Assembly: GCF_024582835.1 (NCBI RefSeq)
Contig: NZ_CP102097.1
Span: forward strand, 124,001-188,000
DNA from: Vibrio japonicus
GTDB taxonomy: Bacteria > Pseudomonadota > Gammaproteobacteria > Enterobacterales > Vibrionaceae
Direction of reading: 5' to 3'
DNA: 64,000 bases
Positions 1 through 64,000 of this stretch are shown here, piece by piece. Each line of letters begins with the position of its first letter. The first letter of the stretch is position 1. The notes below the pieces were generated by a model. The model was not told the origin of the DNA. It worked only from the letters and a program-made list of their open reading frames with translations, and did no database searches. Position numbers and translations under genes: made by a program.

Positions 1-698
1 CAAAACATGGTGTGTGGAAGATAGCCAATCGCATCCAGACTGTAAGCGACTAAGATTAAGGCTAATGTTGTTCGTTGGGGGTTAGATAAATTATGAAAAG
101 AGCCAGCAACAACACCTGCGCTCTCATTCACTAGCTCAGTGCGCCATGCATTCCAAGTTAAACACGTCGCCGCAAGTGCAATAGCACCAATACCAAGCCA
201 TGCAGATAGAACACTGTGAAAAATGAGCAGCGGCACTAACGTTCCCGAAAGAAGCACGCCCAGACCAATACCTGAAAAGATGACACCGCTGATTTTGTTT
301 TTTATAGCCGGGCTATGCATCCTAACTATCATCGGCGGTGCGAGTATGACTAACATTGCACCCGATGTGCCGGCTAATGTCCGCAAAAGGTAAAACCATT
401 CAATAGGCACACTTTCGATTGCACATCCCAAGTAGCTAAAACTGCAAATCAGCATTGCCACTCTGATCATCTGCCCTGGGGAATAATAGCGGATGAGCAG
501 GCTAATTACTGGAACACCGAAGATGTAACCAATTAAGGTTGCAGCGCCTAAGTAAGATGCTTCACTTTCAGAAAACCAACCCGCTTGAATGAGCGCAGGC
601 ATCAAAGCGATATAGGCAAAACGACCAATTCCATTTCCTATTAGCGTTGCCCCAAGCCCGGCAAGGCTGTAGCGGTTAAATATGTCGTTTTGGCTCAT
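1..698 (-). CDS. MFS transporter, YbfB/YjiJ type (partial, C-terminus outside window)
   Basis: The reverse strand reads from an ATG at 698 off the left edge without a stop, giving about 232 residues. The protein opens MSQNDIFNRYSLAGLGATL and continues with a glycine-rich first membrane segment containing GIGRFAYIALMPALI, typical of the YbfB/YjiJ branch of the major facilitator superfamily. Several further hydrophobic segments follow. The substrate is unknown. The gene lies 114 bases downstream of a LysR gene on the same strand, and that regulator is divergent from a sulfonate operon. It could therefore be co-regulated as an exporter or importer of a related compound, but this rests on position only. 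Confidence 0.8.
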   Translation of the reverse strand, partial: MSQNDIFNRYSLAGLGATLIGNGIGRFAYIALMPALIQAGWFSESEASYLGAATLIGYIFGVPVISLLIRYYSPGQMIRVAMLICSFSYLGCAIESVPIEWFYLLRTLAGTSGAMLVILAPPMIVRMHSPAIKNKISGVIFSGIGLGVLLSGTLVPLLIFHSVLSAWLGIGAIALAATCLTWNAWRTELVNESAGVVAGSFHNLSNPQRTTLALILVAYSLDAIGYLPHTMF

Positions 699-812
699 AT
701 CGCTTTCTAATTACAACGGACTATCGGTACAATAGACTGACATATTACTCAACCTATTGCATTTGAACTTTAGTCTCGTTACGTATTGTAGGGGCAGAGA
801 TATGAAAGCAAC

Positions 813-1742
813 TTATGCACAATGCAACTCGCCATTAATCAATGAATTTTGCTCAGTAAAGTGCTTCCAAAGTTTTGACATTGTGGGCGTCATTTCTTCA
901 GTCGAAAAACGATACAATTTAATTTTAGCGGGTAAGGCTGGTATGGATTCCGAGAACCGCGTCAAGCGCTGCTCTTCTAGCTCTTCTTGGACAAAGCCGG
1001 CAGGAAGCCAAACAACGCCATGACCTGATAGCGCCATTGACTTCAATGAATGCGTCACCGCATTTTCATAGACAATTTTAAAGTTACACTTACTCTGTCC
1101 CAATGAACCATGTTTTTCCAATACCTGGGCAAAGAACGTGCTGGATGGGTAATTCAACAACGGGACACTGGCATTTTTAACATCTTTATAAAGTGGTGAA
1201 CCATCTTCTTTTGTTGCCACAACAGGAATCAAGCAATCCGTGCCGATCGTGACTGATTCAACCTCTGGGTTCGGTATGTAAAGGCGAGTACCTTTGAATG
1301 ACAAACCGATTAAGAAATCAGAACGGTTATCGATAAAAGACTGTACAGAATCATGCAAGTTCTTTGGACAAACACACACGGTTGCCGTTTTAAACGCATC
1401 GGCATTATTGTTAATCATTCGATTTACCACATATTCAGAAAGAGAGTGCTGGGTGTGGAACGTGATCGTTGTTTCATTATTGTTAACTTGCTTCACAGTT
1501 TCCAAACGCGCAAATTCGATCTGCTGTTTTAAATCATTAGCATGCTTTAGGAAACGAAAGCCCGCTTTTGTGAATGTCGCTGGGTAAGTATTTCGGTTGA
1601 CCAAATCCACGCCCACCCACTCTTCTAATAACTTGATTCTTCTACCAAAAGCAGGCTGAGTTACATTTCTTGCTTTCGCCGCCTTGGCAAAGCTACCGTA
1701 CTGAGAGAGGTACAAAAAATCCTCTATCCATTTTAAATCCAT
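813..1742 (-). CDS. LysR-family transcriptional regulator, probable regulator of the sulfonate operon
   Basis: A 309-residue protein with an N-terminal winged helix-turn-helix (about residues 1-60; motif GSFAKAAKARNVTQPAFGRR) and a LysR substrate-binding domain behind it. The helix region, with DFLYLSQYGSFAKAA and TQPAFGRRIKLLEEW, resembles the HypT/YjiE branch more than classical CbbR or CysB. It is transcribed divergently from the cuyA-like gene, with 159 bases between the two starts. That is the usual arrangement for a LysR protein controlling its neighbour. The inducer is likely the imported sulfonate or a pathway intermediate, but nothing in the sequence shows which. Confidence 0.85.
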   Translation of the reverse strand: MDLKWIEDFLYLSQYGSFAKAAKARNVTQPAFGRRIKLLEEWVGVDLVNRNTYPATFTKAGFRFLKHANDLKQQIEFARLETVKQVNNNETTITFHTQHSLSEYVVNRMINNNADAFKTATVCVCPKNLHDSVQSFIDNRSDFLIGLSFKGTRLYIPNPEVESVTIGTDCLIPVVATKEDGSPLYKDVKNASVPLLNYPSSTFFAQVLEKHGSLGQSKCNFKIVYENAVTHSLKSMALSGHGVVWLPAGFVQEELEEQRLTRFSESIPALPAKIKLYRFSTEEMTPTMSKLWKHFTEQNSLINGELHCA

Positions 1743-1901
1743 TTTATCTTCCCGGGCATCCCGCTACGTTTTAATTACAACTATTTAAAAAAATACTAAC
1801 AAGGGTGTTAAAAAAAAGCATTATCTTTCGACCCATGTCAAACGCTAATGTGACTGCAGTGTTAAACATATCACTTACATTACATTAACAGGAGACTTGA
1901 A

Positions 1902-2912
1902 ATGCATTTAGCACGTTATCCACGATTGAATTTTGCGCATTTAGATACGCCGTTAGAACTGATGGAAAACCTTTCCAAAGCACTGGGTGGTCCGAACATC
2001 TGGATTAAACGAGATGATTGCACCGGTCTAGCTGGCGGCGGTAACAAAACGCGTAAACTAGAATTTTTGATGGCCGACGCAGTAGAAAAAGGCGCAGACA
2101 CCATCATTACTCAAGGTGCCACTCAGTCTAACCACGCTCGCCAAACGGCTGCTATCGCGACCAAACTAAACATGGATTGCTACATTCTGCTAGAAGATCG
2201 TACTGGCAGTGACGATCCTGATTACAAGTTCAACGGCAACGTCATGCTAGACCAGCTATTTAACGCAAAGTTATCTAAGTACCCTGGTGGAACCGATATG
2301 AACGCTGCGATGGAAGATGTCGCCGCGACACTTCGAGCCGAAGGCAAAAATCCATACATCATCCCTGGTGGCGGTTCTAACCATATCGGCGCACTTGGTT
2401 ACGTAAATTGCGCGTTAGAGATCCTCAAACAAAGCAATGATCAAAACCTAAAAATCGACCATGTCGTTCACGCAACAGGAAGTGCTGGCACTCAAGCAGG
2501 TCTAGTTACAGGCTTTGCGATGACAAATAGCCAGATTCCAGTATTAGGAGTGGGCGTTCGAGTCGATAAACCAACTCAAGAAGGCAACGTATTCAAACTG
2601 GCTCAACGTACGGCAGAGCACTTAGGTGCGAAAGATGCGGTATCACGTGAAGATGTGGTCGCCAACTGTGACTACGTCGGTGAAGGCTATGGTATTCCAG
2701 CCCCTTCTACTATCGAAGCTATCAATCTGTTTTCTACTTACGAAGGCATCCTGCTTGACCCGGTTTATTCAGGTAAAGGAGCAGCAGGCCTAATTGATCT
2801 AATTCGTAAAGGGCATTTCAAGAAAGGCGAAAACATTGTGTTTGTTCACACAGGTGGTGCACAAGCTCTGTTTGGCTACCGCGACAGCTTCGATTTTGCC
2901 AATTACGAATAA
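1902..2912 (+). CDS. cuyA: L-cysteate sulfo-lyase-like PLP enzyme (CuyA / D-cysteine desulfhydrase family)
   Basis: A 336-residue fold-type II PLP enzyme. [11 protein letters not shown] near residues 45-55 carries the expected Schiff-base lysine (K49). [13 protein letters not shown] and TGSAGTQAG are the substrate- and phosphate-binding loops of the ACC deaminase/D-cysteine desulfhydrase family. CuyA of marine bacteria belongs to this family and splits L-cysteate to pyruvate, ammonium and sulfite. The CuyA call over D-cysteine desulfhydrase rests on context: the next gene is a CuyZ-type exporter and the operon holds an HpsN-like dehydrogenase and a TRAP transporter. The start has AGGAG seven bases upstream. 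D-cysteine desulfhydrase remains the main alternative. Confidence 0.75.
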
Positions 2913-2933
2913 GCACTGAGGTAGAAGAAAGTC

Positions 2934-3956
2934 ATGGCCAATATCCTAAGTAACAATTCACATATTGAGCAACTAGCAAGCATCAAAAATACCTATACAC
3001 CGGGAATTTTAATCTCAGTTCTTGTTGGTTTAGCTGCGCTTTATCTATCCAACAATTATGGTGCTCCTGCAATGTTAATGGCTCTGTTATTGGGTATGGC
3101 CTTTAACTTTCTTAGTGTTGAGGCTGCGTATGCTAAAGGACTGGAGTTTACCGCCAAAACGGTACTGAGAATCGGCGTTGCCCTGCTCGGCGTGCGGATC
3201 ACACTGGGTGACATTACGTCACTTGGTGTCACCCCCATCATCACAGTGTGCGCGGCGGTGGGATCCACCATTGCATTTGGTATTTTTCTTGCGAAAAGAA
3301 TGGGATTTAATACTCACTTTGGCTTGCTCACAGGTGGCTCTGTGGCTATCTGTGGCGCTTCTGCGGCTATGGCCATCAGTGCCATCTTGCCACAAAGCGA
3401 AGAAACAAAGCGCAATACCTTATTCACTGTCATCGCGGTGACTACTCTCAGCACACTTGCCATGGTAGTTTACCCACTGATCGCTTTGGCACTTGATCTT
3501 AATACAGCCGAGACTGGGTTCTTCTTAGGGGGTACCATCCATGACGTTGCTCAGGTTGTCGGCGCAGGTTACAGCGTATCGGAAGAAGCTGGTAACTTAA
3601 GTACTTTCGTTAAATTGTTACGTGTAGCGACCCTTGTACCAGTAGTATTGATCGCATCCTTTTTCTTAATGAAGCAGAGTGCATCACGTCAAGGAAACAA
3701 AGTGCAACTGCCCTTTTTCCTCATTGGGTTTGTATTGATTTTTATTGTGAACAGCACTGGGGTTATCCCTGCCGTTCAACTTGAACTGCTCACTGCCTTA
3801 TCGTCGAAATTGCTTTTATTCGCTGTCGCGGCATTAGGGGTGCGCACTTCGCTCAAAGACGTATTAACGGTCGGTATTAAACCTATCTTACTCGTTGTTA
3901 TGGAAACGCTATTTATCGCCGCAGTTATTTTGCTGTGTATCTTCTTCACTCGATAA
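2934..3956 (+). CDS. cuyZ: YeiH/CuyZ-family membrane protein (UPF0324), putative sulfite/sulfate exporter
   Basis: A 340-residue integral membrane protein with about ten hydrophobic segments and the conserved UPF0324 (PF03601) features LRIGVALLGVRITL, GGSVAICGASAAMA and GGTIHDVAQVVGAGY. Members next to cuyA or suyAB genes are named CuyZ or SuyZ and are thought to export the sulfite or sulfate released by desulfonation. It starts 21 bases after the cuyA-like gene, so the two are almost certainly co-transcribed. The transported anion is inferred from context. YeiH proteins outside sulfonate loci have no settled function. Confidence 0.78.
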   Translation: MANILSNNSHIEQLASIKNTYTPGILISVLVGLAALYLSNNYGAPAMLMALLLGMAFNFLSVEAAYAKGLEFTAKTVLRIGVALLGVRITLGDITSLGVTPIITVCAAVGSTIAFGIFLAKRMGFNTHFGLLTGGSVAICGASAAMAISAILPQSEETKRNTLFTVIAVTTLSTLAMVVYPLIALALDLNTAETGFFLGGTIHDVAQVVGAGYSVSEEAGNLSTFVKLLRVATLVPVVLIASFFLMKQSASRQGNKVQLPFFLIGFVLIFIVNSTGVIPAVQLELLTALSSKLLLFAVAALGVRTSLKDVLTVGIKPILLVVMETLFIAAVILLCIFFTR

Positions 3957-3973
3957 AATATCAAGGAAATAAA

Positions 3974-5299
3974 ATGGAATTTATTAAAAAAGCCAACAAA
4001 AAAGACGACGTTGCTGATAACGATTTAGAAACACGTGCCATTGTTGAAGGCATGCTTAAAAGAATTGAGCAAGAAGGTGAACAAGCCGTCGCTGAGTACG
4101 CTGAAAAATTCGACAATTGGACTTCGGAGTTTGTTTTATCGAATGAGAAGCTGCAGCAACTGATCGACTCTGTGCCTCAAAGTGTCAAAGATGACATCGA
4201 CTTTGCTCATAAACAGATTAAGCGTTTTGCGAATGCGCAACGTAACAGCTTAACTGAGTTCTCTATCGAAACAGAAGAAGGCGTGACACTGGGGCAAAAA
4301 GTGCTACCTGTGCAAGCGGCTGGTTGCTACGTCCCTGGTGGTCGATACGCCCACGCAGCTTCAGCTCTAATGAGTGTCGCGACTGCCAAAGCGGCCGGTG
4401 TTCCCAACATTATCGCTTGTTCACCTCCGCGTGGTGATAGCATTAATCCAGCTGTTGCTTATGCAATGCACGTCGCAGGCGCGGATATCATTCTAGAAAT
4501 GGGCGGTGTCCATGCGATTGCAACAATGGCGAATGGCCTGTTTGGCACACCCAAAGTCGACATCATTGTGGGCCCAGGTAACGCCTATGTCGCAGAAGCC
4601 AAACGCGCCCTATTCGGCCCAGTTGGGATTGATGTTTTTGCTGGCCCGACGGAATCGGCCATCATCGCAGATAAATACGCAGACCCAATGACGATTGCCG
4701 TTGATTTAGTTTCTCAAGCTGAGCACGGAATCAACTCACCCGTTTGGCTATTTACCACGTCACGTGAAATCGGTGAAGAAGTGCTGGCGATCATGCCGTC
4801 GGTCATTGCCGACATGCCAAACGCAGATGTCTGTGAAGCATCATGGCGTGACTACGGAGAAATCATTTTCTGCGAAGACAAAGTAGAGCTTGCAAAAGTC
4901 AGCGATGAATACGCGTGTGAACACCTACAAGTCATGACGGAAGATTTAGAATGGTGGAAAAACACCCTCAATAACTACGGCTCACTTTTCCTCGGCGAAG
5001 GCAGTACAGTGACTCATGGCGATAAATGCTCTGGCACAAACCATATTCTGCCGACCAAATGCGCAGCTCGCTACAGCGGTGGTCTTAACGTTCAAAAATT
5101 CATGAAAGTGTTGACTTACCAACAAATCAGCAACGACGCAAACCTGATTTTCAGTGCTGCAGGTTCTCGTATTTCACGCACCGAAGGCATGGAAGGTCAC
5201 GCTCGCGCTTGTGATTGGCGACTACGTAAATACTTCCCAGAGATGGATTGGGATTTTGAAGTTTACAACCAGAAGTCGTACACATCTGAGGAAGTTTAG
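3974..5299 (+). CDS. hpsN: HisD-family NAD-dependent dehydrogenase (sulfopropanediol 3-dehydrogenase-like, HpsN)
   Basis: A 441-residue HisD-fold protein. AGCYVPGGRYAHAAS and VGPGNAYVAEAKRALFG are the NAD- and substrate-binding signatures. LVSQAEHG holds the Gln/His zinc-type ligands, and YACEHLQVM holds the catalytic Glu-His pair. No other his gene is nearby, so this is not biosynthetic histidinol dehydrogenase. HpsN, a HisD relative, oxidises 2,3-dihydroxypropane-1-sulfonate to sulfolactate in two NAD-dependent steps. HisD itself does the same to an amino alcohol, so an aminated C3-sulfonate alcohol is also a plausible substrate here. The start at 3974 has AAGGAAA upstream and abuts the cuyZ end. 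The stop directly precedes the next ATG. Confidence 0.78.
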   Translation: MEFIKKANKKDDVADNDLETRAIVEGMLKRIEQEGEQAVAEYAEKFDNWTSEFVLSNEKLQQLIDSVPQSVKDDIDFAHKQIKRFANAQRNSLTEFSIETEEGVTLGQKVLPVQAAGCYVPGGRYAHAASALMSVATAKAAGVPNIIACSPPRGDSINPAVAYAMHVAGADIILEMGGVHAIATMANGLFGTPKVDIIVGPGNAYVAEAKRALFGPVGIDVFAGPTESAIIADKYADPMTIAVDLVSQAEHGINSPVWLFTTSREIGEEVLAIMPSVIADMPNADVCEASWRDYGEIIFCEDKVELAKVSDEYACEHLQVMTEDLEWWKNTLNNYGSLFLGEGSTVTHGDKCSGTNHILPTKCAARYSGGLNVQKFMKVLTYQQISNDANLIFSAAGSRISRTEGMEGHARACDWRLRKYFPEMDWDFEVYNQKSYTSEEV

Positions 5300-6493
5300 A
5301 TGGAAAAGTTCACCAAATCCTTCACTCAACAAGCCCCTATCCCCGAGGAAGGGATCGCGCTTGCCGTAGAGGTGATGCGTACTGGTCGCTTGCATCGATA
5401 TAACGTTGAGTCGGGTGAGAAAAGTACAACTGATCAACTTGAACTCGCCTTTGCTGACTACATGGGTGTAGAGAATTGCTTGGCTTGCGCATCATGCGGA
5501 TATGCCTTACATATCGCGATGCGCAGCGTCGGGGTGAGTCACGGTGACAAAGTGTTGTGTAACGCTTTCACATTAGCCCCTGTACCGGGCGCAATTCACA
5601 ACACAGGTGCTACTCCAGTACTGGTTGAGATTGATGAAAACCTGTGTATCGACCTAGACGATCTTGAAGACAAAGCGAGCCAAAGTGGCGCTAAGTTCTT
5701 ACTGCTCTCGCATATGCGTGGCCATATAGCAGATATGGATAAAGTGATCGATATTTGTCACCGCTACGACCTAACGCTGATTGAAGACTGCGCTCATACC
5801 ATGGGGGCAAAGTGGAATGGCAAACTTAGCGGCAGCTTCGGCGATGTCGCGTGCTTTAGTACCCAAACCTATAAGCATATGAACTCTGGTGAGGGTGGCT
5901 TACTGGTGACACCGCATAAGAAGATCATGGCGAAAGCAATCATCTACTCAGGTTCATATATGCTCTATGACCGTCATCATGCGGCTCCAGAGAAGAGCGA
6001 GTTTGATGATGTTCGCCTGCAAACGCCTAACTACAGTGGTCGTATGGATAATCTGCGCGCTGCGACGTTACTACCACAACTGGCTAAGTTAGACGACGAC
6101 TGCAAAGCGTGGAATCTACGCCATGACATTGTTGCTGAAGTACTCACAACCAGTGACAAGATCAGGTTAACTGAACGCCCAGAAAAAGAGCAATTTGTTG
6201 CCAGCTCCATTCAATTTAGCGTACCTACTTTGAGCTCGGAGCAATGTCTTTCACTGGTAGAGCGATGCGCGATGCGCGGTGTGGTAATCAAGTGGTTTGG
6301 CAGCAGCAACCCTGAAAGTTACACCAGCAAATATGACAGCTGGGCCTATTTGGATGATGAAGCACAGCTTGTAAACACGGATCGCGTCCTCTCTACCCTA
6401 CTGGATATGCGTCTTCCGCTGACGTTTAGCGAAGACGATTGCAGCTTAATTGCCAAAATCATCGTACAAGAAGTAGAGGCGACTTATGAGTAA
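5300..6493 (+). CDS. DegT/DnrJ/EryC1-family PLP aminotransferase
   Basis: A 397-residue fold-type I aminotransferase of the sugar/aldehyde-acting DegT group. Visible features are CASCGYALHIAM near the N-terminus, IEDCAHTMGAKWNGK (PLP-ring Asp) and TQTYKHMNSGEGG, which supplies the Schiff-base lysine. The start follows the hpsN stop with no gap (TAGATG) and has GAGGAAG upstream. It overlaps the racemase gene by eight bases, so translation is coupled. Family members move an amino group onto a ketone or aldehyde. In this operon the likely acceptor is an oxidised C3-sulfonate, or the enzyme takes the amino group off an amino-sulfonate. No characterised sulfonate pathway that I can name uses this family at this step. 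Confidence 0.8.
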   Translation: MEKFTKSFTQQAPIPEEGIALAVEVMRTGRLHRYNVESGEKSTTDQLELAFADYMGVENCLACASCGYALHIAMRSVGVSHGDKVLCNAFTLAPVPGAIHNTGATPVLVEIDENLCIDLDDLEDKASQSGAKFLLLSHMRGHIADMDKVIDICHRYDLTLIEDCAHTMGAKWNGKLSGSFGDVACFSTQTYKHMNSGEGGLLVTPHKKIMAKAIIYSGSYMLYDRHHAAPEKSEFDDVRLQTPNYSGRMDNLRAATLLPQLAKLDDDCKAWNLRHDIVAEVLTTSDKIRLTERPEKEQFVASSIQFSVPTLSSEQCLSLVERCAMRGVVIKWFGSSNPESYTSKYDSWAYLDDEAQLVNTDRVLSTLLDMRLPLTFSEDDCSLIAKIIVQEVEATYE

Positions 6494-7196
6494 CCATCTG
6501 ACTCCGGGCGTTATCGGTGGTATGGGGCCAGAAGCCACGATTGATTTGATGTACCGCGTGTTTGAACAAACACCGGCTACAGACGACAGTGGACACATTC
6601 GATTGCTAGTAGACAACAACCCTAAAGTGCCATCGCGCATCAAGGCCATCATCGAAGGCACTGGCGAAAGCCCTGCTCCGTGCATGGTCAAAATGGCACA
6701 GGGTCTTGTGAACCAAGGGGCTGACTTTTTGGTCATCCCTTGTAATACCGCCCATTACTACTATCAAGAGGTCGCGAGCTCTGTCAATGTCCCTGTGATC
6801 AATTTGCTCGATATTACCGCCGAGACAATGCGTGCACTTGGCTACGAAAAAGTCGGCTTACTGGGTTCCACTGCCCTTCAGATAACCGACATTTATGGAC
6901 CAGTGTTTAACAAACATGGTCTGATCCCAGTATATCCGGATCAACATCATCAGGATGATTTGATGGCGCTCATCAAAGCGATCAAAGCCAAATCATTCAC
7001 TACTGCTGATCTGAAAACTCTGAATGAGTTACAACATCACATGATGAGTAAAGGCGTGGATTGCCTTGCACTCGTCTGTACAGAGCTTTCCGTGATTAAA
7101 GACAAAATAGAATGTGACGTAGCTGTATTTGATGCAGTAGACATTCTATCCAAGGAAATCATTGAACGCGCACAACACACTAAACCCAATCTTTGA
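6486..7196 (+). CDS. Aspartate/glutamate racemase-family protein, possible cysteate racemase
   Basis: A 236-residue protein with GVIGGMGPEATIDLMYRV at the N-terminus, the signature of the YgeA/aspartate racemase family. Both catalytic cysteines are present, in VIPCNTAHYYY (about residue 83) and LALVCTELSVI (about residue 200). It should therefore be an active two-base, PLP-independent racemase. L-cysteate is the sulfonate analogue of L-aspartate and the first gene of the operon encodes an L-cysteate-type lyase. Racemisation of cysteate, or of a close analogue, is the best guess. The gene overlaps the aminotransferase gene and has GAGG six bases before its ATG. Confidence 0.78.
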   Translation: MSNHLTPGVIGGMGPEATIDLMYRVFEQTPATDDSGHIRLLVDNNPKVPSRIKAIIEGTGESPAPCMVKMAQGLVNQGADFLVIPCNTAHYYYQEVASSVNVPVINLLDITAETMRALGYEKVGLLGSTALQITDIYGPVFNKHGLIPVYPDQHHQDDLMALIKAIKAKSFTTADLKTLNELQHHMMSKGVDCLALVCTELSVIKDKIECDVAVFDAVDILSKEIIERAQHTKPNL

Positions 7197-7208
7197 AGGA
7201 ACGAAACC

Positions 7209-8195
7209 ATGAAGAAGACGATTATCTTAAGTACTGCAATGCTTTTATCGTTGTCAGCCCATGCCGCAAAATGGAATATTGCGATTGGTGATGGTGCGGG
7301 CTCAACACAAGAGATCATTGCTCAGAAGTTTTCTGACATTCTTGCCGAAGAGACCAAAGGCAAAATCGAAACCGCCCTGTTTGTGAATGGCCAATTAGGC
7401 TCCGAACAAGCCACCGTCAACGATGTCTCTATGGGGCTACTTGATATGTCTGTTGTGGGTAGCTCTAACCTTGCCGCCCTATCCCCTGCTATTGGACTTT
7501 TCACCTATCCGTACATGTTTCACAACATTGAAGATGCAAAAAAGGCATTAGAGAGTGATGTCACAAAAAAAATTGAAGAAGATGTACTGAAACAAGCCAA
7601 TGTACGCATAGTTTCTTGGACTTACTCTGGCTTTCGTCGCTTAACTAATTCAGAACGTCCAGTCACAAAACTCGAAGATCTTCAAGGCCTGTCTGTGCGC
7701 GTACCTAAAAGTAGAGTGATTTTAGACACCTATAAATCACTTGGCATTGGCGCAACACCAATCGCATGGAGCGAGACATTTGCCGCGCTGCAACAAGGTG
7801 TAGTTGATGGGCAAGAAACGCCTTATGCCGCGATTCAATCGATGAAATTTGGTGAAATTCAGAAATACCTAACGGAAACGCACTACCTATTCCAAATCGA
7901 GCCAGTACTGATGTCTGAGAGCCTATATCAAGCTCAGTCAGATGACGTAAAACGTGCTATTGATAAAGCTGGTGATGAAGCAGAGCTATATAGCTACGAG
8001 TACTTAATCAAGGCCGAAGACAAAATCAAACAAGATTTGGTTACCAATTACGGTATGAAGATCAGCAAACTTGAAGATGAACAAAAGTGGATCGACAAGC
8101 TGCAAAAGGAAGTATGGCCAAAATACTTTGATGAAGTCGGTGGCAAAGCACGCGTCAATGAGCTTTTGGAAGCGATGGGCCGTGACACTCTATAA
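7209..8195 (+). CDS. dctP: TRAP transporter solute-binding protein, DctP type
   Basis: A 328-residue periplasmic protein with the signal peptide MKKTIILSTAMLLSLSAHAA, cleaved before KWNIAIGDG. DctP features follow: FVNGQLGSEQATVNDVSMG, LQGLSVRVPKSRV (the conserved arginine that binds the carboxylate or sulfonate of the ligand), and GVVDGQETPYAAI. It lies in the middle of the sulfonate operon, 12 bases after the racemase gene, and is followed by its membrane subunits. Known DHPS degraders import the substrate with TRAP systems (HpsKLM), which supports a sulfonate ligand. The exact ligand cannot be read from the sequence. Confidence 0.9.
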   Translation: MKKTIILSTAMLLSLSAHAAKWNIAIGDGAGSTQEIIAQKFSDILAEETKGKIETALFVNGQLGSEQATVNDVSMGLLDMSVVGSSNLAALSPAIGLFTYPYMFHNIEDAKKALESDVTKKIEEDVLKQANVRIVSWTYSGFRRLTNSERPVTKLEDLQGLSVRVPKSRVILDTYKSLGIGATPIAWSETFAALQQGVVDGQETPYAAIQSMKFGEIQKYLTETHYLFQIEPVLMSESLYQAQSDDVKRAIDKAGDEAELYSYEYLIKAEDKIKQDLVTNYGMKISKLEDEQKWIDKLQKEVWPKYFDEVGGKARVNELLEAMGRDTL

Positions 8196-8206
8196 ACAAA
8201 ACTAGC

Positions 8207-8232
8207 CAATGTGGGGAGTGATCCCCACATTG
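8207..8232 (+). promoter_or_regulatory. Perfect hairpin between dctP and dctQ
   Basis: An 11-bp perfect inverted repeat (8207-8217 with 8222-8232) around a GTGA loop lies just after the dctP stop and before the dctQ start. Only three T follow it, so it is a weak terminator at best. Hairpins here commonly protect the upstream mRNA or reduce read-through, so that the binding protein is made in excess over the membrane subunits. Confidence 0.6.
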
Positions 8233-8250
8233 TTTCTACAGGGAAGTAGT

Positions 8251-8763
8251 ATGTTTAAAAATATCATTGATAATTTCGAAAACTACATTTGCCGAATCTT
8301 ACTCGTGGCATTTACCTCCATCCTATTTATGCAAATCATTGCAAGGGAGATATTTGACCATTCCATCAGCTGGAGTGAAGAGTCGGCAGTTTACTTATTC
8401 GTTTGGTTTGTCTTTTTTGGTGCCAGCAGAGCCATTCGCATCGAAGCGCACAATAGAATTGACTTCCAATATAAATACTTACCTAAAAAAGTAGTGGCTA
8501 TTTTCAAAATATTAGCCGAGCTATCCTGGCTGCTATTTAACCTTTATTTCTTCTATTTATGCTACGACTTTGTGTTCAATAAAATGAATTTATATTGGAA
8601 GTCACAGACTCTGGGGATCCCAATGAAAATGATCTACATGATTATGCCCATTGCCTTCCTGTTAATGACGCTCAGACACATTCAGATCAACCTAAAAAAG
8701 ATTATCCAACGCTGCACCACTAGTAGCTGTATCAAAAACAACCAAGCCAAGGAGATGATATGA
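8251..8763 (+). CDS. dctQ: TRAP transporter small membrane subunit, DctQ type
   Basis: A 170-residue protein starting MFKNIIDNFENYICRILL with four hydrophobic segments. It has the DctQ signature around ISWSEESAVYLFVWFVFFGASRAIR. The start at 8251 is chosen over an in-frame ATG at 8209, because 8209 lies inside the hairpin and 8251 has GGGAAG upstream. The stop overlaps the dctM start by four bases. It is the small partner of DctM, needed for sodium-driven uptake of the ligand bound by DctP. Confidence 0.9.
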   Translation: MFKNIIDNFENYICRILLVAFTSILFMQIIAREIFDHSISWSEESAVYLFVWFVFFGASRAIRIEAHNRIDFQYKYLPKKVVAIFKILAELSWLLFNLYFFYLCYDFVFNKMNLYWKSQTLGIPMKMIYMIMPIAFLLMTLRHIQINLKKIIQRCTTSSCIKNNQAKEMI

Positions 8764-10100
8764 TCCCTTTAAGCATCACATTCGTTCTTTTTGCGACGTT
8801 TTTCTTACTGTTGATTATCGGCTCACCTATCGCTGTGGCATTAGGTGGGGCATCGATTCTCTCTTATCTTCAGCTTGATCAAAACCCAATTAAATTGGTT
8901 CAGCTTGGCTTTAATGCGATTGGCTCCTTTCCACTTATGGCGATCCCTGCGTTCATTTTTGCGGGTGCTATTATGGAAGCGGCTGGCATTTCAAAACGCC
9001 TTGTGCACATTGCAGAAACTTTATCGGGCTCGTTCACTGGTGGTATTGGTGCATCGACGGTTGTGGCTTGTATCTTCTTTGGCGCGATATCGGGCTCTGG
9101 TCCAGCAACGACAGCAGCGGTAGGTATGCTGATGATCCCGGCAATGATTAAGCATGGGTACGGCAAAGATTACTCAGCTGCAGTAACCGCAGCTTCGGGT
9201 GGTTTAGGCATTATCATTCCACCGTCTATCCCTATGGTCATCTTTGGTATTTCCGCCATGGGTATTGCTCCACCGTTTGAAGCTGTTGCGGAATTTGGTC
9301 AGTTCCAATCCATATCCATCAGTAAAATGTTTGTCGCTGGTGTAATCCCAGGCCTAATCATGTCACTCAGTATTCTTATTTACAATTACGTCTATTGTAA
9401 GCGTTCGAATATAGCTCGCTCTAACCATGACTGGTCTTTTAAAGAATCGATTCAAGCTTGTCGCGATGGAATATGGTCTCTTAGTGCACCCGTTGTTATT
9501 TTGGGCGGTATTTATACGGGATTATTTACACCGACTGAATCAGCTATTGTGACAATTTTTTATGTGCTGTTTGTCGGGGTATTTATTCATAAAGAGCTTA
9601 CGTGGAAAGAATTTACCAAATGCATTGATTCCACCGCTTGGTTATCCGGCCGCATCATGCTGATATTGCTAACCGCCACCGCATTTGGTCGCTTATTAGT
9701 AGAAAACCAAATTCCAGTGGTCATTGTCGATGCGTTAACCGCACTCACAACCAACCCTTACCTGATTTGGTTGCTGATTATTGGCATTCTGTTGTTTGTT
9801 GGCATGTTTATGGAAACCCTAGCCGCAATTATGATTTTGACGCCAGTGTTGCTGCCCGTCACTTACACACTTGGTATTGACCCGGTGCACTTCGGCGTCG
9901 TGATGATTTGCGCGCTTTCCATCGGCTTTTCAACACCGCCGCTTGGTGAAAACTTATTTGTCGCGTCGGCCATTGCGGAAACCCCGTTCGAGAAAATTAC
10001 AGCAAAAGTCACTCCAATCGTTTTCATTGCTGTGTTAGCTGTTATCATCATCGCGTTTATACCGCAAATTTCACTCTGGTTACCTAGCTTGTTCTACTAA
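8760..10100 (+). CDS. dctM: TRAP transporter large permease, DctM type
   Basis: A 446-residue membrane protein with 11-12 hydrophobic segments. DctM hallmarks are IAVALGGAS early on, FGAISGSGPATTAAVGMLMIP in the first half, SGGLGIIIPPSIPMV, and FSTPPLGENLFVASAIA near the end. It is the sodium:solute carrier of the TRAP system and the last gene of the sulfonate operon. A strong terminator-like hairpin follows at 10116-10148. Confidence 0.92.
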   Translation: MIPLSITFVLFATFFLLLIIGSPIAVALGGASILSYLQLDQNPIKLVQLGFNAIGSFPLMAIPAFIFAGAIMEAAGISKRLVHIAETLSGSFTGGIGASTVVACIFFGAISGSGPATTAAVGMLMIPAMIKHGYGKDYSAAVTAASGGLGIIIPPSIPMVIFGISAMGIAPPFEAVAEFGQFQSISISKMFVAGVIPGLIMSLSILIYNYVYCKRSNIARSNHDWSFKESIQACRDGIWSLSAPVVILGGIYTGLFTPTESAIVTIFYVLFVGVFIHKELTWKEFTKCIDSTAWLSGRIMLILLTATAFGRLLVENQIPVVIVDALTALTTNPYLIWLLIIGILLFVGMFMETLAAIMILTPVLLPVTYTLGIDPVHFGVVMICALSIGFSTPPLGENLFVASAIAETPFEKITAKVTPIVFIAVLAVIIIAFIPQISLWLPSLFY

Positions 10101-10115
10101 CCAGCATAAAAATTG

Positions 10116-10148
10116 AGGTGCTGTACTTTAAAAGTGCAGTGCCTTTTT
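10116..10148 (+). terminator. Rho-independent terminator after dctM
   Basis: A 12-bp stem with three G-T pairs (10117-10128 with 10132-10143) and a TAA-type loop is followed by five T. It closes the sulfonate operon and shows that the upstream in-frame ATG-like codons of the next gene are not its start. Confidence 0.75.
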
Positions 10149-10183
10149 GTTTCCTACTGCTCGTTTTGAAGGTAATAAGAGCA

Positions 10184-11113
10184 ATGCATAATTTCTCTGC
10201 TTCAGTGAAGAAATACACTGATGCCATGTCAGGGCAAACCAAAGGCGTCATCGCGTCTATTCTTTGTTCGTTATTGTTTGCGCTTATTCCAGCGTACGTA
10301 CAGCTACAGCCTTCGCTTGCGCCAGGCAACGTTTCTGGTGCTGGAAGCCACTGGCTAGCGGTACAGCGAATACTCTGGAGCACAGTGCTGTTCGTGATAT
10401 TGCTGGTAGTTTCGAAGAGACTTCACCTACTAAGGCTGGCACTAAGTCATTGGAAAAAGTGGCCAAGGTATGCCCTGTCTGCGCTTTTAGTTGCGCCGCA
10501 ATATTGGTTGTTTGTCTGGGCACCAGCCAACGGAGAGACGCTATCGCTTGCTTTAGGTTATTTTACAATGCCGATCATCATGGTGTTGGTTGGCCGATTC
10601 GTTTACCGAGAAACCTTGTCGTTTTTCCAGAAGTGGGCGTGTTATTTCGCGGTTGCAGGAACGCTGTATGCCTGCGTGCTTGCAGATGGGATATCTTGGG
10701 TCGTACTCGTGGTCGCGTTAGGCTACCCAGTGTATTTTATGCACCGAAAAACAATACCATTGGCGACCGATGTGGGTTTAACGGTTGACCACCTATTTAT
10801 ATTCCCATTCGCCTTGTTAGCGATGTTCTTTTTGTACCCGACTGATTACTTTTTCTCTCTGCCTGCTGGTGATTATGCTTACTACATTGGCTTTGGTCTC
10901 CTCGCCGTCACCCCTACGCTTCTTTATCTATACGCCTATTCCAAACTCACAGTGTCGATGTTTGGTTTACTTGGCTATGTAGAACCCACACTTATCTTCC
11001 TAGTCGGATTACTCATTGGGGATACTATCTCATCGCAAGAGATACCCACTTACCTCTTTATCATTTGTGCGCTGCTCGCCTTAGTGTTAGATGGCATCAA
11101 ACGGTTTCGGTAG
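10184..11113 (+). CDS. RarD-like EamA/DMT-superfamily permease
   Basis: A 309-residue membrane protein with about ten hydrophobic segments. ALLVAPQYWLFVWAPANGE followed by LALGYFTMPIIMVLVGR matches the RarD branch of the drug/metabolite exporters (compare the NWLIFIWAVNNGH and SLGYFINPL type motifs). The open frame extends upstream into the dctM terminator. The ATG at 10184 (MHNFSASVKKYTD) is therefore the earliest sensible start, and one at 10226 is also possible. Substrate unknown. It might export a by-product of the upstream pathway, but it sits behind a terminator and so is probably a separate unit. Confidence 0.75.
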   Translation: MHNFSASVKKYTDAMSGQTKGVIASILCSLLFALIPAYVQLQPSLAPGNVSGAGSHWLAVQRILWSTVLFVILLVVSKRLHLLRLALSHWKKWPRYALSALLVAPQYWLFVWAPANGETLSLALGYFTMPIIMVLVGRFVYRETLSFFQKWACYFAVAGTLYACVLADGISWVVLVVALGYPVYFMHRKTIPLATDVGLTVDHLFIFPFALLAMFFLYPTDYFFSLPAGDYAYYIGFGLLAVTPTLLYLYAYSKLTVSMFGLLGYVEPTLIFLVGLLIGDTISSQEIPTYLFIICALLALVLDGIKRFR

Positions 11114-11190
11114 ATCAAACAGCGATTCTCACCAAGCACACAGCTCAATATCAGCTAAATTTGTTTTAGTAACGTAACAAGGTAACGGCT

Positions 11191-11700
11191 GTGAACAACA
11201 TTCATCTGATTAACGGCGACATCACAAAAGCTAACGTCGATGCCATCGTCAACGCGGCGAACCCCACATTGTTGGGCGGTGGCGGTGTAGATGGCGCTAT
11301 TCATCGCGCCGCTGGGCCAGAACTTCTTAAAGAGTGTTATGGATTGGAAGAAACGGATGGAGTGCGGTGCCCTTTTGGTAAGGCTCGTATCACTACGGCG
11401 GGCCAACTGCATGCCAGATTCGTCATCCACACCGTAGGGCCGATATATAATCAATTTTCAGATCCAAAATCCATATTGGAATCTGCGTACACTCACTCTC
11501 TCGACTTAGCACTTGAAAATGGGTGTGAAACGGTCGCATTGCCCGCTATATCTTGTGGGGTCTATGGCTATCCACCAGAGGAAGCGGCAGAGATTGCCCT
11601 TTCAGTTTGCGCGCGCGAAAAGTACCAGTCACTAACCATGACATTTTATCTTTTTGGAGATGAGATGCTGCGTATTTGGCAGTTGGCGACAAAATCATAG
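11191..11700 (+). CDS. Macrodomain protein, O-acetyl-ADP-ribose deacetylase (YmdB type)
   Basis: A 169-residue single macrodomain. The ADP-ribose-binding elements are INGDITKANVDAIVNAANPTLLGGGGVDGAIHR split across the first 40 residues, with the NAAN motif and the GGGGVDGAIH loop, and VALPAISCGVYGYPPEEAAE later on. This is the MacroD/YmdB class that hydrolyses O-acetyl-ADP-ribose and removes mono-ADP-ribose from proteins. The start is GTG at 11191, preceded by AAGGTAAC. The gene is convergent with the cytochrome gene, with only seven bases between the stops. Confidence 0.88.
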   Translation: MNNIHLINGDITKANVDAIVNAANPTLLGGGGVDGAIHRAAGPELLKECYGLEETDGVRCPFGKARITTAGQLHARFVIHTVGPIYNQFSDPKSILESAYTHSLDLALENGCETVALPAISCGVYGYPPEEAAEIALSVCAREKYQSLTMTFYLFGDEMLRIWQLATKS

Positions 11701-11707
11701 CGACCGA

Positions 11708-12019
11708 TCATTTTAAGCTCGCGTAGTAAGCTGCCACATTTGCAATATCTTCATCGCTTAACATAGAAGCTTGAGCTTGCATAACCGCTGCCAAGCCCCC
11801 AGTGCGTTCTTTGTTCTTATAGGCTTTGATAGACGATACTAAGTACTGCTCGTTTTGCCCCTTTAGGTGTGGGTATCCGGGAATGAGAGCGATGCCATCA
11901 ATACTATGACAAGCGGCACAAATTGACGCTTTTGCCTTACCTGCTTCAATATCAGCGGCCATCGCCGACGTACTCATTAGGCCTACAGCTAACACTGCAC
12001 CCATTAGTTTATTTTGCAT
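11708..12019 (-). CDS. Small periplasmic c-type cytochrome
   Basis: A 103-residue protein starting [20 protein letters not shown], with a signal peptide cleaved near AMAA-DIEAG. It has one heme site, CAACH, and a distal methionine, probably in the [16 protein letters not shown] segment. This is a class I cytochrome of the c5/c553 kind. The start at 12019 has GAGGTAATGG upstream. A longer frame beginning at 12085 lacks a signal sequence. It is divergent from nosR across a region holding an FNR box, so it may be an electron donor used under low oxygen, perhaps to nitrous oxide reductase. That role is inferred from position. Confidence 0.82.
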
Positions 12020-12223
12020 TCCATTACCTCTCGTGTGTTCCCATACAAGCCAGACAACCACTAATACGCTCAATAGCGATGTCATGTCTGGCGATTTATA
12101 TTGGATAGGATTTTGACTTTAAATTTAAAGATAGTCCCTAGCCTACACAAAACTCACAACTTGAAACAATTATGTGAACATATGCAACATTCAGATCATT
12201 AATATAACCCATTCTGTTTAACA

Positions 12224-12237
12224 TTGATTTAAATCAA
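12224..12237. promoter_or_regulatory. FNR/CRP-family (FNR-type) box upstream of nosR
   Basis: The 14-mer TTGATTTAAATCAA is a perfect match to the FNR consensus TTGAT-N4-ATCAA. It lies 107 bases before the nosR start and 205 bases before the divergent cytochrome start. This suggests anaerobic activation of nos by FNR or a Dnr-type relative. Because the site is symmetric, it could serve either direction. Confidence 0.8.
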
Positions 12238-12343
12238 AAGCAGAGCGTTAACAAAGCTCTAGGCTAGTTGCATCTCTACCATGACTTGTTTCACAAAATA
12301 TCGTGTTGTAGTTGCAGATAAACACTAGAACGAGGGAACACTT

Positions 12344-14461
12344 ATGCAAAGGATTTTTACGCGAGTTCTAGTGTGTCAGGTGCTGGCACTCCTTTTTGTT
12401 AGTTTCAATAGCTACGCATTATTTGTCAGCCCGCCCAAAGACCCCATCCCCCTCATACAGCAGGTATTTCCTGACCTAACTTCGATCTCAGACAAACAAG
12501 GTGAACCGTTAGTCAGAACCATTAAAAAAGATGACAATATCATTGCTTACGCCTTTGAAACCAATGACATTGCTAGCATTCCCGCCTATTCCGGCGAGCC
12601 AGTTAACACGCTCGTTATTATCGATCCTAAAGGTCAGTACTTGGCGTCAAAGGTACTAGAACATCACGAGCCCATTATTTTGGCAGGCATACCTGAAAGC
12701 AAACTTTGGGAGTTCAGTGACCAGTATGTAGGTTTATCTGTTAAAGACCGAATTAAAGTGGGCGGTAAACAGAATGCGAGCTATGTGCCCATCGATGGTT
12801 TATCGGGCGCGACGGTAACCGTGATGGTGATGAATGTTGCCATTACCAAGGCCGCGACGAAAGTTGCCGAATCACTCGGCATCTTGAAACCAAGCAGCAA
12901 TGTCATTCAACCCAAATCCACGATTAAACATGACGTTTTTGCTCAGAAAAACTGGCTTGAGCTAACTGGAGATGGCTCTATTCGTAAACTCTTGGTTCGC
13001 AAAGGAGCGGTGCAAGAAGCGTTCAACGATACTGAAGCGGAGAATGTAGATCGCGTTAAAGATAACGAAGTTGACCAAACATTTGCAGAAATCTATTACG
13101 CTTTGGCAGATATCCCGACTATCGGCAAGAACTTGTTTGGCGAGCAAGAGTATCAATGGCTAACCAAAGACTTAAAACCCGATGAGCATTTAATCGCGAT
13201 TTTTGGTAATGGCTACTCCTATAAAGGCTCTGGTTATGTTCGTGGCGGTATTTTCGATCGCCTGCAAGTACATCAAAACGAAAACGAGATTTCTTTTAGA
13301 GACTTAGACCACAGCCGTATCCTCGATCTTCGTATTGCTGGCGCACCTAAGTTTCATGAAATGTCTGTCTTTAAAGTGCAAGCCCACCACGAGTTTGACC
13401 CCGGTGCTAGTTGGCAAGTGGAGTTACTTGTGCGACGCCAGCTAGGGGCAATTGATAGTGTCTTTACGAGCTTTAAGGGGGAGTATGACCCACTACCTGA
13501 ATACGTTGACACACCTGAACCAATTATTATCGAGCCAGAACTGTCGTTAACCCAACAAGTCTGGGATGAGAGCAAAGTCAAAGTTATCATTCTGCTCGCA
13601 CTTATCACAACTCTCATACTCATGCTGTTTTTCCAAGATATATTGGTCAAGCATCCAACCTTTATGCATCGTTTTCGCCATGGTTTCTTGGTGATTACGG
13701 TTGTGTTCATCGGCTGGTTATGGGGTGGACAGCTCTCCGTCGTGAACGTCTTTACTTTCCTAAACGCACTCATGACCCAGTTCTCTTGGGACTTGTTCTT
13801 ACTAGACCCGATGATATTTATTCTATGGTGCGCAGCCGCTGTCACCATTGTTATGTGGGGACGCGCAGTTTACTGCGGTTGGCTATGTCCATTTGGAGCA
13901 CTTCAAGAACTTATCAACCAAAGTGCCAGATACTTTAAAATACCTCAGTTTGAGCTTCCGTGGGCAGTACATGAGCGACTATGGGCTATCAAGTATCTAA
14001 TATTGCTTGGCTTGTTTGCACTGTCTTTAGACTCACTTGCCCTCGCGGAACAATTTGCAGAAATTGAACCATTTAAGACGACATTCTTGCTGAAATTCGA
14101 TCGTGAATGGCCATTTATCTTATGGGCGGTGTTCTTACTTGCGCTCAACCTTTTCAATCGCAAAACTTTCTGCCGCTATTTATGTCCGTTGGGTGCTGCA
14201 CTTTCTGTGTCTAATAATATCCGTCTATTCAACTGGCTTAAACGTCGCCCTGAATGCGGTTCACCTTGCAAAATCTGCGCGAAAGAATGTGAAATCCAAG
14301 CGATTCACCCCAACGGTGAAATCAACATGCGCGAATGTCACTACTGCCTAGATTGCCAAATCACCTATTCCAACGAAAGCAAATGCCCACCCTTGAAAAA
14401 GCAGGCTTATAAAAAACAGAAACAGAGACATGCTGATATCCCAGTAACCGAAATCCCTTAA
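12344..14461 (+). CDS. nosR: NosR, FMN- and iron-sulfur-containing electron-transfer protein for N2O reduction
   Basis: A 705-residue membrane protein. After a signal segment it has a periplasmic FMN-binding domain with the flavin-attachment motif DGLSGATVT (about residues 150-158). Several membrane helices follow from about residue 410. CGWLCPFGA and CRYLCPLGAA are the two CxxxCP motifs of the NapH/NosR family. A ferredoxin-like tail contains CGSPCKICAKEC and CHYCLDC (4Fe-4S ligands). NosR passes quinol electrons towards NosZ and is needed for its activity. The start has GAGGGAAC upstream. It is the first gene of the nos operon. Confidence 0.95.
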   Translation: MQRIFTRVLVCQVLALLFVSFNSYALFVSPPKDPIPLIQQVFPDLTSISDKQGEPLVRTIKKDDNIIAYAFETNDIASIPAYSGEPVNTLVIIDPKGQYLASKVLEHHEPIILAGIPESKLWEFSDQYVGLSVKDRIKVGGKQNASYVPIDGLSGATVTVMVMNVAITKAATKVAESLGILKPSSNVIQPKSTIKHDVFAQKNWLELTGDGSIRKLLVRKGAVQEAFNDTEAENVDRVKDNEVDQTFAEIYYALADIPTIGKNLFGEQEYQWLTKDLKPDEHLIAIFGNGYSYKGSGYVRGGIFDRLQVHQNENEISFRDLDHSRILDLRIAGAPKFHEMSVFKVQAHHEFDPGASWQVELLVRRQLGAIDSVFTSFKGEYDPLPEYVDTPEPIIIEPELSLTQQVWDESKVKVIILLALITTLILMLFFQDILVKHPTFMHRFRHGFLVITVVFIGWLWGGQLSVVNVFTFLNALMTQFSWDLFLLDPMIFILWCAAAVTIVMWGRAVYCGWLCPFGALQELINQSARYFKIPQFELPWAVHERLWAIKYLILLGLFALSLDSLALAEQFAEIEPFKTTFLLKFDREWPFILWAVFLLALNLFNRKTFCRYLCPLGAALSVSNNIRLFNWLKRRPECGSPCKICAKECEIQAIHPNGEINMRECHYCLDCQITYSNESKCPPLKKQAYKKQKQRHADIPVTEIP

Positions 14462-14536
14462 GTTGCGAGGTACCGTAGCACTCGCTGCGGGCATCTACAT
14501 GTATCAGCCCTACACATAATAAATTGGAGACTTAAC

Positions 14537-16429
14537 ATGAGCGATGACGACAAATACCTCAATGAAGACAATTTGCCGGTCAATGCCGACCGACGAAAGT
14601 TTTTTGGAACCAGCGCAGCAATTGGATTGGGTGTCGTCACCGCCCCAATGTCTGCCGCAATGTTTGCTTCGATGGCGAAAGCTCAAGCAGCAGAAGCCGG
14701 AAACAGTCCATATGTTGAGCCCGGTGAAATGGACGAATACTATGGGTTTTGGAGTGGTGGTCACTCCGGTGAGGTGCGTATTCTCGGTATCCCTTCTATG
14801 CGCGAACTTATGCGTATTCCTGTTTTCAACACCGACAGTGCAACTGGTTGGGGTTTTACCGACGAAAGTAAACGTATAAAAGGAGATAGCGCACATATCA
14901 TGTCTGGTGACTCACACCACCCTCATATGAGTATGACCGATGGTCGCTACAACGGTAAATATGTCTTTATCAACGATAAAGCTAACTCGCGCGTTGCTCG
15001 TATTCGTTGTGATGTTATGAGAGTGGACAAAATGATCACGATTCCTAACGTTCAAGCGATTCATGGTCTTCGCGTACAAAAAGTCCCTGAAACTAAGTAC
15101 GTTATTTGTAACAGTGAATTTGAGATCCCAATGAATAACGATGGTAAAGCGACATTGGAAGATGCCAGCACTTACCGTTCTCTATTCAATGTGATTGACG
15201 CCGAAAAAATGGAAGTGGCATTCCAAGTCATGGTTGATGGTAACCTCGATAATACGGATGCCGACTACGACGGAAAATACTTTGCGTCAACCTGTTATAA
15301 CTCCGAAATGGGCATGAACTTAGGCGAAATGATCACAGCAGAACGCGATCACGTGGTTGTTTTCAGTCTTGCTCGTTGTGAAGAAGCGTTAAAAGCAGGT
15401 AAGTTCAAAACATACAACGGTAATGAGGTACCTGTACTTGATGGCCGTAAAGGCTCTGACCTCACTCGCTACATTCCCGTGCCTAAATCACCACATGGCA
15501 TGAACACCTCACCAGATGGTAAGTACTTTGTTGCCAACGGCAAACTGTCGCCAACGGTATCTGTTATTGCTACCGCTAAACTGGATGACTTGTTCAACGA
15601 CAAAATTCAACCAAGAGACACCATCGTTGCCGAACCTGAGCTAGGGCTTGGTCCACTGCACACCGCTTTTGATAATCGCGGTTTTGCTTACACGACCTTG
15701 TTCCTTGATAGCCAAATTGCTAAGTGGAGCTTAGAAGAAGCAGTAAAAGCGTACAATGGTGAGAAAGTTAACTACATCAAACAGAAAATTGATGTGCACT
15801 ATCAACCAGGGCACAACAGTACGTCGAGTGGCGAAACACGTGATGCGGATGGTAAGTGGCTTGTTTCACTCTGTAAGTTTTCCAAAGACCGCTTCTTACC
15901 TGTAGGTCCACTAAGAGCTGAAAACGACCAACTTATCGATATTTCTGGTGATGAAATGAAACTGGTCCACGATGGACCGACATTTGCTGAACCTCATGAC
16001 GGAACGATTATCCACCGCAGCAAAGTAAAACCAAGCAAGATCTGGTCTCGCGATGATCCTATCTTCGCGGAAACGGTAGAAATGGCGAAACGCGATGGTG
16101 TTAACGTTATGACGGATAATAAAGTGATTCGAGACGGTAATAAGGTTCGTGTCTATATGACGTCAGTCGCGCCGACTTTTGGTATGAACGAGTTCAAAGT
16201 CAAACTGGGCGATACAGTGACGGTGGTCGTGACGAACCTTGATACCATCGAAGATGTAACCCATGGGTTCTGTATGACGAATCATGGTGTGCAAATGGAA
16301 ATCAGTCCTCAGCAAACCGCGTCAATTACCTTCGTTGCTGATAAACCTGGCGTTCAGTGGTACTACTGTAACTGGTTCTGCCATGCGCTTCATATGGAAA
16401 TGCGAGGCCGAATGCTAGTGGAGGCGTAA
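14537..16429 (+). CDS. nosZ: Nitrous oxide reductase, clade I (Tat-exported)
   Basis: A 630-residue enzyme reducing N2O to N2 in the periplasm. The N-terminus has a Tat signal ([15 protein letters not shown]), which marks clade I. CuZ histidines are visible in [40 protein letters not shown] and AEPHDGTI. The C-terminal cupredoxin domain has the CuA ligands in [19 protein letters not shown] (two Cys, His and Met, with a further His upstream in MTNHGVQ). Length is normal for the family and no key residue is missing. It lies 75 bases after nosR and is followed by a strong hairpin. Confidence 0.97.
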
Positions 16430-16443
16430 TTCGCGTTTCATCC

Positions 16444-16480
16444 AGCTCCCTCTTTTACGGAGGGAGCTACCTTGTATTTT
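16444..16480 (+). terminator. Hairpin after nosZ, likely partial terminator or mRNA stabiliser
   Basis: A perfect 9-bp GC-rich stem (16444-16452 with 16460-16468) is followed by ACCTTGTATTTTT. It lies 15 bases after the nosZ stop and before nosD. It probably reduces read-through into the maturation genes, giving more NosZ than NosDFY. Confidence 0.6.
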
Positions 16481-16493
16481 TGACTACGTGAGG

Positions 16494-17828
16494 ATGAATT
16501 CATTGAAACATACTTCTTGGCTGCTCATCGTTACTCTCATCTATCACGGTTATGCGTTTTCCGCAGTAACAGCAGTACATCCAAATGATGATTTACAGAA
16601 AATACTCAATCTTGCCGAGCAAGGTGACACCATTGTTCTAGATCAAGGGCGTTATAACGGAAACTTTACGGTTTCTACCGCGTTAACTCTGACCAGTACG
16701 AGTGGCGCGACGATTGATGCAGGCGGAAAAGGCAACGCGATCACACTGACGCACTCAGGTATCGAGATTTCAAACCTAAACATCGTGAACTGGGGACGAA
16801 ACCTCACTGACCAAAATGCTGGGATCTATTCGGACAAGGCGGTACAGGACCTGACCATTACCCGTAATCACCTTGAAGGTGATGGCTTTGGTTTGTGGAT
16901 TCAAAGAGCTCAAAACATCACGATCAGTGACAACGTGGTGGTGGGTAACCCTTCACTTCGTTCCGCCGACAGAGGCAATGGCATACAGCTGTCTACCGTC
17001 AAAAATGCCCACGTAAGCAATAACACCATTTCACAAACTCGTGATGGACTTTACGTCATCTCTAGCCAGCAATCCGAGTTACGTAATAACACGATGCACG
17101 ACCTCAGATACGGCATCCATTATATGTATTCTCATAGTAATCGTGTCATTGGTAATCTTGCTTACAATACTCGCGCTGGGTACGCCTTAATGAGCTCTAA
17201 GCAGCTTTCCGTTTTGGGCAACATCAGCCGAAACAATGAAGATTATGGCATGCTGATGAACTTCATTACGAACTCAACCATCAGTTACAACCAAATCAAA
17301 AACATATGGACCAAACCTGAAAACAAAGTCGTAGGACGTGAAGGAAAAGGGTTATTCGTCTACAACTCTGGCTATAACGAAATCAGCTACAACACCATTG
17401 ATACCGCGGAGATAGGTATCCACCTTACTGCGGGATCGGAAAACGTAAAAGTAAGCGGTAACAGCTTCATAAACAATCCGGTACAAGTTAAATATGTCTC
17501 TACTCAAGCACAAGAATGGAGCATAGAAGGTAGAGGAAACTATTGGAATAACTACCTTGGCTGGGATTTAAACAATGACGCGTTAGGCGATACGCCTTTC
17601 GAACCGAATGATGGCATTGATAAAGTGGTCTGGAAATACCCCGAAGCTAAAGTCCTGCTCGACAGCCCCGCCATACTTTTGCTGCGCTGGATACAAAAGC
17701 AATTTCCAGTCCTAAAACCGTCTGGTGTTAAAGATTCTTTTCCTCTGATGTCTCCTTTAGACATTTCGGCAGAACTAGAGCAGCTCTCCGCTCCTGCCCC
17801 ATTACAAACACAAGAGAGTCATTTATGA
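16494..17828 (+). CDS. nosD: NosD, periplasmic copper-cluster maturation protein (beta-helix)
   Basis: About 444 residues with a signal peptide (LLIVTLIYHGYAFSAV) and a right-handed parallel beta-helix. The CASH/PbH1 repeats are seen as recurring patterns such as ITRNHLEGDGFGLWI, ISDNVVVGN, VSNNTISQTRDGLYV and ISYNTIDTAEIGIHL. NosD receives copper and, with NosF and NosY, assembles the CuZ site of NosZ. The exact start is uncertain: GTG at 16488, ATG at 16494 and TTG at 16503 are all in frame, with GTGAGG as the ribosome-binding candidate. The stop overlaps nosF by four bases. Confidence 0.92.
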   Translation: MNSLKHTSWLLIVTLIYHGYAFSAVTAVHPNDDLQKILNLAEQGDTIVLDQGRYNGNFTVSTALTLTSTSGATIDAGGKGNAITLTHSGIEISNLNIVNWGRNLTDQNAGIYSDKAVQDLTITRNHLEGDGFGLWIQRAQNITISDNVVVGNPSLRSADRGNGIQLSTVKNAHVSNNTISQTRDGLYVISSQQSELRNNTMHDLRYGIHYMYSHSNRVIGNLAYNTRAGYALMSSKQLSVLGNISRNNEDYGMLMNFITNSTISYNQIKNIWTKPENKVVGREGKGLFVYNSGYNEISYNTIDTAEIGIHLTAGSENVKVSGNSFINNPVQVKYVSTQAQEWSIEGRGNYWNNYLGWDLNNDALGDTPFEPNDGIDKVVWKYPEAKVLLDSPAILLLRWIQKQFPVLKPSGVKDSFPLMSPLDISAELEQLSAPAPLQTQESHL

Positions 17829-18748
17829 GTACAGCCATCGTTCAGCTCACTAACGTTAGCAAACATTATAAGTCTCTCCATGCGGTTGATGACCTGAGCT
17901 TCTCGATTCAACCAGGAGAAGTACTAGGGCTATTTGGTCATAATGGCGCCGGTAAAACCACGACTATGAAGCTGATTCTTGGCGTCATTGAAGCTTCAGA
18001 AGGAACCGTGAGCGTTTTTGGTTCCAACCCATCCACAAAACAAGCGTGGCAAAGCCGGAAGCAGATTGGCTACCTTCCAGAAAATGTGAGTTTCTATGAA
18101 CAGCTCACCGGATTAGAGGTTCTCACCTACTTTGCTCGCTTAAAATCGGCACCGAAAGCTCAGGTGAAGCAATTACTGACACAAGTGGGATTGGCCGACG
18201 CGTTGAATCGGCAAGTCAAAACCTATTCCAAAGGGATGAGGCAACGTTTAGGTCTTGCTCAAGCCTTTTTGGGCGACCCAAAATTGCTACTGCTCGATGA
18301 ACCAACCGTCGGCCTTGACCCGATTGCCACTCAAGAGTTTTACCAAAGCGTTGACTCGCTCAAGCAAGGCGGTGCTAGTGTTCTTCTCTGTTCTCACGTG
18401 CTTCCCGGGGTTGAGCAACACATCGACCGAGCAATGATTCTGTCCAAAGGCAAAGCCATCACCATTGGAACGCTCGAAGAACTAAGAAAGCAAGCAAAGC
18501 TGCCAACCAAAATCAAAGCGACTGGTCTCAACGGTGCAATTCAGGCCAACACAATCTTATCGTCTTTTGCCACTTCGACTAATCAGCTCTCCGTACCAAA
18601 CGAAGACAAAATGAAGGTGCTAAGAGAGCTACTTGCTTATGAGTCACTGAACGATTTGCAAATGGAGCCTGCAAATCTAGAACAGATTTATCAACACTTT
18701 CTCCATTTACCCAGCGAAGATCCGAAGTCAAAGGAGCTCAAATCATGA
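17825..18748 (+). CDS. nosF: NosF, ABC ATPase for NosZ maturation
   Basis: A 307-residue ATPase with Walker A GHNGAGKTTTMK, signature YSKGMRQRLGLAQA, Walker B LLLLDEPTVGLDP and the switch histidine in LLCSHVLPG. It works with the NosY membrane dimer and NosD. The gene overlaps nosD and nosY by four bases at each end, so the three proteins are translationally coupled. About 80 residues beyond the core form a C-terminal extension typical of exporters of this type. Confidence 0.94.
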   Translation: MSTAIVQLTNVSKHYKSLHAVDDLSFSIQPGEVLGLFGHNGAGKTTTMKLILGVIEASEGTVSVFGSNPSTKQAWQSRKQIGYLPENVSFYEQLTGLEVLTYFARLKSAPKAQVKQLLTQVGLADALNRQVKTYSKGMRQRLGLAQAFLGDPKLLLLDEPTVGLDPIATQEFYQSVDSLKQGGASVLLCSHVLPGVEQHIDRAMILSKGKAITIGTLEELRKQAKLPTKIKATGLNGAIQANTILSSFATSTNQLSVPNEDKMKVLRELLAYESLNDLQMEPANLEQIYQHFLHLPSEDPKSKELKS

Positions 18749-19563
18749 ACCCAATTTTTGCTGTTGCGCTTAAAGAGTTTCAAGATGGCCTGAGAAACCG
18801 CTGGTTTGTCTCTATTACTTTGATCTTTGCGCTGTTATCTATCGGCATTAGCTACTATGGCAGTGTCGCGTCAGGCCAATTGACCACTCCATCCCTGTCG
18901 ACCACGATTGCGAGTCTATCCAGCTTGTCCGTGTTCATCATTCCGCTCATCGCACTTTTACTGTGCTACGACAGTTTTGTTGGGGAACAGGAATCAGGAA
19001 CACTACTGCTTCTTATGACCTACCCAATTAGCCACGCCCAACTGCTACTGGGTAAGTTTATTGGTCAAGGGAGCATTATCACGTTATCGACCATGCTGGG
19101 CTTTGGTGCGGCAGGCGTACTACTCAGTGTCACTACAACACACCAATCCATAGCCAGTGCCTTTATCCTCTTTATTGTCACCTCAAGTCTCTTGGGGCTT
19201 TGCTTTATTGCATTGGCCTATCTAATCAGTTTGCTGGTGTCGGAGAAATCCAAAGCAGCGGGAGCCGCATTATTAACTTGGCTGTTCTTCGTGTTGATAT
19301 TCGATCTCGTATTGCTTGGCGTTTTAGTGGGAGGGTATGAAATCCTCGATCAAAAAATATTGGTTCAGATCATGATGCTGAATCCCGCTGATCTTTTCCG
19401 ACTCATTAACCTTGCTGCGCTCAACCACAGTGATGTCAATGGGGTATTGGCTGTTGCTATAAACAGCAGTCTGTCTACGTCAAGTTTAATCATTGTTATG
19501 CTTGTATGGATTACGCTGCCTCTCGGCATTTCTCTATTGGTTTTCCGACAAAAACACCTCTAA
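18745..19563 (+). CDS. nosY: NosY, ABC permease for NosZ maturation
   Basis: A 272-residue integral membrane protein with six hydrophobic segments, beginning MNPIFAVALKEFQDGLRNRW, the conserved N-terminal elbow of NosY and related ABC-2 permeases. LLLCYDSFVGEQESGTLLLL matches the conserved first-loop motif. It is the membrane partner of NosF in the complex that delivers sulfur or otherwise enables copper-cluster assembly in NosD/NosZ. Confidence 0.93.
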   Translation: MNPIFAVALKEFQDGLRNRWFVSITLIFALLSIGISYYGSVASGQLTTPSLSTTIASLSSLSVFIIPLIALLLCYDSFVGEQESGTLLLLMTYPISHAQLLLGKFIGQGSIITLSTMLGFGAAGVLLSVTTTHQSIASAFILFIVTSSLLGLCFIALAYLISLLVSEKSKAAGAALLTWLFFVLIFDLVLLGVLVGGYEILDQKILVQIMMLNPADLFRLINLAALNHSDVNGVLAVAINSSLSTSSLIIVMLVWITLPLGISLLVFRQKHL

Positions 19564-19587
19564 GTCACCACATAAGGATTACGTAAT

Positions 19588-20073
19588 ATGAACACCGCTA
19601 AAAGTATCTTTGTCGCCTTGCTCTCGCTATTTGTATTTGGGTGTGGAGAAGTAGAACAGCAGCAGATGGTCAAACAGGCGCAAGCCATAGAAAGTGCAGA
19701 TGAATGTCATCTTTGCGGAATGGTCATTAAAAACTACCCTGGTCCCAAAGGGCAGGCATTTCAAAAAGGCGAAGATAATACGGTCCGTTTTTGCTCGACG
19801 AGAGATTTGCTTAGCTACATTTTACAACCTGAGAATCAAAGGCAAATAGAGCAGATATTTGTTCACGATATGAGTAAAACGCCATGGCAAAAGCCAGAAG
19901 ACGAGTACTTTATCGATGGTAAAGAAGCTTGGTATGTGATTGGTTCAAGTCAAAAAGGCGCGATGGGGAAAACACTCGCCACTTTTAGTAAAGAAAGTGA
20001 CGCACACGCGTTTAGTCAGGAGTTTGGAGGCAAGGTGTATCAATTTGGTGATATTACTATTGATATTCTATAG
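19588..20073 (+). CDS. nosL: NosL, copper-binding outer lipoprotein chaperone
   Basis: A 161-residue lipoprotein. The lipobox is LFVFGCGE, with the acylated cysteine at about residue 19. The copper-binding motif CHLCGM (about residues 40-45) is present. NosL delivers Cu(I) to the NosD/apo-NosZ system. It is the last gene of the nos cluster, 24 bases after nosY. No nosX/apbE-type flavin transferase gene follows, so NosR flavinylation must rely on an ApbE encoded elsewhere. Confidence 0.93.
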   Translation: MNTAKSIFVALLSLFVFGCGEVEQQQMVKQAQAIESADECHLCGMVIKNYPGPKGQAFQKGEDNTVRFCSTRDLLSYILQPENQRQIEQIFVHDMSKTPWQKPEDEYFIDGKEAWYVIGSSQKGAMGKTLATFSKESDAHAFSQEFGGKVYQFGDITIDIL

Positions 20074-20169
20074 CTGACGAATTCAGATAATTAGACAAAT
20101 CGATCAGACTACTGGCACTCGAAAACGTTGCGTTTTTCCTAAACGAAAACTAACGTTGATGACCCTGAT

Positions 20170-21060
20170 TTAACCATGTAACTCAAAATCTTCTACCGCG
20201 AAGTCAATCAAAGCTCTAACCTTCCGAGGCACGACATTTCCTGTCAGGTACACGGCACTAATGGGTTGTGTTGGAGCTTTGTAATTGGCAAGTAGTTTAA
20301 TCAATCGCCCCTTTTCAATGTCTTCCTGTAGAACAAAGTCCGGACAAAGAGCGATACCACGTCCATCAATCGCCCAATCCTTAGCAATTCTTGCGCTGTT
20401 TACCATAAGGTTACGCGAAGGCGTAAATGTTGTTTGCCCTTGCTCATCCATAAAGACCCACTTCCCGTAACCTCTTCGGTTGGTATCAATCACACAGATA
20501 TGATGGTGGAGATCTTCCAGTGTTTTTGGTGTGCCTTTCTCTGCCAAATATTCAGGGGAAGCAACTAGAAAGCTGGTGATTTCCCCGAGCTTACGGGCTT
20601 TGAGAGTGGCAACATCAGGGAGGCCAATTCTAAATGCGAGGTCGAATCCATCGGTAGCAAGGTCGACAAAGGAGTCCGTAAGGCGAAGATCGATGGAAAG
20701 TCCGGGATGGCGCTCGGAAAAGCGGCTTAGAAAACCGGTAATGTATATTTCACCGAAAGTGACTGGTGCGGAGATGCGTAGCAAGCCGGTTAATCCTTTC
20801 GATTCTTCAGATACAGAACCCAACATATCATCAAACTCGTCCAGAAGTACCGAGGCACGCATTAGCAATTCTTGCCCAGTTGGCGTTAATCCAACCTGTC
20901 GAGTCGTTCTTTGTAACAGCCGCGCGCCTATGCGCTCTTCCAACTGAGCAACGTATTTTGAAGTTAAGCGGTTTGAAACGCCAAGTCGTTCAGCGGCCTC
21001 TGTAAAAGAGCCTGTCTGCGCCGTAGCCACAAAGGCCTTTAATCCATCTATTAAATCCAT
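20170..21060 (-). CDS. LysR-family regulator (PtrR/DsdC-like branch with GSFTEAAERLGVS helix)
   Basis: A 296-residue LysR protein with N-terminal helix-turn-helix (TGSFTEAAERLGVSNRLTSKYV), then ARLLQRTTRQVGLTPTGQ and a ligand-binding domain. This pattern is common in regulators of quinone and electrophile detoxification genes. It is convergent with nosL and lies downstream, on the same strand, of a glutathionyl-hydroquinone-reductase-like gene and a doxX gene that it may control. The 175 bases upstream of it hold no other gene. Target and inducer cannot be determined from the sequence. Confidence 0.85.
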   Translation of the reverse strand: MDLIDGLKAFVATAQTGSFTEAAERLGVSNRLTSKYVAQLEERIGARLLQRTTRQVGLTPTGQELLMRASVLLDEFDDMLGSVSEESKGLTGLLRISAPVTFGEIYITGFLSRFSERHPGLSIDLRLTDSFVDLATDGFDLAFRIGLPDVATLKARKLGEITSFLVASPEYLAEKGTPKTLEDLHHHICVIDTNRRGYGKWVFMDEQGQTTFTPSRNLMVNSARIAKDWAIDGRGIALCPDFVLQEDIEKGRLIKLLANYKAPTQPISAVYLTGNVVPRKVRALIDFAVEDFELHG

Positions 21061-21235
21061 TGCCTGCCTCGACGATTTGGAACATTAAGAGGACTGTTAT
21101 TCTACATCATCGCCATTGTATTGAAAGTAGCGAAAAACTGAGTTTGCTGATACCAAACGCGGTAAATTGTGAGCATCGGGTAAAGAAATGATAAATAGCC
21201 ATTTATCAACACAGTGCTGATAAATGGCCTAGCTC

Positions 21236-22210
21236 TTAAATTTCGCTTACTGACTTAACGAGCTTACTAATGTGAGCGGGAACCAGAGGACGAATACCTG
21301 CTGGGTTGAGATCTTTAATTGAGTAGTATCCCGCTATGATGTGGTCGATACTGACTGTGTCTGACACGCCAGGAAGCCTATATATCCTCTCCATGTAAGC
21401 CGACAGGTTCGGATAGTTAGCAATCTGTTTGTAACTAGTCTTGAACAAACCGTAATACGCGGCATCAAAGCGAATCAAGGTCACAAAGGTTCGTACATCA
21501 GTTTCTGTTAAGCGATCACCCAGTAGGTAATCCTGCCCATCCAGTCTTTCCTCAAGCTCGTCGAGCATCGCGAAAACGCCGTTTGCCGCTTCTTCATAGG
21601 CTTCTTGAGATTTTGTAAACCCGGCCTTATAAACACCATTATTTAAGTCTTCATAAATACGAGCATTTAGGCTTTCAATGTTTGATGCCAACTCCTTTGG
21701 ATACAGTCTGACACCGGATGGCACAAGGTGCTCAAATGCGGTATCCAACATTCGCAAAATATCTGCGCTTTCATTGTTAACCATGACATTCTGCTTGGTA
21801 TCCCACAAGACTGGAACGGTTGCGCGGCCAGTGTAATCCGCTTTCGCACGGGTATAAATCTCATGCAAATAACCGGAATTAAATAGTGGGTCGTTGTCAG
21901 CGCCCGGATAGCCGCCAAAACGCCATCCCTGAGTGGTGAGTACCGGGTTCACTACTGTGACCGATATCATCTCTTCCAACCCCTTAAGCTTTCTAGCCAT
22001 CAGAGTTCGAGAAGCCCACGGACAAATCAACGCCACATAAAGGCGGTAACGTCCGGGCTCAGCTTTAAAACCACCAACTCCTGTAGGACCAGCACTGCCG
22101 TCCGGAGTAATCCAGTTACGTATTTCGGATATCTGGCGGACAAAGCGCCCTTTCTCATCACTGCTTTGCAGAGCTTTCCAGTCCTCTGTCCATTTTCCAT
22201 CAACTAACAT
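21236..22210 (-). CDS. Glutathione S-transferase, omega/xi type (glutathionyl-hydroquinone reductase, YqjG-like)
   Basis: A 324-residue protein. The catalytic cysteine lies in YVALICPWASRTLMARKLKGL, the CPWA motif of the Xi-class GS-hydroquinone reductases. NNESADILRMLD is the glutathione-binding segment, and FVTLIRFDAAYYGLFK is in the C-terminal helical domain. These enzymes reduce glutathionyl-hydroquinones and similar adducts in the cytoplasm. A doxX gene lies just upstream on the same strand, a frequent partner in quinone-stress loci, and a LysR gene lies downstream. Confidence 0.9.
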   Translation of the reverse strand: MLVDGKWTEDWKALQSSDEKGRFVRQISEIRNWITPDGSAGPTGVGGFKAEPGRYRLYVALICPWASRTLMARKLKGLEEMISVTVVNPVLTTQGWRFGGYPGADNDPLFNSGYLHEIYTRAKADYTGRATVPVLWDTKQNVMVNNESADILRMLDTAFEHLVPSGVRLYPKELASNIESLNARIYEDLNNGVYKAGFTKSQEAYEEAANGVFAMLDELEERLDGQDYLLGDRLTETDVRTFVTLIRFDAAYYGLFKTSYKQIANYPNLSAYMERIYRLPGVSDTVSIDHIIAGYYSIKDLNPAGIRPLVPAHISKLVKSVSEI

Positions 22211-22394
22211 AATTGTACCTTCAAAGTTCAGAAGCCATGAAATACGAATGAGCGCATTAGTCCTGCTCCAAGGTCTATCCCTTCAATCGTAGTCACAAGT
22301 TCATTTTTACCATCTGAAGCCCCTGCTATAAACAGTGCAGGAGCAAGATGCCGCCAAGCAGCATCTATATATTTCAAGCAATCTCAGCGGGGGG

Positions 22395-22817
22395 TTATGC
22401 GTACTGGCCTAATAGCTTATTGATTACCGGTATTTTTAGCGCATAAACGCCACTCCCCAACAAACCAATAGCGATTTGTACTAAAGTCCAGAATAGTGGG
22501 TATTCCCAGCCACCACCGGCATTTGAAAATCCCCAACCATTTCCAGAATGGGCCCAGAAAGCGCCAAGTAAGACTGGGATTAAAGCAGCGGAAACAACAC
22601 GTGTCGCAACCCCAAGTACTAATGCCAGACCGCCAAGTAGCTCAGCAACAATGGTCAAGTAGGCAATAATCGGAGGTAGTCCGAGACTTTCGAAAAAGCC
22701 CACTGTGCCAGGGATGGTAAACACAAATACTTTTGTCAGCCCATGAGCCAAAAATAGCAATCCGGATGTCACTCTTAGTAAGAATGCAGCGTAAGGGGCG
22801 GTGTTTGAATCAGTCAT
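22395..22817 (-). CDS. DoxX-family inner-membrane protein
   Basis: A 140-residue protein with four hydrophobic segments. The opening LLRVTSGLLFLAHGLTKVFVF and the middle segment LGGLALVLGVATRVVSAALI are typical of the DoxX/YphA family. The HSGNGWGFSNAGGGWEYPLFW stretch fits the conserved loop. Members have been linked to thiosulfate:quinone oxidation and to oxidative or electrophile stress, but this one cannot be assigned a reaction. It is 185 bases upstream of the GST gene on the same strand and probably belongs to the same stress response. Confidence 0.85.
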   Translation of the reverse strand: MTDSNTAPYAAFLLRVTSGLLFLAHGLTKVFVFTIPGTVGFFESLGLPPIIAYLTIVAELLGGLALVLGVATRVVSAALIPVLLGAFWAHSGNGWGFSNAGGGWEYPLFWTLVQIAIGLLGSGVYALKIPVINKLLGQYA

Positions 22818-23127
22818 GATAGTGTCCTCATATTTGTTCTGTCAGCTTCGGGTAACTAGGCTGAATCGCCACACCCGTTTGGTATGAGGAAAGTATGCGC
22901 GTACAGCTCTATCAACACAATGACGAATATATGGAATGATAATCAACAAAACGTTCCAAATGACGGCATATGGTAGAACTAGGCATGACTAAAACGTGGG
23001 CGTATAGATAAAACCCGCACTCAATAATGGTCATTGAGTTCACAAATAAGATCGATATTAGCTTTTTCGAATGGGATGAGAGTTACTTGTCTTGGCGAGA
23101 GTTTAAAGTGTTGGGGACGGTATTAAA
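22818..23127. other. Intergenic region between doxX and the amino-acid ABC operon
   Basis: About 310 bases without a convincing gene. It must contain the promoter of doxX on the minus strand. I see no RNA gene or repeat in it. A terminator for the ABC operon follows at 23128-23156. Confidence 0.5.
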
Positions 23128-23156
23128 TGAATGAGGGCGACATACACCCTCATTCA
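23120..23156 (-). terminator. Terminator-like hairpin after the amino-acid ABC operon
   Basis: A perfect 10-bp inverted repeat (23128-23137 with 23147-23156) with a nine-base loop lies 17 bases beyond the ATPase stop on the minus strand. The T run after it is poor (TTTAATAC), so termination may be partial. Confidence 0.55.
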
Positions 23157-23172
23157 AATAGAAACAGTTTTA

Positions 23173-23907
23173 TTACAATACCTTAGATAAGAATTTCTTT
23201 AGCCTCGGGTTGGTTGGATTATCAAAAAATCGCTCCGGGGTGTCCGACACTAATAGCTCACCATCTTCCATAAACAACACTCTATCTGCCACTTCTTTTG
23301 CGAAGCCCATTTCATGTGTCACGACAACCATCGTCATACCATCCTTTGCTAGGTCTTTCATAACATCCAGTACCTCGCCGACCATCTCGGGATCGAGCGC
23401 GGAGGTAGGCTCATCAAACAACATGATATTTGGCTTCATCGCAAGTGCACGCGCGATTGCTACACGTTGCTGCTGACCGCCAGACAAATGATTGGGGTAA
23501 TTATCCATCCTCTCCGAAAGGCCAACCTTGTAAAGTAAATCTTTAGCCTCTGCCTCTACTGATTTAGCGTCTCGTTTAGAGACTTTAAGTGGCGCAAGCA
23601 TCACATTCCCTAAGGCCGTTTTATGCGGAAACAGATTAAAACCTTGGAAGACCATACCAACATCTGCACGCAGCTTATTGATATCCGTCGCTTTGTCATA
23701 CATGTTAATGCCATCCACGATAATAGAACCGCTATTTATCGTCTCTAGCTGATTAATCGTTCTAAGGAAAGTTGATTTACCAGAACCCGATGGGCCGACA
23801 ATAACAATTACCTCTCCTTTTTCAACGTCTACTGATACATCCTTCAGAGCGTGACAGCCATTAGGGTAAATTTTGTTGACTTTTTTTGCTGAAATAATGT
23901 GTTCCAT
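23173..23907 (-). CDS. Polar amino-acid ABC transporter ATPase (GlnQ/ArtP type)
   Basis: A 244-residue ATPase with Walker [15 protein letters not shown]-loop in [18 protein letters not shown], signature [14 protein letters not shown], Walker [17 protein letters not shown] and switch His in [11 protein letters not shown]. The FQ-FNLFPH motif is typical of the glutamine/arginine/glutamate import ATPases. The ATG at 23907 is preferred over a TTG at 23919 because it has GGAG eight bases upstream. It is the last gene of a three-gene operon. Confidence 0.92.
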
Positions 23908-23919
23908 TAATGACTCCAA

Positions 23920-24867
23920 TTAATCACTTGCTGCCAGTTTCTTTTCTAACATTTGTATTGCCCAAGACAATGCGCTGGTTAAAAGTAAATAAAGAGCCGC
24001 TACCGTAAACCACACTTCAAAAGGAGCGAAGCTGCCACTGACCACTTCTCTTCCCGCTTTGGTGAGGTCGGTAATAGAGATAACAGAAACTAAAGATGAA
24101 TCTTTGATCAGGTTGATAAACTGCCCAGCTAAAGGAGGTAATGTTTGCTTAAACGCTTGTGGCAAAATTACATAAATCATCGCTTTGGGGTAGTTCATAC
24201 CTAATGAACGTGCTGCTTCCATTTGTCCTTTAGGGATAGATTGAATACCGGAGCGCACGATTTCAGCGACATATGCGGCAGTAAACACCGAAAGAGCAAT
24301 AACACCAGCAGTAAAACGCTCTAGATCAAGCACAGTACCAATAAAGAAGTAAACAATAAAAATTTGTACTAAGAGAGGGGTTCCGCGAATGACCTCTATG
24401 TAGACGATAGATAGCTTTTTTAGCGCTGGGTTACTCGATATTCGCATTAAACCTATCACTAAGCCCAACACTAAAGCGATTATCAGAGACCAAATAGAAA
24501 TTTCGATCGTGGTAAAAACGCCCTCTAGAATAGGTCCAGTACGCCACTCTTTTACTGTCGCCAACGTGTCACCTTCAAAAATAAGGTCACCCTCGTAGAC
24601 ATCAACCGATTTATAGCTCCCTAGCTGAAGGACAACATCACCGTTGATATTTTCGAGCGCAAGTTGGTTATTCTCATCGAGTATTATATTGCCATCTACA
24701 GGAGCCTTAATTGATGAGGCGGCGTTAGTAGCGATGTAAGGAATGACACGTTCCCAATTCCAGTTGTAATCAATTCGCTTTCCTGAGAGATATACGAGGC
24801 CGCAAATTGATAGCAAAACAAGAACAAAAACAGCATTCCATAAAAAGGATTTAAGATTATTTTGCAT
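23920..24867 (-). CDS. Polar amino-acid ABC transporter permease with an N-terminal periplasmic insertion
   Basis: A 315-residue permease. After a first membrane segment (AVFVLVLLSICGLVYLSG) there is an extra soluble stretch of about 80-90 residues. The usual HisM/GlnP domain follows, from FTTIEISIWSLIIALVLG, with the EAA loop in MEAARSLGMNYPKAMIYVILPQA. The insertion contains IKAPVDGNIILDENNQL and VYEGDLIFEGDTLATV, which looks like a small beta-barrel (barrel-sandwich-like) domain. The ATG at 24867 with GGAA upstream is chosen over an upstream TTG-type start. The substrate follows the binding protein and is probably a polar or charged amino acid. Confidence 0.88.
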   Translation of the reverse strand: MQNNLKSFLWNAVFVLVLLSICGLVYLSGKRIDYNWNWERVIPYIATNAASSIKAPVDGNIILDENNQLALENINGDVVLQLGSYKSVDVYEGDLIFEGDTLATVKEWRTGPILEGVFTTIEISIWSLIIALVLGLVIGLMRISSNPALKKLSIVYIEVIRGTPLLVQIFIVYFFIGTVLDLERFTAGVIALSVFTAAYVAEIVRSGIQSIPKGQMEAARSLGMNYPKAMIYVILPQAFKQTLPPLAGQFINLIKDSSLVSVISITDLTKAGREVVSGSFAPFEVWFTVAALYLLLTSALSWAIQMLEKKLAASD

Positions 24868-25006
24868 GTTATTCCGAAAATTACTTTTGAACAAACTTGG
24901 TAGGATGTATGGGGTAAGGTACAAGTTAGCTTCAGAAGCCTAGTTATATTGCTTAGCAATAATTCAACTCTGAAGCTAACCCACGCACCTAAAAATGAAA
25001 GTGAGG

Positions 25007-25795
25007 TTATTTAACCTGCTTTAACCATTTATCGTCGTTAAACCACTTTTCATAAATGCGATCATAAGTGCCATCGCCTTTAATTTGACGTAAGTAGTTA
25101 TTTAGGAAGTTGATGGTGTCGAGGTTACCTTGAGGTACGGCCCAACCAAGAGGTTCGTAAGTAAACGGTTCAGACAAGTGTAGTAACTGGCCTTTATTTT
25201 CTGCAGTGTAGATTGAGTTGTACGGGAAATCATAGACAAAGGCATCCACCTTCCCATTCGCCACCTCAAGTACTGCTTCTGATTGTGTTTCGTATAAATT
25301 TGTTTTTGCTTTTGGTAGATAGCGCTTAACCGCTTGCTCGCCAGTTGTCCCAAGCTTGGTTGCAACAACATAATCAGGACTATTAAGGTCACGGTAACTA
25401 GACACTTTTCCTTCGTGTTTAGGATCGACAAGAATTGATTGACCGATGACCACATATGGATCTGCGAAGTTGACCTGAGTATTTCGCATTGCTGTGATGG
25501 TCATCCCCCCCATAATCATGTGACATTTGCCCGTTAGAAGTGTAGGAATAATGCCATCCCAAGCGGTATTTACGGGTACAAATTTAACACCCATAGCGCG
25601 CGCCATTTGCTTCCCTAAGTCGATATCAAACCCGATATACTGACCGTCTTTTGCTGTCATCTCAAACGGCATATAACCGGAATCAAAACAGACTTTCAAC
25701 TCTCCGGTGTTTTTGATGTCGTCCAAAATTGGGTCAGCCATCGCTGTAGTTGACACAGTTAACCCTAGTGCAGCAAGACAAAATAACTTTTTCAT
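25007..25795 (-). CDS. Polar amino-acid ABC transporter substrate-binding protein
   Basis: A 262-residue periplasmic protein with signal peptide MKKLFCLAALGLTVSTTAMA, cleaved before DPILDD. The SBP family 3 signature is GYMPFEMTAKDGQYIGFDIDLG. Ligand-site elements AWDGIIPTLLTGKCHMIMGGM, R in MRNTQVNFADPY (alpha-carboxylate binding) and GTTGEQAVKR are present. The 25795 ATG with AAAGGAAT upstream is the true start; the frame extends upstream without a stop but lacks a signal. It is the first gene of the operon, which matches the need for excess binding protein. Family fits glutamine, glutamate or arginine; not resolved further. Confidence 0.92.
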   Translation of the reverse strand: MKKLFCLAALGLTVSTTAMADPILDDIKNTGELKVCFDSGYMPFEMTAKDGQYIGFDIDLGKQMARAMGVKFVPVNTAWDGIIPTLLTGKCHMIMGGMTITAMRNTQVNFADPYVVIGQSILVDPKHEGKVSSYRDLNSPDYVVATKLGTTGEQAVKRYLPKAKTNLYETQSEAVLEVANGKVDAFVYDFPYNSIYTAENKGQLLHLSEPFTYEPLGWAVPQGNLDTINFLNNYLRQIKGDGTYDRIYEKWFNDDKWLKQVK

Positions 25796-26283
25796 GGATA
25801 TTCCTTTATCGTTTGTTGAAGCTTTTTTATACACGACCAGAAAATAAAAAACCATAGAATGTAATAATTTAATCAGTATAAGCTTAAAAATCTGCGTTAA
25901 GCCAAAATAAATACATAAAAACAACAAGGGGATTATTATAAACACGCAGTGGCTGGAAAACGTTTAACGTTATCTAAATCAATAAACAAAACGCGAATCT
26001 ACGTAAAGGCTTACGCAATCAATGATGACGTTGATATAACACAAAATACCTAAACAGTTTTATTAAACGGATTATGGTAGGTTCAGATTGCCGTTTTGTG
26101 ATTTAAATATTCGGAGAGGTCTTTAATAGCGAAAACTACCGCCAAACGTTTGGTATGCTGCTGTATTACCCACTGATAACTTGGTAGATTGAGAACCAAA
26201 AACAGATAAACAGATACGAAAAAACACGCAGTTAAGCGCTTTATTTTAAACAATTAGGAAGTTCAGATTATGATAAGAAGAAT
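25796..26283. other. Long AT-rich intergenic region between the ABC operon and tRNA-Gly
   Basis: About 490 bases with no convincing coding frame. It holds the promoter of the binding-protein gene on the minus strand. A perfect 12-bp palindrome, CCAAACGTTTGG, lies at 26142-26153. A separate AACGTTTAACGTT motif lies close to 25960-25972. Both resemble LacI-type half-site symmetry, but no LacI gene is in the window. Confidence 0.5.
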
Positions 26284-26358
<75 letters not shown>

Positions 26359-26511
26359 TATGTCGTGTGGACCTGAGCTAATATGCCAGATCTGACTGAA
26401 AAGAAAAGTCTTTTTTTCAAAAAAACACTCAATCGGTCACTCTTCCATCAAATCGAACATATTAAGCTCAATGTGAGGTTGCTTCTGTGTGAATCGGTAG
26501 GTTGGATTTGA

Positions 26512-27696
26512 CTAAAAACTCCATTTTATATTTGCAAACAACAAGGTAGCGGGCGTGGTTCCAAACAGGCTACGGCTTGTACCATCAAAACGCTGAATGA
26601 TGGTCAGTAACTGCCAGTCATTCGCGAGTGAATAGTGGTTCGACAACCCCAAAAAATACGAATTATCGTCGTAGTAAACCGTTGAAACGCTCATACGGCT
26701 GAGCGGCGTGAGATCAAACCCCAATTCCAAATAACCGGTATGATGCGTAAAGCTCAGCGTTTTCGCGTTCAACGGTAAACTCAGATAGCGTCGCGCGCTT
26801 TGCGTTTCTTCAGGTTTTTCGATATATAGCCACGCTGCTCGTAGTAGCCAGTTGTTTTCGCCTGAAAAACTGTAATCACTTTCAAGGCTTAATACCGTGT
26901 TGTCGTTGAGCGTTATGCCTTGATAGCTGTCACGACGTGGCTTAAACCAGGTCACTTCACCTCTAATCCCCGCTCCATGCCAATCCGTCGCAAACCCCGC
27001 GCCAAGCACATTGTCCAGCGCGTTTTTTCCACCAATAACTTGGTAATCCCAGCCACTGTCATTTCCGTAATATCGAACGGTGTAGTCGTTTAGCACTTGG
27101 CTAGTATCCGGGCTAAAAATCACCTCCACCCCATCGGCAAAACCGAGTGAGTGACCAAGCATAATTGCATCACTGCCCGCACGCTCTTCATAGTCAACGT
27201 CGTAAATGGAATAAGCGTTAAACAAATCATTCGGATTCCAAACGGTATTCATGGACCAGTTAATACGAAACCGCCCAACTCTGGCATTCCAGTCATCTTT
27301 GTGCCAATCCATAAACAAGCGGTCAAACTGACTATTGACGATCACAGAATCTTGTTCAATCACGTTTTTGCTTAGATCCCAATACCCTGTATCTAGGCTG
27401 ACAAGTTGTTCATACATGGGAATATCTAAGCTATCCCCTGCGAGAGCACGATTTCGCAGACCGGCATTAAACGCAAAGTGATTAGCAAAGCGGTACTCAA
27501 AGTTAAATCGCTGGTGAATCAGGTGGTCGATAGCATTGCTCGAGTTATCAGGATTCGAATAAGTCAGCATGTATTTAACGTAACCATCGAGATCCCAGTT
27601 TTTCTCGGGTTCTAGCCCAGGTATTTGCGCCGCACTAGGGTGAGACAAGCACATCACACCAACAGCGAGCCAAAGCGTTCTGGAACGTTTAGTCAT
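26512..27696 (-). CDS. Outer-membrane beta-barrel protein of a Lol-like ABC locus
   Basis: A 394-residue protein with a signal peptide (LWLAVGVMCLSHPSAAQ), then alternating amphipathic strands such as FNFEYRFANHFAFNAGLRNR and WNARVGRFRINWSMNTVW. It ends in phenylalanine (NIKWSF), the signal for outer-membrane assembly. The ATG at 27696 lies inside the end of the ATPase gene, overlapping it by eight bases, so it is the last gene of the five-gene operon. I do not recognise the family precisely; it resembles DUF1302-type or porin-like barrels. Its place in the operon suggests it completes an envelope-spanning path with the LolA-like protein and the ABC complex. Confidence 0.75.
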   Translation of the reverse strand: MTKRSRTLWLAVGVMCLSHPSAAQIPGLEPEKNWDLDGYVKYMLTYSNPDNSSNAIDHLIHQRFNFEYRFANHFAFNAGLRNRALAGDSLDIPMYEQLVSLDTGYWDLSKNVIEQDSVIVNSQFDRLFMDWHKDDWNARVGRFRINWSMNTVWNPNDLFNAYSIYDVDYEERAGSDAIMLGHSLGFADGVEVIFSPDTSQVLNDYTVRYYGNDSGWDYQVIGGKNALDNVLGAGFATDWHGAGIRGEVTWFKPRRDSYQGITLNDNTVLSLESDYSFSGENNWLLRAAWLYIEKPEETQSARRYLSLPLNAKTLSFTHHTGYLELGFDLTPLSRMSVSTVYYDDNSYFLGLSNHYSLANDWQLLTIIQRFDGTSRSLFGTTPATLLFANIKWSF

Positions 27697-28411
27697 TCCC
27701 CACAACCTCAAGTGGAACTTTATCTTGAGCGCTGCACCAGTCTTGCTTGAGCTTGCCATCTTCAAACACAATCACGCGCCTTGCTCTTTTGATCACTCTT
27801 GGATCGTGGGTGGAGAAGATAAACGTCGTGCCTTCCTGTTCATTAAGCCTTTGCATAATGTCGAGAAGCTCTGCGGTACTTTTTGCATCTAGGTTGGCGG
27901 TCGGTTCGTCGGCCATTACAAAACGCGGATTTGGTGCAAGAGCCCGTGCCACTGCCACTCTTTGCTGCTGCCCACCCGACATTTTGCTCGGAACTTTGTC
28001 TTTCTGTTCCATCAGGCCGACCTGCTTTAACAGATCCAGCGCTCTACGTTTGCATTCTTGCTCACTATGCCCTTGTAACTGCATCACAAATTCAACGTTT
28101 TCCAACGCGGTGAGTACTGGCAGCAAACTGTAGTCTTGAAAGATAAAACCAATGTGATCACGCCTAAACGCGATAAGCTCTTTTTCTGATAAGGCACAAA
28201 TATCACAGCCATCAATAAACACAGATCCCGAACTTGGTTGGTCAATTCCTCCAATCAAGTTCAGTAAGGTGGTCTTACCCGAACCTGACGGCCCCATCAC
28301 CGCGACAAATTCACCCTGCTCGATAACAAGATCAACATTCTGCACAGCATGAACGGGGAACTCCGTCTCTGGATTGTAGGTTTTGCACAAGCGGCTTAGT
28401 CTGATCGTCAT
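27689..28411 (-). CDS. LolD/MacB-type ABC ATPase
   Basis: A 240-residue ATPase with Walker A MGPSGSGKTTLLNLIGG, signature [14 protein letters not shown], Walker B FVMADEPTANLDA and switch His in FIFSTHDPRV. The IDQPSSG and FQDYSLLPVLTALENV segments place it in the type VII (LolD, MacB, FtsE) group. These ATPases drive periplasmic mechanotransmission rather than transport through the membrane. It overlaps the upstream permease stop by one base (TAATG) and the barrel gene by eight. Confidence 0.9.
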   Translation of the reverse strand: MTIRLSRLCKTYNPETEFPVHAVQNVDLVIEQGEFVAVMGPSGSGKTTLLNLIGGIDQPSSGSVFIDGCDICALSEKELIAFRRDHIGFIFQDYSLLPVLTALENVEFVMQLQGHSEQECKRRALDLLKQVGLMEQKDKVPSKMSGGQQQRVAVARALAPNPRFVMADEPTANLDAKSTAELLDIMQRLNEQEGTTFIFSTHDPRVIKRARRVIVFEDGKLKQDWCSAQDKVPLEVVGND

Positions 28412-29643
28412 TATTTTTTCTCCGCCATCGCGTCCACAGGACGTTGCTTTAAAATCTGCCGCGCGGGATAGATGGCAGCGAGTACACTCGCGACAAATAC
28501 GGTCAAAAACGTGATCTGATATTCGCGGTACGACACTCTGGGATACAACACCGTATCTATCCCATACGCCCCTAGCCCATCAGACATGCTCGCTAAGGAC
28601 ATTCCGTAATGATGTAATACGGCAATGAGCGTGGCACTGGCCGCCAATCCTAACAGTGCCCCCGTCGCGCCTAACATGGTGGTTTCTAACATAATCAAGG
28701 TGAACACTTTATGTTTTTGCATTCCGACCGCCATCAGTACGCCGAACTCTTGAGTGCGCTCGAACACCGACATCAACATGATATTGATGATCCCAAACAT
28801 CATCGCGACCACAAAAATCACTAAGATGATCCTGTTACTCACGTGCATAGTATTCATCATGGTCGCAAGCATGGGCTGGATCTGCTTCCAGTCTCTTACG
28901 AGCACGGGGGCACTGTTCGCCACCTTATCTGTGACTTGGTGAATGTCTTGTTTCGCTTGGATAAGATCGGAGCCGTCGTTGAACAAAATGGCTATCTCAT
29001 GCACGCCCTGCATCGAAGCGGTTTTTTGCAAATCCGATTTGCGAACAAAAACGTTACCTTCATCAAACTGTGTCGATGGCGTTGAAAATATCCCCTTAAC
29101 CCGATACGCCGCCCCAACGACCTGCCCAGCAGCATCCGTAAACGTGAGTACGACTTTCGAGCCCACTTTCAACCGAAGACGCTCTGCGAGTTTCTGGGAA
29201 ACCAATATCGGGTTGCGCCCTTCTCTGTCGAGAAACTCCCCGTCACTGATCTTCGTACTTAGCGGTGTTAAGCGCGCTTCATCGTCAATGTTAATGCCAT
29301 TAATCCGTACGCCACGATTGCTGCGAGCAGAGGCAACCATACCCACGGCAATAAATCGAGCAGAGACCGTTTGCACGTTTGGCAGAGTTCGTAACAGTTC
29401 AGCTAAATGCTCTCCGTTGGGTATTTCCTCCACGATATCGGGGTTACTCACATATTTGGGGTTATGCAGTTGAATATGGCTGGTTTGCCAACGGATCGCA
29501 TTGCTCAACATGCTATCGACAAAGCCCGTCATAAATCCCATCATCGCGGTCACACCGAGCAGACCAAACACCACCGCGCCTAAAATGATGGACGTGCGTA
29601 GCTTGTTTCGCCACAGATTGCGCCACGCTAACTTAACGAGCAT
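28411..29643 (-). CDS. FtsX/LolE-type ABC permease (second)
   Basis: A 410-residue membrane protein with one N-terminal helix (LVKLAWRNLWRNKLRTSII), a periplasmic domain of about 220 residues, and three helices at the C-terminus. This is the 4-helix MacB/LolCE topology. The FtsX core is seen in ILVIFVVAMMFGIINIMLM followed by ERTQEFGVLMAVGMQKHKVF. It shares the WRNLWR...RT opening and layout with the other permease of the locus, so the two form a heterodimer pair that arose by duplication. It overlaps the upstream permease gene by 11 bases. Confidence 0.88.
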   Translation of the reverse strand: MLVKLAWRNLWRNKLRTSIILGAVVFGLLGVTAMMGFMTGFVDSMLSNAIRWQTSHIQLHNPKYVSNPDIVEEIPNGEHLAELLRTLPNVQTVSARFIAVGMVASARSNRGVRINGINIDDEARLTPLSTKISDGEFLDREGRNPILVSQKLAERLRLKVGSKVVLTFTDAAGQVVGAAYRVKGIFSTPSTQFDEGNVFVRKSDLQKTASMQGVHEIAILFNDGSDLIQAKQDIHQVTDKVANSAPVLVRDWKQIQPMLATMMNTMHVSNRIILVIFVVAMMFGIINIMLMSVFERTQEFGVLMAVGMQKHKVFTLIMLETTMLGATGALLGLAASATLIAVLHHYGMSLASMSDGLGAYGIDTVLYPRVSYREYQITFLTVFVASVLAAIYPARQILKQRPVDAMAEKK

Positions 29644-30862
29644 AGCCGCCTCCTTTCAGCGCACGTGCCACATTCAACTTTGAAATGCGCCAAATGGGGT
29701 AAATCAAGCAAAGCAACATGATGATTAATACGGTGATGATTTGATTGACGACCAATTGGCCATCAATCAACACGGGTAAAATCGGCTCAAAGCCAGAATC
29801 ACGCATGAGTTGCGCGGCATCTCCGGTAAATTCGATTGGATTGAAATAGAAATAAGCCAAAACGGGAGTGGATAAAATTAATCCTAGAATCACCCCTGCG
29901 CAGGCAATAAAGAGTGACTCCAATAACACTAGATTGGCCAGTTTTATCCGCAGCATGCCTGTCGCGAGCATCACGGCAAACTCGCGCTGGCGTTCAAGCG
30001 TCATCATCAAAATCGTCGCGAACAACCCAAAGCCTACAATGCCGTAAAGCACATAAACCAAAAAGATACCGCTGGTTTTATCCATTAAGATCTGCTGCGC
30101 CAGTTCTGGCGAGAGCGCTTGCCAGTCTTTCACTACCACATCCGGCTCGTAAAACATTTTTAGATGTGCGACCTCTTCATCCAGTTGCTTGAGATCCGCA
30201 ATATCGAGCACCCAATTGGTCACTAAACCTTGGGTAGAATACAACTGCTGGGCAGCCATCAAGGGCATATATACCAACTGATTGTCCAATTGCTGAAGTG
30301 GAAAATGCAGAATGCCCATCACTTGAAACAGACCAGCAGCAGTTTGGCCGCGATATCCCTGACCATACAATACCAACTCGTCCCCGACACTTAGCTGCAA
30401 ATATTGGGCTAGGCTTTCACCGACTAATACCGCTTTGTCAGAGCCGCGAAGGAATTCCCCAGCGCTCAATTTTGCGCTGATGTTCGAGTAAGCGTCTTCT
30501 CTTTCTGGCTCCACGCCAAGCACCATCACCCCTTTTGAGCGATCTCCCGAGGCGGCGAGTGCCACAGATTCTATACGAGGTAACGCTCGCGTCACTCTAG
30601 CAATCTCGAACGCGGGTTGTATAAATCCTTGGGATTGAGGCAGCACATCATCAATGCTGTTGGAGGTGTAAAAATCTGGATGCTGAAGCTGTATAAGACC
30701 GGTGTAAAACCGAGCGGCATTTTCAATATTGGCGTTGTAACTTCCCTCTTGGAAACTTCGGGTTAATAAAGAGAGAAATAAAGCCAGCGCCAATGCCGAT
30801 GACGTCAGCACCGTGCGCCGCTTTTGTCGCCACAGATTTCGCCACGCCAACCTAATTAGCAT
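29633..30862 (-). CDS. FtsX/LolC-type ABC permease (first)
   Basis: A 409-residue permease opening MLIRLAWRNLWRQKRRTVLT, with a large periplasmic domain and C-terminal helices. ERQREFAVMLATGMLRIKLANLVLLESLF is the conserved coupling-loop region; QREFAV matches TQEFGV of its partner. It lies four bases after the LolA-like gene. Together with the LolD-type ATPase it forms a LolCDE-like complex that is clearly separate from the housekeeping Lol system, because a dedicated outer-membrane barrel is in the same operon. Confidence 0.88.
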   Translation of the reverse strand: MLIRLAWRNLWRQKRRTVLTSSALALALFLSLLTRSFQEGSYNANIENAARFYTGLIQLQHPDFYTSNSIDDVLPQSQGFIQPAFEIARVTRALPRIESVALAASGDRSKGVMVLGVEPEREDAYSNISAKLSAGEFLRGSDKAVLVGESLAQYLQLSVGDELVLYGQGYRGQTAAGLFQVMGILHFPLQQLDNQLVYMPLMAAQQLYSTQGLVTNWVLDIADLKQLDEEVAHLKMFYEPDVVVKDWQALSPELAQQILMDKTSGIFLVYVLYGIVGFGLFATILMMTLERQREFAVMLATGMLRIKLANLVLLESLFIACAGVILGLILSTPVLAYFYFNPIEFTGDAAQLMRDSGFEPILPVLIDGQLVVNQIITVLIIMLLCLIYPIWRISKLNVARALKGGGYAR

Positions 30863-30866
30863 CTCG

Positions 30867-31634
30867 CTATTCTCGCAAAGATTTCATTTGGCTAAGAGAA
30901 AAAAACTCGCTATCAATGTTGAAATTGAACTGCGCACGGTGCGTGGTGAACACGGTTTTTTGTCCGGGTTTATCGACTGGGGCCATTTCCATTCGCGTCG
31001 GAAGCATTCGTCCTCCTAATTTTTGAATATCGAACGTCTGCAACACGTTAATCAAATCTTCGAACTCGTCGTAGAACTCCACTTTTCGTTGGAGGTAGGT
31101 ACTTTGAGAGATCCATAACGTCACTCGGCTCCACACCACAGGCGCTTCCGGTTTGGCAATCGCATCAATCACCCAGACGGGTTCGCCATCAAAAACATCA
31201 TCACGGATCAAACGGTGTTGGTAATCGACCACGATTGAAGATTGGTTAATCAGATCATCATTCGTAAAGTCAGACCCCATCCAAGATTGGCTCAACATCG
31301 AAGGGGCAATTTTAATTACGCGTTCAATACTTGGCACCCAATTCCACATTTCTCGGCCACGTTTTAAAGACGCACTGCCTTTGTCTTTCGCGGGGGCAGT
31401 GACCAAAACCAGAGAGAGTTCTGTCCCTTTCGTCCAACTTTTCATACTCATAGAGCGTGTCCAGGTGGGCCGGACTATCTCCATAGTGGCTTCGCTGTAA
31501 CTTGAATCCCCGCGCATTGCTTTGTCCGATGCCGCAACAACATCACTTGCATTAATAGAGGTGGCAGCAGTTGTCGAAACAGACAAGCCAGCCAGTAAAA
31601 AAAGAAAGGAAAATCGTGTGGCGAATGAACGCAT
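30867..31634 (-). CDS. LolA-like periplasmic protein (outer-membrane lipoprotein-sorting family)
   Basis: A 255-residue protein with a signal peptide (FSFLFLLAGLSVSTTAA). It has the family pattern of an eleven-strand half-barrel: MEIVRPTWTRSMSMKSWTKG, LVTAPAKDKGSASLKRGREMWNWVPS, and RKVEFYDEFEDLINVLQTFDI. This matches the lipoprotein-sorting-protein group (PF17131-like), which is distinct from housekeeping LolA in length and in lacking a folA-like neighbourhood. It is the first gene of the ABC operon. The cargo, lipid or lipoprotein, is unknown. Confidence 0.82.
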   Translation of the reverse strand: MRSFATRFSFLFLLAGLSVSTTAATSINASDVVAASDKAMRGDSSYSEATMEIVRPTWTRSMSMKSWTKGTELSLVLVTAPAKDKGSASLKRGREMWNWVPSIERVIKIAPSMLSQSWMGSDFTNDDLINQSSIVVDYQHRLIRDDVFDGEPVWVIDAIAKPEAPVVWSRVTLWISQSTYLQRKVEFYDEFEDLINVLQTFDIQKLGGRMLPTRMEMAPVDKPGQKTVFTTHRAQFNFNIDSEFFSLSQMKSLRE

Positions 31635-31746
31635 CTCGCCTCCGCTTTGGAGTGGAACACTTCATTTAATATAGCAAGCTAAGTGAATGTATAGATGAGA
31701 GTTTGTTCAAATAATAATATTTGGAGGCAGTACCCGCCTGCTGGAA

Positions 31747-31776
31747 TGAAAAAAGCCTCCGTAAAAACGAAGGCTT
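31747..31776 (-). terminator. Rho-independent terminator (minus strand)
   Basis: A 10-bp stem with one G-T pair (31753-31762 with 31767-31776) and a four-base loop is followed, on the minus strand, by a T run (31749-31754 as A on the plus strand). Confidence 0.7.
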
Positions 31777-31838
31777 GAATAAGGCATTGAGATTAGATGT
31801 GTGTCGCTGACACGCAAGCGATTTCCTAGAGCGATCAA
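31747..31838 (-). ncRNA. Candidate small RNA, about 92 nt
   Basis: On the minus strand a -35-like TTGAAA (31868-31873) and a -10-like TTTATG (31845-31850), 17 bases apart, precede a stretch with no open frame. That stretch ends in a rho-independent terminator at 31747-31776. No minus-strand gene ends here, so the terminator is otherwise unexplained. Internal pairing around TGTGTCGCTGACACG (from 31799) adds a second hairpin. The call rests on promoter and terminator pattern only, without recognition of a known RNA family. Confidence 0.45.
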
Positions 31839-32217
31839 TCCATTCATAAAATGCAATATGCCACTCGTTTCAACCACTATAAAGTTCTGTCTTTTTTCAC
31901 TATTTCATCATGGAAAACTGTGCATTTTACATACAAACAGTTTCATTAGCCGTTTAAATCAGCAAAACATCCAATAACACTAAAAATAATTTCATGGAAC
32001 TTAAAACCAAACAATAAAAATTAAACAGTATTTTATTTTGTTTTATTGGCAAAATTACAGTCAAACAAAGAACTGTTTTCTGGATCAAATTTTCCGACAA
32101 AAATATTGCGCGTTTAAAAATAAAATGAAAAATAGAAAATTGTTACCAAGATGTAACAAAACACAACATTTGATAAACAACATTCATAAAAACTTTTTTT
32201 TCACAGGCAGGAAAAGC

Positions 32218-33765
32218 ATGAAAAAGTGTATTTCGCTTGCTCTTTTGGCAAGCACTTTTGCAAGCAGCGCTTCAGCTTCAAATTTGGATGAAGCAATCAA
32301 CGAAACCATTGCACCTATCGTCAACCCTTTTGTAGGAATGATCTTCTCGACTATTCCGTTCCCTTTTACTGACGTTCAGGTGCCATGGATTGTTCTCTGG
32401 CTAGTTGTAGCCGCATCATTTTTCACATTCTATCTAGGCTTTATCAACATTCGTGGATTTAAACACGCAATCCAACTGGTATCGGGTAAGTTCTCAGATC
32501 CGAAAGCCAAAGAAGAAGGCGAAGTATCTCACTTCCAAGCATTAACCACTGCCCTTTCAGGCACGGTCGGTTTGGGTAACATCGCGGGTGTCGCAGTCGC
32601 GGTATCAATCGGTGGTGCAGGTGCAACATTCTGGATGATTTTGGCTGGCCTTTTAGGCATGTCGAGTAAATTTGTAGAGTGTGCACTAGGTGTTAAATAC
32701 CGTAACACTAACCCAGATGGATCCGTTTCAGGTGGTCCTATGTACTACCTGAGCAAAGGTCTTGCTAAGCGTGGAAACGCGGCATTTGGACGCACTTTAG
32801 CTGTACTGTTTGCAGTATTTGCGATTGGTGGCTCTCTGGGTGGCGGCAACATGTTCCAGGCAAACCAAGCGTTCAAACAAGTGGTTAGTGTGACTGGTGG
32901 CGATGCGTCTTTCTTTGCGGATAAAGGCTGGCTATTCGGTATTATTCTTGCCGTTGTTGTGGGTATCGTCATCATCGGTGGCATTAAATCCATCGCGAAA
33001 GTGACAGAGAAAGTGGTTCCTTTCATGGCAGCCATTTACGTCGGTGCCGCGTTAGTTGTTCTACTGATTAACTTTGACCGTATTGATGATGCGTTTGGCG
33101 CCATCTTCAATGGTGCATTTACTGGTGAAGGTATTGCCGGTGGTGTCATTGGTGTTCTTATTCAAGGCTTTAAACGTGCCGCTTTCTCGAATGAAGCAGG
33201 TGTTGGTTCTGCCGCAATTGCGCACGCAGCAGTAAAAACCAAAGAGCCAATGTCCGAAGGTTTTGTCTCTCTACTAGAACCGTTCATTGATACTGTTGTT
33301 ATCTGTACTATGACGGCGCTTGTTATCATCATCACTGGATATTTGGACACAGACACAGGTCTTGCTGGTGTTGAGCTGACTTCTGCGGCTTTTGGTAGCG
33401 CAATCGGCTGGTTCCCATACGTGCTTTCTGTCGCTGTTGTATTGTTTGCCTTCTCAACCATGATCTCTTGGTCGTACTACGGTCTAAAAGCTTGGACATA
33501 CCTATTTGGCGAAAGCAAAACGGCTGAATTTATCTACAAAGTGAAGTTCTGTGTCTTCGTAGTGATTGGTGCGGCAATGAACCTAGGCCCAGTGATCGAT
33601 TTCTCAGACGCGATGATCTTCGCAATGGCACTGGTCAATATTGTTGGTCTATACATTCTTGTCCCTGAAGTTAAACGTGACCTAGCGGATTACCTAGAAC
33701 GCTTTAACGCAGGCAAAGTGTACAAAGTTCAGCAAGAACCACGCTTAGTTGAACAGCCAGAATAA
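32218..33765 (+). CDS. Sodium:alanine/glycine symporter (AGCS family)
   Basis: A 515-residue carrier with about eleven membrane segments. Family motifs are present: [28 protein letters not shown], and [17 protein letters not shown]. It takes up alanine, glycine or related small amino acids with sodium. The ATG at 32218 has AGGCAGGAAA upstream. An ORF extending to 32038 would add 60 charged residues in AT-rich sequence and is not credible. The protein starts with what looks like a cleavable signal peptide ([17 protein letters not shown]) before the first carrier helix, which is known in some marine AGCS members but unusual for the family as a whole. A terminator follows at 33780. Confidence 0.92.
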
Positions 33766-33779
33766 AGGCATACTCTCCC

Positions 33780-33807
33780 AAACAGCAGGCGTCGGTCTGC
33801 TGTTTTT
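33780..33807 (+). terminator. Terminator after the AGCS gene
   Basis: An 8-bp perfect stem (33781-33788 with 33797-33804) is followed by a T run, 16 bases after the symporter stop. Confidence 0.85.
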
Positions 33808-33856
33808 GTATCTTCAATCCCCCCACTTTGCCTTGGTTATGCCCCTAACGACGAGA

Positions 33857-33884
33857 TAAAAAAACCGCGCTATTAAAGCGCGGT
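33857..33884 (-). terminator. Possible terminator for malate synthase G (minus strand)
   Basis: A 7-bp GC-rich stem (33864-33870 with 33878-33884) is followed on the minus strand by a T run. It lies about 90 bases beyond the malate synthase stop, after the palindromic element at 33898-33952. Confidence 0.65.
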
Positions 33885-33897
33885 ATCTTGGGCTTGC

Positions 33898-33952
33898 TAG
33901 GGTCTGCTTATCTTTCGTGGTTAATTTTTGTTCGAAAGGCCAACAGACCCTA
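33898..33952. repeat. 55-bp palindromic element, MITE/REP-like candidate
   Basis: Nine-base terminal inverted repeats (33898-33906 TAGGGTCTG with 33944-33952 CAGACCCTA) enclose a second 6-bp inner repeat (33912-33917 CTTTCG with 33933-33938 CGAAAG). The whole can fold as one long hairpin. It is neither the terminator next to it nor part of a gene. Short elements of this shape are often dispersed in Vibrio genomes, but I see no second copy in this window. Confidence 0.5.
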
Positions 33953-33970
33953 ATAACAGGGATAGTTCTT

Positions 33971-36166
33971 TTATAATTTATCGTTAAGTTTTGCTTTTAG
34001 CTTCAGGCGCATGGCGTGAAGAACAGGCTCAGTGTAACCATTAGGTTGAGCGCAGCCTTCAAACACCAACTGGCAAGCCGCAGAGAACGCAATACTTTGC
34101 TCAAAGTTAGGTGCCATATTGATGTAATTTGGGTCACCTGCGTTTTGCTCATCAACCACTGCTGCCATACGTTGCATGGTATTCATCACCTGACGCTCAT
34201 CACAGATCCCATGACGAATCCAGTTGGCAATGTGCTGGCTAGAAATACGCAATGTTGCTCGGTCTTCCATCAAGCCAACATCATTGATATCGGGTACTTT
34301 AGAACACCCTACCCCTTGGTCAATCCATCGCACCACATAGCCAAGAATCCCTTGAGTGTTGTTATCCAGTTCACTTTGAATCTCTTCAGGTGATAACTTC
34401 TGATTACCTAATAATGGAATCGTCAAAATATCATCGACGTTAGCGCGCATGCGTTCACGAAGTTCTTTTTGGCGGCTTTGGACATTCACTTGATGATAAT
34501 GCAATGCATGCAGCGTCGCGGCAGTTGGTGAAGGCACCCACGCCGTGTTTGCTCCCGCCTGTGGATGGCTAATTTTTGCAGCCATCATTTTTGCCATATT
34601 ATCCGGCTCTGGCCACATGCCTTTACCAATTTGCGCCTTACCTTGCAGACCGCAAGCCAAGCCAAGATCAACGTTTTGGTCTTCGTATGCGCCAATCCAT
34701 GTCATGGTTTTAAGCTGTGCTTTAGGTGCAAACGGGCCAGCTTCCATACTTGTATGAATTTCATCTCCCGTTCGGTCTAAGAATCCGGTATTGATAAACA
34801 CAACTCGGTCTTTTACCGCACGGATACACTCTTTCAAGTTAACAGAGGTACGACGCTCCTCATCCATAATGCCGACTTTGATCGTGTATCTCTCTAAACC
34901 CAGCGCATCTTCTATGCGGCCAAACAGTTCATTGGTAAACGCAACTTCTTCAGGCCCATGCATCTTAGGTTTTACGATATTGATGCTTTTCGCCGTCGAG
35001 TTCTGAAACGGGCTATTGCCTTTTAAATCATGCAGGGCAATTAACGAAGTGATCATGCCATCCATAATTCCTTCTGGCACTTCATTCCCATCAGCGTCGA
35101 TAATCGCCGGGTTAGTCATTAAGTGACCGACATTACGAATAAACAGCATACTGCGGCCTTTTAACGCAATTTCTCCACCCGATACGCTGGTGTAATGGCG
35201 ATCCGGATTAAGGCGACGTACTAGAGTTTTACCGTTCTTTTCGAGAGACTCTTCCAGATCACCCTGCATCAACCCCAACCAGTTTCGATAAGCCAGTGTC
35301 TTGTCTTCACCGTCCACCGCAGCGACAGAGTCTTCGCAGTCCATGATCGTGGTTAACGCGGCTTCCACCAGCACATCTTTGATACCAGCGCTATCTACTT
35401 TGCCAATAGGCGCAGTAGGATCAATTTGAATCTCAATATGTAAGTTATTGTTCTTTAATAGAATGCATGATGGGGCATTGGCATCACCCTGAAATCCAAT
35501 GAACTGATCACTGGCGACAAGTGTCACTTCCTCACCATTGGCGAGCGTTGCAATTAAGGTATTACCAACGCTGACATTGCTGATGCTGTATTGCGTCACT
35601 TCTTTGTGAGAGGCACCATGCAACGGGGCAGCTTCATCAAGAAACGCTCGCGCATACGCCACGACTTTTTCGCCACGTATTGGGTTAAAGCTTCCCCCTT
35701 TCTCTGCGCCATCGCTTTCACTAATGACATCGGTTCCGTACAGAGCGTCGTACAAGCTTCCCCAACGTGCATTCGCTGCATTCAAAGCAAAACGAGCATT
35801 CATGATAGGCACAACCAGTTGCGGCCCCGCTTGAGTCGCAATTTCTGGTTCAACGCTAGCCGTGGTCACTTCGAAGTCTTCGCCTTCAGGTACTAGGTAA
35901 CCGATTTCTTGCAAAAACTGCTTATATTCTGCCGCATCAATTGCTTGACCCGCTCTTTCTTGGTGCCAAACATCGATTTGATGTTGAAGGTCATCACGCT
36001 TGGTTAATAACGCGCGATTTTTAGGAGCAAGATCCTTAAGGATAGATTCAAAAGAGCGCCAAAAGTCTTCAGCTCGAATGTCCGTTCCAGGGATCGCCTG
36101 CTCATTAACAAATTGGTAGAGGGTGCTATCAATGTTCAAGCTGCCCTGTTGAATACGATCGCTCAT
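33971..36166 (-). CDS. glcB: Malate synthase G
   Basis: A 731-residue enzyme condensing glyoxylate and acetyl-CoA to malate. The length fits malate synthase G (about 720-730) and not the shorter A type. Conserved segments include [18 protein letters not shown] (active-site acidic residues), [23 protein letters not shown], and [25 protein letters not shown] near the C-terminus. It lies on the same side of a LysR gene as isocitrate lyase lies on the other, so the glyoxylate shunt is encoded as a small locus. Likely used for growth on acetate or fatty acids. Confidence 0.96.
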
Positions 36167-36276
36167 AAACTCTCTCTAAAATTAAACAATGACTACTAAA
36201 TAAACTTACGTAACAGACAAAAATTTAGCTAATTTATGCCGTTTATACTCGACATAAACAAAATAAATACCCTATT

Positions 36277-37230
36277 TTACTCTGTCACGCCACTCTCAAT
36301 CTCGTTGGCAACGCTCTTAATCAGACGCCGTATCCACTGATGATCAGGGTTACTTTGGACTATTGGACTCCATGCCATCTTCACTTCAAACGGCTCAATC
36401 GCAAATGGCGCTGGCTTAATGAGCAACCTAGGATTATTGCGTTGCAACTGAGCGGCTTTGGTCGGAATGGTAAGAATCAAGTTCTTCTGCTGAGCAAATA
36501 AAATGGCCGATAAGTAGTGACGGGTGAACACCGTAATGTTGCGGGTTTTGCCAATCTTCATTAATGCGTCATCGATCCAGCCGAGTTTTCGCGACTGATT
36601 AGGGTTAATCCCCACGCCCGTCCCCATCCCTGTTTTACTGACCCAAATATGCTGCGCCTGAAGATAGGAAGACAGATCGAACTTATCTGCGATGGGGTTA
36701 TCACAGCGGAAAAGACACGAGAAGCCGTCGTGCCATAAGCTCATCTGGTGAAATGACTGCGGAATGTCATCGAATCGGTTGATGATAATATCAACGTTCC
36801 CTTGCTCTACATCTTGATAACTAACGTCACTGGGCGTCAAGATGTCCAAGCGGATCTTGGGCGCTATCTCATTTAAGCGTTTTAGTAGTGGCTGAATCAA
36901 TGTCGATTCCGCATAGTCACTCGCCATAATTCTAAACAATCGCTCACTGTCTTCCGCGTTGAACTCAGTGCTTGGTTGAAGTGCCTTTTCTACGTTAGCT
37001 AATATATTTCGAATCGTGGGCTGAAGCTTGATCGCCCGCTCTGTCGGCACCATTCCTTCACTCGTTCTGACCAGCAACGGGTCTTCAAACAGATCACGCA
37101 ATCGACGCAATCCATTACTCATCGCAGGTTGAGTAATGCCCAGTTGATTGGCCGCTTTAGTGACATTGCGTTCTCGCAACAACATATCTAAATACACTAG
37201 TAAATTAAGGTCTACTCGAGCAATATTCAT
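36277..37230 (-). CDS. LysR-family regulator of the glyoxylate shunt (predicted)
   Basis: A 317-residue LysR protein with helix-turn-helix RNVTKAANQLGITQPAMSNGLRRLR and a ligand domain of the NodD/LeuO-like branch (the RVDLNLLVYLDMLLRERN opening is typical). It is divergent from isocitrate lyase, with 168 bases between starts, and sits upstream of malate synthase on the same strand. That arrangement suggests it controls both genes, in place of an IclR-type regulator as in enteric bacteria. The spacer contains AT-rich sequence from 37231 that could hold its binding site. Confidence 0.87.
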   Translation of the reverse strand: MNIARVDLNLLVYLDMLLRERNVTKAANQLGITQPAMSNGLRRLRDLFEDPLLVRTSEGMVPTERAIKLQPTIRNILANVEKALQPSTEFNAEDSERLFRIMASDYAESTLIQPLLKRLNEIAPKIRLDILTPSDVSYQDVEQGNVDIIINRFDDIPQSFHQMSLWHDGFSCLFRCDNPIADKFDLSSYLQAQHIWVSKTGMGTGVGINPNQSRKLGWIDDALMKIGKTRNITVFTRHYLSAILFAQQKNLILTIPTKAAQLQRNNPRLLIKPAPFAIEPFEVKMAWSPIVQSNPDHQWIRRLIKSVANEIESGVTE

Positions 37231-37398
37231 AAAAAAAATACCGAATATAATAACTATAAATTAACAAAATCATCACACATATGGCTATTATTTGTCCACA
37301 ACAAAAAGAAAACGGTTCATCCAATTTGGAGCATGAAGTACCTGATAGATGACCCGCAATTTAACCAATACGATCCAACGTGAAACTAAGGAACAGTT

Positions 37399-38997
37399 AT
37401 GTCGCAAATTACTCAAGATATTGAGAAGATCGAAATTGCAAAACGCGCTGCTGGTGCTCCATGGGATGCCATTGATGCTGAATCTGCGGCTCGCATGCGT
37501 GCTCAAAACAAATTCAAAACAGGTCTAGATATCGCGCAATACACTGCAGATATCATGCGTGCTGATATGGCTGCCTATGACAAAGACAGCGCTAACTACA
37601 CGCAATCTTTAGGTTGCTGGCATGGTTTCATCGGCCAACAAAAAATGATTTCGATTAAGAAGCATTTTGGTGGCAACACAGATCGCCGTTACCTATACCT
37701 TTCAGGTTGGATGGTTGCTGCACTTCGCTCTGACTTCGGCCCTCTGCCTGATCAGTCAATGCATGAGAAAACCTCAGTACCTGCGCTAATTGAAGAACTT
37801 TACACCTTCCTTCGCCAAGCAGATGCACGTGAACTAGGTGGACTGTTCCGCCAACTCGATGCAGCACGCGAAGCGGGTGACGTAGCGCTTCAAGAGCAAA
37901 TTCAAGATCAAATCGATAACCATCAAACGCACGTTGTGCCAATTGTTGCCGATATTGATGCAGGTTTTGGTAACGCAGAAGCCACTTACCTGCTGGCGAA
38001 GAAAATGATTGAAGCGGGCGCTTGTTGTCTACAGATCGAAAACCAAGTAGCCGATGAAAAACAGTGTGGCCACCAAGACGGTAAAGTAACCGTACCGCAC
38101 GCTGATTTCCACGCCAAGCTACGCGCACTGCGTTATGCATTCCTAGAGCTAGGTATCGACAACGGTATCATCGTTGCGCGTACTGACTCACAAGGCGCAG
38201 GTCTAACCAAAGAAATCGCCGTAGTGAAAGAGCCAGGTGACCAAGGTGATATCTACAACTCTTACTTAGACGTTGAAGAGATCGATGTGGCTGACATGAA
38301 GCAAGGCGACGTGTGTTTCAACCGCGACGGCAAACTGGTACGTCCTAAGCGTCTACCTTCAGGTCTGTATCAATTCCGTGAAGGTACTGGTGAAGAACGC
38401 TGTGTATTTGACTGTATTGAAGCCATTAATGCAGGTGCTGACCTACTATGGATTGAGACCGAGAAGCCACACATTGGTCAAATTAAAGAGATGATGGATG
38501 GCGTACGCAAAGTTCACCCGAACGCGAAACTGGTTTACAACAACTCACCATCTTTCAACTGGACACTCAACTTCCGTCAGCAAGCTTATGACGCAATGGT
38601 TGAAGCAGGTGAAGATGTATCGGCATACGACCGCGCGAACCTAATGAGTGCTGAGTATGATGAGACTGAACTAGCGAAGCGCGCTGATGACAAAATCCGC
38701 ACCTTCCAAGCAGACGCAGCACGTGAAGCGGGTATCTTCCACCACCTAATCACGCTACCAACGTACCATACTGCTGCACTGTCTACCGACAACTTAGCGA
38801 AAGAGTACTTCGGTGAACAAGGCATGCTGGGCTACGTTAAGAACGTTCAACGCCAAGAAATCCGCCAAGGTATCGCGTGTGTTAAACACCAGAACATGTC
38901 AGGTTCAGACATCGGTGATGACCACAAAGAGTACTTCGCAGGTGAAAACGCTCTTAAAGCGGCTGGTGAGCTAAACACTTCTCATCAGTTCGACTAA
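37399..38997 (+). CDS. aceA: Isocitrate lyase (long form, 532 residues)
   Basis: Splits isocitrate to glyoxylate and succinate. The catalytic motif is KQCGH (in ADEKQCGHQDGKV), with Gln where the common KKCGH has its second Lys. Further signatures are DIDAGFGNAEATYLLAKKMIEAGA and NNSPSFNWTLNF. At 532 residues it is the long form found in Vibrio, Pseudomonas and Acinetobacter, about 100 residues longer than the E. coli enzyme. Codon use shows strong bias, in line with high expression. A GGAACAG ribosome site precedes the ATG. A stable terminator follows. Confidence 0.97.
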   Translation: MSQITQDIEKIEIAKRAAGAPWDAIDAESAARMRAQNKFKTGLDIAQYTADIMRADMAAYDKDSANYTQSLGCWHGFIGQQKMISIKKHFGGNTDRRYLYLSGWMVAALRSDFGPLPDQSMHEKTSVPALIEELYTFLRQADARELGGLFRQLDAAREAGDVALQEQIQDQIDNHQTHVVPIVADIDAGFGNAEATYLLAKKMIEAGACCLQIENQVADEKQCGHQDGKVTVPHADFHAKLRALRYAFLELGIDNGIIVARTDSQGAGLTKEIAVVKEPGDQGDIYNSYLDVEEIDVADMKQGDVCFNRDGKLVRPKRLPSGLYQFREGTGEERCVFDCIEAINAGADLLWIETEKPHIGQIKEMMDGVRKVHPNAKLVYNNSPSFNWTLNFRQQAYDAMVEAGEDVSAYDRANLMSAEYDETELAKRADDKIRTFQADAAREAGIFHHLITLPTYHTAALSTDNLAKEYFGEQGMLGYVKNVQRQEIRQGIACVKHQNMSGSDIGDDHKEYFAGENALKAAGELNTSHQFD

Positions 38998-39012
38998 GAG
39001 ACCCTAGCCTCT

Positions 39013-39060
39013 AGAGAGTGAGATTGCGACCCAAGACGCAGTCTCGCTCTCTACTTCTTT
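39013..39060 (+). terminator. Terminator after isocitrate lyase
   Basis: A 16-bp stem with two G-T pairs (39013-39028 with 39037-39052) and an eight-base loop is followed by ACTTCTTTT, 15 bases after the aceA stop. Confidence 0.8.
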
Positions 39061-39095
39061 TAGACTGACCATATTGATGTTTGTTGAGGATGCCT

Positions 39096-39662
39096 ATGAC
39101 TTCTGTTCCTACCTATCTACAAGATGCGACCGAATTACTTTCTAAAGATGGCTTTGCAATCGGTGATGTTTGGTATCACGGCACTTCCTCTGCACTGCTC
39201 TCTTCTATTCAAGGCCAAGGGCTCAAACGCTCTGGCGACAAAGCCCTCAATCAAGTAGCCCAAAGTACCATGGCGACCATCGGCAATCACTATAGCGAAT
39301 CTATCGAGCCGGTATTTTTAACCCAAAGTAAACAGCTCGCCTACTACTGGGCACAGCAGACCGTTCGAGAGCGCAGTGTTCGTTTTGACGGGAACGAAGA
39401 GCCGATTGTTTTGGCGGTGAACTTATCTGAGCAGCAGCGTGACAAAGTGAAACCCGATGTCGGTGCAATGAGCTTATTGATGATGAGTGTTGGTGAACAG
39501 TTTATGGCACATTTGGCTAAGATTTATCAAGATTGCAACCTCGATGGCCCCGATATTGACCTTCGCAGTGCCGATAGAATGGACTACCTTAACAAATTGG
39601 GCATGGCTTATATCGACCAAGACATTAGCCGCGCCTGCGTCGATGTTGTCTCTGAAGACTAA
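39096..39662 (+). CDS. Hypothetical protein with an N-terminal ART-like HGT motif
   Basis: A 188-residue soluble protein. The segment VWYHGTSSALLSSIQGQGLKRSG near residues 22-46 has the pattern [Y/W]HGTS...I...GL seen in ADP-ribosyltransferase-fold proteins (KptA, PARP-like), where H and G help bind NAD. QSKQLAYYWAQQTV and IVLAVNLSEQQRDKV suit the following ART strands, but I cannot identify the catalytic glutamate. ATG 39096 has TTGAGGA upstream. The function is unknown; the ART relation is a motif-level inference. Confidence 0.6.
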   Translation: MTSVPTYLQDATELLSKDGFAIGDVWYHGTSSALLSSIQGQGLKRSGDKALNQVAQSTMATIGNHYSESIEPVFLTQSKQLAYYWAQQTVRERSVRFDGNEEPIVLAVNLSEQQRDKVKPDVGAMSLLMMSVGEQFMAHLAKIYQDCNLDGPDIDLRSADRMDYLNKLGMAYIDQDISRACVDVVSED

Positions 39663-39882
39663 TACCGAATTCCTAACCAGCACAGCGCCCCTCCCCCTTC
39701 GATAGTCGCACTCAAATAAGAATAGTCACCGGCTTAATAGACTTTAGCGAGCTAGATTTTGACCAAACCCAGCTTATCCGAACTGCATGGCTTAGCACAC
39801 CAACCCTAAGCCATTTCTGTCCAACGATGTTTCGACTCAAGTGCTATGGGATAAAAGTTTTTTGGCATGGCATTTCAATTAC

Positions 39883-39928
39883 TGTAAATTAAATTACTGT
39901 AATTTTTTTTACAGTAATTTAATTTACA
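39883..39928. promoter_or_regulatory. Perfect 20-bp inverted repeat upstream of the AT-rich ATPase gene
   Basis: Two perfect 20-bp arms (39883-39902 and 39909-39928) surround a T6 loop. Within and beside the left arm the decamer ATTACTGTAA also occurs twice in tandem (from 39879 and 39894). It lies 57 bases before the ATPase start. It can act as an operator with repeated half-sites or as a transcript hairpin with a U-rich loop. No similar repeat is seen elsewhere in the window. Confidence 0.75.
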
Positions 39929-39984
39929 CTAAAGACCTCATGCTCTATTCTATTGCTAATACGTGAAAGCAAAAGTAGAAAGCA

Positions 39985-41331
39985 ATGAAAAAATTTTATA
40001 ACCGTCAGAAGGAATTAAAAGCTCTACAAATGGTTTCTGGGCAGATAGTAGAAACAAAGGGGCAACTTAGCGTAATGGTTGGGAGAAGACGTGTAGGTAA
40101 AACCCGTCTTTTAAACGAAGCTTTTCACCAAGAAAAGACCAAATTCCTTTACCTTTTCATAAGTCGAAAGAGTGAAAGCTCCTTAGTGGCTGAATTCTCA
40201 GAAATCATCAATAGTGAGCTCGGTATTAAGTTTTTCCAGCCCCAATCACTGCGAGATATCATTGAGTTCTTGTTGGATTATACAAAGCAAAAACCTCTGA
40301 CAATCATCATTGACGAATTTCAAGATATCGATATCGTCAACCCTGCTCTATTCTCCGATATTCAAAATTTATGGGATGCAAACAAGAGAGACTCGATGAT
40401 GCACCTAGTGTGCAGTGGCTCCCTCTACAGCATGATGACGAAGATTTTCAAAGGCAAAGACGAACCTCTATTCAATCGCGATGATAGATTCTTTAAAATT
40501 CAACCTTTGCAGCCCTCTTATCTTGCAGAGGTAATGAAAGATCACGATCAATTTGATGCTGAAAACATGCTTCGATGGTGGTGCCTATCTGGCGGGATAC
40601 CAAAATACCTTGAGTGGTTAACCCGATTTTCTGCTGAGAACGATGACCTGTTTGAGGCGGTAATCTCCGAATTTTCACCACTAATAAAAGAAGGAACTCA
40701 TCGACTCGTTGAAGATTTTGGCTCAGAACATCGAATTTACTTCGATATTCTTGGTGCTATATCAAAAGGCAATACAAGCCGTGCTCGAATTGAAAACTTC
40801 TTAGATATGAGTGTCGGTGTTCATCTGGAAAAGCTTGATGAAGTTTTTGATGTTATTACCAAGAAGCGCCCGATTAGTTCTAAAGAGAACTCACGAGATA
40901 TTCGTTACTCCATTTCCGATCCGTTTCTAAACTTCTGGTTTCGATTCATCCATGCCAACAAAAGTGCTGTTGAGATGGAGAACTACGAATACATCCGAAG
41001 ATATATTGAGCGAGACTTTACCGTTTACTCTGGTCTGGAATTAGAGAGCCTGTTCGTCGCGATATTGGTTGAATCAAAGCAATTTGGCAAGATTGGTGGA
41101 TACTGGGATGCAAAAGGTCACAATGAGATCGATATAGTGGCTATTAATGACTTAGATAAGAAAATACTCATTGCCGAAGTAAAGAGACAGCAAAAACGTT
41201 ACAGTGAGGCAAAATTAATAGAGAAATCCCACTGCCTTTTGAAAAAGTTAAATCTAAGAGGTTATGACATTGAATATCGTGGATTTTCATTGGATAACTT
41301 AGTTGAAACAATGAAAGAGTATCAAGCGTAA
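39985..41331 (+). CDS. Archaeal-type P-loop ATPase (PF01637-like, with C-terminal DUF234-like nuclease-fold domain)
   Basis: A 448-residue protein. Walker A is VGRRRVGKTRLLNEAF (about residues 32-47) and Walker B TIIIDEFQDID. The N-terminal MKKFYNRQKELKALQMV is the FxxRxxEL start of the family. A winged-helix segment follows (IENFLDMSVGVHLEKLDEVFDVI). The C-terminal end holds GGYWDAKGHNEIDIVAINDLDKKILIAEVKR, with an E-ID...EVK pattern typical of PD-(D/E)XK-type folds. Base composition is visibly AT-richer than its neighbours, which suggests transfer. In archaea and bacteria these ATPases are of unknown role; many sit in mobile or defence-like settings. Confidence 0.8.
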   Translation: MKKFYNRQKELKALQMVSGQIVETKGQLSVMVGRRRVGKTRLLNEAFHQEKTKFLYLFISRKSESSLVAEFSEIINSELGIKFFQPQSLRDIIEFLLDYTKQKPLTIIIDEFQDIDIVNPALFSDIQNLWDANKRDSMMHLVCSGSLYSMMTKIFKGKDEPLFNRDDRFFKIQPLQPSYLAEVMKDHDQFDAENMLRWWCLSGGIPKYLEWLTRFSAENDDLFEAVISEFSPLIKEGTHRLVEDFGSEHRIYFDILGAISKGNTSRARIENFLDMSVGVHLEKLDEVFDVITKKRPISSKENSRDIRYSISDPFLNFWFRFIHANKSAVEMENYEYIRRYIERDFTVYSGLELESLFVAILVESKQFGKIGGYWDAKGHNEIDIVAINDLDKKILIAEVKRQQKRYSEAKLIEKSHCLLKKLNLRGYDIEYRGFSLDNLVETMKEYQA

Positions 41332-41471
41332 TCAACACCTATGTGCTTGCGAACTCTTTCGCTGTACTCTCGCGATGAACATAAGATCACAAAGGCATTA
41401 CGATTGACGATTTCACCGACATTGTGATGCGCACCACTAGTATTTGACACTGAGTTAAGTGATTTCCCATA

Positions 41472-41499
41472 CAAAAGCCCCGCTAAGGCTAGCAGGGCT
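41472..41499 (-). terminator. Terminator (minus strand) after the 190-residue gene
   Basis: A stem of AGCCC and GCTA arms with one mismatch between them (41476-41485 with 41490-41499) is followed on the minus strand by TTTTG. It lies about 30 bases past the stop of the gene at 41529-42101. Confidence 0.55.
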
Positions 41500-41528
41500 A
41501 AAAACTTTCATTGATAAACATTGATTTA

Positions 41529-42101
41529 TTATAAAGCGAAGCTAAAACCTAGGTTATAGTCATCGCCATTTTTTGCAGTGAACTCTTTCTCTTCACTGCA
41601 TGCGATAGAGTTCCCTTGTCTGTCACTGCGAATTAGGCTCAACCAGTGACGAACGCCTGAAGCGTAGCACTTCTCTGTTTGGCTGAATGTCGTGCAGGTT
41701 TCTAATTGGATATCTTTAATATCAACAAGCTCTAGGTTTCCGGTTCCTTTGCGCTTGCCTATTGTTACTTCTACATGGGTGCCGCTCTCATCACGAAATA
41801 GAATCGCTTGTGGTGCACATTTTTCACCCGCGTAAGCGACAAAATGCTTGGCTCTTTTTAGCCCAACATGCTCACCATTTTTGAAGTAAGCTTGTACGTG
41901 GCGATAATCAATTTCGTAGCTTACAACATCTTCATGCGAGCCGCGTTCTAGCGGGAACAGCGTATCAAGCAGCTGTTTTGCCATCTTCTGTTTTTCTAAC
42001 TGCTCATCCGCTTTTACCATTTCCACGGCAAAGACAGCTTCAGCGATAAAGGTAGATTGGTTTTTATGTATTTCAGTTTTATCGATTGTCAGCATGTTCA
42101 T
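41529..42101 (-). CDS. Uncharacterised 190-residue protein
   Basis: An open frame with good codon use, preceded by GAGGGAAAG about six to nine bases before ATG 42101. It has no signal peptide or membrane segment. Its C-terminal part contains four cysteines (QLETCTTFSQTEKCYASG and SIACSEEKEF among them) and LFRDESGTHVEVTIGKRKGTGNLELVDI, which looks like a beta-rich domain. I do not recognise the family. Upstream lies a run of TTTCACAA repeats and a TTCACA-A-TGTGAA palindrome at 42234-42246 that might be an operator. The ending GDDYNLGFSFAL is reminiscent of an outer-membrane-type C-terminus but the protein has no signal sequence. Confidence 0.7.
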   Translation of the reverse strand: MNMLTIDKTEIHKNQSTFIAEAVFAVEMVKADEQLEKQKMAKQLLDTLFPLERGSHEDVVSYEIDYRHVQAYFKNGEHVGLKRAKHFVAYAGEKCAPQAILFRDESGTHVEVTIGKRKGTGNLELVDIKDIQLETCTTFSQTEKCYASGVRHWLSLIRSDRQGNSIACSEEKEFTAKNGDDYNLGFSFAL

Positions 42102-42724
42102 AGTCTTTCCCTCTGCGGCATTGGCGTCTTGTTAGAGTCACTTTCCTAAACGATTATTTAAATTTGTTGACGAGTTGTTCTGTGTATGACAGTTAGATTA
42201 ATCAATTATTCACAACAATTTCACAAAAGAAATTTCACAATGTGAATTTTACAAAACCACCCTGTCAAAAAACGCTGATCGTTTCCCTCTCTGTTAGACA
42301 AAAAATGACACAATCTCAGCCAATTTATCTCGCAAATCAATGTTCTGATATCATTTCTACCGATAGTATGAATCACTAATCCTTAACAATCTCATCGCCT
42401 AAACCTGGTGCTTTTCTCCATCTTCTTGCCAAGTGTAAGATTTACTTTACTTGGCTTCATACCGTGAATTAAGCGAATTTTAACATTTTGGTTACACTTA
42501 CCTTTAAGGGTGATGGCTGAAATGGTTCTCTGATTAAAGGGGAATTTGTAGTGTAAAACTGCAATACCGAAGTAAACCACAGCAGGTTGTTTTAGCTTTC
42601 AATAACAAGATGTATGGAATTTAAATATCTATCTTGGCTTATAGAGATCGAAACATGGTCAATAAGTCATGTTTTGTCTCTCAATGGTGCGATCCACTAA
42701 AGAGGGGCAATAGAGGAGATTTTT
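42102..42724. other. Long intergenic region between the unknown gene and the 2-oxoacid dehydrogenase operon
   Basis: 623 bases. It holds the minus-strand promoter with TTTCACAA repeats (about 42208-42240) and a 13-bp palindrome at 42234-42246, and, further right, the promoter region of the E1alpha gene. A 62-codon frame at 42392-42580 on the minus strand has no ribosome site or recognisable product and is not called. Confidence 0.5.
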
Positions 42725-43816
42725 ATGAATGCGCAATCATTGCCTATGATCCGTTTTATCAATCATTTAGGGGAAACGGTACAGCAACTACCTTCATGGG
42801 CAGATAATGAAACCCTGGTAACATTTTATAGGGACATGGTACTCAGCCGCACTTATGACAATAAAGCGGTTGCACTTCAACGTACAGGTAAGCTTGGTAC
42901 ATACCCATCTCATTTAGGTGCGGAAGCTTTTGGTATTGGGATTGGCCATGCATTGCATGCAAGCGATGTGTTGATTCCCTACTATCGTGACATGCCTGCA
43001 ATGTGGGTGCGTGGTATTCCGATGGAGAAGAATTTGCAATATTGGGGCGGCGATGAACGAGGCAGTGATTTTTCGCCTGCTGAAGGCATTGAGTGTCACG
43101 ATTTACCGTTCTGTGTTCCTATTGCGACACAATGTACCCACGCAGTTGGCGTGGCCGCCGCTTTAAAAATGGAAGGACGTCATAAAGCGGCGTTAGTCAC
43201 ATGTGGTGATGGTGCCACATCGAAAGGCGATTTTCTCGAAGCGATAAACTGCGCCGGAGCGTGGAATGTGCCTTTAGTTTTCGTTATCAACAACAACCAA
43301 TGGGCGATCTCTGTTCCTCGTGCTTTGCAATGCGCTGCGGATTTTCTATCAGAAAAAGCGAAAGGTGCGGGTATTAGAGGCATGACGGTGGATGGCAACG
43401 ATGCGGTTGCTGTGCATGATTGTGTCTTAGCGGCATTGGATAAGGCGCGCAAAGGCAAAGGCCCAACCCTTATAGAAGCGGTCAGCTATCGTTTGAGTGA
43501 CCACACCACCGCTGATGACGCAAGCCGTTATCGTAGTGAAGAAGAGTTAAATCGCGCTTGGCAATATGAGCCTATACAGCGGCTAAAAACGTACCTTATC
43601 AATATCAACGCTTGGTCTGAAGAACAGGAACAAGCGTGGTTACAAGAGTGCAAACACATGGTCGAATCGGCCGTCGAGAATTACACCAACCTTGTCCCAC
43701 AAGCGCCCGAGAGCGCATTTGATTATTTGTATGAATCCGCGCCGACAGAGCTCAATGCGCAACGCGATGAATTCATTCACAAAGTGATGCGAATGCAAGG
43801 AGGTCATCATGGCTGA
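42725..43816 (+). CDS. 2-oxoacid dehydrogenase E1 component, alpha subunit
   Basis: A 363-residue thiamine-diphosphate subunit. The ThDP motif is in VTCGDGATSKGDFLEAINCAGAWNVP and continues to VFVINNNQWAIS. SYRLSDHTTADDASRYR is the family's phosphorylation-loop region. This belongs to the heterotetrameric PdhA/BkdA group and not to the single-chain AceE of enteric bacteria. The substrate is a branched-chain 2-oxoacid or pyruvate; the neighbouring ETF genes favour branched-chain or acyl-CoA catabolism. GAGGAG precedes the ATG. It overlaps the beta-subunit gene by eight bases. Confidence 0.9.
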   Translation: MNAQSLPMIRFINHLGETVQQLPSWADNETLVTFYRDMVLSRTYDNKAVALQRTGKLGTYPSHLGAEAFGIGIGHALHASDVLIPYYRDMPAMWVRGIPMEKNLQYWGGDERGSDFSPAEGIECHDLPFCVPIATQCTHAVGVAAALKMEGRHKAALVTCGDGATSKGDFLEAINCAGAWNVPLVFVINNNQWAISVPRALQCAADFLSEKAKGAGIRGMTVDGNDAVAVHDCVLAALDKARKGKGPTLIEAVSYRLSDHTTADDASRYRSEEELNRAWQYEPIQRLKTYLININAWSEEQEQAWLQECKHMVESAVENYTNLVPQAPESAFDYLYESAPTELNAQRDEFIHKVMRMQGGHHG

Positions 43817-44792
43817 AATGACTCTCGTTGAGGCGGTCAATCTTGCGCTTCACCACGAAATGGCCCATGACCAGAGCGTCATTGTTCTGGGCGAGGATGT
43901 CGGCGATAACGGCGGCGTTTTCCGTGCAACGGTCGGCCTAAAAGAAAAGTTTGGCCTGCGCAGAGTAATCGACACTCCCCTCGCAGAAGCGTTGATTGGG
44001 GGTATTACCGTGGGCATGGCAACACAAGGACTAAGACCTGTCGCCGAATTTCAATTCCAAGGGTTTGTATTCCCTGCTTTAGAACATGTGATGTGTCACG
44101 CGGCACGAATGAGAAACCGAACCCGAGGTCGTCTGACTTGCCCTGCCGTCTTTCGAGCCCCCTTTGGCGGCGGTATTCACGCGCCAGAGCATCATTCAGA
44201 AAGTGTCGAAGCCCTATTTGCTCACATACCCGGTTTGAAAGTGGTGATCCCATCGTCACCTCAACGGGCATATGGTCTACTGCTCGCCTCTATTCGTAGC
44301 AATGATCCCATCATGTTCTTCGAGCCAAAACGTATATACCGCACGGTCAAATCTAATGTTATTGATAATGGTGAAGCACTGCCACTTGATACCTGCTTTA
44401 CTCTACGTAAAGGACGAGATATTACCCTTGTTACATGGGGTGCGTGTGTCGTTGAGTCACTACAAGCAGCTAACGAACTATCAAGCCAAGGGATTTCGGT
44501 AGAAGTCATCGATCTAGCATCAATTAAACCCATTGATATGAACACCATTATTAAGTCTTTGGAGAAAACCGGAAGGCTACTCGTGGTGCATGAAGCCAGC
44601 CGCACTTGTGGGGTCGGCGCAGAAATTTTGGCGAGAGTGTCAGAAAGCGCAATGTGTATACTTAAAGCACCACCAAAGCGTGTCACAGGGATGGATACCA
44701 TAATGCCTTATTACCGTAATGAAGATTACTTCATGATTCAGGAACAAGACATCATACAAGCTGCGCGAGAGCTGGTGGAGGGATGGAAATGA
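43809..44792 (+). CDS. 2-oxoacid dehydrogenase E1 component, beta subunit
   Basis: A 327-residue transketolase-like subunit. GEDVGDNGGVFRATVGLKEKFG carries the conserved Glu for ThDP, and DTPLAEALIGGITVGMATQGLRPVAEFQF follows. The C-terminal transketolase domain has VVHEASRTCGVGAEILARV. It has a strong ribosome site (AAGGAGG) inside the end of the alpha gene. It pairs with the alpha subunit to decarboxylate the 2-oxoacid. Confidence 0.93.
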   Translation: MAEMTLVEAVNLALHHEMAHDQSVIVLGEDVGDNGGVFRATVGLKEKFGLRRVIDTPLAEALIGGITVGMATQGLRPVAEFQFQGFVFPALEHVMCHAARMRNRTRGRLTCPAVFRAPFGGGIHAPEHHSESVEALFAHIPGLKVVIPSSPQRAYGLLLASIRSNDPIMFFEPKRIYRTVKSNVIDNGEALPLDTCFTLRKGRDITLVTWGACVVESLQAANELSSQGISVEVIDLASIKPIDMNTIIKSLEKTGRLLVVHEASRTCGVGAEILARVSESAMCILKAPPKRVTGMDTIMPYYRNEDYFMIQEQDIIQAARELVEGWK

Positions 44793-45949
44793 AACGTTTT
44801 TTATTGCCTGACCTTGGAGAAGGGTTAGCAGAATCAGAGATTGTCGAGTGGCACGTTCAAGTCGGCGATCAAGTCGAGTTAGACCAAGTTGTACTCACCG
44901 TCGAAACCGCTAAAGCCGTTGTCGAAGTCCCCTCGCCTTGCAGCGGTAAAGTCATCAGTCGCCACGGTGAAGAAGGCGATGTCGTCAACATCGGCGCATT
45001 GCTGCTCGAAATTGAAGAGGTGAACGAAAACGCCTCTGCCAGTTCAAACCAAGCGGAACCGATGAAACAAAACGCCGATGCTGCGACTGTAGTCGGGAAT
45101 GTATCGCACCAGACTCACCAAGTGAATGTGGATGACTTTTGGATTGGTGGCGCGAATAACCACATGGAGCAATCTCCAGTTACCGCCATGCCATCGGCTC
45201 GCCTTCTGGCTAAGAAACTTGGGGTGAATTTGGACAAAGTAGACGGGACTGGCCCGAATGGATTGATTATCGACAACGATATTTACCATGAAGCTGGCCG
45301 ACAGCAACCGGGCACAGAGTTACTCAAAGGTGCACGAAGAACCATGGCAGCGACCATGACGGAATCTCACCACGCTGTGGCCGCCGTTACCATTACTGAA
45401 GAAGCGAGTTTAGCCAACTGGAGTAGTGATGAAGACATTTCTGCCCGACTAATCAAAGCCGTCGTTTATGCCTGTAAACAAGAGCCCGCCCTGAACGCAT
45501 GGTTCGATGCCGACACCATGACTCGCTGTGTACACAGAAACGTCAATATTGGTATCGCCGTCGATAGTGAACATGGCTTATATGTTCCTGTTTTAAAAAA
45601 TGCGGATGACTTTTCAACCGAGGGTGTGCGTCGCTGGTTAGATGAAACCGTTGAAGGCATCCGAACCCGTAAAATAGGGCGAGAGCAACTCCAGAATGCC
45701 ACGATCACACTGTCGAATTTTGGTGCCATTGCCGGCATCTATGCGACGCCCGTAGTGTCACCGCCTCAGGTCGCGATTGTGGGCGCAGGACGAATCATTG
45801 AAAAAGTGGTGATGAAAGACGGTCAACCTATCACAATCAAAGCAATGCCACTCTCTATTACCTTTGACCACAGAGCCTGCACTGGGGGCGAAGCGGCAAG
45901 ATTCACCAAAAAACTCGTATGGCACTTAGAAAGCCGTTATCAGGTGTAA
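44789..45949 (+). CDS. Dihydrolipoamide acyltransferase (E2) of the 2-oxoacid dehydrogenase
   Basis: A 386-residue E2 with one lipoyl domain (LPDLGEGLAESEIVEWHV at the start; lipoyl-lysine in ETAKAVVEVP, K42), an E3-binding domain (AMPSARLLAKKLGVNLDKVDGTG) and the catalytic core. The active-site histidine is in DHRACTGGEAARF, where the usual DHRxxDG has Thr in place of Asp. This variant is found in some BkdC/PdhC-type E2s. The ATG at 44789 has GGAGG with six-base spacing, better than the ATG at 44783. No E3 gene follows, so the complex uses a lipoamide dehydrogenase encoded elsewhere. Confidence 0.9.
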   Translation: MKRFLLPDLGEGLAESEIVEWHVQVGDQVELDQVVLTVETAKAVVEVPSPCSGKVISRHGEEGDVVNIGALLLEIEEVNENASASSNQAEPMKQNADAATVVGNVSHQTHQVNVDDFWIGGANNHMEQSPVTAMPSARLLAKKLGVNLDKVDGTGPNGLIIDNDIYHEAGRQQPGTELLKGARRTMAATMTESHHAVAAVTITEEASLANWSSDEDISARLIKAVVYACKQEPALNAWFDADTMTRCVHRNVNIGIAVDSEHGLYVPVLKNADDFSTEGVRRWLDETVEGIRTRKIGREQLQNATITLSNFGAIAGIYATPVVSPPQVAIVGAGRIIEKVVMKDGQPITIKAMPLSITFDHRACTGGEAARFTKKLVWHLESRYQV

Positions 45950-45988
45950 ATATCCATTGCATCAATCAATAAGCAAGTGGGAATACGC

Positions 45989-46023
45989 AAGTGGGTCATG
46001 AACAATGGCCCACTTAATTTTTT
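45989..46023 (+). terminator. Terminator after the E2 gene
   Basis: An 11-bp stem with one G-T pair (45989-45999 with 46005-46015) is followed by AATTTTTTTG. It closes the E1-E2 operon and lies 20 bases before the end of the convergent etfA. Confidence 0.85.
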
Positions 46024-46042
46024 GAAATGATCACTTTTGCCA

Positions 46043-47008
46043 TTACACGTTATCGATGAGTTCCGGTAATAGAGCAAACAGATCCCCTACTAGCCCATAA
46101 TCGGCAACATCAAAAATCGGCGCATCGGGATCGTTGTTGATTGCCACAATGACTTTTGACTCCTTCATCCCAGCGATATGTTGAATCGCGCCCGAAATGC
46201 CCACTGCAATATAAAGATCCGGTGCCACCACTTTGCCTGTCTGCCCTACCTGAAGATCATTGGAAACAAACCCGGCATCCACTGCCGCTCGCGATGCACC
46301 AATCGCTCCACCCAATTTATCTGCCAACTTTTCCACTAATGCAAAATTGTCTTTACTCCCCAGCCCTCTGCCTCCAGATACAACGACCTTAGCGGAGGTG
46401 AGCTCTGGCCGCTCCGTTTTTGTCATTTCCTGACTGACAAATTCTGTCGCAGAAGGAGCAGCATCAAATTGGAGCATTGTCACTGAAGCGGTGGGCTCAT
46501 CTGACGGCTGCATTTTATCAAACGCCGTTTCACGTATCGTCATAATGATCACCTTGTCACTTGACGTCACCCGTGCGAGTGCATTGCCTGCGTATATTGG
46601 GCGAACAACCGTATCAGGCGCTTCAATTTTGGTGATATCAGACAGCTGACCCACATCGAGTAACGCAGATACTCTCGGCATCAAATCCTTACCGAAAGTG
46701 GTAGCCGCAGACAGAATATGCGAGTAGCCATGGCTTGCCTTTACCACAACAGGCGCCAAACACTCGCTTAAAGGGTGAGCGAAACATACATCGTCAGCGA
46801 CCATAATTTGGTTCACGATAGGAAATCGACGTAACTGTTCCACAACGTTTTGGCATTGATTCCCCACTACCAATACATCAACAGGACAATTTTCGCACAG
46901 TGTCGATATCTGCTCGGCTGCCGTTAACACTGACAAAGTGCCCCCACTACATTGAACACCATCATGCTGGGAGATTACCAAAACTTTTGCTGTCGTAAGA
47001 TGACTCAT
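46043..47008 (-). CDS. etfA: Electron transfer flavoprotein alpha subunit
   Basis: A 321-residue ETF alpha subunit. The C-terminal FAD domain is clear: VVSGGRGLGSKDNFALVEKLA, GASRAAVDAGFVSND, QVGQTGKVVAPDLYIAVG, and SGAIQHIAGMKESKVIVAINND. It carries electrons from acyl-CoA dehydrogenases to ETF:quinone oxidoreductase, encoded divergently 145 bases away. ETF alpha needs a beta subunit, normally the gene directly upstream, but no etfB is present on either side. That is the odd point of this locus. Confidence 0.93.
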   Translation of the reverse strand: MSHLTTAKVLVISQHDGVQCSGGTLSVLTAAEQISTLCENCPVDVLVVGNQCQNVVEQLRRFPIVNQIMVADDVCFAHPLSECLAPVVVKASHGYSHILSAATTFGKDLMPRVSALLDVGQLSDITKIEAPDTVVRPIYAGNALARVTSSDKVIIMTIRETAFDKMQPSDEPTASVTMLQFDAAPSATEFVSQEMTKTERPELTSAKVVVSGGRGLGSKDNFALVEKLADKLGGAIGASRAAVDAGFVSNDLQVGQTGKVVAPDLYIAVGISGAIQHIAGMKESKVIVAINNDPDAPIFDVADYGLVGDLFALLPELIDNV

Positions 47009-47152
47009 ACATCCACTCCATTAACCGAGCGCCCTCAGCGCCAACTTCACTCACTAGTGTTGGGCTTAAGCACGTTAATTCCCGCTTAGTAAAGTTTAGG
47101 TTAACTGAACTATTATTTATTGAGACAAGGTGGACAACAGGTGAGATAAGGC

Positions 47153-48817
47153 ATGGAAAGAGAAACAATGGAGTTTGACATTGTCGTTGTCGGCGCTGGC
47201 CCTGCTGGATTATCCGCTGCTTGTCGACTTGGTCAACTTAGTCGGTCGAATGGACTGGATCTCAATATTTGCGTGATTGAGAAAGGCGCACAAGTCGGCG
47301 CGCATATTTTATCCGGAGCCGTATTCGAGCCAAAAGCACTAGACGAGCTTTTCCCAGACTGGCAAGACGCCCCACCACCCATGACTCCTGTGAGTGACGA
47401 ATCGCTCATTTACCTAACAACCAAACACAATCACTGTCGCGTTCCTAAACATCTTGCTCCTAAAACCCTGTTTGGCAAAAATCCCAATTACGTCATTAGC
47501 TTGGGGCAACTCTGCATTTGGTTAGCGGATCAAGCCGAGCAACTTGGCGTTGAGATCTTTCCCGGCTTTGCCGCAAAAAGCATCCATTACGACAATGAAG
47601 GCAACGTCTGTGGCATTGTGACGTCCGATTTAGGCCTTGATAAAGAAGGCAAACCAAAAAGCAGCTTTGAGCCAGGCATTATTCTCAAAGCCCGATATAC
47701 CGTATTTGCAGAAGGGGCAAGAGGCCATTTAGGTTGCGAACTGATCAGTAAATTCAAACTGAACAAAGGTAAACAACCCCAACACTATGCGTTGGGCATT
47801 AAAGAGTTGTGGCAACTACCGGAAAACGATCCAAGACATAAACCCGGTACGGTTATCCACGGCTTGGGCTGGCCACTCAGTGAGAGCAACACCAATGGCG
47901 GGAGCTTTCTTTATCACCTCGACAACCACCAAATTGCGGTCGGTATTATTGTCGATCTCAATTACAGCAACCCCTACCTTGATCCCTTTGAAGAGTTTCA
48001 ACGCCTAAAACACCACCCTGCTATGTCCAAATATTTAGAGGGCGGTGAGCGACTTTGTTTTGGTGCAAGAGCGTTAGCCAAAGGTGGATTGTTTTCACTC
48101 CCCAAACAGCAGTTTCCCGGCGGCTTATTAATCGGATGTGATGCAGGCACGCTAGACAACGCCAAAATTAAAGGGTGTCACACCGCTATGAAATCAGGTC
48201 TGATAGCGGCTGAAGCGATTGCCCTAGAATTCGCAAAAGACAATCCTGAGCTTGAAGTAAACTACCAAACGCATTTTGAGCAGTCCTGGCTGTATGACGA
48301 ACTGAGTCGAGCCCGAAATTTCAACGGCGCCATTCACAAACACGGCCCTATTCTTGGTGGTGCACTTGCCATCATTGAACAGAACATTTGGCCATGTATC
48401 ACACGTAAGCCTGTACCTTGGAACATCAAAGATCCACAAGCTGACTACGTGGCTTTGAAAGATAAGTACACTTGCACAAAAATTCACTACCCTAAGCCCG
48501 ATAAAAAGCTGAGTTTTGATAGACCTTCATCGGTGTATTTATCCGGTACAAAACACGAAGAAAATCAGCCTAATCACTTACATATCTCCAGCTACAGGAT
48601 TGCTATTGCTAACCATTTACCCATGTTTGATGAACCGAGCCAGCGGTATTGTCCGGCTGGTGTGTATGAAATTGTTGAGAAAGATGGCAACAAACAACTG
48701 CACATTAACCCCACTAACTGCCTTCACTGTAAAACGTGCGACATAAAAGACCCATCAAATAACATCACTTGGGTTCCCCCCGAAGGTGGTGGTGGGCCAG
48801 ATTACAGAAACATGTAA
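47153..48817 (+). CDS. Electron transfer flavoprotein:ubiquinone oxidoreductase
   Basis: A 554-residue membrane-associated flavo-iron-sulfur protein. The FAD dinucleotide fold is DIVVVGAGPAGLSAACRLGQL at the N-terminus. GGLLIGCDAGTLDNAKIKGCHTAMKSG is the conserved redox-site loop. The 4Fe-4S ligands near the C-terminus are in NPTNCLHCKTCDIKDP, with a further Cys upstream in QRYCPAGVYE. It moves electrons from ETF to the quinone pool during fatty-acid and branched-chain amino-acid oxidation. ATG 47153 has AGGTGAG upstream; an in-frame ATG at 47168 is also possible. Confidence 0.95.
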   Translation: MERETMEFDIVVVGAGPAGLSAACRLGQLSRSNGLDLNICVIEKGAQVGAHILSGAVFEPKALDELFPDWQDAPPPMTPVSDESLIYLTTKHNHCRVPKHLAPKTLFGKNPNYVISLGQLCIWLADQAEQLGVEIFPGFAAKSIHYDNEGNVCGIVTSDLGLDKEGKPKSSFEPGIILKARYTVFAEGARGHLGCELISKFKLNKGKQPQHYALGIKELWQLPENDPRHKPGTVIHGLGWPLSESNTNGGSFLYHLDNHQIAVGIIVDLNYSNPYLDPFEEFQRLKHHPAMSKYLEGGERLCFGARALAKGGLFSLPKQQFPGGLLIGCDAGTLDNAKIKGCHTAMKSGLIAAEAIALEFAKDNPELEVNYQTHFEQSWLYDELSRARNFNGAIHKHGPILGGALAIIEQNIWPCITRKPVPWNIKDPQADYVALKDKYTCTKIHYPKPDKKLSFDRPSSVYLSGTKHEENQPNHLHISSYRIAIANHLPMFDEPSQRYCPAGVYEIVEKDGNKQLHINPTNCLHCKTCDIKDPSNNITWVPPEGGGGPDYRNM

Positions 48818-49108
48818 GAACCTGATTTTCGTGGTTAAACGCTACGGTAAAAGTGCAATACACCATTTTGTTAATCTATCCGTCTTATAGCTTCGTTACC
48901 GGACGTCAAACCCTTATTAGCAAAGGGGTTGTACACAGTCTGTTAACAATTGGAAATATTTTTGTGTTCTGATTGAAAAAGAGATTCCAATCACACTTAT
49001 ATTGGTTATAATTCGCGCCCATTGCGTTTTCTGTTGATAAACGCAAACTTAATTTTAATGTATTGACTATTAACCACGCCTCTTCTTAGAGGAAAACTGG
49101 GAAAAAAA

Positions 49109-50341
49109 ATGAGCAAGATTGATAAAGCTATGCGTATCCTGCTAGCGGGATTCTGTATCAACCTTTGTCTTGGCATCCTGTATGCTTGGAGTGTATTTAA
49201 CAAGGCACTAGTCACTGAATCTGGCTGGAGTGCTGCTGAAGCATCTGCGCCTTACGCAACTGCAACTATCACCTTCTCTATCTGTCTTCTAGTTGCGGGT
49301 ATCCTACAAGACCGTATGGGTCCTCGTATGATCCTTATCTTAGGTACGGTTCTTACTGGCCTTGGTATGATTGCCTCTGGTTTTGTCGATTCACCGCTTA
49401 TGCTAAACATTACATTCGGTGTGATTACTGGTGCTGGTATCGGCTTTGGTTACGCGTGTCTGTCACCGTCTGCGATGAAATGGTTCCACTCGTCTAAAAA
49501 AGGCATGGTAAACGGTCTTATCGCCGCTGGCTTCGGTCTTGCCGCTATCTACCTTGCGCCACTGACTGCTGCTCTTATCGACAGCATGGGCATCCAAACT
49601 AGCTTCTTAGTACTTGGTGTAGGTATTTTGGCTATCGCAGTACCACTTGCAGCGACGATCAACAACCCACCAGCGGGCTACACGCCAGCAGAACCAAAAG
49701 TAAAAGCTGGCCAAGCACCAAAAGCGGTAAAGATTTCTGAAGATCTAAGCTGGAAAGCGATGCTGAAAACGCCTCAGTTCTACTCATTGTGGATCATGTA
49801 CGCGTTTGCCGCTTCTGTTGGTCTTATGATCATCGGTAACATCACCACGATCGCAAGCGTTCAGGCTAGCCTGCCAAACGCGGTATACCTAGCATCTATC
49901 CTTGCAGTATTTAACTCAGGCGGTCGTGTTGCTGCGGGTATGCTTGCAGACAAGATTGGTGGCGTGCGCACTCTACTGTTAGCGTTCATACTACAAGGCG
50001 CAAACATGGCTCTGTTCGCAACGTTCGATACAGAATTCACGCTTATCATCGGTACAGCTATCGCAGCGGTTGGTTACGGTACGCTACTAGCGGTATTCCC
50101 AACACTAACAGCAGAATTCTACGGCCTGAAAAACTACGGTACTAACTACGGCGTTCTATACACGGCCTGGGGTATTGGTGGTGCTATCGGTGCCGCGGTT
50201 GTTGGCTTCTCTATGACAAACGGCGACGGCTACAACCTAGCGTACACGGTTTCAGCAGTTATGATGGCAGTGTGTATTACACTTGCAATCATCACTAAGC
50301 CAATTTCTGAAGCAAAAGTTGCGCAGCTTAAAAACGCTTAA
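49109..50341 (+). CDS. MFS transporter, OFA (oxalate:formate antiporter) family
   Basis: A 410-residue carrier with twelve membrane segments. LLAGFCINLCLGILYAWSVF is the conserved first helix of the OFA branch (like OxlT and YhjX). GAGIGFGYACLSPSAMKWF follows in the fourth and fifth helices. YhjX-type members respond to pyruvate, and others exchange oxalate and formate or pyruvate. The substrate here is not determined. Strong codon bias suggests high expression. The gene is followed by a good terminator. Confidence 0.9.
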   Translation: MSKIDKAMRILLAGFCINLCLGILYAWSVFNKALVTESGWSAAEASAPYATATITFSICLLVAGILQDRMGPRMILILGTVLTGLGMIASGFVDSPLMLNITFGVITGAGIGFGYACLSPSAMKWFHSSKKGMVNGLIAAGFGLAAIYLAPLTAALIDSMGIQTSFLVLGVGILAIAVPLAATINNPPAGYTPAEPKVKAGQAPKAVKISEDLSWKAMLKTPQFYSLWIMYAFAASVGLMIIGNITTIASVQASLPNAVYLASILAVFNSGGRVAAGMLADKIGGVRTLLLAFILQGANMALFATFDTEFTLIIGTAIAAVGYGTLLAVFPTLTAEFYGLKNYGTNYGVLYTAWGIGGAIGAAVVGFSMTNGDGYNLAYTVSAVMMAVCITLAIITKPISEAKVAQLKNA

Positions 50342-50360
50342 TCGATTGAATTAAGTACTG

Positions 50361-50391
50361 AAAGGCTTACTCTTATGGGTAAGCCTTTTTT
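50361..50391 (+). terminator. Terminator between the OFA transporter and the nuclease gene
   Basis: A perfect 10-bp stem (50361-50370 with 50379-50388) and T run. An ATG at 50375 in its loop is in frame with the next gene but would place the ribosome site inside the terminator, so the real start is downstream. Confidence 0.88.
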
Positions 50392-50404
50392 GTATGTGTA
50401 CAAC

Positions 50405-52015
50405 ATGGATAATCCCGTCACTCTCGCGCCCGATTACTATTTAGATAATTTTGTTAAACTGATTTCTCACGCTCAGCATTGGTACTCTGATCTACTCGAA
50501 TGCAGCGAACATGAATGGATCACTCATTTTAATCAGTTAGATAGACCTTCTCAGTGCTTGTTGGTACGACTATACAGTCGCCGTGGGTGCTGGTTTCGTT
50601 CAGACAAAATAAACTACGCTGAAATCCCCGACATACCCTCTCGTCTAGATACATTGGTCAAATACGATTTTATCGCCATTAACCCGATACTTGATACCCA
50701 TGGGCTTGCGTCTAGCTTGCTGACAAAACCAGAGCTATGTGCGCTATTTCCTCAGGTCAATAAGTCGCTTCGAAAAGAGCAATTCATCGCCTCGATACCA
50801 AATACGCCGTTTTCAGACTTCAACAAAATCGGCTTTGAGGTTATTCATCTCAAATCCGATTACATGATTGATTTGTTACTGACTCTGTTTTTTGCCAATA
50901 CACATCAAGACTTAAGCCAGTTTGTATTGGATGAACTGGGGTTAAACCAGTTTGAGAAATATGAACTAAGCAAAGAACGTCGCTTCTTCAGTTCGCGTAT
51001 TGAGATTGAGCAACTACTGAGTTTAAGTTCTCTCGCCGAAGAATATTCTTTGGCAGACAGACAATGCCTCTCGACATTAACTAGCCTCTCCGAACGTATT
51101 CCAGACCCAGTGCCACACGCCTATATTGAACGTAAGCGTCAGCACATGATTAATGACATTGCACGAGACTTTGAGCGATTAAGCGCGTACGACAAAGCTT
51201 TGGGTTTATTCAGGCAAACACAATTACCGCCGAGTCGAGAGCGTCAAGCACGAATTCTTGCTAAGCTTGACGAAGACAAACTCTTTAGTGACGTTGTCAC
51301 GGGCATGCTAACCCAACCTGAAAATGCAGCAGAGTTAGAAGTCGCGACCAAACTGGAACAGAGAGTAAAGCGTAAACGTGGCTTGAAAGTTCCGCGCGCC
51401 TCAAAACCTAAATGTCATGAATGCCGGCTGGAACTCGATCTTTCACAACAACGCGTAGAATTGGCAGTAAAAGCGCATTTTGAAAAGAATGGCTGGAATG
51501 TGTTTTACGTTGAAAACCACTTCCTCAATGGTTTACTCGGCCTCGCGTTTTGGGAACTGTTTTTTGCTCCAGTCGAAGGCGCGTTTATCAATGCGTATCA
51601 ATATAAGCCTTTAGATCTATACCACGCTGATTTCCTCAGTAAGCGTCAGAAGACGTATGACAAGGCCGTTGAAACGATATCGGCTCAGGGACTGCTCCAT
51701 CTTAAGCAACGTTATGAAGAAAAATTGAACATCAGTAATCCTTTTATTCACTGGCCAAGCTTTGCGCCTGAACTGATTGATCATGCCGAAACCGCAATCC
51801 CTACCGACACCTTACTCTCTCTTTTTGAAGTGCAGTTCAGCGATCTCAAGCTCTACCGGAATGGAATGCCTGATTTAATCGCATTTAAAGATAATGAATA
51901 CCGCTGGATAGAGGTCAAAGGCCCTGGCGATAAACTCCAAGACAATCAATGGCGCTGGATAAAAGAGTTCGATCGCCTTGGTGTCCCATTTTCTGTCTGT
52001 TATGTAAACCAATAG
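50405..52015 (+). CDS. VRR-NUC domain nuclease (FAN1-like)
   Basis: A 536-residue protein. The C-terminal VRR-NUC catalytic domain is visible as RNGMPDLIAFKDNEYRWIEVKGPGDKLQDNQWRWI in two adjoining parts, with the G-PDL and EVKGPGD catalytic core of the PD-(D/E)XK fold. The N-terminal part contains a SAP-like/helical region with FNQLDRPSQCLLVRLYSRRG, typical of FAN1 homologues of gammaproteobacteria. The eukaryotic relative FAN1 cuts at DNA interstrand crosslinks. ATG 50405 is used because an upstream ATG lies in the terminator. Confidence 0.88.
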   Translation: MDNPVTLAPDYYLDNFVKLISHAQHWYSDLLECSEHEWITHFNQLDRPSQCLLVRLYSRRGCWFRSDKINYAEIPDIPSRLDTLVKYDFIAINPILDTHGLASSLLTKPELCALFPQVNKSLRKEQFIASIPNTPFSDFNKIGFEVIHLKSDYMIDLLLTLFFANTHQDLSQFVLDELGLNQFEKYELSKERRFFSSRIEIEQLLSLSSLAEEYSLADRQCLSTLTSLSERIPDPVPHAYIERKRQHMINDIARDFERLSAYDKALGLFRQTQLPPSRERQARILAKLDEDKLFSDVVTGMLTQPENAAELEVATKLEQRVKRKRGLKVPRASKPKCHECRLELDLSQQRVELAVKAHFEKNGWNVFYVENHFLNGLLGLAFWELFFAPVEGAFINAYQYKPLDLYHADFLSKRQKTYDKAVETISAQGLLHLKQRYEEKLNISNPFIHWPSFAPELIDHAETAIPTDTLLSLFEVQFSDLKLYRNGMPDLIAFKDNEYRWIEVKGPGDKLQDNQWRWIKEFDRLGVPFSVCYVNQ

Positions 52016-52120
52016 ACTGGTCAATGAGGGTTTTCAGCGATTTTGAATGGTGTTTTATTTGCTAAACTCGTATTCTTCTGCTGCAATTTTCTGAACATAA
52101 TCAATCAAATCAATATCCAG

Positions 52121-54478
52121 ATGAAACTACAAAAACTTTTGTTACTGGTGATCGTAACACTGTTCGCTGGCTGTGCCACATACGCTGGGCTTAACTACAA
52201 TCAACTCTTTGGAGAGGCGCAGGTTAGAGAGCGCCGCGTCCACATAGACTCATCACATGGCGATTTCTTCTTAAAGGAGGTAAAACCCATCATCGACAAG
52301 CGATGTGTGGTCTGTCACGCCTGTTATGATGCGCCATGTCAACTGAAACTCTCTTCGGTAGAAGGGATTGATCGAGGCGCAAGTACTCAGCTTGTCTACG
52401 AAGGAACTCGCCTGACGGCAGCGAAACCCACTCGCCTGTTTGAGGATGCAGAGACAACACAGCAGTGGCGTGACTTGGGCTTTCATCCTGTCCTTAACGA
52501 ACGCTCCCAAAACGCGACAGCGAACATCGAAGCGGGCTTAATCGCCAGAATGTTGATGCAAAAAGAGTCGCACCCTCTTCCGCAACAAGATCAGCTAGAA
52601 GGATTTGATTTCGCGATTGATCGCAGTCAGGTTTGCCCGACTATTGAAGAATACAGTCAATACGAGAAAAAATACCCTACTTGGGGGATGCCTTACGGAA
52701 TGCCAAACCTAGATGGCAAAGAGTACTCCACCTTAATCAATTGGCTGAATGACGGCGCTCTCATGAACGATCCCGTGCCACTTACCCAGAAGCAGCAAGA
52801 TTTGGTCGAGACGTATGAAAAGTTACTCAACAAAGACTCGTTGAAAGTCCAATTAGCCGCACGTTATATCTACGAACATCTGTTCTTATCACACCTATAT
52901 TTTTCAGATCTGAATGAACGCCAGCCACGCTTTTTTAGTCTGGTACGCTCTGCAACACCGCCAGGACTGCCTGTTAAACGTATTGCCACCCGTCGCCCTT
53001 ACGATGATCCGGGAGTTGATCGCGTGTACTACCGCTTGATTCCTGAACAAGGCACCATCGTCGATAAAACTCATATGCCTTTTGCACTCAACAAGCAGCG
53101 TATTACTAACTGGAAGCAGTGGTTTATTGACGCGCCATACACCGTATCTCAACTGCCGGGTTATGCGCCTGAAATCGCAGCTAACCCAATGACCGCCTTT
53201 ATCGACATGCCAGTAAAAGCGCGCTTTAAGTTTATGCTCGACAACTCACAGAACACGATTAACGCCTTTATCAAAGGGCCAGTTTGCCGTGGTCAGCTCG
53301 CACTTAATGTCATCAATGACCGTTTTTGGGTGTTCTTCATTGACCCTGAAAAATCGGATATCCCTGAGATCAACGAGTTTTATCGCTCTCAAGCGAACAA
53401 CCTGAAACTGCCAAGCGAACTGGAAAGCAACACCCTACCGATGACCAACTGGGTCGCGTATTCCAGACAGCAGGCCAAATATTTAGAAGAGAAGTCTGAG
53501 TTTGTTAACCGCTGGTTTAAAGACGGTCGTTACCTAACCACCGATGTGATTTGGACAGGTGACGGTCACAACCCCAATGCTGCGCTAACTGTATTTAGAC
53601 ACTTTGACAGCGCCACTGTTGTCCAAGGTTTGGTCGGCGAGCCACCAAAAACAGCATGGATTATGGATTATGCGTTGATTGAGCGTATCCATTACCTTCT
53701 TGTGGCTGGCTTCGATGTCTACGGCAATTTTGGCCACCAGCTGATCACTCGCATGTTTATGGACTTTCTAAGACTTGAAGGGGAAAGTAACTTTGTTGCC
53801 CTGCTCCCACTCAACATTCGACATCAAGAACAATCTAGTTGGTATCGTGAACAAAGCCCGCAGCTGAGTGACTTTTTACAGCGTAACGTTAATCCGTTTA
53901 ACCAACCGACGAACGTTCCGTATTACACGGACGATCCAAAATCAGAGCTCTATGCGAAGTTAAAAACACTGCTGGCTCCCGTGCTGAGTAACCGATATGA
54001 CATTGAGCAAACTGGTTTTTCTTCAAAAAACGAAAATCTTCTTCGCTCAATAAACACGATCAAAGGCAAAGGGTTAGCGTACTTACCTCAAATTACGATG
54101 CTTATGATTGAGTCTAATTCTGGTCAAAAACAGCTTTTTACCTTGTTGCAGAATAGCGCACATACCAACATCTCGAGCTTATTTGACGAAGAAAGCAATC
54201 GAGATCCAGAAAATGACGATTTAACACTGGTTCGCGGAGTGCTTGGTAGTTACCCAGCGGCTTACCTTTCTTTGAAGGAGTCTCAGATCCCGCAACTGGT
54301 TGAGATGATTAAAAATGTGTATACGGAAGAAGATTACGTCAAATTGCTTGATGCGTTTGCGATTCGTCGCAGCTCGAGTGAGTTTTGGCCGTTTAGCGAT
54401 CAGGTTCATCAGTGGTACAAACAGTCATATCCTATCGAATTTGGATTGCTGGACTATAATCGTTTTGAGAATAGGTAG
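52121..54478 (+). CDS. cti: Fatty acid cis/trans isomerase
   Basis: A 785-residue periplasmic protein. An N-terminal membrane/lipoprotein-like signal (LLLLVIVTLFAGCATYAG) is followed by a c-type heme motif CVVCHACYDAPC (CXXCH). The family's long C-terminal domain follows, with IWTGDGHNPNAALTVFRHFDSAT and GFDVYGNFGHQLITRMFMDFLRLEGE. Cti turns cis- to trans-unsaturated acyl chains in membranes in response to solvents or heat. The start is ATG 52121; an upstream in-frame ATG at 52043 would place the signal far from the N-terminus. Confidence 0.92.
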   Translation: MKLQKLLLLVIVTLFAGCATYAGLNYNQLFGEAQVRERRVHIDSSHGDFFLKEVKPIIDKRCVVCHACYDAPCQLKLSSVEGIDRGASTQLVYEGTRLTAAKPTRLFEDAETTQQWRDLGFHPVLNERSQNATANIEAGLIARMLMQKESHPLPQQDQLEGFDFAIDRSQVCPTIEEYSQYEKKYPTWGMPYGMPNLDGKEYSTLINWLNDGALMNDPVPLTQKQQDLVETYEKLLNKDSLKVQLAARYIYEHLFLSHLYFSDLNERQPRFFSLVRSATPPGLPVKRIATRRPYDDPGVDRVYYRLIPEQGTIVDKTHMPFALNKQRITNWKQWFIDAPYTVSQLPGYAPEIAANPMTAFIDMPVKARFKFMLDNSQNTINAFIKGPVCRGQLALNVINDRFWVFFIDPEKSDIPEINEFYRSQANNLKLPSELESNTLPMTNWVAYSRQQAKYLEEKSEFVNRWFKDGRYLTTDVIWTGDGHNPNAALTVFRHFDSATVVQGLVGEPPKTAWIMDYALIERIHYLLVAGFDVYGNFGHQLITRMFMDFLRLEGESNFVALLPLNIRHQEQSSWYREQSPQLSDFLQRNVNPFNQPTNVPYYTDDPKSELYAKLKTLLAPVLSNRYDIEQTGFSSKNENLLRSINTIKGKGLAYLPQITMLMIESNSGQKQLFTLLQNSAHTNISSLFDEESNRDPENDDLTLVRGVLGSYPAAYLSLKESQIPQLVEMIKNVYTEEDYVKLLDAFAIRRSSSEFWPFSDQVHQWYKQSYPIEFGLLDYNRFENR

Positions 54479-54518
54479 AACTGTTTAACCGCGCTTGCTC
54501 ATATTAAGGAGGTTTACG

Positions 54519-54707
54519 ATGGGAATTCAAGACAGCATTCGTTTACTGGAGCAGCAAATCTATGTTGCATGTTCAGAAGGCGATTATGACACCGTTCAAA
54601 TGCTAGAGCATCAGCTAGAGAGGTTAAGAACCAAAGCCGAACATCCATTTGATGAAGACCCATATGCTCCTGAAGGAAAATTCTTCCCTGAAGACGAGTG
54701 GTACTAA
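54519..54707 (+). CDS. Small conserved-looking acidic protein (62 residues)
   Basis: Starts MGIQDSIRLLEQQIYVACSEGD with AAGGAGG seven bases upstream, a very good ribosome site. The first half is helical (EQQIYVACSEGDYDTVQMLEHQLERLR) and the tail acidic (DEDPYAPEGKFFPEDEWY). No family recognised. It is 40 bases after cti and followed by a strong terminator, so it probably shares the cti transcript. Confidence 0.75.
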   Translation: MGIQDSIRLLEQQIYVACSEGDYDTVQMLEHQLERLRTKAEHPFDEDPYAPEGKFFPEDEWY

Positions 54708-54708
54708 A

Positions 54709-54742
54709 GAAAACGCCCCACAATATCCTGCGGGGCGTTTTT
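54709..54742. terminator. Bidirectional terminator
   Basis: A perfect 9-bp stem (54711-54719 with 54732-54740) is followed by a T run on the plus strand and by a T-rich tract on the minus strand (CTTT after the stem). It ends both the cti unit and the convergent pgtA. Confidence 0.88.
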
Positions 54743-54753
54743 CTATCAACCTT

Positions 54754-56019
54754 TTATCGGCGCTTGAATGAATCTTTATCGATAGCGTGTTTTCGCATTC
54801 GTAAATAGAGCTTTTTACGCGGAACCTGTAGATAATCCGCTGCATCCGTAACCCGCCCTGAATGAAGAAACAACGCATCTTCGATAACGCCCTTTTCGTA
54901 ATCATCAACGAGTTCATCCAAAGGCAACTGTAATTCAGCCTGAGTGTAGAGTTTCTCTTTCCCTGTCAGTTTCACAATCCCAACGGCGTACAATTCTGCG
55001 ACGTTACGTAACTCGCGCACGTTGCCAGGCCACTGATGCGAACGCAATACCGATAAGTAGCTCGATTCCACTTTAGGCACGACTTTACCCAGTTTCTTGC
55101 AGCTCAACTTCAAGAAATAATGGAACAACACCGCGACATCATCCGGCCTTTGACGCAGAGGCGGCACTTCAATGACACCTTGATTTAAAACGTAATAAAG
55201 CTCAGGGGTTAGGTTTTCTTGAGCAATAAGCTGTTCTGGTTCTTGGCTGAAAACCGCGATGACACGCACAGGTCGATTATTGCGTTCTTGTTCAATGAGC
55301 CATTGTGCAAACAAGCGTTGGCATGGCTCACTCAAGCGTTCTACATTGTCGAGAATCAACGTATTTGCTACCAGATTATCGAGTTCCGTAGCCAATTGCT
55401 CTGGCGTTAAGCTGAGTTCAGAGTTGAGTATTTGGCACTGCGTGGCTTCCCCACCCTCAGACATAGCATGGATAAGATTCGCGACAAGATGGCGACCACA
55501 CCCCGACTCACCCCATACTACAACATGATTTTTCAGCAATGCGAATTGAGAGACGCAATGGCGAATTTGGTCTAACTGGGCAGACTTACCAACCAACGCG
55601 TTATCAATGCTGGATACCATCGCACGTTTTTGCTCCACAAATGCCGCGCGAATATCGAGATGCGATTTGACCATTTCGAGCAATTGAGCCGGATTAATTG
55701 GCTTTTCCACAAATTCACACGCGCCTTTCTTTACTGCCTCGACCGCCATCGGAATATCTCCGTGTCCGGTAATCACAATCACAGGAATCCGCTCATCAAT
55801 CTGTTTGATCTTTTCCAGCAGTTGCAAACCGTGAATCTGCGGCATGTACATGTCGAGCAAGACCACACCCGGCCAATCGGTCGATAGGTGTTGACACGCT
55901 TGCGTCGGATCGGAAATGGCTTTCGCGGTTAGGCCCGCAATGTCCATTAAATGCTTATACGAGTCCAACACGTCTTGGTCATCATCCACCAAGAGCACGG
56001 AAAATTTATGATTTTGCAT
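54754..56019 (-). CDS. pgtA: PgtA-type response regulator of phosphoglycerate transport (degenerate sigma54-activator domain)
   Basis: A 421-residue NtrC-like regulator. The receiver domain has Asp pocket LVDDDQDVL, phospho-Asp in VVLLDMYMP and Lys in VEKPINPAQL. A central AAA+ domain (about residues 140-360) and a Fis-type helix-turn-helix at the C-terminus (VTDAADYLQVPRKKLYLRMRKH) follow. Walker A is degenerate (WGESGCGRHLVAN, with Arg for Lys) and no GAFTGA loop is present, so it cannot act as a normal sigma54 activator. The same kind of protein, PgtA, controls pgtP in Salmonella. The gene overlaps pgtB by 14 bases. Confidence 0.88.
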   Translation of the reverse strand: MQNHKFSVLLVDDDQDVLDSYKHLMDIAGLTAKAISDPTQACQHLSTDWPGVVLLDMYMPQIHGLQLLEKIKQIDERIPVIVITGHGDIPMAVEAVKKGACEFVEKPINPAQLLEMVKSHLDIRAAFVEQKRAMVSSIDNALVGKSAQLDQIRHCVSQFALLKNHVVVWGESGCGRHLVANLIHAMSEGGEATQCQILNSELSLTPEQLATELDNLVANTLILDNVERLSEPCQRLFAQWLIEQERNNRPVRVIAVFSQEPEQLIAQENLTPELYYVLNQGVIEVPPLRQRPDDVAVLFHYFLKLSCKKLGKVVPKVESSYLSVLRSHQWPGNVRELRNVAELYAVGIVKLTGKEKLYTQAELQLPLDELVDDYEKGVIEDALFLHSGRVTDAADYLQVPRKKLYLRMRKHAIDKDSFKRR

Positions 56020-58366
56020 ACGGCAGTTCCAAAATAACTAATGCACCTTTCTTCGTACTGGACGCAAGATAAATATGCCCAGCGTACTTCTCCATTAATG
56101 ATTGGCTGATGGTTAAACCCAGCCCTAAACCGACTTCTTTCGTTGTTGTAAATGGAGTAAACAACTTCTCAACAATATGAGCATCGAACCCTTTCCCGGT
56201 ATCTTCAATCGCTACGACATGGTGTGTTTGTGTTGAGTAAAGCGGGAAAATCGTGATTTTTCGTTCACCGCCGTTAAATTCCGTAATCGCATCGCAGCTA
56301 TTTACCATCAAATTAATCAATACTTGTTCAATCGCGACTCCGTTACCGAATACCGCAATGCTCTCATCAATTTGATTGTCAATTTCAATCATTTGGCGCT
56401 TTGCTTTCGTGCTCACTATGGTCATCGCCTGCTCGACCAGGTTTTTCAGCAATAGCTCGGTTGATGAGTGCTCTGAATCTGACTTTTTAGCGAAGCTTCT
56501 TAAGCTGCTGATGATTTTGCTCATACGTAGCGATAAGCTTTCAACTTGGTCAATAGACTTGGTCACTGCGGCCACATTGCCTGTTTCACAGGAAAGTTTA
56601 GCGCTGTAAAGATACGTCGACATCGCGTTCAAGGGTTGATTCAGTTCATGCGCTAGACTGGTCATGGTTTGTCCCACTACCGCCATTTTCGCCGCTTGGA
56701 TCAACTCACCTTGCGTTTTCTTTAGGTGCAATTCGGCTCGCTCTCGCACGTTGATCTCTTCACACAGCATCTCGTTCTTTTCAACCAAATCTCTTGTTTT
56801 CTCCGCAACTCGTCGCTCCAGTTCTCTGGCTGTTAACGCTTGTTCGGTAACATCGGTGATGGTCACAATGATCTTATTGAGCTGACCATGTGAAAAGAGA
56901 TGGAAATCAAAATGCAGGTAGCATTGAGGTTGACCAACAACGCAAAGCGTAATTTCATCGCAACCCTCTTTGAACAGGGCGCCGCTACGATTGAATACTC
57001 GAGCCAATATTGGCTGGCTTTCACGTTCAAACGATTGCCAAATCAGTTTTTGTTCCACTTCACCTTGCATCGCAAGCAGTCTTCGCGCACTGATGTTTGC
57101 CGATTCCACATAGCCCGCTAAATCGCACGTCAATAAGCTTGCAGAGGTATTATTGATCAAACTGACCGCATTCGTTCTTTGTATCTCTTTAACGCTTTCA
57201 CCGTATTCAATCAGCTTTTCGCTCAAACGACTGATTTCATCATCACCGTCGACTAAGATCGGATGGCTGAGATCGCCTTTGGTGATCGCATCAATACTGT
57301 TACTGATGGCGGTTAAGCGAGCAACGATTCGTCGGTTGATAAAGTAGTACGTCAAAAATAACGACATCAGAATAGAGACACTAAAACAAACGATCAAAAT
57401 ATGGTTCCCGTACGAAACCAAACCCGCCGTCTCTTTTTTCACATCGACAAATGTGTTGTCTGCACGCTTGACCACTTGGGCAATCTGGTTGTGGATCTCA
57501 CTAAGCTGATTATCAATTTGCTCTTGTAATTCCAGTATCCTTTGGTTTAGCGCCACTTTATCTAAGGCTTGGAGATAAAACACCCCTTGCGGCAATAACA
57601 GCACTTCTAACTCTTCAATGAGCTGCTGATAGGCAATTGCCGATCGCAACGAAAAGACTGGCTGACTGCTTTTAATCAGTTCATCCAATTTGTATTGGAC
57701 AACCTTTGTCGCGTTATGTACCTGCGCGAGTTGATCCGCTTCCATCACATCGCCTGTCATCTCAAAGACATCAGACTCCACATCAAGAACGTGCTGAACG
57801 ATTCGCAGATGTTCAAGCGCCTGCGTACGCTCTTCACCGTCTTCATCGCGACTAATCAACCAATGTAACTCCTGACGAATTGGCGTTAATTCAGCGCGAA
57901 TATCCTGATGCAACCAGTTAATTTGCTCTTTAAGTTTGTTGATCTTACGCGTTTGCTCGACGCGTTGCTGTACAAGATGGCTGTAGTTGGATAGCGTCTG
58001 TTCTAGTTTGAAATAAAGATCAGACAAGGCCGCCGCCTCTTCGTCATCTAAGGGATTTGTCTGAACTTCCGTTAGTGCACGTTTGACCGCGGCCAGTTGC
58101 TCCGAAAGCTCAACCACAAGATTGTCGATTTCTACGCGGTTGGTTAATGTGGGCAACAATTGAACCCGGTGACGTATTTCACTGCTTCGGCTTTCGAGCA
58201 AATAGCTGGTGTTGTACTTAGGAACGCTATTTTCTAACAGCTCGCTAACCTGACCGTCCAAACGACTCCACGTCAACCATGCTACCGCACTCACTACGGT
58301 TAAAAGAATCGTCGTACCAGTAAACGCAAGGATCAGCTTCGCACCGATTGTGCTCCACTTCTTCAT
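56006..58366 (-). CDS. pgtB: PgtB-type sensor histidine kinase
   Basis: A 786-residue kinase. There are two membrane helices (about residues 12-34 and 325-346) around a long helical periplasmic domain, then a HAMP region, a PAS-like segment and a coiled coil. The phospho-His is in TSLAHELNQPLNAMSTYLYS, and an HATPase domain has LINLMVNSCDAI, EDTGKGF and GLGLGLTIS. It is transcribed with pgtC and pgtA as an operon with four-base and 14-base overlaps. Together they sense and respond to external phosphoglycerates; PgtB is about 120 residues longer than I expect for Salmonella PgtB. Confidence 0.9.
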   Translation of the reverse strand: MKKWSTIGAKLILAFTGTTILLTVVSAVAWLTWSRLDGQVSELLENSVPKYNTSYLLESRSSEIRHRVQLLPTLTNRVEIDNLVVELSEQLAAVKRALTEVQTNPLDDEEAAALSDLYFKLEQTLSNYSHLVQQRVEQTRKINKLKEQINWLHQDIRAELTPIRQELHWLISRDEDGEERTQALEHLRIVQHVLDVESDVFEMTGDVMEADQLAQVHNATKVVQYKLDELIKSSQPVFSLRSAIAYQQLIEELEVLLLPQGVFYLQALDKVALNQRILELQEQIDNQLSEIHNQIAQVVKRADNTFVDVKKETAGLVSYGNHILIVCFSVSILMSLFLTYYFINRRIVARLTAISNSIDAITKGDLSHPILVDGDDEISRLSEKLIEYGESVKEIQRTNAVSLINNTSASLLTCDLAGYVESANISARRLLAMQGEVEQKLIWQSFERESQPILARVFNRSGALFKEGCDEITLCVVGQPQCYLHFDFHLFSHGQLNKIIVTITDVTEQALTARELERRVAEKTRDLVEKNEMLCEEINVRERAELHLKKTQGELIQAAKMAVVGQTMTSLAHELNQPLNAMSTYLYSAKLSCETGNVAAVTKSIDQVESLSLRMSKIISSLRSFAKKSDSEHSSTELLLKNLVEQAMTIVSTKAKRQMIEIDNQIDESIAVFGNGVAIEQVLINLMVNSCDAITEFNGGERKITIFPLYSTQTHHVVAIEDTGKGFDAHIVEKLFTPFTTTKEVGLGLGLTISQSLMEKYAGHIYLASSTKKGALVILELPYAKS

Positions 58367-59688
58367 TTATCTAACTCTCGTTGCAGTTGGCGAAACTCAA
58401 GTTCAACTTCTTGTAGATTCTTCTCAAACGCGACACCAAATCGATAACTAAACTCAGCGAGCATGGCAACTTCTAATCCTTCTGAGTCTGGGCTTCCTTC
58501 GGTGGCTTTCGCGACACTACTACCGAGTTGTTCAATTTGCGCCTCACTAAACGGCATCGAGAATAGCTTGTTGATCAACGCATCAATCTTTTTTATTTGT
58601 TCCGGGTTATTCCGATGTTTCGTTTTGCTGCGAGACAAGCTCACCCATACATCTTGCAGTTCTGGCAAACGTTTTGTAATCGCCTCATCAAAAATCAGAT
58701 TGACCATTTTCTCTCGCTTCATCAGCTGATCTAGGTCTAACGAGGGTACTTGAGCGCTAAGCAAGGAATCGTCGCTAATCGAATGTTTGGCGAAGTTCGA
58801 TGCCAACATTTCATTTTGAATTTTGTCTGACAGCAACAGCTTGATAAATTGCTGAGCCATTTCGTTCACGCCCGGTTTATTCAAAATAGCCACGTAGGTT
58901 GGCATTAACGTGAAATCTTGATCGTAACCAAAACCAACGTGTTGGTATCTTTGGGGTAAAACAAGCGCGTAGCTATCAATCGTTGGGCCAATACCAAACT
59001 GCCCTTTCGCCACATAATCGCTGACGCCAAAACTTCGCGAAGAAATGGTGCCAAGGTTTGCACCGACATTGAAGATGATGGACCAGCCTTTATCCCACCC
59101 ATAACGAGCCAGAATACTTTCAACCATCATTTGAGTCGTCCCTGAGCGACTTGGTGTGCTCATGGTAATGTGGCCATAATAAGCCGGAGACGTTAAATCA
59201 ATAAACTTGGTTGGCGTTTCAAGGCCGTTGGCTTTTAAGTAATCACGGTTCCAAACCAAACCCGCACCAGAGTAACCGACACTCACGACTTTATTTTGGT
59301 TCGGCAGGACAAACGGACTGAGCCAATCTGGCATCTCTGCGCCGAACGAATTGCTGGAAAGCAACTGGTGCTGCTCTAGATATTTCATCACATACGGAGA
59401 AGAGCTCAATACAACATCGATATCTTCGATATAGCTTTTGTTAAGCAGTTGGCTGACAGACTGAGTGCGGCGGTAAACTAACGAGGTATCGACAGTTGGA
59501 TACTGCGTTTTGTATTCCGATATCAGCTCGGCCAAAGGCTCTCCAGAAAAAGTGGTCAGGATAACTAACCCGTCTTTTTCTGCTTTTACTGGCGTAGAAA
59601 AACACGTTAAGCAGACAGCTGCTACCGTTAACTTTTTACCGATGCTATTCAAGTCCAAACTACCAAATCCCTTAAAAATGTGCGTCAA
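58363..59688 (-). CDS. pgtC: PgtC-type periplasmic binding/signalling protein
   Basis: A 441-residue protein with an N-terminal signal (VAAVCLTCFSTPVKA) and an iron(III)/phosphonate-like extracellular solute-binding fold: LVILTTFSGEPLAELISEYK, SVGYSGAGLVWNRDYLKANG and a C-terminal helical tail. In the Salmonella system PgtC works with PgtB in detecting phosphoglycerate. It is the first gene of the pgtCBA unit and is divergent from pgtP, 257 bases away. Confidence 0.86.
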   Translation of the reverse strand: MTHIFKGFGSLDLNSIGKKLTVAAVCLTCFSTPVKAEKDGLVILTTFSGEPLAELISEYKTQYPTVDTSLVYRRTQSVSQLLNKSYIEDIDVVLSSSPYVMKYLEQHQLLSSNSFGAEMPDWLSPFVLPNQNKVVSVGYSGAGLVWNRDYLKANGLETPTKFIDLTSPAYYGHITMSTPSRSGTTQMMVESILARYGWDKGWSIIFNVGANLGTISSRSFGVSDYVAKGQFGIGPTIDSYALVLPQRYQHVGFGYDQDFTLMPTYVAILNKPGVNEMAQQFIKLLLSDKIQNEMLASNFAKHSISDDSLLSAQVPSLDLDQLMKREKMVNLIFDEAITKRLPELQDVWVSLSRSKTKHRNNPEQIKKIDALINKLFSMPFSEAQIEQLGSSVAKATEGSPDSEGLEVAMLAEFSYRFGVAFEKNLQEVELEFRQLQRELDK

Positions 59689-59723
59689 TTCAAAATCTCA
59701 TCATTAGACACTAAATTCGTGTT

Positions 59724-59848
59724 TGTCAGTTTTGTGTCAGAGCTGACGCAATTCCTCAAATTGATAAGCATAATTTTATCAATTTTATCCCCCCTGACAC
59801 TGTGAAATGTGGCAATTTTAACTCACTGGTTTGACTTGTTTGAGTCAG
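59724..59848. promoter_or_regulatory. TGTCAG-type repeat cluster between pgtC and pgtP
   Basis: The hexamer TGTCAG recurs at 59724-59729 and 59735-59740, its complement CTGAC(A) at 59743-59748 (as CTGACG) and 59794-59799, and a related AGTCAG at 59843-59848. The second and third form the inverted repeat TGTCAG-AG-CTGACG. An 8-bp inverted repeat ATTGATAA with TTATCAAT is found close to 59760-59782. The cluster lies in the divergent spacer and is a good candidate for PgtA binding. Confidence 0.55.
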
Positions 59849-59945
59849 TTTTGCCTCAAAACCCCATTTTTGAAGTTCTTTCGCTCTGTTTGCATGATGC
59901 TCCCGACAACTCATTTACCTTCACAATCTTCGGAGTGAAACAATT

Positions 59946-61322
59946 ATGTTTAATTTCTTCAAAACACGTCCGGACTTACCTCTGTCCGATGGATCAAAAG
60001 AGGCTATGCAGTCCAGATTTAAACGCTACCAATGGCAAGTGTTCTTAGGTCTGGTTTTTGGTTACGCAGTATTCTACGTAGTACGTATGAGTTTGGGTGT
60101 CGTTAAGAAACCTATGCTTGATGCTGGCATCGTAACTATCGAAGAACTGGGGATCATGGGCTCTGCGTTCTTCTTCACCTACGCGATAGGTAAATTCTCG
60201 AACGGCTTCCTTTCTGACTATGCCAACATCGGCCGCTTTATGTCGTTTTCACTGTTACTTTCTGGTGCAACGGCAATCCTAATGGGCCTTAACACTGCTG
60301 GTTTATTCTTCGTTCTACTTTGGGGTTTGAACGGTTGGTTCCAGTCTGTGGGTTCAGCGCCATCATGTGTGTCTCTGTTCCAGTGGTTCTCACCAAAACA
60401 ACGTGGTAGTCGTTACTCTGTTTGGGGTGGTTCACGTAACATCGGTGAAGGTATCACTTGGATCCTAACTGCGACTCTAGTGAGCTACCTAGGCTGGCGT
60501 GCAGGTTTCATCGGTGCAGGTATTGCGGCTATCGCAGCAGCACTATGCATGTTCTTTGCTCTTAAAGACCGTCCACAAACTTACGGTCTACCAGATGCAG
60601 CAACTGCGTTTGACGAAGAGCCAGAAATCAAGAAGCAAAACGATCCAAAAGAAACGCGTCGTGCACAGCTATTCATCCTTAAGCAACCTGCGGTATGGCT
60701 AATCGCTGCGGCGTGTGCTGCGATGTACGTATCTCGCTATGCGATGTCTTCTTGGGCAGTTCTATACTTACAAGAGTCAAAAGGTTACTCGCTAATTGAC
60801 GCTGGTTTCGCAATGTCAACTTACCCTATCGCGGGTCTAGCAGGTGCGATTCTATCAGGTATCGTTTCTGACAAGATCTTTAACGCTAACCGTCACATCC
60901 CTACGCTACTTTACGGTATCGCAAACATCGCTGGTATGTGTCTAATGTTCTTCGGTCCAGACAACCGCGTAGTTGACGCTGTGGCTCTAGGTCTGATTGG
61001 TTTCGCTATCGGTGGTCTAGTGGTATTCCTAGCAGGTCTAACCGCTTGTGACCTAATGCCTAAGAACGCGGTAGGTGCGGTGAAAGGCTTCATCGGTCTG
61101 TTCTCTTACCTAGCAGCATCGGCACAGGAAGTGATCTCTGCATCTCTAATCACTATCACTGAGGTTGACGGCGTATCACACTACGACTTCTCTCAAGCAC
61201 AGTACTTCTGGCTAGCGGCTAGTGTGGTATCTCTACTACTTGCGCTAACAGTATGGAACGCGAAGAAAGTGGTTGATATCGACGAACCAAAAGCTGAGCT
61301 AAAAGAAAGCACTGCTAACTAA
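59946..61322 (+). CDS. pgtP: PgtP, phosphoglycerate transporter (OPA-family MFS)
   Basis: A 458-residue MFS carrier of the organophosphate:phosphate antiporter family (with GlpT and UhpT). The conserved first loop contains RYQWQVFLGLVFGYAVFYVVRMSLG, and the helix 4-5 region contains GLNGWFQSVGSAPSCVSLFQWFSPKQRGSRY, both typical of OPA carriers, with the phosphate-binding arginine candidates in RMS and RYS. With pgtCBA next to it, the substrate is most likely 2- or 3-phosphoglycerate or phosphoenolpyruvate. Codon bias suggests high expression when induced. A terminator follows. Confidence 0.93.
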   Translation: MFNFFKTRPDLPLSDGSKEAMQSRFKRYQWQVFLGLVFGYAVFYVVRMSLGVVKKPMLDAGIVTIEELGIMGSAFFFTYAIGKFSNGFLSDYANIGRFMSFSLLLSGATAILMGLNTAGLFFVLLWGLNGWFQSVGSAPSCVSLFQWFSPKQRGSRYSVWGGSRNIGEGITWILTATLVSYLGWRAGFIGAGIAAIAAALCMFFALKDRPQTYGLPDAATAFDEEPEIKKQNDPKETRRAQLFILKQPAVWLIAAACAAMYVSRYAMSSWAVLYLQESKGYSLIDAGFAMSTYPIAGLAGAILSGIVSDKIFNANRHIPTLLYGIANIAGMCLMFFGPDNRVVDAVALGLIGFAIGGLVVFLAGLTACDLMPKNAVGAVKGFIGLFSYLAASAQEVISASLITITEVDGVSHYDFSQAQYFWLAASVVSLLLALTVWNAKKVVDIDEPKAELKESTAN

Positions 61323-61416
61323 TAACACTGGGGGCTTCGGCGGCTCCCTTTGTTGACAATTTCTCCTAGCGTTAGCTATCTCCCCCCTTGCTCCACAAGG
61401 TAATTTTAGGGATTTT

Positions 61417-61444
61417 GACCTACCTTCGGGTAGGTCCTTTTTTT
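61417..61444 (+). terminator. Terminator after pgtP
   Basis: An 8-bp perfect stem with TTCG tetraloop (61417-61424 with 61429-61436) is followed by CTTTTTTT. It is 95 bases beyond the pgtP stop. Confidence 0.88.
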
Positions 61445-61594
61445 GCCAACACTCAGCTAGATCGTTTAATCCTCTCCCAATTTCAGTTAAAGTTGACACC
61501 CATCTTGGCGTGGCGCTTTACAAAGCATTTTTAAACGCTATCATTCCATCGCAATCGATTGCCCCACTAATTGTGTGCCATTTTTGAGGATTAT

Positions 61595-63343
61595 ATGCTG
61601 TCTGATATTGAGATTTGCCGCGCTTCTACACTACTCCCTATTTCTGAGGTCGCTCTACGAGCTGGATTACAAAACTCTGAATTTCACAGTCAGGGTGAAC
61701 ATAAAGCAAAAGTGTCTTTAAAAAGCCTCAATCGGTTACAGTCAAACCCAACCGGAAAATTAATCCTTGTCACGGCAATGACTCCGACGCCGCTAGGGGA
61801 AGGCAAAACCGTCACAACTATTGGCCTTGCCCAAGGATTAGCTAAGCTCCAGCGTTCTGTCATGGCGTGTATCAGACAACCGTCCATGGGGCCCGTGTTT
61901 GGCGTAAAAGGCGGTGCTGCGGGTGGTGGTTATTCTCAAGTTGCACCCATGGAAGAGCTAAACCTTCATCTGACCGGCGACATTCATGCAGTTACAGCAG
62001 CACACAACTTGGCTGCCGCCGCAATCGATGCCCGTATCTACCACGAACAACGCCATGGCTATGATGATTTTGAACAGCGTAGTGGATTAACCGCTCTGCG
62101 TATCGATCCCATGCGCGTAGTTTGGAAGCGCGTAATGGATCACAATGATCGCGCACTTCGCATGGTAACGGTTGGTCGCAACGAAGCAGATAAAACCATC
62201 AACGGCTATGAGCGCGAAGATGGCTTCGATATCTCTGCGGCGTCTGAGTTAATGGCCATCCTCGCCCTTGCGACAGACTTAAAAGATCTCAGAGCAAGAC
62301 TCGGGCGTATCGTGGTCGCCTATAACCTTGATGGTAATCCGGTAACGACGGAAGATTTACAAGTCGCTGGCGCAATGGCCGTCACTATGAAAGACACCAT
62401 TGAGCCAACACTGATGCAAACCTTGGAAGGTGTGCCGACACTTATCCACGCTGGCCCATTCGCAAACATTGCCCACGGTAACTCATCCATCATCGCTGAT
62501 AACATCGCAACAAAACTGAGTGAGTACACCGTGACCGAAGGTGGCTTTGGCTCTGATATGGGATTTGAAAAAGCCTGTAATATCAAAGCTCAAGTATCCG
62601 GAAAAGCGCCTGACTGCGCTGTTATTGTCGCGACCTTACGTGGCTTAAAAGCAAACTCGGGCTTGTATGACCTAAAACCCGGCCAGCCTATCCCTAAGTC
62701 GTTGTTTGAAAACGATTCAGAAGCATTAGTAGCTGGATTCGAAAACCTAAAATGGCATATTAACAACGTCAATAAATATGGCATTCCGGCTGTTGTAGCG
62801 ATCAATCGCTTCCCGCAAGACAGCGGAGAGGAACTTCTCCAACTCAAGGCCATGATTGAAGCCTTGCCGAACAATGTAGACGTCGCGATTAGTGAAGGAT
62901 TCGCCAAAGGTGGAAACGGAACGGTTGAGCTTGCAGAGAAAGTGATCAAACAGACTCAGTCAAACGCCACATTCAAACCTCTTTATTCCTTTGAGCAAAC
63001 AACGGAAGAAAAACTCATGGCGGTGGCAGAAGCGGGCTATGGGGCTTCGAACGTTGTGCTGAGTGATAAAGCGAAACAACAACTTGAAGCGCTTAAAAAG
63101 CATGGATTCGATAATCTAGCCGTTTGCTTAGCCAAAACACCACTGTCCATTTCAACCGATGGTTCAGTCAAAGGCGCACCAAGCCACTTCGATGTCCCGA
63201 TTCGCGAGCTTAAACTGTGTGCAGGTGCTGGGTTTATCTATGCACTATGCGGCAATGTAATGACCATGCCAGGGTTACCAGATAAGCCAGCCTTCATGAA
63301 TTTAGACTTGGATGAAAATGGAAATATTGTTGGCCTAAGCTGA
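61595..63343 (+). CDS. fhs: Formate-tetrahydrofolate ligase
   Basis: A 582-residue enzyme making 10-formyl-THF from formate, ATP and THF. The P-loop is [21 protein letters not shown], and [29 protein letters not shown] and [16 protein letters not shown] (each in the expected place) are family signatures. At 582 residues it is longer than the usual 555, as in several marine gammaproteobacteria. ATG 61595 has GAGGA upstream. The adjacent OFA/formate-type carrier upstream in the window is a loose link only. A strong terminator follows. Confidence 0.96.
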
Positions 63344-63366
63344 TTTCCGACTCTTATCACCTTCAA

Positions 63367-63402
63367 AAAGGCTTAGATTCTGCTCTAAGCCTTTATTTTT
63401 TA
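63367..63402 (+). terminator. Terminator after fhs
   Basis: A perfect 11-bp stem (63367-63377 with 63384-63394) is followed by ATTTTTTT, 24 bases after the fhs stop. Confidence 0.9.
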
Positions 63403-63484
63403 AGTGCGATTAGGCTCAATCCACGAAATCTCATCGAAGATCATGTACCATTGAAGAACAACTCAGCTAACACTGGAATTCTTC

Positions 63485-64000
63485 ATGGAAGCAGAACTAT
63501 TGGAAATTAAAAACTTCCTAGCCCAACATCCACCCTTTGACGAACTCGAAGAGGACGTCCTCAACTTCGTCACTCGCCACGTTGAAATCTCCTACTTTCG
63601 TCAAGATACCCCCATCATTCACTTTGGTGACGAAATTCATGACCTGTATATGGTGCGAAGCGGTGTAGTCGAAGTGTACCGACGTAAAGGTGAGCTTTAT
63701 AACCGCTTGGATGAAGGCGCTGTCTTTGGCCAAATGGGTCTGCTGACGAACAACAAAGTGCGTTTTCCGGTTAAAGCGATAAGAGACACCCTAGTTTACT
63801 GCATTCCAGAAGCCGTGTTTCAAGAGCTCTATGAAAAGCACGAATCCTTCGCTGACTTTGTGGAAGTTCAAGACAATGCGAGGCTTCGTCAGGCGGTATC
63901 GAACACGCACGATCAAAACGACCTCACTTCATCCAAAGTGAGTACCTTGCTCACGCGTGATGCACCATTTATCAACCAAACTGAAACCATCCAAAATGCA
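63485..64000 (+). CDS. Cyclic-nucleotide-binding/CBS/DUF294-type protein (partial, C-terminus outside window)
   Basis: The first 172 residues of a plus-strand gene, cut by the right edge. An N-terminal cNMP-binding domain (about residues 15-135) is recognisable from PIIHFGDEIHDLYMVRSGVVEVYRR and LDEGAVFGQMGLLTNNKVRFPVKA. The residues after it (SSKVSTLLTRDAPFINQTETIQNA) fit the beginning of a CBS-domain pair, as in DUF294 putative nucleotidyltransferases. In other Vibrio such proteins are often next to acs/actP or DNA polymerase epsilon-like genes; that part is outside the window. Confidence 0.8.
   Translation, partial: MEAELLEIKNFLAQHPPFDELEEDVLNFVTRHVEISYFRQDTPIIHFGDEIHDLYMVRSGVVEVYRRKGELYNRLDEGAVFGQMGLLTNNKVRFPVKAIRDTLVYCIPEAVFQELYEKHESFADFVEVQDNARLRQAVSNTHDQNDLTSSKVSTLLTRDAPFINQTETIQNA

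Follow-up and report, generated by a model that had tools for sequence, protein, structure and literature searches.

The stretch of Vibrio japonicus DNA analysed here (the window, 64,000 nucleotides) contains a real operon of eight genes (positions 1902-10100), as judged from ORF coordinates and family matches. We lean towards reading it as a pathway for a C3 sulfonate that would enter as 3-hydroxy-2-oxopropane-1-sulfonate (HOPS) and/or its amine cysteinolate and be degraded via a DegT-family aminotransferase, a paralogue of the dehydrogenase HpsN (here 'HpsN2'), the racemase CuyB and the lyase CuyA. What DegT, HpsN2 and the TRAP system act on is predicted, whereas the separate clade of HpsN2, its pairing with DegT and the company of cysteate-using enzymes are supported by comparative genomics.

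In the proposed pathway, the TRAP system would import HOPS and/or cysteinolate, and DegT would make (R)-cysteinolate by aminating HOPS with glutamate as donor. HpsN2 would then oxidise the CH2OH group to COOH in two NAD steps (four electrons) on zinc. The L-cysteate so formed would be racemised to D-cysteate by CuyB, CuyA would split the latter into pyruvate, ammonia and sulfite, and CuyZ would export the sulfite. Such an operon could explain how cysteinolic acid, an algal osmolyte, and related compounds are broken down. According to excerpts of PMC8703288, cysteinolic acid in marine microalgae can match or exceed DMSP and lies in the range of DHPS. The literature searched, partly in excerpt, yielded no enzyme for degradation or synthesis of cysteinolic acid and no description of the DegT-HpsN2 pair. 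If the reading is true, the pair would name enzymes for both processes and provide a gene marker for marine sulfur flux.

Genes of the operon

The features, with the evidence for each, are as follows.

813..1742, - strand: LysR-type regulator, divergent (gene coordinates, NCBIfam, Pfam)
1902..2912, + strand: CuyA, D-cysteate sulfo-lyase (NCBIfam NF052482, 557 bits, cut-off 450)
2934..3956, + strand: CuyZ-like putative sulfite exporter, YeiH family (PF03601)
3974..5299, + strand: HpsN paralogue 'HpsN2', proposed cysteinolate dehydrogenase (HpsN similarity, own clade, active-site residues)
5300..6493, + strand: DegT-family PLP aminotransferase, proposed 3-hydroxy-2-oxopropanesulfonate:glutamate (cysteinolate-forming) transaminase (PF01041)
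6486..7196, + strand: CuyB, cysteate racemase (NCBIfam NF052483, 257 bits, cut-off 190)
7209..8195, + strand: DctP, TRAP solute-binding protein (NCBIfam, Pfam)
8242..8763 (alternative start 8209), + strand: DctQ, TRAP small permease (Pfam)
8760..10100, + strand: DctM, TRAP large permease (NCBIfam, Pfam)
10115..10145, + strand: terminator-like stem-loop (consensus match only)

The gaps between successive genes are 21, 17, 0, -8, 12, 13 or 46, and -4 bases (negative values are overlaps), and the Pfam families are PALP, Cons_hypoth698, Histidinol_dh, DegT, Asp_Glu_race, DctP, DctQ and DctM. An earlier sequence-only reading had described a tightly packed eight-gene operon with a divergent LysR gene, and the coordinates, gaps and family matches bear this out. 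The operon's genes occur together in many genera, so the grouping goes beyond chance; many related loci likewise have a LysR-family gene in divergent orientation to the operon. The terminator of that reading corresponds to the stem at 10115-10145, but terminator-like matches number 10, which does not exceed the mean of 11.8 obtained with shuffled sequence. Xsc, which it listed as missing, is absent from the operon, but the genome encodes it at another site (C2:982060-983811, 1075 bits, cut-off 676.4). The HpsN2 gene starts at ATG 3974, with a first GTG at 3935. The CuyZ-like protein scores 225.6 bits with Pfam and 152.7 bits with TIGR00698, below the cut-off of 232.6.

Since CuyA and CuyB both pass their NCBIfam cut-offs, the conversion of L-cysteate through D-cysteate to pyruvate, ammonia and sulfite is a known sequence of steps; the support for the two roles comes from these curated family models. 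CuyA scores above the cut-off of the broader subfamily model TIGR01275 too (338.6 bits, cut-off 289.4). Its assignment as a D-cysteine desulfhydrase was rejected, the equivalog models giving 303-323 bits, under their cut-offs, against 557 for CuyA. Both racemase cysteines noticed earlier are found in the CuyB translation (PCNTAH and VCTE). The direction of the racemase has to be reversed, however: the sequence-only reading had the racemase supply L-cysteate to a CuyA that splits it, but the NCBIfam model that CuyA passes is that of a D-cysteate sulfo-lyase, and so CuyB would turn L- into D-cysteate. The same direction is given in excerpts of PMC11382572. The operon thus resembles known cysteate dissimilation in its CuyA, CuyB (both equivalog cut-offs passed) and CuyZ-type exporter, and differs from it in having two further enzymes ahead of cysteate, the HpsN paralogue and the DegT aminotransferase. 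The title of one old reference calls algal cysteinolic acid the D form; this would give D-cysteate and make the racemase superfluous, which counts against the proposed pathway.

HpsN2 and its partner DegT

The best solved relatives of HpsN2 are the (R)-DHPS 3-dehydrogenases CpHpsN of Cupriavidus (8v35, 508 bits) and RpHpsN of Ruegeria (8wwe, 466 bits), compared with 237 bits for the best HisD. HpsN2 shares with them the family, the G-R-Y-A/S-H motif (as GRYAH, with H127) and the zinc, catalytic and sulfonate-binding residues; H127 and K351, which bind the sulfonate, are kept in 48/48 rows of the HpsN2 clade, as are the zinc and catalytic residues. Canonical HisD was rejected as an assignment because the HpsN motif is present and a separate C1 gene scores 574.6 bits on the family against 442.1 for HpsN2, although HpsN2 does pass the broad TIGR00069 hisD cut-off (426.4 bits, cut-off 243.8).

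Despite this likeness, HpsN2 stands apart from the characterised DHPS 3-dehydrogenases. The 48 DegT-adjacent rows all group in a single branch of the tree (SH-aLRT 99), CpHpsN and RpHpsN fall in another of 18 rows (94), and 24 positions separate the two clades. This tree was built without L027, in which HpsN2 is in two pieces, and without three of the 26 class-search loci (L086, the partial L104 and L111). An enlarged tree with 62 more sequences, including those three and omitting HisD, keeps the split (99 and 95). Excerpts of PMC11382572 take nearby hpsO and hpsP as the criterion for an HpsN DHPS 3-dehydrogenase; NCBIfam and Pfam searches of the operon genes find neither, and HpsN2 is paired with DegT instead. 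If the proposed reading is right, some genes now named histidinol dehydrogenase or sulfopropanediol 3-dehydrogenase may be members of a different clade.

The substrate contacts given in the same excerpts show no difference between HpsN and HpsN2 on residue comparison, so that an amino substrate cannot be read directly from the residues. Cupriavidus HpsN does bind L-cysteate much like R-sulfolactate, as a weak inhibitor (IC50 2.4 mM; PMC11382572, excerpts), so the HpsN pocket can accept a 2-amino group. The predicted structure of HpsN2 (mean pLDDT 71.7, stretch 334-376 below 50) was left out of the argument.

DegT, to which the sequence-only reading gave no role, is the most constant partner of HpsN2. 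Two genome samples, picked by HpsN similarity alone, have DegT beside HpsN2 in 3/3 loci and beside other HpsN-family genes in 0/49; the 3/3 leaves out a fourth HpsN2 locus (L067), on whose genome one of the samples was centred. DegT matches PF01041 with 195.9 bits, and its PLP lysine, K192, is present in 81/81 rows. It shares this lysine and its sequence family with the DegT/DnrJ/EryC1 aminotransferases, the nearest solved relatives in a sequence search being KdnA (5k8b) and scyllo-inosose aminotransferase (2c7t), but none exceeds 119 bits, and a C3 sulfonate substrate is proposed here. These relatives act on sugar or cyclitol ketones or aldehydes, and DegT enzymes use such sugar-like ketones or aldehydes and are not known to use 2-oxo acids. 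Family habit and gene context make the ketone 3-hydroxy-2-oxopropanesulfonate the most likely compound from which DegT would form cysteinolate.

The product of the pair can be approached through its neighbours in the best 80 of 516 DegT loci, the set that was analysed. Here HpsN directly precedes DegT in 48 loci. CuyA occurs in 32, whereas 18 contain a PF00282 decarboxylase (19 before a 29% match in L067 was left out), with no locus having both; CuyB accompanies CuyA in 28/32 and the decarboxylase in 0/18. The nearest solved relatives of the one decarboxylase representative searched (L009) are GADL1 and cysteine sulfinate decarboxylase (CSAD), although it scores under the cut-offs of all four NCBIfam models matched. 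A relative of these acidic amino acid decarboxylases thus replaces CuyA in the 18 loci, whereas the operon in the window has none. Since CuyA/CuyB and the decarboxylase are mutually exclusive, the product of the pair is probably L-cysteate; if so, two fates are suggested for it, sulfite or taurine. The earlier idea of an HpsN/HisD-like enzyme that would oxidise an amino alcohol straight to cysteate is partly supported, in that a separate HpsN clade tied to DegT, and a cysteine-sulfinate-type decarboxylase replacing CuyA/CuyB elsewhere, both fit it.

Counting against the proposed pathway, HpsN2 does not adjoin DegT in 6/32 CuyA loci and 3/18 decarboxylase loci of these 80. The genomes of 24 of the 32 loci lacking an adjacent HpsN2, including all nine of these cases, were searched: in 16 an HpsN of the canonical clade lies at another site, one has only a 45% relative and seven have none. 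One of the seven (L059) contains CuyA and DegT, a combination consistent with cysteate formation by DegT in the absence of HpsN2.

Alternative pathways

The main alternative is that HpsN2 is simply another (R)-DHPS 3-dehydrogenase, that an enzyme encoded elsewhere takes sulfolactate to sulfopyruvate, and that DegT is a sulfopyruvate:glutamate aminotransferase supplying L-cysteate to CuyB and CuyA. We consider this unlikely, although not lightly dismissed: DHPS to sulfolactate, sulfopyruvate and cysteate is a published third DHPS route, with an aminotransferase gene given as unknown in R. pomeroyi (PMC11382572, excerpts). HpsN2 keeps the HpsN substrate contacts, and a canonical-clade HpsN is found in the genomes of four of the six CuyA-DegT loci without HpsN2 (L058, L076, L035 and L037).

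The distribution of related genes weakens this alternative. HpsO or HpsP stands beside the pair in 0/48 loci with HpsN directly before DegT (best 80 of 516; L020 has a 28% HpsO match far from the pair), and both HpsN and HpsN2 are present in at least 11/48 genomes. HpsP converts DHPS to HOPS; it was sought in 38 HpsN2 genomes (37 of the 48 locus genomes plus Vibrio japonicus) and in those of L026 and L034, where DegT lies beside HpsP-HpsO-HpsN. Only 11/38 have it: all 10 with a canonical HpsN and one of the other 28 (L011, with no other HpsN), in which it lies 2.7 kb from decarboxylase-HpsN2-DegT. The Vibrio japonicus genome has no HpsP at E <= 1e-50 and no ComC-family gene (PF02615), the family as which sulfolactate dehydrogenase was sought. 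The HpsP counts, the neighbourhoods in L011, L026 and L034 and the missing ComC gene are also evidence for the proposed pathway. Sulfopyruvate, moreover, is a 2-oxo acid, unlike the usual DegT substrates.

Alternatively, cysteinolate is imported and oxidised straight to cysteate by HpsN2, as the sequence-only reading proposed, with DegT as a side route that would feed the other enantiomer, or any excess, into HOPS and hence the DHPS pool. This shares the HpsN2 evidence with the proposed pathway and would suit the abundance of cysteinolic acid in microalgae (PMC8703288, excerpts), and in one locus (L075) DegT lacks an HpsN2 and neighbours genes for a betaine-type ABC transporter. HpsN2 is nevertheless beside DegT in every sampled case (3/3 independent; the 48 loci were chosen by DegT), an adjacency that argues for a required rather than optional DegT step, and the operon has no HOPS-using gene; we regard a mere side route as improbable. 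That the cuy genes degrade cysteate only, while HpsN2 and DegT serve another amino alcohol or an amino sugar acid in the same regulon, agrees with their substrates being predictions but seems very improbable, given the repeated tight linkage of the pair to CuyA or a cysteine-sulfinate-type decarboxylase in different genera and the H127 and K351 kept in 48/48.

Possible link to the cysteinolic-acid lipid

A wider role for the proposed pathway is a tentative suggestion, somewhat short of an even chance. DegT and HpsN2 may form a bridge from HOPS through cysteinolate to L-cysteate, linking algal DHPS and cysteinolate pools to sulfite in some marine bacteria (CuyB/CuyA) or to taurine in others (decarboxylase), while the DegT of Alphaproteobacteria with SalA, the acyltransferase of the cysteinolic-acid lipid, would use the first half to build the cysteinolic-acid head group of this membrane lipid. 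The SalA query was picked by its HX5D motif, Arg at +26, Val at +80 and FPSG (PMC8319176). Among 248 genomes of one Alphaproteobacterial family, SalA is found in 177/202 with a DegT homologue and 9/46 without (raw counts), an association that would favour the proposed pathway but ignores kinship and may only mark a core roseobacter gene set. The cut-off of 1e-65 was set after the scores were seen; at 1e-40 the counts are 187/202 and 23/46.

Gene content and host of the operon

Eight genes with spacings of -8 to 46 bases make up the operon. Handles with L numbers denote loci in other genomes.

1902-10100 (+), operon: CuyA, exporter, HpsN2, DegT, CuyB, DctP, DctQ, DctM
Divergent from the operon, LysR regulator gene
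Second gene, exporter of the CuyZ kind (PF03601)
3974-5299 (+), HpsN2, an HpsN paralogue
5300-6493 (+), DegT aminotransferase
Last three genes, TRAP transporter (family matches)
At the operon, terminator-like stem

This layout with its divergent LysR gene is as the sequence-only reading had described it, and the 3' stem is terminator-like by consensus. CuyA, the first gene, and CuyB, the fifth, both exceed the curated NCBIfam cut-offs. In the accessible text of PMC11382572 (Chem. Sci. 2024), CuyB turns L- and D-cysteate into each other and CuyA favours the D form, so the back half of the pathway runs from L-cysteate through D-cysteate to pyruvate, ammonia and sulfite, and is known already. The earlier proposal, a racemase supplying L-cysteate for CuyA to split, had this order reversed. 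It also listed Xsc as missing, which is true of the operon; the genome, however, has a full sulfoacetaldehyde acetyltransferase gene outside the window (C2:982060-983811), so taurine or isethionate could be further substrates of the strain.

The host genome (4.24 Mb in three contigs, closest matches Vibrionaceae) encodes HisD by a separate gene elsewhere. The DegT gene was found in one of 37 same-genus genomes (the host alone) and in 2 of 61 relatives overall; close versions of the operon occur in a Vibrionaceae MAG (L005) and in Vibrio sp. Isolate32 (L006). This patchy distribution suggests horizontal transfer. A nitrous oxide reductase cluster, with NosR (1057 bits), TAT-type NosZ (1046 bits), NosD and an ABC ATPase, extends from window 12344-18748 onward.

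The HpsN2 clade and its pairing with DegT

The solved proteins closest to HpsN2 are DHPS 3-dehydrogenases (Cupriavidus, 508 bits; Ruegeria, 466), and the top HisD scores 237. Nine of the ten zinc, catalytic and substrate positions taken from the available part of PMC11382572 are identical in 48/48 HpsN2 rows; the tenth, Ser226, is Thr in HpsN2 and likewise in 17 of 18 HpsN-clade rows. A tree of 79 rows, the root of which depends on the long HisD branch, places all 48 DegT-adjacent sequences (the window's too) on one branch and both characterised enzymes on a separate branch of 18. The split was kept in a second tree, with 62 sequences added and HisD omitted (support 99 for the DegT-adjacent branch, 95 for the characterised one). 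There the former gained four sequences, every one adjoining DegT and none falling in the characterised branch. We name this DegT-adjacent clade, distinct from characterised HpsN, HpsN2.

Other HpsN/HisD-like sequences (L099-L103, L105, L107-L110, L062, L071) form a third clade, with roughly 44-48% identity; they keep the Lys but have Leu or Met in place of the sulfonate His. In Marinomonas phaeophyticola (L027, 8672-9977) the HpsN2 gene is split into two pieces; either an assembly error or a frameshift may be the cause. Two MAGs, one labelled Anaerolineae and the other Alphaproteobacteria (L063, L065), carry almost the same operon, which probably reflects a binning error.

A DegT search of genome contigs gave 516 loci. 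Among the best 80, 77 have at least 1400 upstream bases, and in 48 of these an HpsN-type gene lies directly 5' of DegT. As DegT itself had served to select these loci, samples picked on HpsN similarity alone were examined: a class sample (26 loci, 369 genomes) and an order sample (27 loci, 390 genomes). HpsN2 occurs in one locus of the former and three of the latter. With L067, the centre genome of the order sample, left out, it adjoins DegT in 3/3 loci. Of the 49 remaining HpsN-family loci, several of them shortened by contig ends, none has DegT in the flanking sequence of about 1.4 kb.

Two proposed fates of the product

Within the best 80 of 516 DegT loci, 32 contain CuyA, 18 a group II PLP decarboxylase and none both. 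CuyB accompanies CuyA in 28 of the 32 and the decarboxylase in 0 of the 18; of the CuyA loci lacking it, L044 and L058 stop 202 and 1145 bases past DegT, and L059 and L080 do not. A racemase is needed by a D-cysteate lyase, not by an L-cysteate decarboxylase, so that from this gene distribution the product shared by DegT-HpsN2 pairs would most simply be L-cysteate. The one decarboxylase representative searched (L009) has as its closest solved proteins GADL1 and cysteine sulfinic acid decarboxylase, which make (hypo)taurine from L-amino acids. HpsN2-DegT lies near a divergent cysteine-sulfinate-decarboxylase-like gene in L008, L009, L011, L014, L016, L024 and others; a cysteinolate-to-taurine route is possible in Oceanospirillaceae and Granulosicoccus.

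The substrate of the DegT-HpsN2 pair

The usual substrates aminated by DegT enzymes are ketones and aldehydes of a sugar-like kind, and the closest solved relatives of this DegT act on such compounds. By this family habit, its simplest substrate would be 3-hydroxy-2-oxopropanesulfonate (HOPS): DegT would aminate HOPS to cysteinolate, which HpsN2 would then oxidise to L-cysteate. HOPS gives every operon gene a job and leaves no step missing. The same is untrue of the alternative in which HpsN2 acts on DHPS and cysteate is reached through sulfolactate and sulfopyruvate.

With DHPS as substrate one expects HpsO or HpsP and a sulfolactate dehydrogenase, but neither HpsO nor HpsP adjoins the pair in any of the 48 HpsN2-DegT loci (from the best 80 of 516). 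L020 has a distant 28% HpsO match. In L011, where HpsN2 is the sole HpsN, HpsP lies 2.7 kb from the pair and would presumably provide HOPS. DegT and the decarboxylase adjoin HpsP-HpsO-HpsN in L026 and L034, and DegT adjoins a 31% HpsO relative in L071. At least 11 of the 48 HpsN2 genomes also encode canonical HpsN (eight at 67-72% identity to that of L026, three from Granulosicoccus at 57-58%), all 11 within the characterised clade of the second tree. Among 38 HpsN2 genomes searched, HpsP is present in 10/10 with canonical HpsN versus 1/28 without, leaving 27/38, the window's included, with neither. According to the accessible text of PMC11131964, HOPS, a ketone that stands between DHPS and cysteinolate, is found in DHPS-making diatoms and coccolithophores.

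Against the HOPS route, DegT stands without adjoining HpsN2 in 6/32 CuyA loci and 3/18 decarboxylase loci (best 80 of 516). A search of 24 genomes from loci lacking an adjacent HpsN2 found a canonical-clade HpsN (52-57%) in 16, a 45% relative alone in one and no HpsN match in seven, including the CuyA-DegT genome L059. An old title moreover gives algal cysteinolic acid as the D enantiomer, and this would lead to D-cysteate. In view of these points we lean only slightly towards DegT and HpsN2 converting HOPS to L-cysteate via cysteinolate, and regard the DHPS-sulfopyruvate route as unlikely. Among the open-access papers that our searches brought up, none dealt with a cysteinolate dehydrogenase, HOPS transaminase or DegT-HpsN operon.

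A hint of a cysteinolate link comes independently from SalA, described in the accessible text of PMC8319176 and PMC11631085 as the O-acyltransferase of a lipid with a cysteinolic acid head group. In one Alphaproteobacterial family, 202 of 248 genomes have a DegT homologue at E <= 1e-110, and SalA occurs in 177 of these 202 versus 9 of the 46 others, with shared ancestry left in the counts. K192, R33, R140, R248 and W332 are identical in 81/81 DegT rows, whatever the neighbourhood, which suggests one reaction common to all of them. Alphaproteobacterial homologues (L068-L070, L072, L073, L078, L079, L083) lie near glucosamine-synthesis-like and acyl-CoA (leucine-degradation-like) genes and co-occur with SalA in the family sample. 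In L075, DegT is followed by betaine-type (OpuAC) binding-protein-like and ABC ATPase genes, with neither CuyA nor HpsN2, an arrangement that would suit a DegT acting on a zwitterion taken up from outside.
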